Of a stretch of DNA of 64,000 nt, positions 1-64,000 are shown piece after piece (the stretch's first letter is position 1; each line of letters opens with the position of its first letter). This DNA is from Sialis fuliginosa (taxonomy: Eukaryota; Arthropoda; Insecta; Megaloptera; Sialidae). The stretch spans positions 16,316,701 through 16,380,700 of the forward strand of contig OY540816.1 in assembly GCA_961205875.1 (NCBI GenBank), in the 5' to 3' direction. Below the pieces are notes generated by a model, which saw nothing but the letters and a program-made list of their open reading frames with translations, had not been told where the DNA came from and ran no database searches. A program made the translations under genes and the position numbers.

Positions 1-342
1 AATGCTGAGGAACTGCGTATTGAGAATGAAACAAACTACTTGTCATCGGAAGAATACAGATTTGCTCAAGAATTTTTATCTAATGAAGAAAATCTATTTA
101 AACAACTAGCTTGTAGATACATGCCCGGTAACTTACAGGACTTGGACTGGAATGAAATGATGTCGAAACCAAATTTGAGTTCTCGAGTGTTTTTCAAAGC
201 AAAAAAGTCTGTTATGGGTGTTGTTATTAGTGATGAAGATGTCGATAATGATCAAGTAAACTTTGAGGAAAATTCACAACATATTTTACCTTATAAGTAC
301 ATATCTGAGTTAATTAAAGATGGGACAGTTATTTTAATGTAA
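1..342 (+). CDS. Sld5: GINS complex subunit Sld5 (GINS4), C-terminal part of the last exon
   Basis: The frame is open from base 1 to a TAA at 340-342 and gives 113 residues; the start lies outside the window. Sld5 is one of four GINS subunits; GINS binds Cdc45 and Mcm2-7 to form the replicative CMG helicase in the nucleus. The visible part starts in the helical A domain (SSEEYRFAQEFLSNEE, then CRYMPGNLQDLDW, matching the family pattern 'A-x-x-hMPxNLQ'). It ends in the small C-terminal B domain with SQHILPYKYISELIKDGTV, which matches the animal Sld5 ending 'GSQHLIRYKTIAPLVASGAV'. The stop falls right after this motif, as in other Sld5 proteins. Family assignment is by remembered motif likeness, not by search. 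The gene converges on pannier. An AATAAA at 535-540 is the likely poly(A) signal. Confidence 0.88.
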   Translation, partial: NAEELRIENETNYLSSEEYRFAQEFLSNEENLFKQLACRYMPGNLQDLDWNEMMSKPNLSSRVFFKAKKSVMGVVISDEDVDNDQVNFEENSQHILPYKYISELIKDGTVILM

Positions 343-971
343 GCATATAGTGCTCCAGTAGGTTTAAGAACTGGATATTTATATGATAAATAATGTAATT
401 TAATCTTCTATAATTGTACACAATAATTAAATTTGTTTTATTTTATATTTCTAGTAGATGGAAGATTGGAACTGCTTATTATATTGCTTAATATTTTGTT
501 ATATGAAACATCTGGTAGCCTTTGATAAGATATAAATAAAAAATAGGGACCATTTTAAAAGAATTTGTAAATAGTTTTAATATAATATTGCTGATTGCGA
601 TTTATAATTGTATTATATTTTTCATTTTAAATGTTAATATAATTGTATAAGTTTAAAATATAAGATTTTTTGTAACTTCATGCGATTTTTTTTATCTTAA
701 TTACTTATTCATTGGGTAATTTGTAAAAAAATTGTTCTAGGTTTGAATATCTTTATTTTTTAAGCGAACATCTTAAATCTTACTTAACAAATACATTAGT
801 GATTTACTATATTTACATCACAATATTTTGTGCAACATAGAATTTTATAATAAAATATCAATAATCTTAAATACTTATAGTACGTAACATTAATTGCTAA
901 TACATTACTTTTACATTTTACAAAATTTTTTTACACAATTTGAAAACATTTTTATTTGAGATATGAACCTC
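343..971. other. Convergent 3' UTR region between Sld5 and pnr
   Basis: AT-rich DNA with no coding signal. On the plus strand AATAAA occurs at 535-540 and 849-854 (candidate Sld5 poly(A) signals). On the minus strand the reverse word TTTATT occurs at 951-956, only about 16 bases past the pnr stop, and at 752-757. The more distal one is the more plausible pnr signal. The two 3' UTRs probably lie very close or overlap. Confidence 0.5.
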
Positions 972-1384
972 CTACGATGATGCCATTAGTTTCGCAGCTG
1001 CCGTTACGTGGTGTTGGTGATGGTAAGCAACATCATTGCCACCTGGCGGCGATGCGGAAAAACCAAACATCTGTTGATGATATTGGTAAGTAGGTGTCTG
1101 TAAACATCCGTACTGTGATGCTTTGTGATGTTCGAATATAGATGGCGGTGGTTCACATTTAACATGTGATGAGGAAGTATTTATATGATGAGTGTCGTAT
1201 AATGAGGATGGCTCGCATTTGATTTGAGATGAAGATGGAACTAGGGAAGTGTGTCCTAGATAGGGTCGGTCGTTCGTTTTCGATATTGAATCAGTCGAAT
1301 GGTGGTGATGGTGGTTCTGAGACGTTGCTGGAGATGATGTTTGAGATGTATGGTGATGCACTGTCGCTGATACTTTTGAAGAAT
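972..1384 (-). CDS. pnr: pnr coding exon 5 (C-terminal domain and stop)
   Basis: The acceptor TTTTTTCAG ends at 1385. The first two bases complete codon 292 (GAT, Asp) and the frame runs to TAG at 974-972, encoding residues 292-428. There is no known fold. It is His-rich (HHHHH at 316-320, YHHQHH near the end) and carries a 17-residue imperfect duplication, [17 protein letters not shown] / [17 protein letters not shown]. Each copy contains a psi-K-x-E sumoylation consensus (IKCE, VKCE). The tail is ...[10 protein letters not shown]. The pannier C-terminus is known to hold its activation region. Confidence 0.9.
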
Positions 1385-4300
1385 CTGAAAAAATAATTTA
1401 ATTGAAACTGCTGTTTAAAATTATTAAATATTTATATTATCCTTAATATATATATAGCTCAACGTCTGTCTGTCTGTCCATTAGTGCGTTTATAACTCGA
1501 GAACCACTTATCCAATTTACGTGTTTTTTTTTATTCATAGATATGTTCTCTGGCCAGGTTATAGGATATATTTTGTTACGTTAGGTAACATAAGGAATAA
1601 GCAGTCAAGTTTGCCACCAGCGCGCTCTTTGCAATTGTTTTGATTCATTTTTGTTAGGTAATTTAGGTGTTGATTTGTTATTATTACAATAATAACTGAT
1701 CGTGTTTGTACTTAATTTAACTATATTTTTCAAAAATCCTAAACAATAATTCCGTAGTCCACGTGAGCGAAGCCGCGGGCGCAGCTAGTATTTAATAAAT
1801 TGTAAGAAAATAATAAACAAAAACTTACCATTATTTGTACACTGATTCGCTGAAGATCCGGCGCTTGCATCTTCCGTCGCGTTTCCACCGGAAGCCGCTG
1901 AAGATGGCGTGCTCGTACCGCCACCACCTCCGGACTTCTTCGGTTTGCGTTTCCGCGTCTGTATGCCATCCTTGCGCATTGCCAGCGGTCTGTTGACGCC
2001 GTGGAGCTTGAAGTACAGCCCGCACGCGTTACACACGGGTTCGCCTTCGTTATTCCGCCTCCAGAGGGTCGTGGTCCGCGTGCCGCAGTTAGTGCAGCAC
2101 AGGCCCAGCCTCCTCGTAGCTGTCTGTGAAATTAATTAAATTAAACAATGAATGATTTTGTTTAATATGTTAACTTTATTTATAGATATAATAGAATAAA
2201 TTCTAGTACATTTTTTATCATACATATTCCCAGTGGCGAGGCGTGAAATTTTTAAAAGGGAAAAATATTTTGTCAATCCTCCCCCTCCTATTAACAAAAA
2301 AAAAACGTTATGAAACAGCTTTAGTTCAAGCTTTTACTTTTTTAAATAAATTCTTATATATTTATATAGTAACTAAATGATTCTACGTCTTATTTTTTTG
2401 TATTATAGTCGATATTTGTATGACGAGTTGAAGTTCACTGCAGGAAATTTCACTAAAAATTTTTGAATTTTTGATTTCGTTAAAAGTATGTTTATTGTAT
2501 AGAAAATGACGTGAAAAGTTGTTTGTTTCAAACCGCAGGTCTGTATCTAAAACCGTTTTCGAGATATAGTCTCTCAAAGTTTTAGTTTTCTCAAATTTTT
2601 GGAGAAAAAAGGCCATAACTTTTGAACGGGTGGTCGGAATTGATTTTAGTTGACGGATTTGAAATCAGCGTGTCAAAATCTATATAATGACATGTATAAT
2701 ACTTTAAAATCCGACTAAAAAATTTTGGTCAAAAATCGACATTTTTTTAAGGTATACCCCTTTGAATTTTTTGTATTTTTCGCGAAATTTTTTTTTCCGT
2801 GTTTTAAGGTATTATACATGTCATTATATAGATTTTGACACGCTGATTTCAAATCCGTCAACTAAAATCAATTCCGACCACACGTTCAAAAGTTATGGCG
2901 TTTTTTCTCCAAAAATTTGAAAAAACTAAAACTTTGAGAGGCTATATCTCGAAAACGGTTTGAGATACAGACCTGCGGTTTGAAACAATTAACTTTTCAC
3001 GTCATTTTCTATACAATATACATACTTTTAACCAAATAAAAAATTCTAAATTTTTTAGTGAAATTTCCTGCAGTGAACTTCAACTCATCATACAAATATC
3101 GACTAAAATACAAGAAAATAAGACGTAGAGGTATTATAGTTTTATAATTGAACGTTTAAATCAATATTAAATGTTATTTTTGACTTTTGGTTAAAATGTC
3201 TGGGTTGCGCATAAAGATGAATATTCTAATAATATTTTTAAATTATTTATTAATTGAAAACACAGGGGCCGGTAGCATTTACTACTCCTGCTACGTGGTT
3301 AATCTAGCACTGCAGACAGACAGACAGAGAGAAGTTGCGTTTTATAATACCTATGTAAGGATGTACCTACAATTCACCTTCAGTTTGAATGGTCAATAAA
3401 ATATCAAAATTTAAAAATCTCCGAAATATCTACATTAGAAAAACTTTCCACATTAGCATTTTTAATAATAAATTCATTGATAAATACGTATGTATTTATA
3501 GTAAGTCGACTATAACAACATATTAACCACACCCTAATTACGGATGCGATAATATCAACAAATATGTTTTTAATAATAGATTCACAAAAATTACGCAAAC
3601 ATGACGTCACTAACGAATACCATAAAATTCACAGAAATTGATAGCTTTGTTATTTAACAATAAAGGATACTTACGAGACGTTTAGACGGTTTGATAAGCG
3701 GCCGGTTCATTCCGTTCATTTTGTGGTAGAGTCCGCAAGCGTTGCATAAGTAGTGGCCGGTACCGTCGCGACGCCAAAGCGGCGTGGAGATGGCACCACA
3801 GTTAACGCACTCACGCCCTTCGCCGAACTGAAACTCCATTGCACCGTCTGGAAATATGTATAAGATTATAAATGTTGATGTTGGAAATTATTTTTTAGTT
3901 TAACTCTTGATATAGATTTAATAAACTGTATTTCATAAATAATTCGGTTAAGACATATATGAGTTCCGAAGTATGTACTACGTGGACTGTTTGGAGCCAT
4001 AAGTGCATTTTTGAGTTAGAAAATAATATAAAAATAGGGTCATATTCTACTAATCAACATTTTGATACCCCGCACGTCTTGGTATACAATCTTTTTTTTA
4101 GATTTGCTTTAAAGCCCCCTGCAGGCGACATTTTTGATTTAGAAAAAAATAAGAAAAAGGGTCAAATTCCACTGCTTTGGTTATACATTGAGACGTAGTA
4201 TAAAAAATATTTTGTTTGTCTTGCTTTAGCCCCTTCGCGTCTCGTATATATGTATTTGTATATATTTTACTAAAGGGCATCATTTTACATGTTCAGTAAA

Positions 4301-7300
4301 AATTTCAAGCTTCTAGCTTATATAGTTTACGAGATATTTTACTTTGACTGAAAAGGATGGACGACAAAGTGAGATTAATAGGGTTTCTTCGGAACCCTAA
4401 AAGAAATGACAATTTTCCTCATCTGACTCACAATCAGGAGAGTGGGGGGAGGTCAAGGCTGGTTGAATGCTACTGAACGATTAGACCAAGAAAGCTGAGC
4501 TTTGGTATTGCAAATGGTGGACTGTACTGAAAATGAGTTTTAAAAATATTTTTTGGCGCTTTTTGAGAGGGGAAAATGGGTTACAATTTTTTCATTTAAC
4601 GCCTGACATTTTGAGAAATTTAAATATTGTATACATGTAAACGTTTTGTTATTATTAAAATCTTCGTTCAACAAAATTTCAAAAGTATCTATAGTAAAAA
4701 AAAAATCTAAAAAAATACGGGAATATGTATAGTAGGTATATTTGGAGCTATACTGTTTTCTAATAGACGAACTATTAAAGATGACAGTGGTTCTTAGCTT
4801 TACTTAAGTAAAATAATAATAAAATAAACAAATAAATTGAAAAACTATACGGTACGGGACACTAAAACGCGAGGTTTGACTCACACTTGACATTTAAAAA
4901 ACTATTTTATTAATTTTGACTGGACTATAAAAAGATGTAAGTAAGAAATGCAGAATTAGAATGCCATTAGACATTTCTTCAAAAGAAATATATGTTTATC
5001 TACAATCGATATACATGTATAACAAATCTAATACATAATATACAGACATAAAAATGAGTAAATCTCCGCAGCACGCGATGAGGATCTATTTCTGTCGATC
5101 TCAAGTACCGGCGCATCCTTAATCAGCGATAAACCGGAGCAGGTCTGTGCTGCATCTTTGATGTTATGTGATTTATACAAAGTGCACGCTGCATCTGCCG
5201 AGATAACGCAGATTGCTTTGTTGTGCTATCGGTCACTCAAAAGTCTCCTTTGATTAGATGAAAATAAAACAACTGCCCTTAAGTCATTTAAAAATATACC
5301 TTACATATGCAGTGAATTTTGTATTTAAAGTATTTGAGAGAACTAACAAAAATTAGAGCCCCCAATTAATTTTCCAACTGTACACATTTTATAATTTATA
5401 TAATTTTAGTATGGGGCTGTCCATAAAAACGTAAGCAAAAAAGGGGGAAGCAGGCAAAAACGCGACGTTTGAAATATTATACATAATTTTTTTTAAACTG
5501 TAGATTTTATGACAATTTCCATAAAAATAATTATTCATTAGGGGGAAGAGTTTTGTGACATATTGTTAGGTATGAGTTTGAAAAAAATGTGATGCAGCGT
5601 GACAAATGGGGGGGAGGGGTCAAAAATGTGTAAATTTTGCGTGACTTTGTATAAAATGCAAAAATTATCTTTGTGAACGATCATTTTTTTGTAAAATGGT
5701 GATTTTGTTTATGCACCGCACAGGGATGTCTATAGACAATTTTCCGGGGGGCGAGCATAAAAAAAATTCCTTAGAAGATTAGGTTATATTATAATCTAAC
5801 AGGGCGTGGGGGGGGGGTTACAATCTTGTTATATTCCTGCAGATGCTCATAGTGTATTAAAAACAATTTAGTGTATTAATTAACAATTTTGCAGTTACTT
5901 AGTTCGAAATAAGTTATTTATAAATGACATATTTTAACTAATTTATCTTTTTATTGCGTTTATTTTTCTTCAATTTTATATAGACAAACTCTTTGATTAA
6001 TTGCGGTAATTTAAAAATTTTACAGACAATTTTTATTGTGCATTATCTATTTTGTTGATGTAGAGTGGGAAGTCATACAACAGAAAATGTTCACCAATAA
6101 ATTAGTGTTAAACATTCTTTTATAAATTTTGGCAAGTATAGATACGTCGTTAGTATAAAGAGTAAAATTTCAATTTGGCTAATAAATCAGCAAATAAAAT
6201 AGTTGAACATTTTGAAATTTAATTGTTAAAGGAAAATTTATTATTATTATTATTAGAGTTTATTGAGTACCTATATAAAATAAACTATTAAAATAATATA
6301 AAATACTTTCAATATAAGTTACACGTGACGATATGATAATTAGGAATGCCTCATCTCGTCTGGATTTCGATTTTTTCAACTGTCTCGTTTCGAAAACTGA
6401 AGTTTTTTTCGTTTCGGCCTTATCTCGTAAAAAAACCACGTCGGTCTCGTCTTGTACACATGACCGAGACGAGATAAATCTCAATCTTCTATAATTATTT
6501 TTTGTTAATATTCTTATATGAAATAAACAAACAAATATTGGAATATAACAGATCTTATTGATTTAAAAAATTAATATCAAATAATAAATTTTTATTATTG
6601 ATATTACTGGTAATTTTTTAAAACCGAGACTCTTGACTAGACAAAATAATAAAGTTGATACCATCTGGGTCTTTTTTCGTTAAAATTCAAATTATATCAT
6701 CTCGACGTGCTAACTATAGAGTTAAATATCTTGACAATTAGAACAGAAAATATTTTTTCTAATCCAGTGGTTCATAAACTAGGGTCCGATGAACTTTTAC
6801 CGAGGGTTCGTGAAACATGTTTAGAATAAATTAAAGTTATTTTACATTTCTATTTATCAGTGAATAATTAGTATCTAACGACTGTCTTTCTTTTTCTACC
6901 CGGGGAGGGGGTTCTCTGAAAAATAATTGTTTAAAAGGGGGTCTCTAGACCATATAAGTTTAAGAACCACTGCTATAGTCAATACGTGAAATAATACAAA
7001 ACTAAGTGCAATAGATAAATTAGTAGCTCCCATTTCTATCGAGTTTATTATAGATAATATACTTAAACTAAAATCAGTCTGGAACTGTTAGGCTCCTGAT
7101 GAGGACTTCTTGTGAAGTCGAAACACGTGTCGAGTGACATTGTTTTATTGTGGTTAAGGTGTATAATTTTAGTTTAAGTGACTAGAAACCACAGTTTCTC
7201 CGTTTTTCCAGTAATAGATAATATATATAATTTCATTATACAATACAAAATATGAAAACTAACCATATGGCGAGGTTCTCTGGTGAAACCCGCCATCGTA

Positions 7301-8720
7301 AGCGGCTCTGGTCCACATCATTGCGGCGTTCTGCGCGTAGAGTTGTCCGGCGAGCCCGTGGTGATGATGTGCGGACTGTGCGGCCGCCGCGGCCACGTAA
7401 CCCGCTTCCGGCCAAGCTTGCGGGGCTCCACTAAAGCCAACACTACCTGTGGATGTCTGGTGGTTGCCTGTGTACCGGAAACATATTTATATGAAGCTTA
7501 CAAAGTCAAAATTGTTAGTATGTAATTAAATTAAAAAAAGCAATTTTACCTAAATATTAAAATCTCGCTGACTTCAATTTAATTGATATAAGTTGTGTAG
7601 GGTTTTATGAAAAAAAACATTTAGTTTTAAAGTATATTAAGAGTAGTGTTCCTACTTGGTAAATGCATTCGAAAAAAGATTGAGAACTGATGAGCAATTA
7701 AAAGGTTATTCAATTGCACATAGAATTTTTTTAAATTGAAACACCGAAAAAGGTCTTTTAAAACAATTGATAAAAATTAAAAAGCATTGTAAAAGGTAAC
7801 AAAAAAGTTCGACTTCGGCTAAAAACTGACCTCTGGTCGGACATTACTTAGTTATTTTGATAACAACTTTTTTAATCACATGCATCTTAACAAGGTTTAT
7901 AAGAAAATTACATTTTTGTTTAGAATGAATGATTTTTTTAAATCGTCAAAAATTTTAATATAATGTTAAATTAAAATGCCTGGTATATGTAATTACAGTT
8001 TTTATTTTTATTTTGATACTCTGATTTATTTGATGGGTGGAAAAATGGAATATACAATTATAATTAAACATAAATATAATATAGTTAGAAATATTTGATA
8101 TTTTATAAATACATTCATCATTTGACAACTTTTAGAACTTTTGTCTGTTTATTTGTCTCGACTTAATACATAAATTACTGAATCAATTTTAATGAAATAT
8201 TTACTGTTAAAAAACCGAATACTCTAGAATTAGTTAACGTTATATAATAATGAATTAGGACAGACCCGCATAAATTTTTTTTTACAATTGCGGTATTTTC
8301 TTATAAAATATATTTAAGAAGGAAAATCAAAAGTAGTTGTGATTTTGATGTTACTAAACCAACAACTTATATTTAATAATTAGGTCAGGCACGTATTAAA
8401 GAAAATTTCTATTCATATTTTCTAATAAAATGTATAAAACCGAAAATGTTTTAAAAAATAATCGCAGAAAATTTCTAATTTTTACTAGAGTTTAATAACT
8501 TTTTGTCCTGATAATCACCTGTATATTGAGGTCGACTGGACGGTACATACACAGGCGTTGTTTGCGCTGAGTCTTGGTGCAAACTGTTCTGGTGCTGGTG
8601 TTGTTGATGGTGCTGCTGATGGTGCTGTTGATGGTGCGAGTGGTGGTGCGGGTATGAGGCGGTCGCGGCGCCGCCGTGCACGCCGTCGTTGTACAGACTC
8701 GAGCCGTTTGAATGGAACAT
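972..8720 (-). CDS. pnr: pannier, GATA4/5/6-class zinc-finger transcription factor (five coding exons, spliced)
   Basis: Joining 8720-8519, 7467-7264, 3847-3675, 2123-1829 and 1384-972 gives 1,287 nt: 428 residues plus stop, with all junction phases compatible. Pannier is a nuclear activator/repressor that binds WGATAR sites. In insects it patterns dorsal epidermis, heart and thoracic bristles and works with the FOG protein U-shaped, which contacts the N-finger. Domains: His/Gln-rich N-terminus (24-45); [12 protein letters not shown] block (57-68); N-finger with Cys149, 152, 170, 173; C-finger with Cys203, 206, 224, 227 followed by a basic tail ([13 protein letters not shown]); Ser/Gly-rich linker; His-rich C-terminus with two KCE motifs (347, 367). 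The finger sequences ([19 protein letters not shown] and [19 protein letters not shown]) are pannier-like, not serpent- or grain-like. The ATG at 8720 is preceded by an in-frame TGA at 8726-8724, which fixes the start. An acceptor at 8749 implies a non-coding first exon further right. Confidence 0.93.
1445..1791 (+). repeat. Helitron-like fragment in pnr intron 4
   Basis: It begins near AGCTCAACGTCTGTCTGTCTG, continues through 'ACTCGAGAACCACTTATCC' and ends GCCGCGGGCGCAGCTAGT. The CTAGT-type end after a GC-rich segment is usual for insect non-autonomous Helitrons. A truncated copy in inverted orientation lies at 42868-43071, sharing the 'tggccaggttataggatat' segment, so it is a dispersed repeat. 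Confidence 0.55.
1829..2123 (-). CDS. pnr: pnr coding exon 4 (C-terminal GATA zinc finger and basic tail)
   Basis: The acceptor TTTCACAG ends at 2124 and the donor G|GTAAGT is at 1829/1828. It encodes residues 194-291 plus one base: [20 protein letters not shown]..., the C-finger (Cys203/206/224/227) and the RKRKPKK basic tail, which together form the main DNA-binding unit of GATA factors. A Gly run ([17 protein letters not shown]) and acidic/Ser linker follow. The exon is clearly more GC-rich than the surrounding intron, as expected for coding DNA. Confidence 0.95.
2231..3264 (+). mobile_element. Palindromic (foldback) hAT-type MITE, copy 1, inside pnr intron 3
   Basis: It starts CAGTGGCGAGGCGTGAAATT. 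The core 2383-3128 is a near-perfect 746-bp palindrome: CTACGTCT at 2383 pairs with AGACGTAG at 3121-3128, with arms of about 330 bp around an asymmetric spacer of about 80 bp. Unlike outer arms lie on each side. The right arm is interrupted (extra bases near 3199) and truncated around 3264, so the terminal inverted repeat and target duplication are missing there. The same element, complete and inverted, is at 21473-22433. An ORF-like stretch in the left arm is only palindrome sequence. Confidence 0.8.
3265..3674. other. pnr intron 3, remaining part
   Basis: A short 'CAGACAGACAGACAGAGAGA...GTTGCGTTTTATAA' segment (about 3310-3345) recurs near 43995-44035 and marks another dispersed repeat. 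The rest is AT-rich with no recognised element. Confidence 0.4.
3675..3847 (-). CDS. pnr: pnr coding exon 3 (N-terminal GATA zinc finger)
   Basis: The acceptor TTTCCAG ends at 3848 and the donor CTC|GTAAGT is at 3675/3674. The first two bases complete codon 136 (GAC); residues 137-193 read [20 protein letters not shown]... through the N-finger (Cys149/152/170/173) to ...LIKPSKRL. In GATA4/5/6-class proteins this finger contacts FOG/U-shaped and stabilises binding. Here the splice joins SKRL directly to TATRR; Drosophila pannier as I recall it has a few extra residues at this point. Reading through the donor would give a stop nine codons later, leaving a one-finger protein. Confidence 0.94.
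3848..5044. other. pnr intron 2, left part: dispersed repeat debris
   Basis: At about 4240-4400 there is a repeat fragment containing 'ttacgagatattttactttg' and ending 'agggtttcttcggaaccctaaaa', a word typical of insect retroelement/SINE tails. The rest is AT-rich. No exon is seen. Confidence 0.4.
5045..5265. promoter_or_regulatory. Candidate enhancer in pnr intron 2
   Basis: An island of mixed composition in otherwise AT-rich intron. It holds AGCGATAA (5124-5131 region), GAGATAAC (about 5202-5209), CTTTGATG/CTTTGATT (TCF/pangolin-like) and ATTAGATG words. Clustered GATA and TCF-like words are expected for pannier autoregulation and Wingless input, but this is composition and motif spotting only. 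Confidence 0.3.
5266..6764. other. pnr intron 2, central part: no gene
   Basis: AT-rich sequence with G-rich repeat scraps (5576-5630, 5730-5820). A diverged repeat around 6340-6480 has 'gagacgagat'-type words at its ends; similar words recur at 24910-25020. No exon or RNA gene is recognised. Confidence 0.4.
6765..6972. mobile_element. hAT-type MITE, 208 bp
   Basis: Terminal inverted repeats CAGTGGTTCATAAACT... and ...AGTTTAAGAACCACTG are nearly complementary. The 8 bp on either side (TTCTAATC, CTATAGTC) agree at 5 of 8 positions, consistent with an old hAT target duplication. Confidence 0.65.
7084..7146 (+). other. Hammerhead-ribozyme-like motif in a repeat fragment
   Basis: CUGAUGA (7096-7102) is followed by a 6-bp stem GACUUC-UUGU-GAAGUC, GAAA (7120-7123), the self-complementary ACACGUGU and a C at 7131. 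CUC (7093-7095) can pair with GAG (7132-7134) as stem I. One extra G (7103) sits between CUGAUGA and stem II, so it is not a canonical active hammerhead as written. Confidence 0.4.
7264..7467 (-). CDS. pnr: pnr coding exon 2
   Basis: The acceptor GTACACAG ends at 7468 and the donor TATG|GTTAGT is at 7264/7263. It encodes residues 68-136: [40 protein letters not shown]... to QRTSPYD. It is Ala- and His-rich, has no folded domain, and belongs to the N-terminal transactivation region of GATA4/5/6-type proteins. It is GC-rich against its flanks. Two further AG sites just downstream (at 7457 and 7447) could serve as alternative acceptors; only the chosen one keeps frame and joins smoothly to the upstream exon. 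Confidence 0.85.
7468..8518. other. pnr intron 1 of the coding region
   Basis: AT-rich with no recognisable repeat or gene. Confidence 0.4.
8519..8720 (-). CDS. pnr: pnr coding exon 1 (start codon)
   Basis: It starts at ATG 8720 ([17 protein letters not shown]...) and ends ACAG|GTGATT at 8519/8518, encoding residues 1-67 plus one base. A TGA lies in frame two codons upstream, and a G at -3 gives a reasonable Kozak context. The His/Gln run ([20 protein letters not shown]) comes from a CAC/CAG-type triplet repeat at about 8590-8640 and is likely length-variable. Confidence 0.85.
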
Positions 8721-8748
8721 ATCTCACGTTAGCGTTGCTGAGGTTTTT
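8721..8748 (-). other. pnr: pnr 5' UTR segment with splice acceptor
   Basis: 28 nt of untranslated sequence between the acceptor TTAATTTTCAG (ends 8749) and ATG 8720. The acceptor has a good pyrimidine tract, so at least one non-coding exon lies further right on the minus strand. Confidence 0.6.
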
Positions 8749-9359
8749 CTGAAAATTAATGAAAAACATTAACCCAATCGTGCCCAGCGTTACATATATA
8801 TTACAGAGCGCTTTCGTTTACATTTTGCGTTTGATGTAAGATTATTTTAATTCGAATGGGTTTGAAATCATACTTATTTTCGAGTATTGGACTGAATACA
8901 TCAACAATGCAATTACCAACGTTCTGGAGTTTTAGTATACATAGATAGGTATGAATTGATGACAGAAAAATCAGCAATATCGGTAACTAAAAAAAACCTC
9001 GGTGATGATTGGGTTAAAGTGATTTTTATACCAAATTTTTTGGGTACCCCTTATTAGACTTCCATTATATGGAATGTTGTGTTCTTGTTATTAGTAAATA
9101 AAAACCTCTACTAATCAAAATTTATCTATGTATAAACCACGTCTTGTTTTACTCCGAAATTATTTCGTTCAAATTATAATATTTTCAGTATTTCAGTACA
9201 TTCATGTTCTATACCAGGCCTGCACATAAATAATAACATAAAAAATAATTTCACTTTGGATTAAGTTGGACGTGTGAGTAATTTTTGCTCACGAATTGTA
9301 TTTTTTTCTCACGTCCGATCACGCTCGTGACAAAATTTAATGTATCATGTTATAAATTA
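8749..9359. other. Start of the non-coding region upstream of pnr exon 1
   Basis: AT-rich; repeat scraps only around 9280-9350. No exon is seen. Confidence 0.35.
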
Positions 9360-9700
9360 ACTTTTGTATGTATTTGAGTTGATATTTCTATGAAAAGTTG
9401 AAATTTTTCTATGAAATTACTACAAAAAGTAAAACTAAAACCATGAAAATTGACTAAAAATTTTTGAATTTTAGATTTCGTTAAAAGTATATGTTTTTTA
9501 TATAGAAAATAATGTGAAAAGTTGAAATTTTCAAATCGCTGGTCTGTATCTCAACCGTTCTTGAGATATGGCCTCTCAAAGTTTCAGTTTTTTAAAAATT
9601 TTGGGGAAAAATAACTGTAACTTTTGAACTCGTTGTTGAAATTGATTTTAGTTGACGAATTTGAAATCATCGTGGCAAAATCTATATAAATATTTTAACT
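9360..9700. mobile_element. Palindromic hAT-type MITE, copy 4 (half-element)
   Basis: It repeats one arm of the family at 2383-3128 with clear divergence ('tttcgttaaaagtat', 'gaaattgattttagttgacg', 'tctatataa'). The other arm is absent, so it cannot fold back. Confidence 0.65.
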
Positions 9701-9989
9701 TTCCATAGAAAAATCAATTTAAAGATAAGAAAATTAGAAGGAACATCATAACTTAAATAACAACCTTTTTAATTAATACATTTAAAAAGGTTTAAGGGGT
9801 GTGCATTTTATGTCCTAGCCATACTATTTATCTTTTATAGATGATCGGTTATTCCTTGTATTTATCTACAACAAAGAGCCTCAATCAAATATATTGTAGT
9901 GCAACTTCTAATTGTTACTATCAAAAAGAATAAAAAAACTGTTAATAGTTAAGTACAACCATACATGCACATATATACATAAAAAATAA

Positions 9990-10300
9990 TTGTAATTAAC
10001 ATACAAAAAGCACTTGTATAATGAGTAACCCATGTTCTTTATCGCGCAATACGCTTATCCTTATCACTCAATGTCCCGTATTACTGATACCAGCATGGAG
10101 GCCCCGTATTTGCTGTTATCGTCCGCAGGACCGTATTTAAATTATCGATGCGATTACGTGTTGTATGAAAATGATTTTGAATTATTGTTTTATAAAAATA
10201 AACGCGCGATTAAAAACGATTTTGATTCTGTTAGGTTATACGTTGATTACAAATGTATTGATTTATGATTATACACTTATCGATGTTTATTATTGGCGGT
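9990..10300. promoter_or_regulatory. GATA-site cluster, candidate pnr enhancer
   Basis: It contains CTTATCC, TTATCAC, CTGATACC, TTATCGTCC, TTATCGATG, CTTATCGATG and CCGATATA within 300 bp, denser than in the flanks. The 78-codon ORF at 10032-10268 has no family likeness. Autoregulation by GATA factors would suit such a cluster; this is inference. Confidence 0.3.
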
Positions 10301-12336
10301 AAATACCGATATAAATAATAAATGTTATTTTTATGCGAACTGTTTATATTTTAAAATAAAACTTTTATTTTTATCGAAGATTCATGAAAAAATGCATTAC
10401 AAATCGCAATTTTAAAGTTGTTTTTCATGTAAAAAAATGAAATACATGACTTAAATCCTTTGAAGCACCTTCGCATTACACTTTGGTAAACACTGCTATA
10501 GTTGAAAAAAAATAAAAAAATATTCTTACATTTTTATAATGCATAAATTTCAACGTATACAAATAGCATAATTCAGGAATGGGAGGTTGCCACTGTATCT
10601 ATCAGGATTAAATAAAGGACATGGATGATTTTAGGATCAAAGTTTTAGATGATAAACATTTTTTTGTGATTTTTGTATTCTTATTTACTATTTTTGTTAA
10701 AAATCTGTGTGGGTTATTTGACAATAATGAATTAAATAATAATAAATTGAATTAAATGTGGTTAAGTATATCGCCAATTGGATAAATCCTATTCAAAGGC
10801 GAATAGAGGTAGTGGAAAAAAGATAATAGCAATAAAATTATCCCCTTTCTCTACGAAGAAAATATATGTATATATATACAGGGTGGTCCGGTTTGCGATA
10901 CAGATATTTTAAGAGCTGATTCCTTAGCTCATTGTGAGTAAAAAATTGTATTGGAAGGTGGGGTCTATTTTCAACACCCTCTGAGCTACAGGATGTTTAA
11001 AAACTTCCTTCAGAGTAGTAATTACAAAAAGATTATCCCATAACTTCCAAAGTAACGTAACTAGATTAACCATAATGAGTCAGTTTCATAGGTAATTAAT
11101 CAACGTATTTTCAGTATTAATGTTCTTGCTAGCAGTGTTTCCAGTTCAGAGTTATTGCTCATCAAAGTCAAAAAATATATTTATTTTTTTGAAAATTTTT
11201 CTCCAAAAGTACCTACAGTATGTGGTATTTTTTATCATTATTTTAGTGTGTCATAATGTTATCTATATATATATATATATATTTACCACCCCACCTTTCA
11301 TATATTTTTATATATAATTTATAGGGACATATTAAAATATAACATAAACATAATTTACTCTTATTACGTTGTATTTGAGTTATTAATGTTTTATCAATGT
11401 CAAAAAATATACATAATTTTTTTTATTTGTGTTATTAAAATGTAATAATGATAATAAATATAATTTACTGAAATTCATATCTAAACAATAGTTTAATTGT
11501 ATATTGTATGTATTTATAATTTATAAATATTATTAAGAATATGATAAATGATAGATTTTTTAATTTTTTTGTAAGCAGGATTTTTAAAATAAATTAAAAT
11601 ATATTAACGTTTTATAACAAGATAGGTAAAGTTTTAATTTTAAATTGTATGTGATTTAGAGCTGGAAGCATTTAAACGTAAAATTCACGCATTCCAAATT
11701 AAAAAAAATTAAATTGATCATTTTTTATGATTAATATTATACGTAACTAAAATAAAAAAAATGTCTAATTAGATTTTTTTTTAAATTTTACCGACATATT
11801 TATTAATCGCTAGTTTTACCTTAGTTATGATCAATCAAAATTTCGTAAATTATTATTATTTTTTATAATACCAGAACTGCTAGAGCTGGGCACGGGTTGT
11901 GAATTCACATGTCACATTCAATTCAAATACGTGGTTAATAAAATATATTTTAATGATAACAATTAATTACAATAGTTTATTTTTTTAAATAAAAAATAAA
12001 TTTATTTATTTTCATTAAATAAAAAATAAAGGACACCAATAATAAAGCAGAGAGTTGAGAGGCTCTCTTTCAGGAAAAATAATTAAGACAGGGTAATTGA
12101 AAACGTAATTTTGTGTTTTTTAAAAATTTATTTTAATTTTGAAATATTCATTCCTACTTTGACAGGCACAATAGTAACATCCATTTCTATCATTTCGTAG
12201 AAGAAAACGAATTTATAGAAAATTAGATTGTTGAATTCGTAAATAATAATATTAATTAAGAAAACTATTTATTCCTACTCTGACTTTCATAATATCGCTA
12301 AAAATTGTCACAAGTTCGTGGAACACCGGTAAGAAC
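10301..12336. other. AT-rich non-coding DNA
   Basis: A mariner-like terminal fragment starts near 10878 (ACAGGGTGGTCCGGTTTGCGA, continuing to about 11060) with no matching right end. The remainder is very AT-rich with simple TA runs (11261-11280). No gene is seen. Confidence 0.4.
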
Positions 12337-12845
12337 TAAGGTACTGGCACCAGTTATGGCCGCTATAAGAGCAAGGTTTACTGTTTTTGTGATTGAAACC
12401 ACAAACTCTTGTTACTAATAAAACAAGTAACTCTTTATTTAATTAATTTAATTACCAAAGTCCGCAAATATTGTTTGTTTTTTAAATTATAGCTTTTTAT
12501 TTTGTTTATGTTTTTTCTCCAGTAATAGATAAAGTAAAACCAATAATGAGCACGCAGTGATGGACACTTGCTAATGATTACAAAATGATAAGTACTACGA
12601 CACAAAAGATATAAAAAAAGAATCGTCAAATTTGAAACAATGATATTATAATAATTAATAAATAAATTATACTAATAATTAGTTTAAATGTCCACCATTG
12701 TGACACCTATTGGCCGATTGTCATTAAATCACGCTGTAAAGAAATGGTAGTAATCAAATATCAACAAATATTTCAAATTCAGTACATATTTACTTAAAAT
12801 ATAGCCATTACTGAGGTCATATCCAAGACTGGTGCCAGTACCTTA
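12337..12845 (-). mobile_element. TA-flanked MITE, GGTACTGGCACCAGT family, copy A
   Basis: Ends are TAAGGTACTGGCACCAGT and ACTGGTGCCAGTACCTTA. The 509-bp element has the same internal words as copies at 25098, 46208, 47836 and 53721 and is inverted relative to the copy at 46208. No coding capacity; TA ends suggest a Tc1/mariner-type mobiliser. Confidence 0.8.
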
Positions 12846-13059
12846 CTGTGAATGTTGAATTCACTTAAGTCTAAACAGATAACATCGAATATTATTTCTG
12901 GCATGCAAAAAAGTGAAACAATTGTTGTTATTATGTTGAATCTTATCTAAATCGTTTTGAACAATAATTGTATTAAAATAATCAACATTTTTAAATACCT
13001 CTCTGTAAATTTAGCAAAAAATGCACATACGCCGTAGAATTTAAAAAAAAATTATCATT

Positions 13060-13245
13060 AGCATTGTTGTTAAACATGACGGCGTCCATATCTATAGTTA
13101 TGAGATAACGCCCCGTAACTGTTAGATTATATTTAACAGTGTTTATGTGTTATCTGGCTGATTTTGCTGTCGAAACAATGGGGGAAATAGAGCTTTGTGG
13201 GTGGAGGGGGATGACGTAGCTGCAATCTAATGCAATTATATTTTG
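13060..13245. promoter_or_regulatory. Candidate enhancer island
   Basis: A higher-GC stretch with GAGATAACGCCCC, GTGTTATCTGGC, GTGGGTGGAGGGGG and GATGACGTAGC, that is GATA, GC-box-like and CRE-like words in 190 bp. Confidence 0.25.
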
Positions 13246-13668
13246 TAAACTTGATAAGAGCTCCAAATTGTTGAAAAATTAATATGCATGTAAATATATA
13301 TTAAATATATATAATGTTCCCGGTGAAGTATGTAATTGATGTATTCTATATATTTTCTAGGAATTCTATACAATGCCTGAAATATTTGTTTAATAGAAAT
13401 TTATTATATACTTTGACTAGGCATTGTATAGAACACCAAGGAATTCCTAGATAATATTAGGAAATGAATTTAATAAAAGGCAAAATGATATTATTAAAGA
13501 AAATAAGTATTATTTAATTAATTTTAAAAAGTCGAAATTCATATTAAGTAAGATTTAGGGCCTTTATTGTTAAAATAATTTACATGACCTTATTGTTGGT
13601 GTTTTATAAAAATATATAAAAACACAATTAAGGTGCGTATAATTTGACACAAATAGATTAAATTACCA

Positions 13669-14072
13669 GGAAAAAATATTTAGATCTACAGAGACCAAAT
13701 AAAATCTGTAAGGACCTATTTTTCTTCTTCAAAATTTAGGTCTACATACTTCAGTTATCAGAGCTTTAATTAGATATTTGTACATTTATAGTAATTCACG
13801 TACCTAGATATAAATTTTGAAAAAAAAAACTAGTTCAACCATTTATGTTTCTTATTGTTAGATCTAAGTACGTCGATTACCATAGATCTTCGTAGATCTA
13901 TGGTAATCGACGTAGACCACAATAAAAAAGATATTTACGTATATCTAATTTAATCTACTTACTTAGATCTACAAGTTAATTCGATTATCTTTGTTTCTTA
14001 TCTTAGATCTAGGTTTGTCGATCACCATAGATCTCCATAGATAAAAAATAGATCTAATTTAGTCTACGCAGA
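13669..14072. repeat. AGATCTA-rich repeat cluster with a perfect hairpin
   Basis: AGATCTA/TAGATCT occurs many times. At 13869-13914 two 20-bp arms (TACGTCGATTACCATAGATC and its exact complement) surround a 6-base loop TTCGTA. A related 'gtcgatcaccatagatctcc' follows at about 14018. It resembles a small foldback element of unknown class. Confidence 0.5.
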
Positions 14073-14339
14073 TATATTTTTCCCCATGTTTATACAAACA
14101 ATAACAATGAACACTTTATTTATGAATTGTTTATATTTATTATTTTTTTTAAATAATCAAACTAAGATAGTAAAAATAAAGTCCCATGATTAATAAATCG
14201 TGACTATGCACAATAGCTATTTTATATTCGAATAATAACACATTAACTTATTTAATTATTTTGTTTCCACGAACTTTAATTATTTTCAGTAACAAAATCA
14301 TTTATCGTTTCATTAGTAATCAACATCTATAATTAAAAT

Positions 14340-14480
14340 AAACTTATCTTTGGGGTTCGCGGTTGATTCATTGTCATATGTTGTAAAGGAAATGATTACT
14401 GTCAGCTGTGAGTCAGGGTCTTGTGAGAACTCACGATGATAGGAAGGAAGTAGAGGAAAGTACGTTTATCATATATTTCT
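14340..14480. promoter_or_regulatory. Candidate enhancer island
   Basis: It contains CTTATCTTTG (GATA), CGCGGTT (Runt-like), CATATG and CAGCTG E-boxes, and ACGATGATAGG in 140 bp. pnr works with bHLH proneural factors, so a GATA plus E-box mix is of interest. Confidence 0.25.
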
Positions 14481-17079
14481 TAAATTTAATCATTATCTTA
14501 TTGTATATTTAAATGTTTATACCTATTAATAAACATCAGCTGCCAATCAGTGGTGGACTAAGGAAGTTTTGTACCCCGGGGTGGAATGTTAGTTACGCAC
14601 CCCCTACCTTCTATTTAAATTGTAGTGACCTAACCTTAGAAAATTTTTGATGAACAAAAAAGTTCTCAATATTTAAAAAATAATATTGATATGTAATATC
14701 TTTGCATGACATCCCTATCTATATTATCTACAACAGTTAAACAAGAAAAACTATTACAACACTTGCTTTTAAAACAAATCGTATTTAAAAATGTATAGTT
14801 TTGTTTTTAAAACAATTGTTCGTGTATTGTTTATTTGGTGTAAAATCACGATTAGTTAAAAGAAACAGCCTATTGTGAATTATATATAAAATTCTATAAG
14901 ACATTATATTTTTAGATATTATAAACCCTAAAGTCATGCCCGCGTCAGGCAGTTCAGTTAATTGTTAATACATGTTATTTTATTATTATATAAAAAATTT
15001 GGTCTATCTACAACAAAATCAAACCAAACGCTACCTCAAAAGTATTTTTAAATGACAGTTGTATGATATTTACGAATAACCTAGTAGAAATCAATAATCT
15101 AAATGCAAGTTACACCATAGAAAGGATAGCAGCTTTACATTATTATAATTTACTGTTCACGTATTAAAATTTATAATTTTAATCGGAAACCGAAAGCCGA
15201 AAAAAACCGTATTTTTCATTAACTCGAACCGAACCGCTATATTTCAAAGTCAACGAACCTGAACCTGAATCCGAACCTTTTCATGGATAACCGGTACCCA
15301 TATATTTTTAAAAGGTTCAATAAATTATTTTTAATATTTTTCTCCAATGATTTTTAAAAGAGATTATAAAATGTACTAATACTGGAAATCTGTTTGAATT
15401 TTATGGTATGATGTGACTTATCAAGTCAACTACTAAAATTTACATATTTTTTACTTTCTTTTTAAATTCTATAACATTTTCATCACATTTCAAGCATTTA
15501 AATGTAATTTTATTTTTGTCCCTTTTTCTTGCAATATTTTAGTTTTTTATTCATCAGAAAATATATATTATTTATTTTTAATGTAATTTATTTTCGAACA
15601 AAATAATTTTCTTTCAATTACAAACTTGAACTCGAACCCGAACCTTAACCGTAAAAAATAACGGTTTTTGCACCCAAAAAATAGTTTGCACTATGCTGAA
15701 CCCAAACCCGAACCCGAATCATAAATAAATTCCGGTTCAAGTGCCTTTTGATTATAATTAACCATTGAAATTAAAAAAATACATTTGTTTTTAAATTCAT
15801 ATTTTACATTTATTAAAAAGAAAATATTGTGAAAGAACATAATTGAAATATTATGAATTAAAATTTACATATACCTACGATACATTATACAATTTCAGGA
15901 AGAAGTATGACGATACTGTGCCTGCTATTCATCATATTTTTAATTTCTCGTTATAAAAATGTGATAAGAGTCAAGATAAAAACACCATTTTATAAAGCAC
16001 TTAGAAATATAACTAATCATAAATTAACATTAATAAATAAAAAGCAGAATAATTTACTTGGGCGCGTTTGTGCACATAAATTAAGTCGAGTTGTGGAAAA
16101 ATCATATAAATTAGTTCCAAAAATAACCACGCGGTCTTGCGGTGGCAGCACTACCATCAATCATGCATTCGACACCGTTAAGGTATATTTTTCACCCCTT
16201 GACATAGAATTTCGGGGTTGGGACGCCCTCAGATGTAGATTGAGTACTATGAACTTTGTAAAATGGATATTTTTTTGAAGTTTGTTTTTACTTTAATCTT
16301 AATACGTGCAATTAAGATCATTAGTTCTTAATCTGTTTGACATATTCTGATTATTTAAAAAGTATTGCACGTGTGGTTTATTTTATTTTCATTTTTGTAT
16401 TATATAAAATAAACATTATATTGTGCCTTAAATTATAAACATATAAAAAAATATTTTTTTCATCCCAGGGTAATTTTCTTTTCTACCTGTAAACAATGAG
16501 ACAGATTTCTATTGTCTTATTCATAGCTAAAACCCAAAAGGGAGAAAATTAAATAATACAAAAATGTGTTAACTACAATATAAATGTATTCATTTTTTAA
16601 TAAAATGTAATTTTTTTATTGATTTAAAAGTAGATAGATATGTATTTAACTATTTATATATAGAAACATGCTAAAACTTTTAGTTGTCTTCTAAAAAAAT
16701 TCATAGTTTGGTTTGAAGTTAACATGTTTGTTGTAAATATGCTACGTGAATGTCAAAACATTTTATGCAATTGTCAAACAAAAACTTAAATACATTTTGA
16801 ATACTTTTTTTATTAATTATGTTTTACAAATGAATAGAGGAAACAGCAGATAGTTAATTACAGTTATGTCAGACATTTATGAGTTATTCAGAAGTCAAAA
16901 TTGCTAACTCCGTAAAGAATTATAAATAAACTTATAAAAAGAAGAAAGAAGTTTTGAAATTGATCAATTTATATCAATTGGTAAAAAAGTATTTTATTTG
17001 ACGACATAGTACTTTGAAACTATTATATTATTAATTTTTTAAGAAGTTAAAAAATATTTAGCCTAAAATTAGTTTAAGC
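14481..17079. repeat. AT-rich DNA with a GAACCCGAACC-type repeat
   Basis: At 15185-15300 and 15625-15735 there are runs of degenerate 'gaacccgaacc' words bracketing an AT-rich core, apparently one element. An inverted relative is at 31785-31925 and traces occur at 28950-29060. A 123-codon ORF at 15907-16278 shows no family likeness. Nothing else is recognised. Confidence 0.45.
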
Positions 17080-17394
17080 TAATACGGAGAATATGGGTGT
17101 CCGGATGTCACAACTGTCAAAAACACGTATATAGTTATTCAGAATAGAGTTGATGCTTTAATAATATACACTTTCACTGTCCCTGGTTAGGACAATCTAT
17201 TGGGGTGAAACGGGGTTAATATAGTATAAAAAAGGAATTCAATCTCCGCCGCAACGAACTGTTTTTATTAAATAATTGTGAAATAAACATTCTTACAAAT
17301 TACAATAGATACACCACATTCTACTCTATTCTAACACATCAACACGTGATTTTTGATAGTAATGACGCCGGGACACCCATATTCTCCGTATTAA
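17080..17394. mobile_element. TA-flanked MITE, 315 bp
   Basis: Ends are TAATACGGAGAATATGGGTG and its complement CACCCATATTCTCCGTATTA, with about 23 bp of terminal inverted repeat. No ORF. Confidence 0.75.
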
Positions 17395-17609
17395 CCTTAG
17401 TTTTTATTTAAGTTATGAAATTTTATAATCGGTTTAAACACGTAAAAATACTAAACCGATTATAATCGATCGAGTGAAAATTTTTGAACGATTTTTTTTT
17501 AAAAAACGATCGCAAAACTTCTCGTATAAAATATATATATGATTTCAGATTTAAACAGTACATTCATCACGGATAATGTGGGAAACAAGTACGAAAAATA
17601 CGTTTACAC

Positions 17610-17956
17610 TAGAGATGTGTAATTCATGAACGAATCGACTCGAGTCAGTATTTAAAAAAAGAATCGTTATTTTTTTATTTTTATTTTTTTATTATATAGT
17701 AAAATATAAAAGAAAAGATTCGTACAATATTTTATAATAATTACAAATATCAACAAATTTTTTAAGTGAGCAAAAAAAATAGTAAAATTTTATAAGTTAC
17801 GAGCAAAAAAAAGGTCTTCAATTCAAATGACTCGTCGCACGCGAATTCATTTTTGTAAGTGAACGACTCATTGAAAGAATCAGTGAGAACGATTATTTTT
17901 ACTGAATTAATTCAAATGACTCGAGTTACTAAAAAGACTCATTTTTCCCATCTCTA
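17610..17956. mobile_element. hAT-type MITE with perfect 8-bp target duplication
   Basis: Ends are TAGAGATG... and ...CATCTCTA. GTTTACAC occurs directly before (17602-17609) and directly after (17957-17964). The 347-bp interior is rich in 'gaatcgactcgagtca'-type words and has no ORF. Confidence 0.85.
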
Positions 17957-18108
17957 GTTTACACATTTTTTAAATATTCCACCCCTTTATTAATTCGTTG
18001 GAACGCCACTGGGAATGCACATGTACGAGTATCCGAATGTGTAAAAAAAAGTTTAGTAGAAGCATAAAGGTACGAGTATAATAATATATAAATATACAAA
18101 TGTATTGT

Positions 18109-18110
<2 letters not shown>

Positions 18111-18154
<44 letters not shown>

Positions 18155-18279
18155 TGTGTATGGCGGTGCTCATTAATGACAACGCACTCAGAGTAAGGTA
18201 TGCGAGTGAGATTAGATAAGCAACCATAACGCGTGCCGTGCAAGAGACAGTTTGTATGTCGCGTCGTAAATTGGTACCC

Positions 18280-18312
<33 letters not shown>
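18111..18312. repeat. Two (TG)n microsatellites
   Basis: (TG)n at about 18111-18160, with two TA interruptions, and (GT)n at about 18288-18312, separated by about 125 bp of unique sequence. Long ORFs on the minus strand here are His/Thr artefacts of the repeat. Confidence 0.9.
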
Positions 18313-18679
18313 TACTGCCATCGTCGCCACAACTGTAACGAAATTGTACAAGTCCCTGTAAATACATCCCAATCAAAATAATATACCAGATTACATATAA
18401 AAACACCATATGCCTACTTACTTTTTTAAGTAACTTATACGTATACGTACTTATGTATTTTAGAGTGGGTAAAGCATTTTTTGAATTCTTAATATATTAG
18501 GTAACTTTTAAAATTCCATATTATGATTAACACCACAAAATGATAAGAAATTCATGTGGTCGTTACAAAAATTGGATAATTTTAATCTAATTGTAACTAT
18601 GCGTAAAAATGAGATCATTTTTAAAAAAAAAAGTCTTTATTTGTATTTATTATACGCAGTTAATAAAATTATAAATAAT

Positions 18680-18912
18680 TCAATACAAGTCTTGAGGCTT
18701 CCGCGGTGATCTTGATATGGATCTTGGCTTCTGGGTGTAAGCCGCGTCGATTTTGTTGTATTATCGACCAACGTTTCGCCACACACATTGCAATGGACAT
18801 CTTTAAAGGTCTCCTAAAAGTGAAAGAGGAGAGTTCTGAAGATTTCCACTGCAATGTGTGACGAAACGACCAAATTGATGCGGTTTACTTCCAGAAGCCA
18901 AGATCCATAAAA
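18680..18912. repeat. Inverted pair of a dispersed repeat with hammerhead-like hairpin
   Basis: The left half reads 'gatcttggcttctgggtgta...ccaacgtttcgcc'. The right half is its inverted partner, 'ctgaagatttccactgcaat...acgaaacgaccaaat...agaagccaagatcc'. The same family stands alone at 29105-29210 and as another inverted pair at 59365-59525. Confidence 0.7.
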
Positions 18913-20118
18913 TAATTCAATGTTTTGTGGTTAATATTATCTAGCTGATCTTTTGAGAGGTGAAATGGGGCCCAGGATAGGGCCCTTATGAATATGAATA
19001 AATATTATACTAATATTTTTCAGTGTTTACTATTATCACTTTTATTTCAAAAGCAAAAGATTCATTTTTTCAAGAATTTCTAGGATGATACTCTGAACTC
19101 GAATTTTATTTTTAAGTATATTTTCAATATTTATTTCAATTGTATACACTTTTGGCTGTTATTTTTTAATGTTAGTTCTAAATTTGCTGCCTCCCACTGA
19201 GATTGGGATAACTTAAAATAAAACTGCATTTTTTTGCAATTTGTATTGATTGTTTAAGCCCTTAAATTATCAAACAATAACAACATAAATCAAATTTACA
19301 ATTTAAATCAAGTTTATACTGGTATGCATCGTTTTAATGCTGTACACCCACCTATTATTATAAATTACCCCACATCCTATCGCGGGCCCCCTTCCGATAA
19401 GAAATCTAAGAATTTTTTTTGAGGTTAACTTTTAACAATTAATTTAATGAATAAAAAAGACTTGATGACTCGCTGCATCCAAACAAGAGCCCTGTACTCC
19501 CCTACCCCTCCGCCTTCCTTGCACTAATAATTAGTTAGATTTTAAAACAATCAGAATAATTTTATATTGAAAGTAGGTACATATATAATTTAAATTTATT
19601 ATTTTAAGATAGTCTGATTGTATTTGTATATTTGTATATTAGATTCGATATTGAGTTTAGTTTGTAAATAATGTGCATGCACCAGTTAAAGGCTAAGCCG
19701 CCAACAGTTATGTTGTGTGTAGATGCACAATGTATGATTATTTCGTGATATATAGCGTTGGTAAATGCTAACGAGTTCCATTTCGATAAAATATTGATAT
19801 ACTGTCAGCGATAGGATAATAAATTCAGACAATACCCGTTTTATACTATGAGTATTTTATATTGTTTTGTTGTCTATATTTACTATTCATTTTAAATATA
19901 TACATTAAAAAAAATATAATATAATATAGATATTCAATGATCTTTCAGAAACATACATAATTTTATTTTTAATAACCAGATTTTTCGATTGCATAAAAAG
20001 TGATATTTTTTTCAATAAAATTTTAACTAAAGAATAATGATATTCATTGTATATACATATATAGGAATAATAAATAAAAACAACTTGTTTGTCTAAACGT
20101 CAAAAATTTAATAAAGAA
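18913..20118. other. AT-rich DNA, no gene
   Basis: It holds a few C-rich scraps (19370-19390, 19490-19515) and otherwise AT-rich sequence. Confidence 0.35.
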
Positions 20119-20172
20119 AAAATATTCGCAAGCTTTCGATTCACAGAATCATCGTCAGGCTATTAAGGAAGA
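20119..20172 (-). other. Second hammerhead-like motif
   Basis: On the minus strand: CUGACGA (20158-20152), a 5-bp stem GAUUC-UGU-GAAUC, GAAA (20137-20134) and the self-complementary AAGCUU. As at 7084-7146, one extra base separates the core from stem II. Confidence 0.35.
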
Positions 20173-20411
20173 ACAAAATGTGAGAACGATATCGTTATCT
20201 CAACATGAATATTGTTGAGATAACGACATCTTTCTCACTTGATGCAAAAGTTAGCCTTAGCAATAAATATTGTGGAAAATTATTAGGTGTCAAAATTTGA
20301 CAGTAGTTAGAACATACCAAGTTATATAACTATTTAAAACTCGATATCCTTAGTAAAGTATGCCCCAAAACACCTTCACTGAAAGGTTAAAAAAACATAC
20401 ATCCTATAGAA

Positions 20412-20600
20412 CAGTGTTTGCCAAACTTTTTTACCTTACGACACACTGGGAGGGGAGGATTTATTTCGTGGCACACAAAATAAAAATCCCAATAAAATTT
20501 AAATATATTTTACTAGTATGAACAAAAGTACTATAAATAAATTCTTATTATAATAAAATAATATATTTAATATAATAATTTTTCAGTTTGGCAGTCACTG
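20412..20600. mobile_element. hAT-type MITE, 189 bp
   Basis: Ends are CAGTGTTTGCCAAACTTTTT and ...CAGTTTGGCAGTCACTG. The flanking octamers CTATAGAA and CTATAAAA match at 7 of 8 positions. Confidence 0.75.
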
Positions 20601-21472
20601 CTATAAAATAAATTTGAATCAATTATTCATACATTACACTAATATATGATAGCTCATATAAATACAAGTGTGACCAGAAATATATAATTTTACACACCCC
20701 TGTTTTAACACAATAAATTTCAAACAATTCAACAGCCATTAAAATGTGTAGAGAGCATGTTAAACAAGGTGAGAGCTATGCGTAACTAACAATGAAGGGG
20801 GAGTGGAAATTGTTCTGTTTGGGGTGAATTTAGGTTCACCCTCCCTAGACATGCGTGACAGATACTCGAGAATCCACAAGTAATTGTGCTTGTTAGCTGA
20901 AATATACCTATTCTGTTTCTCAAATTATAACGTTACAATAACTATTGAGTTTTTACTAATACATTGATACTTATGTAAATTATTAATCAATTGGAAATTT
21001 TAAGTTTTTGTTTTGTTTTATAATGAAAATGTTCAATATGAATAGTGTAACTAATTATGAATATAGAGAATGTACCCTCCCCCCCTCCTATCAAGTGAAA
21101 ATTTATTTTAAGTAAAATAGAATTAAATGTATTTTTATAAATTTTCTTTGTTATATGTATACGAATGTAGGAATTTACTCTTCAAACTCAAAATTATTTG
21201 TAAATTATATATAGTTAAGAAAATATCTGAACAAATCCGGAAAAATGTGTGAAACCTGGAGTTTCTGTGTCAACATGATATGGTTGATAACTCTAAGTAT
21301 GAAACAGTTTTCGGTAAAAAAAATCTAGTTTATATTCGTTAAATTTTATTTTTTTTATTTTTAGAATCCGTATTGTAATATATTTTTAAGTATGTAAGTG
21401 ATTATAATTTTTATTGTTATTATTGTATTATTTTTCTTAAAATTTTCTTCGTGTGGCTGGGTTAGGTTAGGT

Positions 21473-22433
21473 CAGTGGCGAAGCGTCCATGGAAGCTTTA
21501 TGGGTAAATTAATACAAATCTGTGATTTTAGTTAATAAATAATTTAAAAATATTATTAGAATATTCAAATATTTTAACCAAAAATCAAAAACAGCATTTA
21601 ATATTAATTTACACGCTCAATTATAAAACTATAATACCTCTACGTCTTATTTCATTGTATTTTAGTCAATATTTGTATGACGAGTTTGTATCTCAAACCG
21701 TTTGCGAGATATAGCCTCTCAAAGTTTCAGTTTTTTCAAAATTTTGAAGAAAAATGGCCCTGACTTTTGAACGGATGGTCGGAATTGATTTTAATTGACG
21801 GATTTGGAATCAGCGTGTCAAAATCTATATAATGACATGTATAATACCTTAAAACTCGACAAAAAAATTTTCGCAAAAAAATCGAAAAAATTCAAAGGGG
21901 TATACCTTAAAAAAATGTCGATTTTTGACCAAAATTTTTTTGTCGGATTTTAAAGTATTATACATGTCATTATATAGATTTTGACACGTTGATTTCAAAT
22001 CCGTCAACTAAAATCAATTCCGACGACCCGTTCAAAAGTTATGGCCTTTTTTCTCCAAAAATTTGAAAAAACTAAAACTTTGAGAGGCTATATCTCGAGA
22101 ACGGTTTGAGATACAGACCTGCGGTTTGAAAATTTCAACTTTTCACGTCATTTTCTATACAATAAACGTACTTATAACGAAATCAAAAATTCTAAATTTT
22201 TTAGTGAAATTTCCTGCAGTGAACTTCAACTCGTCATACAAATATCGACTAAAATACGAGAAAATAAGACGTAGAATTATTTAGTTACTATATAAATATA
22301 TAAGAATTTATTTAAAAAAGTAAGAGCTTGAATTTGAGGTGTTTCATAACTAGTTTTGTTTTTGTTAATAGGAGGGAGAGGACTGACAATATACATATGC
22401 TTCCCTTATTAAAAATTTCACGCCTCTCCACTT
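21473..22433 (-). mobile_element. Palindromic (foldback) hAT-type MITE, copy 2, complete
   Basis: Left end is CAGTGGCGAAGCGT; right end is CACGCCTCTCCACTT (last base changed from the expected G). The flanks GGTTAGGT (21465-21472) and GTTTAGGT (22434-22441) match at 7 of 8, the hAT target-duplication length. The core 21640-22274 is a long inverted repeat; part of the left arm is deleted after 'acgagttt'. It lies in the opposite orientation to copy 1. Confidence 0.85.
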
Positions 22434-23210
22434 GTTTAGGTTATGTTAACCTAACTAAAAATCGATAAATAAAAATCTGGTTTATATTTGTTAAAACGTT
22501 ATTTTTTTACTTGCATTGTTTTTAAAGTGAACACCATTCGCATTTCGAACCAAAAAGAATATGTTTGTACATTAAAGAAACAATCAAGAAAATGGACTTT
22601 TAAAACTTTTTATGCAAATGAGAAAGACAAAAATATTTTCCAATTTATAGGCAATAACGTTGATAAAATTAAAAATTGAACACTTCTTTATTTTTAATTA
22701 CAATTAGCAAAACAACTTATTCACATTGATTGCTGAATAATTCAAATATAACTGAAGATCAGTACGGAAGATTTATATTTTACCTTTTTATTTCTTGGTC
22801 TGTCTACAATGATTAAAGCACCACATTTACATTTACCGGAGTAAATAACTGCTTTACATATATTGTAATTGGTTGATTTCCTACTGAACATTTATCATGT
22901 ATTAACGAATAATCGGAATAAATTCAAGAAACGAGATAATTCTGTTGAGATGCCGACAAGATTACTTAGTGATTTTATTTTTAACTACAAATGTATATAA
23001 ATTAGTTCGTTAGATAAAATATGGCTGCAATGTGTCTTTCTTATATTAACCGACGTGTATTGTAGGTTAAGTCGGTAATGAAGAGATCTTGTAGAGTTTC
23101 TGTAATTTGTTACATTTCTAATAATATATTCAAATATTTCTAGTGTGCTTTGAAACAACAGAAGATTGAACCTATCTTTATAACAATGTAAGCCTTTATT
23201 TTTGAATGTA

Positions 23211-23813
23211 TACAGTGTATTCCAAGTTGATTAAGCCATAGGAAATTTAACATAGGGACAATTAGAAATGTTGTAGTAGCCTTTGGTCAAATTTAACGAT
23301 ATATTATTGGTGCATTTTGAAATACCTCCATAAAATTTTATAAAATTGTCATTAGTATTTTGTTTTCATTTTTGTATCTGTACGATTAATGAAAAATTGC
23401 AAATGGATACATTTAGGTGTTATTTCTAAGTAAGAGATTTATTAAGCGTCGAATTTGAGAACTGACCAATACCATTGAGTAACAATATTTCATATTTCAA
23501 GCATAGGTAATAAAATTAAATAAAACATCCAAGATAAAATTACAATAGTATAATTAATTAATAGTTTAATCCGATACTTGCACCAATGAGTTACAAATTC
23601 TGCGATTAAAATGTTTTAATTATGATTATTTTCATGATTTTGACAGATATAAAATTGAAAACAAAATACTGATGACAATTTTATTAAATTTTGTGGCGGC
23701 ATTTCAAAATGCACCAATGACACATAGTTAAATTCGATCAAAGGTTACTACAACACTTCTAATTGTCCCCATGTTAAATTTCCTATGGCTTAATCAATTT
23801 GGAATACACTGTA
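23211..23813. mobile_element. Mariner-like MITE with long terminal inverted repeats
   Basis: It starts TACAGTGTATTCCAAGTTGA and ends TCAATTTGGAATACACTGTA. The inverted repeats extend about 140 bp inwards ('catgttaaatttcctatggc' and complement). TA at both borders. The interior has no transposase. Confidence 0.85.
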
Positions 23814-25097
23814 TGTATATTTATTTGTAAAATTTTTGTTCATGAGCCATTATATCAAAAATTTATGTGGAAAATTGTATGAATATTAGAGAAAATATCT
23901 AAAATTTGGATATGATGTATTTCAAATTAATTGTAGATTAATTGTGAGTAAATAAAAAAAAAATATGTATATAAATATGTTGTGTAGAAATTTAATGAAA
24001 AATTGAAATCGATTTAAAAATAATCACTATTTATTTACAAAACAAATTTCACTTAAAATAATTATTCAAGCCGGCGCATTCCATCTCGACAACGAATGAA
24101 AATAAACAGCAATAAAAAATTAAGCTAAAACGAATGTCGCAGGCGCGGCAAAGACCTTAACGCCGGTTACATAACAAATGATGGCTGATATATACAAAAT
24201 ATAATTGATGAACATTTTAGTAAAGCGAAAATACAGGTTTGCGATTCTCGGAACGGCGGGGTTTTGAACTACACGATATTTGTCCGGTATCTTGTTGGTT
24301 GTGTTGGTGCATGTACATTGTACAACCACGGCCACAAAAGCTGTACGTACTTGCCTATTGCCGATTCAAAAAGACCGTACAGTTGGACTTCTATAAGTTC
24401 GAATTCCCCTCTCGGAGGAAAAGTTGTTTCCCTAACTCTTTACGCATGCGCAAACGGTGAGAAAATAATTATTAAAGTGGTTTCACAATTATATAAATGG
24501 AAACATACGTAGAACGTTATTAAACAGACGAAAAAAAAACCGATATATAATCAAATACTTACATTAGTATTCAAATAAAACTCAAATATAGTCACTATAC
24601 CTTTTTCTGAAGACGCAATTTATTACAATTGATGAACTGTCAAAGAACTTTTCAATTTTACTACCAGGGAATTATGTTAGATCGCTCTGAGTTCCTCTGA
24701 GTAATGTGTGCGAAAGAGAGAGAAAGCTATTCCCATCTCATTTCATTAGATCGGTATTGTGATAGAAGGGGTACCCTTTAAGTTCTAATTCCGATGATTT
24801 TTGGTCCCGTAGCTTAGAACTTATAGTTCTACTGTATCTACATATAGTGAGAGCTAATATTATCCCAATTATATCTTAATTTTGATTAGGGCTGCAAATC
24901 AGGCAAAAGTCTCGTCTCGGTTTTTGGAAGTACTTTCATCTCTGTTTTGAATTTTACAACTGACAGTATCATCTAAAAAAAATTAAGCCGATCTCATCTC
25001 GAGATCGAGACCGAGAAAAATCTCTGCGAATGTAACTCCACCTGTCTGTCTGTCTGTTTGTTAGTTATCTCTTTATTACTATATCGCTGAACCGATA
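23814..25097. other. Non-coding DNA with a moderately GC-rich island
   Basis: 24110-24460 is less AT-rich ('gcaggcgcggcaaagacc', 'acgccggttacataac') and carries overlapping short ORFs with no family likeness. 24900-25020 repeats 'gtctcgtctcgg' words. 25035-25085 has a 'CTGTCTGTCTGTTTG...CGCTGAACCGAT' tail of a dispersed repeat. Confidence 0.3.
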
Positions 25098-25613
25098 TAA
25101 GGTACTGGAACCATTCTTGGATCATACCCCAGTGTTGGATACTTGTTTAATTGAATGTGCTAAATTAGAAATATTTGTTGATATTTGATTACTGCCATTA
25201 CTGAAACATAATCTATATACATTTAACTGTAAAACAGCTTAATTTGATGACAATCGGCCAATGGGTGTCAAAAAGATGGACATTTAAACTAATTATTAGT
25301 TAATCTATTTATTAATTATTATATTATCATAACATCTGCATCACATTGTTTTAAATGTTACGATTGATGATACTTATCATTTTTTAATCATTACTTTATC
25401 CATTACTGGAGAAAAAACATGAACAGAATAAAATGCTGTAATTTAAAAAAAGCAAACTATATTTGCGGACTTTGGTTATTAAATTGATTTAATAAAGAGG
25501 TACTTGTTTTACTAGTTACTTGAGTTCATGAGAATTACAAAAAAGAAGTCAGTCAATCCCAAAAAACAGTAAACTTTGTTTTTAAAGCAGCCAAAACTGG
25601 TGCCAGTACCCTA
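25098..25613 (+). mobile_element. TA-flanked MITE, GGTACTGGCACCAGT family, copy B
   Basis: It begins TAAGGTACTGGAACC and ends ACTGGTGCCAGTACCCTA, sharing the interior with copies A and C ('gaggtacttgttttactag', 'atgaacagaataaaa'). It is inserted directly after the dispersed-repeat tail at 25035-25097. Confidence 0.75.
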
Positions 25614-26039
25614 AATTAAACCGCCACTTCAGTTCTTAAATGTTTACGTAAATGGTAAAAAATAATATTTTATACGTGTTGATAAGTTAAGATAAGAAAC
25701 AAATAATTAGTATTAATGATAATGATTGCATACAGTGATTACTACCTTAAAATATTTTGTCCTGTTATAAGATTATTTTTTTTGGCAATGATTTATGGTG
25801 ATTTAAGAGACCAAATCTAATCTAGAGCAATTTTTTCATTTTATATTTGCATCAAAACATAAAACTGACTATTATGTTGCCAATTACCAACAATACAAGA
25901 ACAATATATCTCTTTTATCATAAGATGTTCAGGTACGTAATAATATACTAGGTATACATTGTTAAATTCTGCAACTAACTTCATATAAATAAAGTTTACC
26001 AACCGTAACGAATAAAATTTATAACATTAATGCTTGAAC

Positions 26040-26310
26040 ATAGGAACGCATGGCGGTGTTTGAGTTTATCTATATGATCGCGTGTATAAAAAGCAAACAA
26101 GAAGGCTGGGGATCGAGCTGCGAGCCGTCTGATTGGTCAGCGAGAGGAGGGATCGTGGCCCGCTTTGATATTTACTACACAGATGATATTATCTAGAAGG
26201 CGGTCCGAAAACCGCGCCGATCGATGAGATCGCAGCGCCACGCGGTGTTATTATATTGAACTGTTACTGATATTTAACTGAATTCAACATGGCCGGCATT
26301 GTTGTCTGAT
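26040..26310. promoter_or_regulatory. GC-rich promoter-like island
   Basis: The strongest composition change right of pnr. It has TATAAAAAG at 26085-26093 (+), CTGATTGG (CCAATCAG on the minus strand) at 26129-26136, CpG-rich 'ggcggtccgaaaaccgcgcc', the GATA pair TGATATTATC (26185 region), and TCAGT-type initiator words on the minus strand near 26265-26280. It could be a distal pnr promoter with the non-coding first exon, or an enhancer. No coding frame is seen. Confidence 0.35.
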
Positions 26311-27989
26311 TGATTGTTGTTAGCGCTTTTTTTTTAATAATAAGAGTTATTTAGTATTATAAAATAATATATTTATTGAGTCTCGTCCTTTTTTTATATA
26401 AAATATAATTTTTTTCTTGGCGAGAAAAATAAATAACCATGTAAATCAATCATTTATGATTTTTTACATTATTTATTTTTAAATTGACAGTACTGTTCTT
26501 GACTGTCACATAAAAATATTTTTTTTAAATGTAACAATACAAAGCACAAGTCAATGTAATTTATACCTTGCACACACGTTCACACAATATAAAATACAAA
26601 TGTGTCTACGCCAAAAAAAATTGCATTTCAGCCAATCAACTAACAGCCACCATATGCGAGACACACGTTGCCAGAGCTAGGAAATTAATAACACCAATAT
26701 TTCACGAGCCAAATTGTACAACCAGAGAACAGTGGTACTGAAACATTTGTTAAATATAATTAAATCTAAGCGAATAGGGTTAATTATTTTTAGTTCTAAA
26801 ATATTTCGTAATGTAAAAAATATGTATAACTGTTTAAAATAAATATAAATTTGCATTAATTAATTAACCTAATACCTTTTTAATGTATTTTATCAGATTT
26901 TGCATCTCTAATATCCGGTATTGAATTTCCTCCTAGTCAAAAGTAAATTGTAATCTTGTTAGAAGATTCCCAATTCCGAATTATGTCAATGTAAGTTGTA
27001 TATTGCACACTGTATTAAAATGTGTTTTTATTTACACAAAAAAAATTATATTGCGGGTCAAAAAATCCTTGTTTCATTAGAATAAAACCTTAATTAATTA
27101 TTTTATAGTTGTTCTCTGGCTTTAAGTAATTTATTATTCATTGTAGACATAAAATAATAATAGGGACATAAATATTTGCTATACACAAATTTCTTAATGC
27201 AGTGTAACCAAAAATAATATATTTTAAAATGAGTTGACAAAAAATAAAAATAATTAGACTTTTTGATATTGTAAAGAAAATGTATGCAAAGTCGGCCTTA
27301 GCAAGTTTGATATTGACTTTGACATATTAAATGTCATTTTGACATTTGCATAACAGAAAAAAATAGATTTATTGAAATAGTCAAAATATTACCAATATAC
27401 GAAAAAATAATCAGATGCATCTTAAGAAAAATTTTAAACTAACTAATATGTTTTAGTAAAATTGTATAAAAATTAAATGGTTAACCAATGCCAGGAAAAT
27501 TGATCTGTTTTTATTTAAATCGATTGTTATTTAAATTGTTCAATAATTAACTACCTTTGGTGAGTTTATCACGAGGAAGCACTGTGAGTTTACTTGGCAG
27601 ATGTTTTTTCATTGCACTTTTTCTCTTAAGTTGATGGTTTTCGAGTAAAAATTTCTTGAAAATGAAATTTTTTTCAATATTTTGAAATTCGTTTTTTTTT
27701 TAAATCTTTATTTGTGGTTAATCTATTAAATGATATATCTACCCTTTTATTTATATTCTTTACCCATTCTATTTTTTCTGAATTAGATTAGATTTAACTT
27801 GAATCAAAATATTAATTTTCAGGCAAGATATTTCATTCAAGAACATAAATTATCAACATGTAAATCACGCTGCTTACATATCCAACGACATTTTCTAATT
27901 CTCACATACCAAAACTTAAAAAAAAGTATCAACAGCAGCAACAACATGGTGAACTACTTTTAACCTCAAGAATTCCCTGTCAAACTTCA
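26311..27989. other. AT-rich non-coding DNA
   Basis: No repeat ends, exons or RNA genes recognised. Confidence 0.35.
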
Positions 27990-28150
27990 ATTGCTCGCAC
28001 TTCAGTTAGTTAGTTTTTTTGTGTCGCAAGTCATTTGTAGTAGTACGGGAAAAAACCACATCGCATTGACCCGTCTCAAGCACGCAGATCTGCCGAGTGT
28101 CAAGTTAAAAGGTACTTTTTTGTAGGGCGCTCGTGTTTTTTATATCCGTG
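27990..28150 (+). promoter_or_regulatory. Promoter-like segment, possible non-coding first exon
   Basis: TTCAGTTAGTTAG (about 28010) resembles the arthropod TCAGTY initiator. About 100 bp of mixed-composition sequence follows ('cgcattgacccgtctcaagc') and then AAAAG|GTACTTTT (28110-28115), which could act as a donor. Plus strand, so it would not belong to pnr. Weak evidence. Confidence 0.22.
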
Positions 28151-29104
28151 TGTAGGAATTCTAGACGCCTTGAAATGTGTTTCAGTTTAATAAATGACAA
28201 ATAGGTTTAGAACCAGCTAATATGAAAATGTGTCACAGGAATACTGTTATTATGATATATACATATGTATCATATTATATTTATGTAGGTAATGTATATA
28301 CATAACTATTACATATTTATATAAATTTGATATTGATTTTTAAAAATTCTGATTTTTTACTATAATAAAATTTACTTTATAAGTAACTACCTATTCATAA
28401 AATATTAGTTTTAGAGAAGAAAAAAAATTAAATATATATAAGTTTACGTATTTAAAAAAATGTATTTTATCGTAATTTTGATACGAATTATCATTTAACC
28501 CAGTATTTAGGGGTTTATTTGATTTTTCACAAAAAAGAACAGCTTTAAAATTGCAACGTTGGCAACACTTAACTATCAAAAAGGATACAGGTTCTAGCTT
28601 TGGTATACTCAGAATTTTACTAATTATAATTATTGTTTTAAAAATTAAAACTATTTTTAGATAGCTGAAAATTTATTTTTTAATTTTTAGTGCATTTGTA
28701 ACAAAAGTTTGTTGTTTAAAAACATTTTGTATTAATTTTTATTTTCAGATTTTTAGTAACTGACTGACCAACTAATTAACTAACATACTAACAAGTAAAG
28801 CTCGTCAAACCCTTTTATTTGATACCCATATCAAGGGGGTTGCGACGAAAAAGGTTATCCGCCGTCTTGGGCGTCATTTATACCCATATCACCCGGGGCG
28901 GAACCCCCCACCCCACCCCTTAGCGACGCTACTGGGATAGAAGTAAGACTTTAAAATAAACCGGAACCGAAATAACTATACTTGAATTTTCATGATCTGA
29001 AACTAAACTCAATTTTTGTGGTTCGATTTCTTATAATGAACTTTGAAATGAACCGAACGAACTAGTATTTAACGAGTGCGGACCCTTGCCTCTGTTGTAC
29101 TTTT
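28151..29104. other. AT-rich non-coding DNA
   Basis: A C-rich stretch at 28890-28930 and degenerate 'aaccgaaccgaac' words at 28950-29060 are repeat scraps. No gene. Confidence 0.35.
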
Positions 29105-29210
29105 AGAAGAGCTCTGAAGATGTCCACTGCAATGTGTGACGAAACGTTGGCCGATAACACGACCAAACCGACGCGGCTTACACCCAGAAGCCAAGATCCA
29201 TCGTCATGAA
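29105..29210 (+). repeat. Dispersed repeat with hammerhead-like hairpin (single copy)
   Basis: CTGAAGA (29114-29120), U, stem GUCCAC-UGCAAU-GUGUGAC (six pairs with one bulged U), GAAA (29141-29144), ACGU, then GGCCGATAACACGACC and 'cacccagaagccaagatcca'. Best preserved member of the family also seen at 18680 and 59365. Confidence 0.65.
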
Positions 29211-31784
29211 CCGTTAATTGGTAATAAACCATTTTTTGTTGTAGTTCAAGTCTGTGTATGGAATCCAAAAGAAACTGCCTTAAAAAAGATCCGCGACTTT
29301 TTATGATAAAAGTTTTGGGTATTCATAAAATTCTTCAAATTTGAATACACCTTAAAGGGTGGAGTTTTTTTTTGTAATAATTAAACCCATCAGCTATGTC
29401 TGTTTTAACAATTTGACTAATAGTTGTTATCACCTGTAACGTTTTTAATGGGTCACTTTAATACGATAGCACCTTAAACGGTGTCTAGACATGTCTAGAC
29501 ATACATCGAGACCTAAACCTGGTCACTGGCAATTTGTCTAGCCAAGCGTTAGCGACTGATCAACTGTAAACAAATAAATATACTCATCTTCGATCTGATC
29601 GCAAGGATCAATTTTTGTTAGCCAATAATTCAACAACAAAAAAACTAAAATTATTATTGTGTTCTTGAAAATTCATACATTTTAAAAAGCTCGTAAATAT
29701 AGTCTATTGTTTGTTGTATTTTTAAGATAATTATAATTTTGAAAATAAAAAAATGAGATTGACATAAAATATAGAATTAATAAATTTTACAAAAATTAAA
29801 TTATGTAAAATTATATTCAATATTTATAACAGATACGCGGTGGAGGAAAAGGGCTCAGAGGAGTAAATGAGGTATTTCCTCTTCTCTTTGGATTTTAAAG
29901 TAATCAATATATTTTGCTATATTAGGTAATGAAATGAAACTTTGGATAATGGAATGTCTATTATAAATTCTTAATATATTATCTTATCATATATTAAACA
30001 TACTAGTATGTTTAATATATGATCTTGTATAGACAAGGTCAAGGTTCATGAGTTGGATTTAATTTTTCAATATATGTCTTGCTTCGACGAAAAACTACAT
30101 TTTCTCTGGAGGTACTAGGAGATATTTGTCACACTTTGACAGCTTATATTTCCAGAACTATTGATTATATACTTTTATGTATAATAAAACCTCAACCCTA
30201 CAGTACCAAAAAAAAGGTTAAGCTAATTCTCAATGATTTTGTATATATGTATATATAACCGATCATCGATATTTCGCTCCCTTAATTATCTTAGATGAAG
30301 GGTTGTAATTGGTCTCAGTCGATCCGGCGGAAAGTATCCTACAGGAGTGTGGGAATTTTAAGGAAAAAAAATCTATCTCGTACCTCACAGATAGAAGTCG
30401 AGACATTTGCAATTTTGTATATTGTATAAATGGCAAAAAGGTGGCATTATTAGAAGTAGTTTTACGCTATTAGTTTGCACTACAGTTTCTACTGAACCTC
30501 TAGTTTTTCTTCGTTTGTTTTTAAATGTTTAAAATCTAATACTGAAAATGATTTTCTAGCTCAAATAAAAAACCGTCTTTGAGCTGAGTAGGAGTAGAGC
30601 GTTTTTGTCAAAGCGAGCTGAAAGAAAGCTTTGGGAACTTAAAAATAAATCAAAACTCAAATGTACTCATTTAACCAGTTTTAATGAGTGAAAAATTTCA
30701 TATTAAAAAAAAGAAAAACAAAAAAAACAAAATTACATAAAAAAGTATATAAGCGGTAACGTTTTTAGTTTTTTGACTAAAGTTTTTTAAAATTTAGACG
30801 TGAATAATGTCTAGAGTTTCAGGTTAGATACTGGGTGGGCATTTCAGAAACTTGATGTAACGCGCAAAGATCAGTTTTGCGCGCCAGCGTAAATTTAAAA
30901 TCAGTATCTTAAATAAAAAAAAAAAGAAGTAAATTTCGTATTTCCACAATTTTCTTTGTACAAATCATATATCTATATTATACAATACTAGTTTTATTTA
31001 ACCTCACTGTTACGTATTCACGTCATTCCCTCGACTGTGCATCCTGACACAGTCACTCCAATTTTTTCTGAAAAAATTGAGTTAGTGCTTTAATTTCTGT
31101 ACAAATTATATTAATTAGGCTGTGGTCATACCAACCTAATAATTTTTATATTTTGAAAAATACATCGGAAAAATCATCGACATCTAAAAAATCAACACAC
31201 ACACAAACCTTCCAGAGGCAATATTTTTTATACAAGCACACCACGAATCAATGACGCCACTTCTGTCTTCTTTATAACAAGTTTGAGCGCGGCGTCTTTT
31301 GCCAGAACCAAGTACAACATTTCACAATTAGTAACTGATCTAGTAGGTGCGGGGATCGGGGCACAGCATGGCGACAAATAACCAAGGATGACTGAATCAA
31401 GATGTCACAGTGTACGCTATATCTGTCTCTTACTGTCACATCGATATTGTCCACATTTGTCGTCGCTCAGGATAATGATGTAGATGTGTTATGGGCTGAA
31501 TTGAAATAGTTATTTCTTTTTTTCTTCTTTTTGATTCGGTTTAAAACTCTATGCTGATGAGGTCATGAATGTAGGTATGTGGACTGGATATTATTTGAAA
31601 ATAATTTTGTGGAAATTTTTGGTTTTTGGTTGAATGAAATACGAGAATTTAAATAGTAAAATTTTAACGAAATATAAAGAGATTAAAAATTTTTAAATGC
31701 ATGGTACCCCAAAATTTACTGATCTAGAATCTAGATGAAGCTTTTGTAGACTATCGGGCAAACGAACCTAGTCTTAAAATCAGG
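29211..31784. other. Non-coding DNA with dispersed-repeat pieces
   Basis: 29483-29500 is an exact 18-bp palindrome (GTCTAGACATGTCTAGAC). 30290-30445 ('aagggttgtaattggtctca...gacatttgcaattttgtat') is homologous to 45230-45320 and 45365-45400. 31255-31480 is less AT-rich but has no recognised gene. Confidence 0.4.
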
Positions 31785-31925
31785 GCATTGAACCAGACTT
31801 TATTTATGGTTCGGGTTCGGTTCGGATTTGGGTTCAGCATGGTACAAACTATTTAGGTTTAAAAACCGTTATTTTTTCAATGTTCAGGTTTGGGTTCGAG
31901 TTCAAGTTTGTAATTGAAAGAAAAT
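31785..31925. repeat. GAACCCGAACC-type repeat, inverted copy
   Basis: 'ggttcgggttcggttcgg...gggttcagcatggtacaaac' is the complement of 15660-15735 ('agtttgcactatgctgaacc...'). Confidence 0.6.
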
Positions 31926-32639
31926 ATTTTTGTTCGAAAAAAAATTATAATTAACAAACAAAACATTTTCTGAAGAAGAAAAAAATATTCATCGTCTTTA
32001 AAATATTAATTAAATTAAAATTACTTTTTAAAGATTAAAAGATTAAAATCTCTACTTTTCAGATATTTTTTTTGCAAACATAAATACTAGTTTTATAAAT
32101 TTAGCATTTCTTATTGTAATGAAAAAAATTGTACGTACTTCATATATAAGAGTCACAAAAAAGGAAGGGAAGTTGCCTCTGTGCATGTCAGTACAGGATT
32201 TAACAATCAATATGGTAACGAACACAATAATTAATATTATATTGTCAGTTAAAATATTATGTGAAAATTAAACTTTCATTCGAATAAAAAAAATATATAC
32301 CTACATATATATATAAAATAATAATAAAATTCTGTTAGTATAATATTCTCCCAGAACGCATCTACTCCGTTAACCGATTTAATTCACATAAACAAATCAC
32401 CTAACCACAGACGGCGATTTCTTTAAAAATATTTTAATTATATCTTAATTCGCTATTAATCTATGCGTAACTATATAATCGGTATTTATATCAGATTAAA
32501 GATACACAAAATAAATTCCACAGCAATAAAAATCTCAACACAAAAAAGCACCGCCGTTCAGTATTTATTATTCAGTCACGTTAAAACAATTTGTAGAAAT
32601 CCGCAAATGAATAAGCATTTCTGTCTTTATTTAGATATA
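31926..32639. other. AT-rich non-coding DNA
   Basis: AT-rich sequence. A small mixed island at 32350-32430 has 'cctaaccacagacggcg' (Runt-like AACCACA). No gene. Confidence 0.35.
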
Positions 32640-32647
32640 TTATTATG
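32640..32647 (+). repeat. 8-bp target-site duplication, left
   Basis: TTATTATG directly before CAGGGCCGGCC. Its partner is at 38606-38613. Confidence 0.85.
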
Positions 32648-33333
32648 CAGGGCCGGCCGAACGGCCAGGCGACCCAGGCGACAGCCTGGGGCGCTAATTT
32701 CGTGGGGGCGCCAATTATTTTAAACTTTTTTTCTATGTTCTGTTCTAGGGCGCCAAATTTAAGCTATATATATTTTTTGAATAATAGTTTTGATTTTTTC
32801 TGCAAAATAATTCATTTTACTTAATAAAATGCTTAATATCAAAAATAAATTATTTATTAAACATTTTTTTACAAAACTTGAAAAGCACAGTGCCAAATCT
32901 GTGGGTGGCTTTGCTAATTCTTGTAACAATTCCGGTTAGTGTAGCTAGTGGTGAAAGAAGTTTTAGTAAATTAAAATAATTCATAAAAACTTATTTGCAA
33001 TCGGCTATGATAGAAGATAGGTTGAATAATTTGGCTATTCTTTCAATTGAAAATAAGGTTGTAGCAAACCTCAATTTTGAGACAGCAATCGATAATTTTG
33101 CAGATATGAAAGCCAGGAAGAAATCTTTTATATAATTTTAGTTATATTATATATTATTTATCAATTATATGTTATATTATATTATTATATTACACTAATG
33201 AATTAATAACAAGATAATTTTCTCACGCTTTTTTTTTTTTGTGCGGATAATTTTTAATGATCGTCACTGTGGCGGTGGAAAGGGGGGGGGCGTCAAAAGA
33301 AATCTCGCCTGGGGCGCCAGAATCGCAAAGGCC
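32648..33333 (+). mobile_element. hAT copy 1 (right end truncated), with dimerisation-domain remnant
   Basis: 686 bp. Positions 32908-33135 encode the hAT C-terminal dimerisation region: VALLILVTIPVSVASGERSFSKLK, then TAA, then FIKTYLQSAMIEDRLNN... to an ordinary stop. The ASGERSFSKLK motif is the hallmark of hAT transposase tails. The internal TAA and the absence of the catalytic core make it non-autonomous. Confidence 0.8.
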
Positions 33334-33398
33334 AAAAAAATATTGTACATTTTTGCTAATAGATACCTCTGAAAACATTGTTCACGAATGTTAACAAG

Positions 33399-33415
33399 AT
33401 GCAATTAAGGGTTAA
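33399..33415 (+). repeat. Left arm of the palindrome bracketing the array
   Basis: ATGCAATTAAGGGTTAA, the exact complement of 36908-36924. Placed side by side, with the TTAA shared, the two arms make a perfect 30-bp palindrome. Confidence 0.85.
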
Positions 33416-36400
33416 GAGCATCACGCACTTAAAGACCTTCGCGTGCTACTTCCCTTTTTAAAAACAAGTTAAAACTAAAAAAACAAATTAAAACTCATAC
33501 GCTAACAAAGAAGTAAATTGAATAGTTAATATCTCAGCTTGGCGCGATCGAAGAGACTCCAGTTTTTTTTTTAAATGTAGCTTACACTATTATCTTTAAG
33601 AGCATCACGCACTTAAAGACCTTCGCGTGCTCCTTCCCTTTTTAAAAACAAGTTAAAACTAAAAAAAAACAAATTAAAACTCATACGCTAACAAAGAAGT
33701 AAATTGAATAGTTAATATCTCAGCTTGGCGCGATCGAAGAGACTCCAGTTTTTTTTTAAAATGTAGCTTACACTATTATCTTTAAGAGCATCACGCACTT
33801 AAAGACCTTCGCGTGCTCCTTCCCTTTTTAAAAACAAGTTAAAACTAAAAAAACAAATTAAAACTCATACGCTAACAAAGAAGTAAATTGAATAGTTAAT
33901 ATCTCAGCTTGGCGCGATCGAAGAGACTCCAGTTTTTTTTTTAAATGTAGCTTACACTATTATCTTTAAGAGCATCACGCACTTAAAGACCTTCGCGTGC
34001 TCCTTCCCTTTTTAAAAACAAGTTAAAACTAAAAAAACAAATTAAAACTCATACGCTAACAAAGAAGTAAATTGAATAGTTAATATCTCAGCTTGGCGCG
34101 ATCGAAGAGACTCCAGTTTTTTTTAAAATGTAGCTTACACTATTATCTTTAAGAGCATCACGCACTTAAAGACCTTCGCGTGCTCCTTCCCTTTTTAAAA
34201 ACAAGTTAAAACTAAAAAAACAAATTAAAACTCATACGCTAACAAAGAAGTAAATTGAATAGTTAATATCTCAGCTTGGCGCGATCGAAGAGACTCCAGT
34301 TTTTTTTTAAAATGTAGCTTACACTATTATCTTTAAGAGCATCACGCACTTAAAAACCTTCGCGTGCTCCTTCCCTTTTTAAAAACAAGTTAAAACTAAA
34401 AAAACAAATTAAAACTCATACGCTAACAAAGAAGTAAATTGAATAGTTAATATCTCAGCTTGGCGCGATCGAAGAGACTCCAGTTTTTTTTAAAATGTAG
34501 CTTACACTATTATCTTTAAGAGCATCACGCACTTAAAGACCTTCGCGTGCTCCTTCCCTTTTTAAAAACAAGTTAAAACTAAAAAAACAAATTAAAACTC
34601 ATACGCTAACAAAGAAGTAAATTGAATAGTTAATATCTCAGCTTGGCGCGATCGAAGAGACTCCAGTTTTTTTTTAAAATGTAGCTTACACTATTATCTT
34701 TAAGAGCATCACGCACTTAAAGACCTTCGCGTGCTCCTTCCCTTTTTAAAAACAAGTTAAAACTAAAAAAACAAATTAAAACTCATACGCTAACAAAGAA
34801 GTAAATTGAATAGTTAATATCTCAGCTTGGCGCGATCGAAGAGACTCCAGTTTTTTTTTAAATGTAGCTTACACTATTATCTTTAAGAGCATCACGCACT
34901 TAAAGACCTTCGCGTGCTCCTTCCCTTTTTAAAAACAAGTTAAAACTAAAAAAACAAATTAAAACTCATACGCTAACAAAGAAGTAAATTGAATAGTTAA
35001 TATCTCAGCTTGGCGCGATCGAAGAGACTCCAGTTTTTTTTTAAAATGTAGCTTACACTATTATCTTTAAGAGCATCACGCACTTAAAGACCTTCCCGTG
35101 CTCCTTCCCTTTTTAAAAACAAGTTAAAACTAAAAAAACAAATTAAAACTCATACGCTAACAAAGAAGTAAATTGAATAGTTAATATCTCAGCTTGGCGC
35201 GATCGAAGAGACTCCAGTTTTTTTTTAAAATGTAGCTTACACTATTATCTTTAAGAGCATCACGCACTTAAAGACCTTCGCGTGCTCCTTCCCTTTTTAA
35301 AAACAAGTTAAAACTAAAAAAACAAATTAAAACTCATACGCTAACAAAGAAGTAAATTGAATAGTTAATATCTCAGCTTGGCGCGATCGAAGAGACTCCA
35401 GTTTTTTTTTAAATGTAGCTTACACTATTATCTTTAAGAGCATCACGCACTTAAAGACCTTCGCGTGCTCCTTCCCTTTTTAAAAACAAGTTAAAACTAA
35501 AAAAAAACAAATTAAAACTCATACGCTAACAAAGAAGTAAATTGAATAGTTAATATCTCAGCTTGGCGCGATCGAAGAGACTCCAGTTTTTTTTTAAAAT
35601 GTAGCTTACACTATTATCTTTAAGAGCATCACGCACTTAAAGACCTTCGCGTGCTCCTTCCCTTTTTAAAAACAAGTTAAAACTAAAAAAACAAATTAAA
35701 ACTCATACGCTAACAAAGAAGTAAATTGAATAGTTAATATCTCAGCTTGGCGCGATCGAAGAGACTCCAGTTTTTTTTTAAAATGTAGCTTACACTATTA
35801 TCTTTAAGAGCATCACGCACTTAAAGACCTTCGCGTGCTCCTTCCCTTTTTAAAAACAAGTTAAAACTAAAAAAACAAATTAAAACTCATACGCTAACAA
35901 AGAAGTAAATTGAATAGTTAATATCTCAGCTTGGCGCGATCGAAGAGACTCCAGTTTTTTTTAAAATGTAGCTTACACTATTATCTTTAAGAGCATCACG
36001 CACTTAAAGACCTTCGCGTGCTCCTTCCCTTTTTAAAAACAAGTTAAAACTAAAAAAACAAATTAAAACTCATACGCTAACAAAGAAGTAAATTGAATAG
36101 TTAATATCTCAGCTTGGCGCGATCGAAGAGACTCCAGTTTTTTTTTAAATGTAGCTTACACTATTATCTTTAAGAGCATCACGCACTTAAAGACCTTCGC
36201 GTGCTCCTTCCCTTTTTAAAAACAAGTTAAAACTAAAAAAAAACAAATTAAAACTCATACGCTAACAAAGAAGTAAATTGAATAGTTAATATCTCAGCTT
36301 GGCGCGATCGAAGAGACTCCAGTTTTTTTTTAAAATGTAGCTTACACTATTATCTTTAAGAGCATCACGCACTTAAAGACCTTCGCGTGCTCCTTCCCTT

Positions 36401-36909
36401 TTTAAAAACAAGTTAAAACTAAAAAAACAAATTAAAACTCATACGCTAACAAAGAAGTAAATTGAATAGTTAATATCTCAGCTTGGTGCGATCGAGGAGA
36501 CTCCAGTTTTTTTTTTAAATGTAGCTTACACTATTATCTTTAAGAGCATCACGCACTTAAAGACCTTCGCGTGCTCCTTCCCTTTTTAAAAACAAGTTAA
36601 AACTAAAAAAACAAATTAAAACTCATACGCTAACAAAGAAGTAAATTGAATAGTTAATATCTCAGCTTGGTGCGATCGAGGAGACTCCAGTTTTTTTTTT
36701 AAATGTAGCTTACACTATTATCTTTAAGAGCATCACGCACTTAAAGACCTTCGCGTGCTCCTTCCCTTTTTAAAAACAAGTTAAAACTAAAAAAACAAAT
36801 TAAAACTCATACGCTAACAAAGAAGTAAATTGAATAATTAATATCTCAACTTGGCGCGATCGAGGAGACTCCAGTTTTTTTTTTAAATGTAGCTTACACT
36901 ATTATCTTT
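33414..36909 (+). repeat. Satellite array, 19 units of about 184 bp
   Basis: Unit starts (AAGAGCATCACGCAC) at 33414, 33598, 33784, 33968, 34151, 34335, 34518, 34702, 34885, 35069, 35253, 35436, 35622, 35806, 35989, 36172, 36358, 36542 and 36726; unit lengths 183-186. Differences are almost all in two homopolymers (A7/A9 and T8-T10) plus rare substitutions. The last three units carry a shared GATCGAGG variant. Each unit has a CACGC...GCGTG short stem and GGCGCGATCG. No ORF. High homogeneity means recent amplification or ongoing homogenisation. Confidence 0.97.
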
Positions 36910-36924
36910 AACCCTTAATTGCAT
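36908..36924 (+). repeat. Right arm of the palindrome bracketing the array
   Basis: TTAACCCTTAATTGCAT, complement of 33399-33415. Confidence 0.85.
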
Positions 36925-37906
36925 GATTTTTTTTATTTTAACGAAATATTAATTTTTTGAAGCAGAAGTAGGCTAGATTTAAGGGAAAAATAGTAAAAAA
37001 AATCTTTTTTTGAAAATAAAAGTTTATTTCATTTTTTTGACTTTGTAAACAAATGTTAACGTCATGCAATTTTATTATAATTCAAATGGTTCATAACAGA
37101 GGAGAAATATCTGCCATGAGTGTCATGGGACTTTCTTATACGTAGTACAGAGATTAAACAGTGTGCTTGTTAGCCATAGGTACCATGGGACTTTCTTATA
37201 CGTAATACTGATAGTGAACAGTGTAGGTGAATCTAAATAATTACATAAAAAATTTCTTTCTGGCTAAATTATAAATGTTGGAAAAAAATGTATAGGGAAT
37301 AAATTATAGATAATAACATACTCGACATTTTTTATCTAAAACATTTTTTCTTAATTCAAAAATAATTCGTTAATTCAAAAATTTACAAGAGTAAACATCT
37401 GATTTCAGTTATTACGTTAAAAAAAATCACTTGTTATATAATGGAGAGAATAATATTACCTTTTTTTTATTATTAAAATTATATTTTTATAAATTATATA
37501 ATTATTATTAACTATAAACAATGAGGATATGTACATTTGTTAACAAAACTTAGTTTTATTGCTCTTTCGACAAGTGCATGATGTAAACATACGTTAACAA
37601 ATAAAAACCATTACATAAATATCAGAACCGAAACAAAAAAATCAAATAAATAATATGAATCACAATGTACATACCTGGTAAACAACACTATACAAAAAGT
37701 TAATTAGCAAAATCACGCGTATTATAAAAATTAGACGATAGTCGATACTTCTTCAGCGACAATTCGCTCTAATTTAAAAAAACGGTTACTCTGATGAATG
37801 TAACAATATATTTTTTTTAATATGCCATCCGTTCATCATTATTGATAAATTTTCAATTTATTAGAATCTATAGATTGGTTTAATACTTGAATAAGTAAAA
37901 AAAAAA
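36925..37906. other. Cargo DNA of the composite element, right of the array
   Basis: AT-rich. A 60-bp direct repeat ('catgggactttcttatacgt' at 37124 and 37184) and several TTAAC words ('aatgttaacgtcatgcaatt' at about 37053 resembles 'aatgttaacaagatgcaatt' at 33387) suggest the cargo is itself an older repeat. No coding frame. Confidence 0.5.
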
Positions 37907-38605
37907 CAGGGCCGGCCGAACGGCCAGGCGACCCAGGCGACAGCCTGGGGCGCTAATTTCGTGGGGGCGCCAATTATTTTAAACTTTTTTTCTATGTTCT
38001 GTTCTAGGGCGCCAAATTTAAGCTATATATATTTTTTGAATAATAGTTTTGATTTTTTCTGCAAAATAATTCATTTTACTTAATAAAATGCTTAATATCA
38101 AAAATAAATTATTTATTAAACATTTTTTTACAAAACTTGAAAAGCACAGTGCCAAATCTGTGGGTGGCTTTGCTAATTCTTGTAACAATTCCGGTTAGTG
38201 TAGCTAGTGGTGAAAGAAGTTTTAGTAAATTAAAATAATTCATAAAAACTTATTTGCAATCGGCTATGATAGAAGATAGGTTGAATAATTTGGCTATTCT
38301 TTCAATTGAAAATAAGGTTGTAGCAAACCTCAATTTTGAGACAGCAATCGATAATTTTGCAGATATGAAAGCCAGGAAGAAATCTTTTATATAATTTTAG
38401 TTATATTATATATTATTTATCAATTATATGTTATATTATATTATTATATTACACTAATGAATTAATAACAAGATAATTTTCTCACGCTTTTTTTTTTTTT
38501 TGTGCGGATAATTTTTAATGATCGTCACTGTGGCGGTGGAGGGGGGTGGGGGGGTGTCAAAAAAAAATCTCGCCTGGGGCGCCAGAATCGCAAAGGCCGG
38601 CTCTG
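37907..38605 (+). mobile_element. hAT copy 2 (both ends present)
   Basis: 699 bp, nearly identical to copy 1, with the same dimerisation-domain remnant and the same internal TAA. Differences are mainly in T- and G-runs near the right end. It ends GGCCGGCTCTG and is followed by TTATTATG. Its left end abuts an A-run. Confidence 0.85.
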
Positions 38606-38613
38606 TTATTATG
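38606..38613 (+). repeat. 8-bp target-site duplication, right
   Basis: TTATTATG, identical to 32640-32647. Confidence 0.85.
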
Positions 38614-39919
38614 TAAGTAGTTCATTAGAGTTTAATTCCTAATTATTAAACCATAGTAGCCCCCATTTTTTTTTTAATTTTCATACATCTTTCGATTTTA
38701 GATTTTTGTTCCGTTACTATGAAATATTGCATTATTTTATGGGGACATTCTTCAGAGACTCTTAGAGTATTCAAAATTAAAAAAATGATAATAATAAGAA
38801 AAATCTTTAAATTAAATAATAGAGAATCATGTAAAGCACAAAATTTTGACATTATATGGTATTTATTATTATGAATTACTTACATAAATATTGAACCCAA
38901 TATTATACCCAATATTTTTTTGTCTCTCAATAAGGCTTTCGTACCTGAGGCTGCAAAAAATCGTGTTTCAAATAATACGGTATATTTCAATATGGGTATT
39001 TTATATACATAATCAAGAAACTGCAAGTAATTTCAACAGAATTATTTAATTTTTTGTCAAAATGAGCATAGTACGACTTATACAAATATGTTACCTCTTG
39101 CATCGGCGCATCAGATTTTATTTTGTGAGGGGGGGTCATTTTTTTGTAATTAGGTATATATAATTTTCATATATTTATCTATCTTGTTTGTTAAGTTAAA
39201 TAATGTACATATATTGACAAATTCTAAGGGATGTGGGGGTTATGACCCCTACTCCCCCATGGAAGCGGCACAGACTTCTTGCATTTATGCTTCTTGACCT
39301 TTTTTTAGTAAATGTTATGAAAATAATTACCATAATGTATTAGTTCAGGGGCGGTTTAGGAATGTATGAATTCCAAGGTAACAAGTTTATTTTTGTTTGA
39401 AGAAACAAGTTGGCGAAATTTTTTGAAGGGCAAAAAAAATATCAGGTATTACGTCGACAATTTTAAAAATTAATTTTGCTAAAATTTATAATTTTACAAA
39501 TTTTGTTTTATCGTTGGGGGTGGAGGGCCCATAATTAACATTTCAACCTGGGTTGCAACCTTCCTTAGTCTGTTACTGAATGTTTCTTTAATTTGCTAAA
39601 ATTGTTGATTATGGCCGCTCAAGATATTTTTCATATAGGTAGATACATGGTATGGTTATAGCTTTAAATGTCGACTGGATGTTGTCCTCTACCGACAGCT
39701 CCTTCGTGAAGTTCTTGATTTGGTGTGTGTATTTTTTATTTTTATTTTTTATTTATTATTAAAGGATAATCAGATGGATAAGGATGTTGCATATGGGCCG
39801 ATCATTGCAGGTTAAACGAGCCATGTTTATGGAGTAAAAGGTAGAATCAGTGAGGAGGTAGATACATATATTCGTATCACCTATGTTGCTTTTTACTGTC
39901 TACAGTTTTAACAAATAGG
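38614..39919. other. AT-rich DNA with repeat scraps
   Basis: A 'TCAGGGGCGGTTTAGG' segment starts at about 39347 and resembles a hAT-type end, but I found no matching right end. G-rich pieces occur at 39128-39140 and 39510-39530. No gene. Confidence 0.35.
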
Positions 39920-40509
39920 TATATGGGCAAATATACAGAACGTGGCCGCATTAGCTTTAAATTAAAATACTCAAATGCTTCTTCAAAATGGAGCATTGAA
40001 CGCACACTCTTCTATGTCGTCTCAAAATCTTCGTAGCAAAGAGAAGAATAATTGGTCTCAATTTCAGGAGTGTGCTTCGAATGTTCCAAAAGTTACAGCA
40101 AATAAACCAAATAAAAAACGCTGAAATTGCCGTTCGCTGGATAAAACAATCGCGCATATGAAATGTAAGAGGTGTGCGCCTTTGAAACTCCGGGAAAAGG
40201 TTCATTGTACCAAAAAACATGTCCAGTAAAAATTTCAGATTCATTGGTTTGAATCTGAGAAAATTGCGGTGGTATGAATTTTTCTTTTTTTTAAAGTTCC
40301 ATTCTGAAAACGTGAAAATAACCGATTTTTCAATGCAAATTGTGCTGCAGTTTTTATATGAATCAAGCAATCGACTTGTAACTCCATATTTACATTCACA
40401 ATAAAGTATACTTTGAGTTCGTGTACTTATGGGTGGGTAATATACATTCCCACACGCGCACTATTGCCGTTCCCCCAAAGCGGCCACGTTCTGTGGATTT
40501 GCCCATATA
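39920..40509. mobile_element. TA-flanked MITE with about 30-bp inverted repeats
   Basis: The left end TATATGGGCAAATATACAGA...CGTGGCCGC and right end GCGGCCACG...GGATTTGCCCATATA are complementary. The interior holds a 137-codon minus-strand ORF (40370-39957) with no recognised motif, possibly a decayed piece of transposase or chance. Confidence 0.7.
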
Positions 40510-40639
40510 TGCAGCTATTAACTATTAAAACTATTACCCGTCTACGCCCAAAATAGTATATAAGTGTTATCAGGGAACCCCCCTCTACAACAATGAACTG
40601 ATTCAAGGGTTCCCTTTGTAAGTTTAAAAAATCGTAAAA

Positions 40640-40830
40640 TTTGACTAACATAAAAACCGGTGCGATAATTTTGATGAACCCAATAATTGAGCGAGTGGTT
40701 GTGGGTTCGTTGCACTCGCACTACGCCGGCACTAGAAAGGGTTTCTGTGTTGTGTCGTGTGTCGCCTGTCCTCACTAATAGAGCCAGCAGTGAATTTATG
40801 TGACGGAGCCGGGCCGCCGCCACCTTGTAC
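40640..40830 (-). promoter_or_regulatory. GC-rich island, candidate promoter or non-coding exon
   Basis: 'ggtggcggcggcccggctcc' and 'cgacacacgacacaacacag' (minus strand) stand out from AT-rich flanks, with ACATAAAT and TTCACTG initiator-like words. It could be a first exon of pnr or of an unseen gene. Composition-based only. Confidence 0.25.
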
Positions 40831-41066
40831 ACTATATTTTTTATACGTCTACTATATACGATCCATTACCGACAGGTTTCTATGATCGCCGCCCGATCTC
40901 TATGGTCACTCGATACAATTTATTGCGTGAATTGGAAATTTTGCGGTTTGGTTTTTGTTGACATGTACTTTGCGCGGTCTGTTTGTTTGGGTGTTGATAT
41001 ATCTACAGGTCGATTGGAAATATTGTGAACTTTATTGAAAAGTATATACATAGGTACAGTTATACC

Positions 41067-41834
41067 CAGGGGTGCCGACTTGTTAAAAATATTGGGGGGC
41101 CCAATTTTTTTGGACTCCCTCCTCCATTATATAAGATAAAATAATAATATATGTACCCCCTCTCCTCTCATAAGGTTTACGTTAGATGCTTTATCAATAA
41201 ATAGCAATTTTAAGTTTCGTTTTTTTAGTCGCAAGTACGTTAAACAGTAATATAACTGGCTATAGGTCTAAGGAGGTATATTATTATTATTATAAGAAGG
41301 TATATTTTTTTAAATAAAATTTTGCAGTCATTTATTTTGTATGGATACAAATAAGCAAAGTATATTTTTTTGTGTTATGTGTCATATAATCTTATATTAG
41401 TGCGCAACTCAGTAAAAAAATAAAGATAAAAGAAATACTATAGATAAAAATCGACGGGCCCGCTGGCCCCATACAGCCCTGGTCTAAACTATTATTAGTT
41501 GATACTGGAAATAGATAAAATTTATTAATACTAAACCGGTCATCAATGTTCATAACTGAATCACAATAAGTTCTTAAGATATTAAATAACAACTAATTTT
41601 CTAAAAATCTTCGGAGAGCTATGTAGCTTCTTTATGAAAAAATTTCGGACGCATGTTAATATAAAGTTTTTTGTTTAAAATATTTTTCTCAATATTTTGG
41701 CACGCAATACTGAATCAACTGTATTGTAGGTTCTGATTGTGGCATACATTAATTGGGGGGGGGGCTCAGCCCCCCCCTGACGGTAATATTGGGGGGGCTT
41801 GAGCCTTTTAAGCCCCATGTAGTCGGCGCTCCTG
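41067..41834. mobile_element. hAT-type non-autonomous element with perfect target duplication
   Basis: Ends are CAGGGGTGCCGACT and AGTCGGCGCTCCTG. GTTATACC lies directly on both sides (41059-41066, 41835-41842). The inner ends are G/C-rich ('aatattggggggcccaat'; 'ggtaatattgggggggcttg'). 768 bp, no transposase. Confidence 0.88.
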
Positions 41835-41842
41835 GTTATACC

Positions 41843-42867
41843 ATTAGTCCAGCCAATGAAGCAGAGGAAATGGGCAAAATGGGAAATTTTACGGAACAGC
41901 AATTTTATGATTGATTCTTATAGATTTTGAGCCGCTGAATACGAAAAAAATAACGCGCCCGTATTAGTTCACCGATAAAAATGGGGTAAAAGAGTGAACA
42001 TCGCGTTTTTCTCCCGTTATTTAGATTTATTTCAAAAACTAAATCGACGATGGGGTTATTTATTATGATTAGCATTTGTAGGTTAGATAAAATTTAACTA
42101 AAAAACACCCCTTCCAGTGTTTATTTTCGGTCGTAATCAGTAAAAATTTAATAACTCTAGGGCACATCATTTTATTTTTTGCATTACACAAATTAACTTT
42201 TACAACTGCACTTTTCATTTTCGGAACTGCAAAAGCGAAAATAACCCCTGCGTATCTCCTCTTTATCATTAATGAATAATGATCATATTTAATATTATTT
42301 TTATATATATGTAAATATTTCTTTATATAATGTATATTTATTGATTATTATCAGAAGATTAATGTGAAATTCTACATGCTATGTCGTATTATAGAATGCA
42401 AATATTTTATAAGCTATATATAAATGCATCTTTTAAATAATCATACACATTTGTAAACCGGATATTAATTTTTCATTCCGCTTGTGATATTTTGTATTAA
42501 TTAGTTTCCTGAATTGCATAATTAATAAATAATAATTAATTTGCATGAACATAACAAATTTAGATAAACCATATCTTGAAAACATCTGTTGTGTAGAATA
42601 TTTATGTCTATATATTACATACTTCATATATTGGATTTATAACTTATTTAAAGTTATTTCCTAAACTAAAAGACCAAATTGGATGCTGTAAAGGGCAAAT
42701 TTTATCTACCTATATTAAGTACTTATAATTTATTTCGATAAGTCTACGTAAACAGAACACAAACATTTTAAATTTTCTTTGTAACATAAAAGCAGTCATT
42801 GTGGCTTAAATATAAAAATTAAATATATGGTATTGCGGATTTTATTTTAGATCTCAGGGTATTGCTG
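41843..42867. other. AT-rich non-coding DNA
   Basis: No repeat ends or exons recognised. Confidence 0.35.
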
Positions 42868-43071
42868 GCGGCAAACTTTTTTCCCACTTGATTTACTATT
42901 ATCGTCACTGCTTATTCTTTATGTTACCTAACGTAACAAAATATATCCTATAACCTGGCCAGAATTAAAAAAAAAACACGTAAATCGGATAAGTCGTTCT
43001 CAAGTTATAAGCGCACTAACCGACAGAGAGACGTTGAGCTTTATATATATTAAAGATGAGACGAGACATCA
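42868..43071 (-). repeat. Helitron-like fragment, inverted copy of 1445-1700
   Basis: 'aaaatatatcctataacctggccag' (in two parts), 'cggataagtcgttctcaagt' and 'cagagagacgttgagct' are complements of the fragment in pnr intron 4. Confidence 0.6.
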
Positions 43072-45000
43072 TTTATAAATCCAAGGTAAGTCGATACTTA
43101 CTTAAAACTCGTCTCGTGTGAAACCTTAATTTTGGTACCTATTTTTTTATAAATCATTAAATATTGTATTGATATTTCTACCTATTTACTCAATAATTTC
43201 CTTGTAGTGACTAATAAATGACAGATGTAACCTGTGACATCTTATCATATATAAATTAGGTTACATTAATTATTCACTTTATAATAAACCAATTTTATCT
43301 TTGATTTGACTCGAATGTCAAGGACCACACTGTATATATATTTGTATGTGTTGGGTTTGTCAGTTTTAATTTCAGAAATGTGCTAATTTGGTTGTTTGAA
43401 TTTTAGCGACGGTAGAAAGCCGGTTGTGCTCGAAACCAGAATTTGTTGGTTAATAATTATTTCGTGTTTTATTTTTATTGTTATTATTTGTCTTTCGTCC
43501 GTTTTAGAGGCCGTTAAAGAGACCGACGGATTATTGATTCAAGTTAAATTTATTTCTATAATATTTAAAAAAATCTCGTTGAAGGATGTTGAAACATCTT
43601 TTAAAGTGGTGCCAATATTTTTATAGATTTGTTTTTTATACATAGGACATTTTGATGAGAGAAATAAACTATATATTTTATTATAATGCACGTTTAAAAT
43701 GTAATGGCACGGCAAGAGGGGGGGGGGGGGGGGGTTAGTAGATAAGTAGAACTGTACAAGTATTATATTAAAAATATATATATACGATAAAATCGTATCG
43801 AATTCAAATTTTGTATATATAGTTAGAAGGAGTCAAGGGTATTAAGAAAAAAATTATTTTAGCTGCGATAAAATGGTTTAAGGAGGTGAAATACCCCTAT
43901 AAAAATGTGCAAAATAATTGTACAACAGATAACGTACCTACATCTGAATGAAACTGCATGAAAATCGGATCAATCGTTTTAGAGTTATAAGCGGACAGAC
44001 AGATAGACAGAGAGACGTTGCGTTTTATAAATGTAGATATGAATAATATATTTGGATCTAAAACTTTTCTTTTTTAAAGCTGATTATATATAATAAATTA
44101 TTATTAATAACTATGAGACGCTTTTACTCTTTTTTTTTTTATTTTGTTCAACATCTGTAAAAAGATATTTAAAAAATATACTAAAGTAATAAAAATTTAT
44201 TATATTATCTTTTTCACACTGAAAAACAATTGTACAAATAACACATAACTTGCTAACAACTATAATTAATATTTTATATGTAAGTATTGAAGGACTAGAT
44301 AAAGTTTAAGATCATTGTCTTGCGAATCCCTTAAATATCTTTACAATTCTTACTTCAATATACATGCAATTAATTAATTAAGTAAAGAAGAATGTTTTTG
44401 TTTTTTTACTTTTTTTTAAAATAAAAACAAAATTCATGTTCAGTGTTTTTTCAGTTAAAAGTAAAATTATAAAATCAAAAGGTTACAATTTCTAATAGTT
44501 CCATTAGTAACTAAAAAAATCCACATCATTAATAATTTATATCATTAAATATATGCATAAATATGCTCTTTATTTGGACTTAATTCAATGTGTGTGTGTG
44601 TGTTACAGAAACCAAACGCCGTATATTTTGATGGATTACATTTCAACTAATGACGCATAGAACATGGCACATGAAGTATTTGTAAATGTAAATGTTTTAA
44701 ATATGAGCCACGGTGAGTATTTTTAACTAATACATTAATAAATCATTAACCGAGCTGTTAGTTTTACCGACAACTTTTGCAGTTTGTATTTTACATTTAA
44801 GGTCAGCATTATATGAGATGGTTTATGTTGTAAATTATAACTAGGTATGTACTGGATGTATTTATAACGGGCATGGATACAACGATAACAGTTAACGAGG
44901 AAATTATAGGTAAGTCGGATTAGGTTCAAAACTAACAATAAAAACATTTGTATACATAGATTTCGTCCATTTGTTTAAATTTTAAATGAATCCATACTAA
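43072..45000. other. AT-rich DNA, G-run and repeat tail
   Basis: A pure G run of about 17 at 43718-43734. At 43925-44040 a dispersed-repeat tail ('catgaaaatcggatcaatcg...cagagagacgttgcgtttta'). No gene. Confidence 0.4.
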
Positions 45001-45480
45001 TACATATTATAAATGCGAAAGTGTGTTTGTCTGTCTATTTGTTACCTTTTCACAGTTAAACCGCTGAACCGATCTTGATGAAATTTGGCAGTGAGATAGC
45101 TTGCATCCCGAGGACGAACATAGGCTACTTCGTATCTCGAAAATTCAACCTCTAAGGACTTGCAATGTGGTGGAAAAGTTTATATTTTTTTTTAGTAATT
45201 AATATTTTACTCTCCGTTACATATAAAGGGTTGTAATTGGTTTTATTCGATTCGAGGGGAAAAACAACCTTCTATCTAGCATAGGAGCAGAGATATTTAC
45301 GATTTTGTATAATGAATGAAAATCAAAAATAACAAAAATTTAATATTTCACCCCCTGTCACATATGAAGGGTTGTAATTGGTTTCATTCGATCCGGTGGA
45401 AAAAATATCATGGGGATGGGGGTTTCAAAATCCACGCGAGCGATACAATTTATAAACACCACCGTACTGTTAGTCTAAAA
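45001..45480 (+). repeat. Dispersed insect repeat ('CCGCTGAACCGATCTTGATG' type)
   Basis: It begins 'atattataaatgcgaaagtg' and runs through 'gctgaaccgatcttgatgaa' and 'aagggttgtaattggttt' (twice). It is homologous to 30290-30445. Such sequences are abundant non-autonomous elements in insects; the class is not certain. Confidence 0.55.
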
Positions 45481-46207
45481 TAATTTTTAACCCTATTTTT
45501 TTTTATAGAAGAGTATTTTGACTGAAATCTACCTTCATAATAGCAGTTGTGCAGATAAAAGTATTAAAAATTAATAAGAATTTAACACCGTTTTCTTCCA
45601 CTTAGGATTATAAAAGAAAGACACCCTTAAAACCTTACGTATCTAGATTCAGGGGTTTGGGCTGAGCGTTGATGAGTCAATCAGTCAGGACTAACTTTAA
45701 TTAAATGCTCTTTTAACTATCATCTAGCTTAATATTATATTTATATTGGAGCTAGAAGATTGAATCTTCATAAACATGTATAGGGGGAGGGGTTATACAA
45801 ATTGTAGATATGTTAGATTTTGAATTCGTCATTTTTTTTTAAATTTTAATTATTGATTCTTTATCATATCCTGCTAATAAAGGATAAAATAATAGAACTG
45901 CATTTTGATGAGTGATAAATAGTCACTAACAGAAAAATAATAAAAGTATCGGAAATTGCGTGTTGTTGGAATTTATCATGGATTAAATATGAAACAAGAC
46001 ACCACATGTGGCCTTTTTTAAAATGTTCCTTATTGTTGTTTTTCACTCCTGTTGGTTTATAAGATACTTAGTGAACGTGACATTCTTAAGCCGCTTTAAT
46101 ACAAACACTTCTAAAAACACTCGATGTTAATTCTTAACGTTCTTATGTCAAGCAGGAAACCTGAAGTGTATTAAATTAAAATTATTAAAAATATAAAAAA
46201 AATCACA

Positions 46208-46695
46208 TAAGGTACTGGCACCAGTATTGGATATGACCCCAGTAATGGCTATTTTTAAATTAAATATACAGAATTAAAAATATTTGTTGATATTTGATTA
46301 CTACCATATCTAAATATTAATTTGTATACATTTATTATTAATTAATTATTATATTATCATATCAACTGCTTTACATTATTTCAAATTTGACGATTCTTTC
46401 TTTTATATCTTTTATGTAGTAGTACTTATCATTTTGTAATCATTAGCAAGTGTCCAGCACTGCGTGCGCATTACTGGTTTTACTTTATCCATTACTGGAG
46501 AAAAAACATAAACAAAATAAAAGGCTATAATTTAAAAAACAAACTATATTTGCGGACTTTGGTAAATAAATTGATTAAATAAACAGTTGTTTTATTAGTA
46601 ACATTAGTTCATGAGAATTACAAAAAAGAAGCCTGTCAATCACAAAAACAGTAAATATTGCTCTTATAGCGGCCATAACTGGTGCCAGTATCTTA
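46208..46695 (+). mobile_element. TA-flanked MITE, GGTACTGGCACCAGT family, copy C
   Basis: TAAGGTACTGGCACCAGT to ACTGGTGCCAGTATCTTA with the full interior. Closest to copy A, in the opposite orientation. Confidence 0.8.
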
Positions 46696-46974
46696 TAAGG
46701 TCATGAAATAAATTATTTCTTTTTCTTGTTTCTTTATTTTTGTTATTAAAAATTAGTGAAGTATTTTAACAAATTAGTTATTCGCATGCCAAAAGTTGTT
46801 GACCTCTGAGTTGGATTGCAACCTACAGTCATCGGACCGAATTCGACCCTCGCAGATATTTTATCTGGTCTACGAATGATCTTGATCTTGAATGATAAAA
46901 AACTGCATAATATTTAAGAATATGTTGGTGACTGTTTTACGACCAATTACGAAAAATATATTCAGAGCTAATAA

Positions 46975-47400
46975 TCTTAGTAATTAAATATTATTATTGT
47001 TGGTTAACGTGAACTTTGTTTTATTACAAACTAATTTTTTATATGTGTAGTGTTTATTTCAAACAAATTAACATAATATGTCGTTCTTGAGATATCTTGA
47101 AAAAATAAACATTTTGGGATGTCACCTCTCCCCCTTACATACGATTTTGATTATTTTGAAATGGGACAGTCCTCAAAATAGACTTAAACAAACAACCAAG
47201 TTTCACTAATATCGGTTCATTGGTTCATGAGTTATGCGTGTGATAAGGATTAAGGGGACATACACAGAAAAACAGACAGACACGGAACGAAAAAGTGTTT
47301 TTCTTGATCTGAAACGGAAGATCAATTTAAAATTTTGAAATTTGAGAACAATTTTTTTCTCATTTTAAAACGATTTGAACAACTACCAATTTCGGTTTAA
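46975..47400 (+). repeat. Dispersed repeat, 'cggaacgaaaaagtg' family, copy 1
   Basis: 'gtcgttcttgagatatcttg', 'ggttcatgagttatgcgtg' and 'cagacacggaacgaaaaagt' recur at 51650-51800 and, inverted, at 60340-60640. Confidence 0.6.
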
Positions 47401-47489
47401 TTTTTTCCGTTAATACCAACCAACCCTCTTCACTTAAAAAACCACATAGGGAAGAGACAGGGATTAAACTAATGAAATAGTCTAGCACA

Positions 47490-47660
47490 AAAAACGTAAC
47501 ATAAAAGTAACTATGACGTCACACGGACATATTTCGGCCTGGCGATTAACGCATCACACCACGTGGATGGTGAGGGGAGGAGGGCGCCCCATTAGCCCAA
47601 CACAGAGAGAGGCGCCAGGTCGGTGAGAACAGACCGACCGCGTGAAGAGGTTTATTCGAT
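47490..47660. promoter_or_regulatory. GC-rich island with CRE and E-box
   Basis: TGACGTCA (about 47514), CACGTG (about 47561), 'ggaggagggcgccccattag' and a duplicated 'ggcgcc' word. Unlike its AT-rich flanks; candidate regulatory region or repeat of unknown class. Confidence 0.28.
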
Positions 47661-47835
47661 CCACCGGATGATTTGTTTTGAATTTAAAACAGGAACACTG
47701 TAAGACAGTGGTTTTTATGGCGGGCTAGATGTGAGTGTACATGTTACGGTTCTCAATAATTAATGAAAATGGGGTTTCGGTGAGATGACAAGAAGTTTGG
47801 GTAGTGTTAAATAGTTCTTGGTGTATATAGATGCA

Positions 47836-48115
47836 TAAGGTACTGGCACCAGTCTTGGATATGATTTCAGTAATGGCTATTCTTTAATTAAATGTACTGA
47901 ATTAGAAATATTTATTGATATTTGATTACTATCATTTCTGAATATTAATCTATATACATTTAAGTGTCTTACAGCGTAATTTAATGACAATTGGTCAATA
48001 GGTTTCAAAATGGTGAACATTTAAACCATATAATTTATTTATTAATTAATATATTATCATAGCAACTGCTGTACATTGTTTCAAATTTGACGATTCTTTC
48101 TTTTATATCTATGTA
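47836..48115 (+). mobile_element. TA-flanked MITE, GGTACTGGCACCAGT family, copy D (right part missing)
   Basis: It starts TAAGGTACTGGCACCAGT and follows copy C to 'acgattctttcttttatatc', then stops. The right terminal repeat is absent. Confidence 0.75.
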
Positions 48116-48156
48116 TTTATAACAACTTACATAATTATCCAAAAAAGTACATTTTC

Positions 48157-48545
48157 CATAGACATAGAGAATGGACCACGCATCTGACTCGAAAACAGAG
48201 TCGTGTCAAAAGAAAGAGATAGAAACAGGTTTGGAATATACTTGTCCTTTTTTTAAACAGGAGTATAACTATTTTATTCATGGCCCCGAACATTACAAAT
48301 ATTCATAGATATATATGTATAAAGAGGTTAAAAAACAAAAAAATAATTAACGTTATAAAAAAATTTTATTTAAAAAAAAAACAATTATTCATTTCTAAAT
48401 AATGTAAGTTTCGAATTTTTTGACCCAATTTTAATATCTTGTTCTTCCTTTTTCGTAGCTTCGTAATGTAACCTAATATTTTTTTTGAACAGATGTTACA
48501 CCATTGTGTTAATACAGAATGCACTGTCCATTCTCTATGTCTATG
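48157..48545. mobile_element. MITE with CATAGACATAGAGAATGGAC ends
   Basis: The left end and right end (GTCCATTCTCTATGTCTATG) are exact complements over 20 bp. 389 bp, no ORF of note. Confidence 0.7.
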
Positions 48546-48641
48546 ATAATTTCTATTTTTTGTTGTTTGAGGGGGAGAGGCTGTCATTAATATATATAGT
48601 AATTTTTGGACAATATCTGTTTAGAATAGATAATCATGATC

Positions 48642-48658
48642 TCCCCCCCCCCCCCCCC
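48642..48658 (+). repeat. Poly-C run
   Basis: About 17 consecutive C bases. Confidence 0.9.
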
Positions 48659-49304
48659 TCCAAAACAGCAATGTATATAAGAATATTTTTTTTATAATTA
48701 AAAATATTTCAAAATCATATTGTAAAAGGTAACGCAGGTACTGAAAGATTAAATAAATAAAAAATATGCAATACCTACTTATTTACGGAATAAGATTTCA
48801 TCTTATAATGTTCTATCAAAATAATCGTATGACTAATTTAAATTGAATATTTTATTTTAAATACAATTTGAGAGAGTGAAAAAGGGTTGAATATCTGATA
48901 TAGAAAACATAATCGATGCCTGTCTACACTTTATCAAAGGACAGTATATATATTGATGACTCTGTTTCACTGCTCTAATACCTATATCTTCAGCTCAGGT
49001 CTCTTGTAAATGTGGTTAATTATTTGCTTTTAGCTAATCATCGGTAGTAGTTTAGATAGAAGATTGCCTGTTGTGGTCACTATATTTTATTAAATAAAAT
49101 TAACTCGTTGGAAGATAAAAAAGTTTTATTCTTTAAAATATCATGGGCGTCACCAGAGGTAATTTACCATCTGCCCTCACTCTCCACTCTCTATATTTAG
49201 AATCAGGGTCGGATACGAACTCCAATATCGGCCCCGGCAAAAAGTAATAACATTATTCCACGAGGTTTTTTTGTTTCTTTAATAAGTTAAGATTTTCCTT
49301 CTTA

Positions 49305-49895
49305 CAGTCGGGACTCGTTTATTTCAAACCTTCTGAATCATATGACGCGCGTTTATTTCATGTCGAGAGGGGCTCCCACCAAGTTATGTATAGATCCTTG
49401 ACCAATCAGCGTTGGCGCGGGAATTGGCGTCAACACGAATACATATTCAAATGTTGTAAATGTGTAATAATGGTAATATGTACATACATACCTTGTCTTA
49501 ATATACGTTGTTATTTATCGTTAATAGTGATAGTGAAATAATTTTACTTTATTTTTAATTTCGAATATGGAAAAATATAAGCAAGGTGACGACTGTGGTA
49601 AGTGTAAATTATAATAACATTATGAATTCTATCTGACATAACCTCAAATCTATAGATATGTTTTTCGTTGCGTTCGCAACATGCAATGAATATCAAAAAA
49701 ATTAAAATCTTTCCAATTTGAAATATTAGTTTTCCCGCACTTTCATGTCATTGGTCATAAGTAGCATTTGACCGCCATGACACGAGAATGGTGGGAGGTG
49801 AAGGAGGAGAAAAAATGTACAATAAACGAATGTCGGCATTCACGATAAACGAGCGAGGAAAATAAACGAGCGTTACAATAAACGAGTCCCGACTG
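49305..49895 (+). mobile_element. Pogo/Tigger-like MITE, TA target site
   Basis: Ends are CAGTCGGGACTCGTTTATT and AATAAACGAGTCCCGACTG with TA on both sides. 'aaacgag' words repeat near the right end. At 49567 an ATG opens MEKYKQGDDC and is followed by G|GTAAGTG (49597-49604), looking like a short first exon with donor; no downstream transposase is present. Confidence 0.75.
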
Positions 49896-49904
49896 TATTT
49901 CTTT

Positions 49905-50235
49905 GTATGAAAAAATATAAGTTTGAGCGATGCAATTTTCGTACAAAATTTTGAATTTTAGGTTTGATTAAAAGTATGTTTATTTTATAGAAAATTATGT
50001 AAAAAGTTTAAATCGAAATGTATCTCAAACCGTTCTTAAGGTATGGCCTCTCAAAATTTTATTTTTTTTTATTTGGGAGAAGTAAAGTGAATTTACAAAT
50101 ATATTTTTTCAAACCTCTATACATAAAAATTAATGTTCGTTTGTATGAGGTTTATAGACTCGGGAATTACTGAACCGATTTCAATGCAGTTTTCATCAAT
50201 AGATTATTATTCTGTGCAGTATCGTGGCTATTTAT
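49905..50235. repeat. Fragment of the palindromic MITE (copy 5) plus another repeat tail
   Basis: 49940-50085 follows one arm of the palindromic family ('gattaaaagtatgtttatt', 'tctcaaaccgttctta'). 50110-50235 has 'gggaattactgaaccgattt', a common insect repeat phrase. Confidence 0.5.
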
Positions 50236-50739
50236 ATTTTATGAAAACCTAAGATTTAACATCAGAAGACTCAAAAAATCTTTATCAAGTCGTGATTTGT
50301 TTCCATGATGTCACAACATGCAACTGTCATTTAGGTATAGAAAAACATAGTACCTACCTAGCCATGGAATACAGAATTCTATAATTTATGGTTTTAATAT
50401 TTTTCATTGAAAATTGAAATATAAAGTAAAATATCGAAATTGATTTTGATTGTTGCTAACTTATTTATTTTTATTTTTTGTTTCTCATACAAATCCTTAG
50501 ACGGGACCTGGTGTTTCATGGGAGTTTTAAAATATAATTTTACACGATTTTCTCAGTAACTACTCTCGGAAACTTTGACTATACATACATATATAGTTAC
50601 ATTAAAAATCAAACAAAAACATTTTGTTAAACCGTTTAATTACATTATTAAAATATTTTTCGTTTTTAAAATAACTCCACTTTGATTCGCTAAAAAAAAA
50701 CAACTCCAAAATGGCAGCACGAACCAAATAATAATTACA

Positions 50740-50970
50740 TAAATCTAGAGGGCGTACATATATCACTCTCTCTCTGTCCGTGGTTGGCAGCAATGTGTAT
50801 TGTGTGGCAACGACGGTGGTAATTCAGTGAAATTGATGATTATGGGATTCGGTAATAATAATTAAGGGGTGGTCGGTATTTATGCGCGTGCGGCGACCGC
50901 TCGTATAGATTTATCACACGTAACTTTCCGTTTCCGGTTTATTGTTTGTGTCACGCGATCAGAGATGGCG
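50740..50970. promoter_or_regulatory. GC-rich island, candidate regulatory element
   Basis: 'tatgcgcgtgcggcgaccgc', 'cgtttccggtttattg' and 'gatcagagatggcggtgctg' differ from AT-rich surroundings. GATA-like TTATCAC is present. Composition-based. Confidence 0.25.
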
Positions 50971-51029
50971 GTGCTGACATTATTATATAACGTGAATGTT
51001 ATATTGCAAGCTTTAGTTCTTATTTGTAT

Positions 51030-51052
51030 GTGTGTATGTGTGTGTGTGTGTG
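51030..51052. repeat. (TG)n microsatellite
   Basis: A short TG run with one TA interruption. Confidence 0.85.
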
Positions 51053-51099
51053 ATCTAAATAATAAACTTGTAAAGAGGATGCGTGATAATTGAACTATA

Positions 51100-53720
51100 A
51101 ATATTGCTTAATGGAGTCATTGGGAATTTGCTTTAGTTTTTTGCAAAAGTTAATAATTTATTGTTTATGATAAGAGGGTGATATACTATTTTAAATTCAA
51201 CTTGTTAATAATTGGAAGCCGTATAAGTTAATTGACTGAACAAAATTAAATTACGTTGATTAAATACATATATTTAATTACAAATAAAAAAAAGACATCT
51301 AATTTACAATAAGATAATGAATTGACACTAAGAGAATCAAAAATCAAGGGATCAAAATATTTCTAGGAAAAGGGGCAATAAAAAAGCTCTGTAATTATCT
51401 ATACGTATTTTAAAAAAATACGCATTTTAAAATTTCCAATTTTTATTTTCAATTTTTTTAAATTAAAATTTAATTTATTTTGCACCTATAGATATAAATC
51501 GTATAAAATAGACAAAAATAAATACAGGTTTGTAAAAATACACGGAGTTAAAAAATTGTTTGTAGACAAATTTAGTTGAAATCATTTTAAAATGTAAAAT
51601 TGTAACTTTAAAATACTTTTTTTTTAGATTTAATCTCCGATTTGTTGACTGACACACACACAGACAAACAGACAGACACGGAACGAAAAGTGTTTGCCTT
51701 GGCGTGAAACGGAAAGATCAATTTAAAATTTTGAAATCGGAGAACAATTTTTTTGTCTCATTCTAAAACGATCAGAAAGCTTCATGTATCTTCGATATTG
51801 CGAGGAAACAATTTTTACATTTTTTTCTTAGCGTCGGAGGTCAAATTTAAAAAAGGTGGTTAAATACTAAACTATGTAGGTACCTACACACTTTTGAATT
51901 ATTATCTAATTTTTTTTTAACCTTAGAAAGAGTTTTTGACATTTTTCTTTCTGTGCTTTATGATCCCATAATTTTTCGGAAATCAATAAAATACAGTCAA
52001 TTTTTGGGTTGTTAGTTGCAATATAAATAACATTTAAAAAATAACAATGCATTTTAACTGAATAAAGATGTGTTTCTATTCAATGTATACCTAAATGATA
52101 TTTTTGTACAAAAAGAAAAATGAACAGCAATAAATACTTCTAGGCACTTCCTCTATATGAACAAAGATTAGTGCCTGGGATACGAATCTCTAAATTAGGC
52201 TAAACACTATTCCGACATTTTTAATTGCCCGTATGCGCGTCGGAGCGTTCAAACGAATAATATTATTATTATTTGAGTACTGGTTACGACCCACAATCTC
52301 AGCAAGCCATGACTACCGACTAACGTAAAGTATTGGTGTAGTTCTCAAAATGTATTAGAGCCAGGCACGTAACTAGTTTTAATTATTTAACTTAAAAAAA
52401 TTCTATTTATATTTTTTGTATATTCTAAAATTAAAACGTGGGCAATATGGACCTAACTTTAGTATTTAAATTGTTGAAATTGGAGCTACAAGTTACAAGG
52501 CTATATTTGTTATGATTGGGTACATCATTCCCCCTCTCCACATTTAGGCACCACAGATGACGTATTTCCTTCTCTCGCGCCGAGCTACTGAGGCTACCTT
52601 GTACTTTACATACCTTAAGGTAGTCCCATATACATACATAGAGGTACGTTACTCAAATGTGGGAAAAAATAAAACCGACTTAAAGTAAACTTAAAAACAC
52701 TGAGTTTATAATAATTAAATTTAACAGTTTTTGAAGTCGGTGCCAAGCTAATAAAAAACTTTTTAAGAAAGAAAAAGAAATGAAAACCGACCTCAAAAAC
52801 TGTTAAAAATTAAATAAAGTTTTTTTTTAAATCGTTTTCAATTTCAATTGATTAAATTTTTTACCTGCAACGAGGAGAGACTCTCTTTGCTTTTAAAAAA
52901 TTTAAAACAGTCTATAAGGAAGATAATCATGGTAGTCTGAGGTCTTACACTGGAAAAACACTTAAAAAAACGCAAATTGATTATTAATTTTTGTTTTGTT
53001 TTTCTATTTCTTTTTTAATTTTATTTTGTTTTTAATTTTTTTTATTTTTATAAAACCTATACTATTGTATAACTATGGGTTATTGAATTTTCATATTTGA
53101 ATGTTAGAAATACTTTTTTGTAAAATTCCAAATTTCACCTTCAATTCTTATCTTCAGCCGTTAGGGGGTTTCAGATCAGAAAAATATCGTTTGAAATTGA
53201 ATCAGAGACTACAAAATCCCTCGGAAACGAAATTTGGTGTAAATTGCTACAGAATTCGCAGCTGCCAGTTTTGTCACTTGAACTGAAAAAAACCCTGACA
53301 GTTTAAGTGGTTAATATCTAAAGTCTTAGTAAAAAAAAGTTTTAAGACCACTGAGTATACATAATTGTAAGTTGGCTATGGCCGACTACTACTAGCAGCA
53401 CGGTAGGATGTAAAGCTACAGAATATTGATAACGTATGATTGATTGAATTTCTTGTAATATTTCGTGTTACGCTGGCATTAAATAAAAAGGTTCATTTAT
53501 TCGTGATATCGGCTGACACGAAAGACGGGTATTTTTTCTCTTCGTTTATTAAATCATAAAATATTAATAAAGGAATGTCATGAGAATTTTCTGGTGCTTC
53601 GGTTGATCAGTAGTTAATTAGTGGATTTTTTGTTAAATATATTTTATTTTTAGAATTACTACATCTTTATTTAATTAATCTATGATACTATTACTAAACA
53701 ATCTTATAGCTTTCAAGGTA
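51100..53720. other. AT-rich DNA with repeat copies
   Basis: 51650-51800 is copy 2 of the 'cggaacgaaaagtg' family. 52675-52830 has 'aaaaccgac' words in opposite orientations at its ends (retroelement-tail-like). 52550-52660 is slightly less AT-rich. No gene. Confidence 0.4.
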
Positions 53721-53896
53721 TAAGGTACTGGCATCAGTAATGGCCGCTATAAAAGCAAGGTTTACGTTTTTGTGAATGACGGGTTTCTTTTTTGTAATTC
53801 TCATGAACTCATGTTACTAATAAAACAAGTAACTCTTTATTTAATTAAAAAATAGCCATTACTGGGGTCATATCCAAGACTGGTGCCAGTACTTTA
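53721..53896 (-). mobile_element. TA-flanked MITE, GGTACTGGCACCAGT family, copy E (short derivative)
   Basis: Only 176 bp: TAAGGTACTGGCATCAGT to ACTGGTGCCAGTACTTTA. Both ends are present and most of the interior deleted. Confidence 0.78.
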
Positions 53897-55617
53897 TGTA
53901 TGTAAAGAACAAGGTCACTGATAATCAATTTTCAAATGTTATAAATGTAATGTATAATAGAATTGATTGAGAAATACTTTGATTAAAAAGAATTCCAGGT
54001 TTCTGACAACACAATACAACTTCTAGCTGAAATTATCTGCTAATTATTTAAAATACTACTAAAATTTAATTATATGTAAAATATTAAAGGGTTATATGTA
54101 TTATCTAATTTTTGACAATTTTATTTATTGGCTTAAATGATGTATAAACATCTTAATGATATTCAAAATGAATTACAAGCGAATTTATTATTTATTATTA
54201 GAGCCCACTTTCCAAAGTGTCTCTAAAATGAACGAAACAACCTAGATGGTGAAAGTGGTGAAAAATGATTGATGAGTATATAGTAATATAAAGGGACACC
54301 GCAATTCGGTCTCAAGCCAAAACAGAAGCGAAATAAGCAACGAAAAATCGCCAAACCGACATAGTCTCGAAAAAAGTCGAAACTATAACGTTGACGTTTG
54401 CATGTAGTAAAACAGTTTTCAAACTTTTAACTCATTTTTTTCGAACCCACGTTTTTAAAAACTGCTGGTCATTTTTCACCCGATCGACTTGAAATTTTAA
54501 CTGCAACTTCTTAGATAGATTTTACATCGAAGTACATACGATTTTTACGATTGGTTAACAATTACGGATTTTATAAATAATTTAAGGTCGTTTTTTTCGT
54601 CAAAAACGCAATTTTTTGTTCAAAGTGATACAAAATTTGCAAAAATTGATATTTTTTAATAACCGTGAGTACTTTGACGGAAAAACTCATATAAATAACG
54701 AGATTTTTTTTTGTTCTGGATGTTGATTCTTGGAAGTGTAGCAACGCTAAAGTCACCATTTTGTTTTATATTTCATTAAAAAAAAATTTTGTATGTTTTG
54801 AGACATTTACAATAAACCCTCCAAATTTCATTTGATAGCTTTTTTTATTATTCTAAAAAAAGTCCTAAAAAAGTTTCATTTTCCGAAATGGCGATTATAG
54901 ATATAACCTCTTAATAAATCTACTATGTTGCCTTCTTCAGATATCTAGGTAGATTTATCAACATTTTACTTTTTACTACCACTGGTTAAATACCCCTGAT
55001 AAGAAGTTTTCAATTTTACATTTAATCAGATTAAATTGTTAAATTTATTCATATACAATTTGAAAACAACTATTTTTGAAATTATATCAGTCTGTTTACA
55101 CAAGTTCATAGTTCCTTTCCAGTTTTTTTAATACATATTTGGCCAGTGACCAGTTTACTTTTCGATATTGATTGTGAATATAAAGAGAATAATAGCAACT
55201 TGATTAAAATATTCAAATTTACTATATCTCGTATCTTAAATATTCGATAAGCGTTATATTAAATTTGTATAAATAACCCTAAATTCTGGATATTATTAAT
55301 TTTATACATTATCATAAAATAGTTATTGGTAAATTATAAAGTAGGTATAGCTATTTATATTCAGGAATATTGAGTTTTTATTTCAATAAAATTTTTATTT
55401 GAGAGGTAGTTCTATAAAAATACGTATACATGGCAGGTGATAATTCCCCCCAAAAATTCCACTTATAGAGTTAAAGTTTACTAAAGTTTATTTGCAAAAT
55501 ATGCATAAAGATTTTTAAGTGATAATAACCCTTTAACTACTGAAATACATTCACAAAAATGGCTGTCCAAACGCAAATAAAAAAAATTGTACATTTTCAG
55601 TGACAACCGTATCAGCA
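53897..55617. other. AT-rich non-coding DNA
   Basis: 54285-54400 carries 'ggacaccgcaattcggtctc', possibly a repeat; no second copy here. No gene. Confidence 0.35.
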
Positions 55618-55793
55618 TAAGAGTCGATCAGACTATCGAGTCGGTCTCGCTCCAATCAAATATAAATAAACAATGAAATCATTCACACTATAGGTATCTC
55701 TCAGGTTTCGGTCCAATCACGCTCCGATACAGTATTACTATACTGAATATTTGACTGGAGCGAGACCGACTCGATAGTCTGGATCGACTCTTA
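55618..55793. mobile_element. Foldback MITE, 176 bp
   Basis: TAAGAGTCGATCAGACTATC...GAGTCGGTCTCGCTCC pairs with GGAGCGAGACCGACTC...GATAGTCTGGATCGACTCTTA. About 45-bp arms, TA borders. Confidence 0.8.
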
Positions 55794-56497
55794 TTCATCA
55801 AATCGCTTATTTAAAACAAATGTGTCTTGCGAAAGATTCGGTTAGTCGTCTATTGACTACAGCCGTAGTTAAAGGGTTAAATAAACAATAATTATTTTAA
55901 ATTTAAGATTTTTAATTCAATTTTGTGTTAAGAACTCAAAAAGATACCATTGGTTAAAAGTACCCTATTTTTGATGTTTTCATTCATAAAATTTTACTTT
56001 TAAAAGGTATTTAAAAACCTGAGTCAAATATTTCAATACCATAGGTGTTCATTTTAACCGTAATATATAAACAGAGATCTTAACAGTGCTACCTGAATTT
56101 TAAAAATATCCTTTAGAGTTGTTTTACACGGTTCATTTTTTATGTAAAAATTAAATTACTTGGATTTATGAAAAGTAATGACTAAAATTTCAAAAATTTT
56201 GATTACATATACAATATGCTTTGAAAAAACTATTTTCAATTCATTTATTATAACAAGGCCTTTAAACAATTTAAATAATAATAAAATACTAAAAAATGAT
56301 TATACCAAACCCAAATAAATATTAAAATATATAATTGATGAAATACTTATACATTTATTATTATTTATTTAATTTTATTGGTTATTATATAGTATGTAAT
56401 AAAAAATAAATCTAACTTTTTTTAGTATTTATTATAAAAGGAGGTGAATGAAACTATATCATTCGAAAGGTACTGTTCTATAGATGTGCACAAAAAA

Positions 56498-56554
56498 AAT
56501 CATGTGTATGTTGCCGTTAAGGCAGGTCAAATAAAGCTAACATACACATGATTT
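56498..56554. repeat. Short inverted repeat
   Basis: AATCATGTGTATGTT and AACATACACATGATT face each other across 26 bp. The neighbouring phrase 'atagatgtgcacaaaaaa' recurs at 56731-56750. Confidence 0.7.
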
Positions 56555-56703
56555 CCCCTCGCATCATTCAACAGCATAGCAATACTCCTAGCGCCACCAA
56601 GCGTCAAAAATAAATAGTTTTGGGTTTCTGTCAAACGTAGAGAATGCGTATAAAGATTTCAATTCGCGTTCAATTGCAGTGTTTTTATTTGGAAATAAAA
56701 GCA

Positions 56704-56720
56704 GGTTAGGTTAGGTTAGG
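56704..56720 (+). repeat. Short (TTAGG)n stretch
   Basis: GGTTAGGTTAGGTTAGG: three units of the arthropod telomere repeat, interstitial. A two-unit version lies at 21460-21472. Confidence 0.7.
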
Positions 56721-57472
56721 TATTGTGCCATAGATGTGCACACAAAAAATATATATTGGTCGAATTTCGATACTAGTATTTTTAAAAGCAAAAAACATTA
56801 TTTGAAACTTTTCAAAAGGTTAATTAACTAACGTGCATTTATAAATTTTTATTTCTCCTTCAATTTTTTTAACTCTCCCATTGGGTGGGTCGCCGCAAAG
56901 TTTTGCTTAGCAGACTTTGGATACCTTAATTCGACCCTGCACATATTATCGGTTTTTTTAGTATTAGTATCAATGTAGTAAACTTTTAAAATATTTAATG
57001 ACAGATGGTTTTTAATATTTTTAAATTAATAAATTACACTACCATCTCATACATATTTTTACCCGTGTGAAACTACTCTAACCTTATAACAATAACATAG
57101 ATACTAACTTTAGCAACGTTAGTGTAGGAACATCCCTTAATGTATTATTATTACCGGAAATGATATATTTAGGCGCCACCTATAACATGGTTATAAATAT
57201 GCCACCTTTCTATACCCCTAAAACTTAATTTCTTTTCTTTTCTTGTTGAGTCAACCTTGCGTAAAAAATAGGGGTTGACACGTTGTAAAAATATTTATCT
57301 ATATGTATATTTGTAGGTAAAAATGTTATATGCAGGTATTTTTATTTATAAATAATAAATAAATTATTTTAAATACTTTTTAATCCATCTTATCTTTTTA
57401 TTAAAAAAACTATTAGATTGAGTTAAAAATTAATAATTTTTAGTATAGAATTTGAATTTTTCTCCGTGTGGC

Positions 57473-57945
57473 CATGCGCCGCCCTTTATAACCTGGCACC
57501 CCAGGTGGTCACAATACACCCAACTTAACTCCTAAAGCCAGTACTGACAACATTAGATGAAAAAAAAATTAGATTGCGTTTTCGGTTAAAAAATTAATAA
57601 TTGTTACTGCACCGCCCCTTCTAGCCTGATGGTCTATGTAATAGCCCCCCCCCCCCCCGACCCTAAAGCCGATACTGGTTACATTAGATGAAAATTATTA
57701 TTAGATTGCTTTATCGGTTAATAATAATAATAATATGGCGCCTTAGGCGTTCGCCCTACTTCATTTTTCAAAAATATTAATACGTACAATATTTATTTAG
57801 TATCAAAGACACCTAAAATAATATCTATCTACTGGTATACGAAAAACAGAACCTAGCCTGGCACCTTAGGCGGTCGCGTTATTTTGCTCTTCCCCTTTCA
57901 CCCCTAAAGCCGGTACTGACTACATTAGATGAAAAATATTAATAT
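57473..57945 (-). repeat. Three clustered hAT-end-like units
   Basis: 'CCTAAAGCCRGTACTG' followed by 'acattagatgaaaa' occurs at about 57530, 57662 and 57905. Read on the minus strand, the last is CAGTACCGGCTTTAGGGG...GCGACCGCCTAAGGTGCC, like a hAT terminal repeat of the CAGGGCCGGC type. Spacing is unequal. It includes a C run at 57645-57658. Confidence 0.5.
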
Positions 57946-58009
57946 GCACAATATATTTATTTAATATCAAAGTCGTCTAAAATAATATTTAACGGGTATA
58001 CAAAAAACT

Positions 58010-58190
58010 GAACCTTTGGGTGAATTATATGTGATTTGTCGTCGCGCGTGCCACAGACTGCAGACGTCTTCATCTCCGATACAACACCTCGGCCGGGTCG
58101 TGTTACAAACACGGGAGATAACCATCTCCACAGCATCTGAACGCATGCCGGGCGCAGGAAAAATATATACACTGTCACCGTCATACTTAT
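58010..58190. other. Unassigned GC-richer segment
   Basis: 'cacctcggccgggtcgtgtt' and 'gcatgccgggcgcaggaa' stand out. ORFs exist on both strands without family likeness. Possibly the end of a retroelement or SINE. Confidence 0.25.
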
Positions 58191-59364
58191 TTTTATGAAA
58201 TTATGAAAAATGTTTGTTAAATAACAATAACAATGATTTTTTTTTAATTTCGTTTTTCGAATTTAAATAATGTCAATTAGATAATATACGCGGGAACCGA
58301 GTGATCATTGCTAACTTTGTTCTTATTGAAGCTAGAAGGTCGGTTAAATGGGCAAAGTATCAGTATTTTTTCTGGGATGAATAATGGCGGTCTCAAAAAC
58401 AATTGAATGTCGAATTTCAGAGATATATTGAAAAATAACGTTTTTTTATGGAATACCCTGTATATTATTATTGTATTTTATAGCTAAGAATGTTCTTTTT
58501 ATAAAAGTCTTATTCATGTATGGAAGTAAAATTGTTATAATTATAAAATAAGATATAACAAGTATAAAATTAATAGAAAATATCGAAAAATAGTGTACTA
58601 TGCAAATTTTATTGATAAACAAAAATATTATTATTATAATTAATTACAATTTTTTATCAATAATACTCAAAAACGTTAAAAATCTTAATCAATTGTTTAT
58701 ATAACAATAAATAAATAAAACATATATATTATGTATGTATGTATTTACTTATATCATCAGAATTTACGGATGTGTCTTTCTTTTTTTAATCTGTAACTAC
58801 GCCACTGCCAAAATGAAATCAGTCTTACTAATGTTCAAGAAAAATATTAAATTGCTAGACTTAATTATTTTTGACGGCAGTTTATTGATATTATGTAATA
58901 AATATTTTTTTTATTAAAATGTTTATGTCCCTGGATCCGAATGGTTCCTTTAGACAGTTATGTAATAAATAAGACTAGATAATGAGCTATAATTAAAAAC
59001 AAATCAAATAAAAAACATACACTTTAGTCTTTAGTACCAATATTTAATAACTAAAAATAGTCAGTGATGGATTTTTGCATGGTTGGAGGATCGATACTCG
59101 AGAAAAGAGAAATTATATTTTTATAATTTTTGAAAGTTAATACAAAATAAAGACACTGTATTAATATTATATTGTTCTCCGCAAGCAGCTTGCTTTATTC
59201 GTCGATTGCGGCATTTTTTGGTAGCTCGTGTAAGAAATATTTTTACTAGAAATCTTAGGTTTCTTTGTTTACTAGCTTGATATTCTACCCCCTCAAAAAA
59301 TTTTGTTTACGCCACTGTTGATATGTGTAATTCATCAGATAATTGATAATTTAAATTGCTTAAA
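58191..59364. other. AT-rich non-coding DNA
   Basis: Nothing recognised. Confidence 0.35.
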
Positions 59365-59525
59365 CAAGTTTTGAGGCTTTCGCGGTAGTCTTGATATGGA
59401 TTTTGCCTTTTGGGAGTATGCCGCATCGATTTGGTCGTGTTATCAGCCAACGTTTCGTCACACAATGTTGGCCGATAACACGACCAAATCGACGCGACTT
59501 ACACCCAGAAGCCAAGATCCAAATG
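59365..59525. repeat. Inverted pair of the hammerhead-like dispersed repeat
   Basis: 'atttggtcgtgttatcagcc' and 'ggccgataacacgaccaaat' face each other across 'aacgtttcgtcacacaatgtt'. Same family as 18680-18912 and 29105-29210. Confidence 0.7.
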
Positions 59526-59590
59526 CTTATAGTTTTGGAGACCGCCGTTCTACCCTTATAACATGCATGAGAAGTAGGGTAAAACCACAT

Positions 59591-59856
59591 ACACGGAAAA
59601 AAATATAATGTAAGAATTACAGTTTTTTCCTGTTTATCCCGTATATTAAGCGAAAACATAAAATATTTTACTGTCTGAAACTGTAATAATATAATTTTAT
59701 GCTGTAACGTTAGCAGTTTATCTATCAATTTATATTGAGTATTATACCTATTACGTTATACTATTACAGTTTCAGACGATAAAATATTATGTTATCGCTT
59801 ACTATCCGGGATAGACAGGAAAAACTGTAATTCTTACAGTATATTTTTTCAGTGTA
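59591..59856. mobile_element. Foldback MITE, 266 bp, TA borders
   Basis: TACACGGAAAAAAATATA...GTAAGAATTACAG pairs with CTGTAATTCTTAC...TATATTTTTTCAGTGTA. The arms extend to 'gtctgaaactgtaataatat' near the centre. Confidence 0.78.
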
Positions 59857-60339
59857 GATATCATAATTGAATAATGCAAGTATAGGTAATGAAAAAATCT
59901 TAAGCTAAATAATGTATTTTTCATTATTTTTGCTACGCTTTGTTTTTGTCCTAGCATAAAAAAGACCAGACCGAGGTGAGCACATCTGCGAAAAAAAGTG
60001 TGTCCCTTGTTCGCTGTAGAAATCGCCATTCGTCAATATGTTCGGTGTAATTCATTAGACCCGATGTTGACTTTAATTAGTACGACTGTGTGTGTGTGTA
60101 TGTGTGTAAGAAAGGTGTATCCGGATGGACAACACAACTCACCTGGTCACTTAGTGGACGATGTCTACATTACCGACATTTCGGCGCCTACTCTATGGTC
60201 TATCGTTTGTTTTTAATTGCTATATAGGTGACATTATTGTTTTTTAAAGTCAAAGTGACTTAACCTTAAATATATAATACAAACAAAAGAAATTCGATAT
60301 TTGGAACAAACAAAATTACAGAAAAAATTATTAAAATTT

Positions 60340-60640
60340 GAGCTGTTTTGCTTCCTCGCAATATCGAAGATACGAGAAGCTTTGTGATCGTTTTAAAATG
60401 AGACGAAAAAATTGTTCTCCGATTTTTTAATTTTAAATTGATCTTTTATTCCGTGTCTGTCTGTCCTCTGAATCCTTGTTATACGCATAACTCATGAACC
60501 ACTGAACCGATATTAATGAAACTTGGTTTGATGGTTGGGTTTGGCTTGAGGACGGACCCATTTCAAAATCATCAATTAAGGAGTAGGGGTAACATCTCAA
60601 AATATTTATTTTTTCAAGATATCTCAAGAACGACACATGT
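60340..60640 (-). repeat. Dispersed repeat, 'cggaacgaaaaagtg' family, copy 3
   Basis: Inverted relative to 46975-47400: 'tattccgtgtctgtctgtcc', 'cgcataactcatgaaccact', 'caagatatctcaagaacgac'. The left part ('cctcgcaatatcgaagatac') matches 51780-51810. Confidence 0.6.
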
Positions 60641-61620
60641 TCCGTGAAAATATTATAGAATCTTTTTTGTAGAGCATTCAATTTCCTATAATGTAGGTTT
60701 ACAACGTTCTACGATTTGTCGTATTTGAGTTGCTATTTACAGACAGACCGACACACAAACATCATGGCGAAAATATTCAGAATGGGTTAAGGGAAGGTCA
60801 AAATGGATAATTCCATCAAAATCCGGATTTCGAAAAAAATTGCCTTAACAATATTTATTTTTATACGAGTATTTATGTTTTGTCTTTGACTATTATCACA
60901 TAACAACAGTAACTTCCAACAAAATAAAATGTTTCACGATTTTAAATTGTTTTTTTTTTCTTCAAAATTATATTATTTAATTAAATTATCTCTATTAAAA
61001 TATTTCACGAAGTCCTTTTATTTAAAAAATTTCAACACATAATTAGTACAGCTATCTGTACAGGTGTTAACAGATAACATAAACATACAACCTTACTTAA
61101 CCGTGGAAGGGTTAAAACAAAACTAATAATTAATAATTGATAGTTGATAACGCATTATCTGTTTGGTGCTACTTAGGTAGCTTTTGTTATAAAGTATAAT
61201 TAAATAATGACATAAGTTGATGAATGTGGGTCTACAGATAAGTCTAATTAACAGCAGTTGATATGTATTATAAAATATGTATATAGAAATTGATTATGTA
61301 AGTGTAGACAATAGATTTTGTTTTTGTTTGGTATATAGATAGCGTTTTGTATGTGATATGAATTATATTAGGTACTTGGGGGTAATAAGGCCTAAAAACC
61401 AAAAATAGGTTTAAAATCCCCGCACGCACACATGAACAACTTCATTCTATTACATAACCTCGCGGTTCCCCATGCCCTGCCACCAATTTTAACTTTTGTT
61501 TCGAACAGTGGAAATTTGCTAGAATAGTTAAATGTTGTAAGTATTTTCTATATTAATACATTAAACTAAAAAGTTTGTGTTTAAAAATGATCTAGGTTTA
61601 TTATATTATATTAATATCTT

Positions 61621-62265
61621 TATTGTATAGAAAATGACGTGAAAAGTTGAAATTTTCAAACCGTACATCTGTATCTCAAACCGTTCTTGAGATATAGCCT
61701 CTCAAAGTTTCAGTTTTTTCAAAATTTTAAAGAAAAATGGCTCTAACTTTTGAACGGATGGTCGGAATTGATTTTAGTTGACGGATTTGGAATCAGTGTG
61801 TCAAAATCTATATAATTACATGTACAATACCTTAAAACTCGAGAAAAAAAAATTCGCGAAAAACCGAAAAAATTCAAAGGGGTATACCTTAAAAAAATGT
61901 CGTTTTTTGTCCAAATTTTTTTTGTCGGATTTTAAAGTATTATAAATGGCATTATATAAATTTTGACACGCTGATTTCAAATCCGTCAACTTAAATCAAT
62001 TCCAACCACCAGTTCAAAAGTTATGGCCTTTTTTCTCCAAAAATTTGAAACAACTAAAACTTTGAGAGGTTATATCTCGAGAACGGTTTGAGATAAAGAC
62101 CTGCGGTTTGAAAATTTCAACTTTTCACGTCATTTTCAATACAATAAACATACTTTTAACGAAATCAAAAATTCAACATTTTTTAGTGAAATTTCCTTAC
62201 AAATATCGACTAAAATACAAGAAAATAATACGTAGAATCATTTAGTTACTATATAAATATATAAT
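61621..62265 (-). mobile_element. Palindromic hAT-type MITE, copy 3 (left end truncated)
   Basis: Both arms and spacer are present ('gaaaatgacgtgaaaagttg' and complement), followed by 'tacgtagaatcatttagtta' as in copy 2. The outer arms are missing. It can still fold. Confidence 0.78.
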
Positions 62266-63908
62266 CACTTATACAAAATTTGTATGTATCGTATACCCTA
62301 CAATTTTTTTTATATTACATTAATATACATAGTTGCTTGATATTTTATAGATGTAATGCAAAAATCTAATAGCGTTTTAAAAAAAGCAGAAACTCGAACT
62401 TGGAACGATAGATAATTAAATTGCATAATTTGCAGTAATAAATTGAAAATAAATAATTAGTAATAGTTCTAAAGTAATAATCAATTTTAAGAACAGATAC
62501 TGGCTTCTTTTGATAAGTGCATACACATATTTGTAAGTGTACGTAAGTTCTTTGAAAAATACACTGTAGTTATGTCCTTATCTACCACATCCTTTTTATT
62601 TCATTAGTACATATCTATATTATCAATTTACGATAAGATACACAATATGTTTTATAGTAAAGGCATCTTGTGATGGATAAAAAAGGCGTAATTTCTTCTT
62701 ATACGTATGGTTAAAAACATGAATAAGTGGGTATTTATTTAGAATATCCGTCAATTGTCTAACTATAGGGTGGTAGGGTTGGTTAAAATTCTCAAAAACA
62801 TTTTGTATATTTGGTTTTTTACTTTGTTCACCAATTCACCGTTTAAAACCACATGTTCGTAAATCAACTACTGTAAAGGATCCACTTTAAAAATATTCTA
62901 GAGGTCCGAAATTTGTCGCCACACAATAACACTCTATTTGTGTTATTGAATACAAATATTCTTAAAAAAATAATTCATTATCTTTACTAAATAATATCTA
63001 CTATGTAAAAAATTCATCAAAATATGAAAAGTTATTTCTTGAAACTTTTAAAAATAAACGGTTCATTTTGGATTCAGGGTCATGAAAAATACAGTTCTCT
63101 GGGGTTCATTCATGTCTCTGATTATAATAGATTGCAAATTATAAGGTTAACTTTTTTTTAAACTTACCAATTAGTCGAGAATTCTCTACACAACACAATT
63201 CACAAAATCCCGTGATATTCAAAAAATGTTATTAATTAATTAGAAAGTTCACACCAACTAAAATAGAAAACTTTATTAATTATTTGAAGCTATTTGTATA
63301 CAATTTTCATTGAAGCATTTTTATAAATTGTCAATTTAAAATCAATAGTAATTTTTTACAAGAATTTAAATGTTAATATGAATATTAATTATATTAAAAT
63401 CTTGTAAATACATAATTAATTAATTAATATAGCCTTGAGTAATGTCATGAGCAAATGTATTTCTACTTTTTATCAAAACTTTTTAAATTAGAAATTTGCA
63501 TAAAGATTCATATTTCGGGTAAACTAAATTCAATATAAAATAAAGAAGCAATGGTTTTTAGATGTAAATGATAAGAGAAGAATATTGAGATAGAAAATTA
63601 TAACATAAGGTAAAAATTTTAAGTAAGTATGTATGTATACAAATAAATGTTATTTTGAAACGGATACTAGGGTTAAAGTTTTCTGTAGGAAGTAGACGAG
63701 GGACTCCCTGATTATATTATGGCATGTACAACTTAATAACTGCAATACGAATATAATATTCTTAACTTGAAGTGTAGAAAACACAATATTATAGCAAAAA
63801 TTGACTATTTTAGATGTCAAAATTGACTCTGTTTCAACCCAGACAAAGCTTATATCGAGATATCAATGTTTTTGATGAGCGCCAAGAAAAATTCATTTGT
63901 GATTGTGT
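62266..63908. other. AT-rich non-coding DNA
   Basis: Nothing recognised. Confidence 0.35.
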
Positions 63909-63988
63909 TATATCTATTTTTATTGGAAAAAGTTATTTGGCGTTAGGGTATATCTATTTTTATTGGAAAAAGTTATTTGGCGTTAGGG
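63909..63988 (+). repeat. 40-bp unit, two exact tandem copies
   Basis: 'tatatctatttttattggaa'...'gttatttggcgttaggg' repeats perfectly at 63909-63948 and 63949-63988 near the window edge; the array could continue beyond it only after the divergent 'tagattatac'. Confidence 0.9.
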
Positions 63989-64000
63989 TAGATTATACAT

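Follow-up and report, generated by a model that had tools for sequence, protein, structure and literature searches.

The window, a stretch of 64,000 nucleotides from the megalopteran insect Sialis fuliginosa, contains two direct copies of a hAT element that enclose a block of satellite DNA and are framed on the outside by the same 8-bp word. The unit consists of the following features:

32640..32647, strand not applicable: left outer 8-bp target-site duplication, TTATTATG
32648..33333, + strand: left hAT copy, non-autonomous, with its 5' terminus CAGGGCCGGCC intact and its 3' terminus lost (ends GGCC)
32893..33135, + strand: remnant of the hAT transposase dimerisation domain (PF05699) with one internal stop; its counterpart in the right copy lies at 38152-38394
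33334..33411, + strand: right-end piece of a piggyBac-like element, an A-run left over from the inner GTAAAAAA duplication, followed by TATTG and, at its end, the terminus ATGCAATTAAGGG
33412..36911, + strand: array of exactly 19 units of a 184-bp satellite and one additional TTAA, with TTAA at each edge
36912..37906, + strand: left-end piece of the piggyBac-like element, from the terminus CCCTTAATTGCAT to AATAAGT and A10 (inner GTAAAAAA duplication, lengthened)
37907..38605, + strand: right hAT copy with both termini intact, CAGGGCCGGCC and GGCCGGCTCTG
38606..38613, strand not applicable: right outer 8-bp target-site duplication, TTATTATG

The initial annotation had described the hAT copies (686 and 699 bp) as nearly identical, and their alignment agrees: 682 positions match, 4 differ and 13 columns are gaps. 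The differences are confined to the last ~120 bp, and the first ~580 bp are identical. The loss of GGCTCTG from the 3' end of the left copy was also seen at 32648-33333. As had been stated, the 8-bp word is absent from the interior: a scan of the window finds it within the unit only at 32640 and 38606, while four further copies (12928, 28247, 38866 and 42060) lie outside. The chance of two random 8-mers from the window being equal is ~1.3e-4.

Several features assign the bounding elements to the hAT superfamily. In the left copy, the match to PF05699 (E 2.9e-9) covers a partial domain and is read through one stop. A protein search with the right copy gave 155 related proteins at E<=1e-3; few of the 120 listed have names, which include ZMYM1-like and hAT-dimerisation proteins. 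Short inverted termini are present, with one mismatch in 11 when CAGGGCCGGCC and GGCCGGCTCTG are compared by eye. Judged from sequence, this transposase remnant, the inverted termini and the 8-bp duplications support the assignment.

The satellite cargo and its edges

The cargo between the hAT copies measures 4,573 bp and is composed of 78 bp, the 19 tandem units of 184 bp and 995 bp. The array edges read GGG/TTAA and TTAA/CCC and show a 13-bp perfect inverted terminus, with exactly 19 units between them. We read the TTAA at both edges as a piggyBac-type target duplication seen inside out. In the account of beetle piggyBac elements in PMC12732532, CCCT is the commonest terminus and TTAA the target. 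In the left cargo piece no Pfam match was found in six frames, and hence no piggyBac transposase domain; the cargo element is therefore at most non-autonomous and is named 'piggyBac-like' only. An RNA gene in the cargo was also considered and rejected, since both matches at E<=5 lie far under the gathering scores.

The inner junctions had been annotated as A-runs without target duplication, a description that has to be revised. Comparison with intact relatives shows that both A-runs derive from a single GTAAAAAA target duplication, one half each. This duplication goes back to one hAT insertion into the piggyBac-like element, which itself lay within the 184-bp satellite, an order that has since been turned inside out. 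GTAAAAAA directly follows the intact left hAT copies (4/4 loci) and directly precedes the right hAT copies of the same intact-left lineage.

An un-permuted form of the element, without hAT, with the predicted empty site GGATAAGTAAAAAATATTG and with satellite on either side, is found at two loci. At C3:2.77M it has TTAA on both sides and one terminus CCCTTTATTGCAT (one mismatch); at C3:14.14M it carries CCCTTAATTGCAT and is flanked by TTAA and, at the opposite edge, by TAAA. The search behind these loci gave 19 matches, 4 exact and 15 with one mismatch, and 3 for a backward control pattern; sequences were examined for three of the four exact matches, the fourth lying within a locus already in the set. 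In the 243 kb examined there was no un-permuted piggyBac-like element with a hAT inside it in satellite.

A dispersed family and its movement

A search of the window's own genome gave 63 matches, grouped into 36 loci, and the block is thus a multi-copy family. Loci were detected via the composite itself, so that solo hATs are under-sampled. At 13 of the 36 one end was unread or rearranged, leaving 23 with two flanks read, and at some loci one hAT copy has been deleted or excised. Both outer ends were read at 15 loci, and at 14 of these the whole composite is flanked by identical 8-bp duplications. The 14 loci with 8/8 identity represent 12 distinct sites, as three of them are one site inside another repeat and were counted once. 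Mispaired flanks used as a control (n=204) reached at most 6/8 identity, the value also seen at C4_5.00, which lacks the left terminus and has flanks that do not match. Self-matching flanks around a single hAT were found for 0 of 17 complete hAT copies, which argues that the outer duplications belong to the composite; the mobile unit is bounded by the outer and not the inner hAT ends. In viral and prokaryote collections, which may omit the window's own genome, three exact patterns had no copies.

Internal markers provide a second line of evidence. The left-copy 3' deletion AAAGGC/TAAAAAA occurs at 11 loci, with a close variant in the window; of the 23 loci read at both flanks, 12, window included, belong to this truncated-left lineage. 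A G in AAAAGAAA marks 6/7 scored truncated-left copies; the position is A in 13/14 right copies and, likewise, in 4/4 intact-left copies. The exceptions (left copy of C2_37.55, right copy of C6_15.29, and for a second left/right marker the right copy of C4_5.00) are read as conversion between copies. Furthermore, one internal deletion junction is common to C9_19.42 (CTGGCACC) and C1_46.11 (ATTCATGC). Since left/right markers and the internal deletion recur at different sites, the unit itself moved. Together with the whole-composite duplications at 12 sites, this bears out the original proposal that hAT, cargo and hAT travelled as one. We consider it highly probable that the feature in the window is one copy of a dispersed family of composite hAT transposons (macrotransposons) that moves as a unit with its satellite.

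The same proposal held that the distant ends had to pair because the inner right end was gone. We retain the pairing in the history given below and not its cause: C12_16.40 and C6_27.67, both with an intact left hAT, have perfect outer duplications, so composites of this kind also moved and the loss was not required. Excision scars suggest instead what such a loss may do. Among loci with both flanks read, the left hAT is lost at five and the right hAT at three, with variable footprints and a whole or partial outer duplication, and solo exit thus presumably remains open to any hAT copy that has kept its two ends. A6 precedes the right copy at 5/5 left-lost loci and at 3/3 read in the intact-left lineage, and at 0/9 of the truncated-left loci with the junction read (of 12). 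That all five left-excision scars have the intact-left marker fits the view that the lost 3' end of the left copy blocks its solo excision.

Other origins of this structure have to be weighed. Satellite circles (eccDNA) carrying the piggyBac-like piece and a hAT might have recombined independently into resident solo hATs at each locus, which at any single locus would produce the same permutation and outer duplication. Circles and their reintegration are proposed for beetle satellites in the account of PMC13192020, and left and right copies do differ within loci, by 7/690 at C12_16.40, yet by only 1/670 at C4_5.00. Independent circles would, however, leave unexplained the markers of left and right copies recurring across sites, the identical left 3' deletion at 11 loci and the occurrence of one internal deletion junction at two sites that differ in their duplications. 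We regard this reading as very unlikely; the common markers and deletion speak against circle insertion at every site, and we keep it for the founder only.

An assembly artefact, in which a graph path through the common hAT repeat interrupted the locus of a solo hAT with a satellite contig, would look identical at one locus alone, but the 14 loci at 12 sites differ in outer duplications, unit numbers, private deletions and lineage-specific markers, and the first eight loci sit in contigs of 19-40 Mb, so that we give it hardly any credence. The Helentron superfamily is not known to make a target duplication. An ordinary element with an internal satellite (for instance a Helentron, or a TIR element whose centre holds tandem repeats) beside two unrelated adjacent hATs has a parallel in oyster Helentrons with central satellite-like repeats, as described in PMC7492417, yet it is just as implausible, given that the inverted ATGCAATTAAGGG at the array edges is in the wrong orientation with no duplication adjoining its outer side, the un-permuted element exists and the inner hAT flanks are one common duplication; a Helentron with central repeats was rejected on the outer 8-bp duplications and on array edges accounted for by the TTAA/CCC termini.

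Proposed history and known systems

The proposed history of the composite has five steps. A ~1.06-kb piggyBac-like element entered a TTAA in an array of the 184-bp satellite, and it survives un-permuted at two loci. A 699-bp non-autonomous hAT then entered this element at GTAAAAAA, as both inner junctions show in intact composites, and a head-to-tail repeat of the region would have placed two direct hAT copies around one satellite period. Judging from the circular permutation, this third step probably began with a tandem duplication within the array or with satellite DNA in circular or concatemeric form, and the un-permuted element without hAT at two loci suggests a founder from a tandem or circular satellite molecule. 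For the founding event only, recombination of a circle into a resident hAT is a less likely alternative. Whichever repeat created the pair, hAT transposase acting in trans would have paired the left copy's 5' end with the right copy's 3' end and mobilised the entire block, the products being seen as 8-bp duplications at at least 12 sites. In one lineage the left copy lost its own 3' end; the structure is seen, and the presumed advantage is that this copy could no longer leave alone.

Tentatively, a satellite circle or concatemer with one caught hAT may have become a self-spreading satellite vehicle, later stabilised when one of the inner hAT ends was lost. If so, this loss stops the composite from falling apart through solo excision of that copy, and selection that favours copies with a disabled inner end would be a new persistence principle for animal composite transposons.

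The usual answer to how short satellite arrays reach euchromatin is 'transposition or circles'. The family described here offers a concrete route for satellite spread in an animal genome, in which a satellite is trapped between two hATs and the block is dispersed as a unit. The states readable in one genome comprise the satellite with its piggyBac-like insert but no hAT yet, composites whose two hATs are complete, others in which an inner end is disabled, and scars left where either hAT departed by itself. Beyond the initial annotation, the cargo is a permuted satellite with a piggyBac-like element and the block a multi-copy family.

The composite family is an animal variant of the maize macrotransposon, for which Huang and Dooner (2008) is reportedly the work cited. 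It extends to an animal the Ac/Ds principle that two hAT copies can serve as ends of a larger mobile unit, which can there multiply into a multi-copy family. In maize, as described in PMC9910405 and PMC3260210, two hAT copies likewise form the unit ends, the DNA between them moves, and excision leaves a modified 8-bp duplication. Whereas the maize cases are alleles of a plant genetic system, the insect family is naturally amplified at at least 12 sites and, unlike Ac/Ds, carries satellite cargo, originated by permutation and, in its commonest lineage, has a disabled inner end.

Similarly, Teratorn-like fish elements are proposed, in the account of PMC10175614, to originate when a piggyBac-like transposon enters a molecule that turns concatemeric, and to move one period between two transposon copies. 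Their cargo is a herpesvirus and their mover piggyBac; the insect family has satellite cargo, a hAT mover and a surviving un-permuted pre-insertion state. Cg_HINE Helentrons of the Pacific oyster also disperse tandem repeats by a DNA transposon (as far as described in PMC7492417), as single Helentrons with central repeats, in contrast to an array bounded by two hAT copies. Dispersal by circles or transposition is likewise discussed for tenebrionid beetle satellite circles and TCAST transposon-like elements in PMC13192020 and PMC3411249; where that work, as these accounts present it, proposes routes, several steps can be read in the insect family from surviving intermediates.

The window copy and its inside-out cargo

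Re-reading of the window sequence agreed with the initial annotation on the two hAT copies, the outer TTATTATG pair and the GGCTCTG absent from the left copy. In a pairwise alignment the two copies give 682 matches, 4 mismatches and 13 gap columns; their first ~580 bp are identical and all differences fall within the last ~120 bp. The 4,573 bp of cargo consist of a 78-bp piece, exactly 19 units of a 184-bp tandem repeat and a 995-bp piece. The left edge of this satellite array reads ATGCAATTAAGGG followed by TTAA, the right edge TTAA followed by CCCTTAATTGCAT, and in sequence these edges resemble the termini of a piggyBac-like element together with its TTAA duplication, except that they are turned back to back. 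In beetles, piggyBac termini at TTAA are reported to start most frequently with CCCT (PMC12732532). A six-frame search of the left piece against Pfam found nothing, and for this reason we use the name 'piggyBac-like' only.

Side features of the window
972-1397, minus strand: 141-aa open frame with 18 relatives; the three named are all beetle (Oryctes, Holotrichia, Acanthoscelides), two of them with a GATA domain, which would make the host an insect and probably a beetle; no Pfam family matches the frame itself
37113-37224, within the left piggyBac-like piece: a pair of 52-bp direct repeats (83% similarity), shared by the other copies
63909-63990, at the edge: perfect 40-bp unit, two repeats

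Read circularly, the cargo is an array of satellite holding a single piggyBac-like insert of ~1.06 kb, itself interrupted by hAT at an A-run. Combined with the inner junctions of relatives, this predicts that an un-permuted element embedded in satellite should carry a hAT-empty site, ...GGATAAGTAAAAAATATTG.... When the insect's own genome was searched for this junction (at most one mismatch), 19 matches were obtained, 4 without a mismatch; the backward control gave 3. Three of the exact matches were fetched; the fourth is a left-excision scar at C8_15.63 (contig and approximate position in Mb, as in all such names here). Those at C3:2773344 and C3:14136325 match the prediction: both ends of the element are there, satellite lies on both sides and hAT is absent. 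The former has TTAA on both flanks, one mismatch in one terminus, and at least 13 satellite units (the first partial) on one side and ~1 unit on the other; one flank of the latter is TAAA. The match at C8:2735062 covers no more than roughly the final 100 bp of the piggyBac-like element and lies outside satellite.

The A-runs at the inner junctions are present as first described; the accompanying statement that they lack a target duplication has to be revised in the light of relatives with an intact left copy. There, the left hAT is followed by GTAAAAAA TATTG (4/4 loci), and GATAA GTAAAAAA directly precedes the right hAT. Because it adjoins the inner side of both copies, GTAAAAAA is one hAT target duplication, whose halves the permutation has separated. 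In the derived lineage, with a truncated left copy, the A-run before the right copy measures 8-10 A (9 loci read) and 9 bp are gone across the end of the left copy.

A dispersed family with outer duplications

The whole unit has further copies and forms a composite family: searching the genome (392 Mb, 20 contigs) gave 63 matches, equivalent by position to at least 36 loci including the window (C8:16316701-16380700), a lower bound, with 37 of 3,878 candidates scored. Both outer ends were read at 15 loci, one hAT is lost at 8, and an end is unread or rearranged at 13; whole stretches were read at 17 loci besides the window and end pieces at others. Wherever both ends were read the order is the same (left hAT, right piggyBac-like piece, satellite, left piggyBac-like piece, right hAT), with parts missing at some loci. 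Satellite units number 7 to 39 at loci read end to end, and the array of C6_12.78 exceeds 11 kb, its left end not being reached. The 23 loci with both flanks read comprise 12 truncated-left (10 sites), 4 intact-left, 5 left-lost and 2 with a deleted left copy.

The outer flanking 8-mers are identical at 14 of the 15 loci with both outer ends read. At the fifteenth, C4_5.00, the first 21 bp are gone and the flanks are 6/8 alike; mispaired left and right flanks (n=204) match at best in 6 of 8. Self-matching flanks surround none of 17 single complete hAT copies, which were found through the composite and so have little bearing on solo hATs elsewhere.

Outer 8-bp duplications at the 14 loci
Window: TTATTATG
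Three loci, same host repeat: CATATTGG
Remaining loci: CTGGCACC, GTAAGCTA, GTCAAAAT, CGGGTCAC, ATTCATGC, GTGCCAAT, TCCCTGGA, GTTATAAT, CTGGGGTA, GTTACAGG

The composites at C6_15.29, C2_37.55 and C6_22.16 occupy one identical position (CATATTGG) in another dispersed repeat, whose right side contains a ~1-kb palindrome with arms of ~500 bp at 88% similarity and recurs at C2:37407390-37407590; at these sites the composite is a passenger in a fold-back-like repeat. At C10:16895640-16896840 the right hAT gives way at base 142 to the left arm of this host repeat; next come a complete hAT and ATTACATA, an arrangement that suggests template switching or conversion from a CATATTGG locus. Within C6_22.16, the left hAT carries an ~885-bp insert (about 2547-3431 of its fetched stretch).

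Movement as a unit and loss of single copies

Circles recombining repeatedly into resident hATs would be expected to produce similar single loci, and three tests across loci therefore matter. The 3' loss of the left copy, AAAGGC joined to TAAAAAATATTG, has the same junction at 11 loci; the window end, GGCC joined to AAAAAAA, is a close variant. Two markers recur: G in AAAAGAAA in 6/7 scored truncated-left copies, with A in 13/14 right and 4/4 intact-left copies, and just before it AA in 10/11 scored left copies versus GG in 12/14 right copies. Three copies depart from this pattern, apparently through conversion between copies: the left one in C2_37.55, the right one in C6_15.29 and, at the second marker, the right one in C4_5.00. 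Finally, C9_19.42 and C1_46.11 have one deletion junction in common (hAT 1-156 fused to satellite) and different outer duplications; both carry three variants of the left piggyBac-like piece that are absent from other composites and present in the two C3 elements. The shared 3' loss, the recurring markers and the common junction at two sites argue that the composite was inherited and moved whole, as the initial annotation had proposed.

That proposal explained the movement by loss of the inner right end, which forced distant ends to pair. At five loci the left hAT is gone and the outer duplication is wholly or partly kept.

Loci lacking one hAT copy
Left hAT gone, outer duplication kept: C14_11.01 (8/8), C9_12.49 (8/8), C7_20.52 (7/8), C14_14.62 (6 bp), C8_15.63 (5 bp)
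Right hAT gone, both flanks read: C1_46.61, C3_0.095, C12_18.45
Right hAT gone, left flank unread: C8_22.40, C8_22.27, C4_0.16

A6 precedes the right copy at all five left-lost loci, two of which were fetched as a test of this marker, and at 3/3 intact-left loci read; it occurs at 0/9 truncated-left loci with the junction read (of 12). Judging by these junctions, left copies that have lost their own 3' end are thus not seen to leave alone, in keeping with the initial proposal. The loss was not needed for movement, since perfect outer duplications also flank composites with an intact left copy (C12_16.40, and C6_27.67 with its right part internally deleted); it would therefore stabilise the unit rather than permit its movement.

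Founder, age and known systems

The permutation requires a satellite molecule repeated head to tail, each period holding one piggyBac(hAT); it would have arisen by tandem duplication in the array or as a circle or its concatemer. In our judgement, which is not a computed value, the founder was probably a tandem or concatemer that then transposed; that a circle recombined into a resident hAT is, for the founder only, rather unlikely by the same kind of judgement. The same logic has been proposed for piggyBac and a herpesvirus concatemer in a review on Teratorn (PMC10175614). In the left piggyBac-like piece the mean divergence among 18 composites is 0.63%, compared with 1.1-2.2% between composites and the two C3 elements, and the spread is therefore recent on that scale.

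Related processes are reported elsewhere: Helentrons disperse satellite in oyster (PMC7492417), satellite dispersal by circles or transposition is proposed in beetles (PMC13192020, PMC3411249), hAT episomes can reintegrate in flies (PMC2803484) and hAT elements amplify captured genes in fungi (PMC6710886). A composite hAT family of animals that carries satellite was not found among the titles and abstract openings listed in the literature surveyed, most subscription journals lying outside it; there, the word 'macrotransposon' occurs in 7 papers, of which the Teratorn review (PMC10175614) is the one on animals and has it, in the passages covered, only in the reference list. Within the literature surveyed, the closest system to this composite family is the Ac/Ds macrotransposons of maize (PMC9910405, PMC4270019, PMC3260210).
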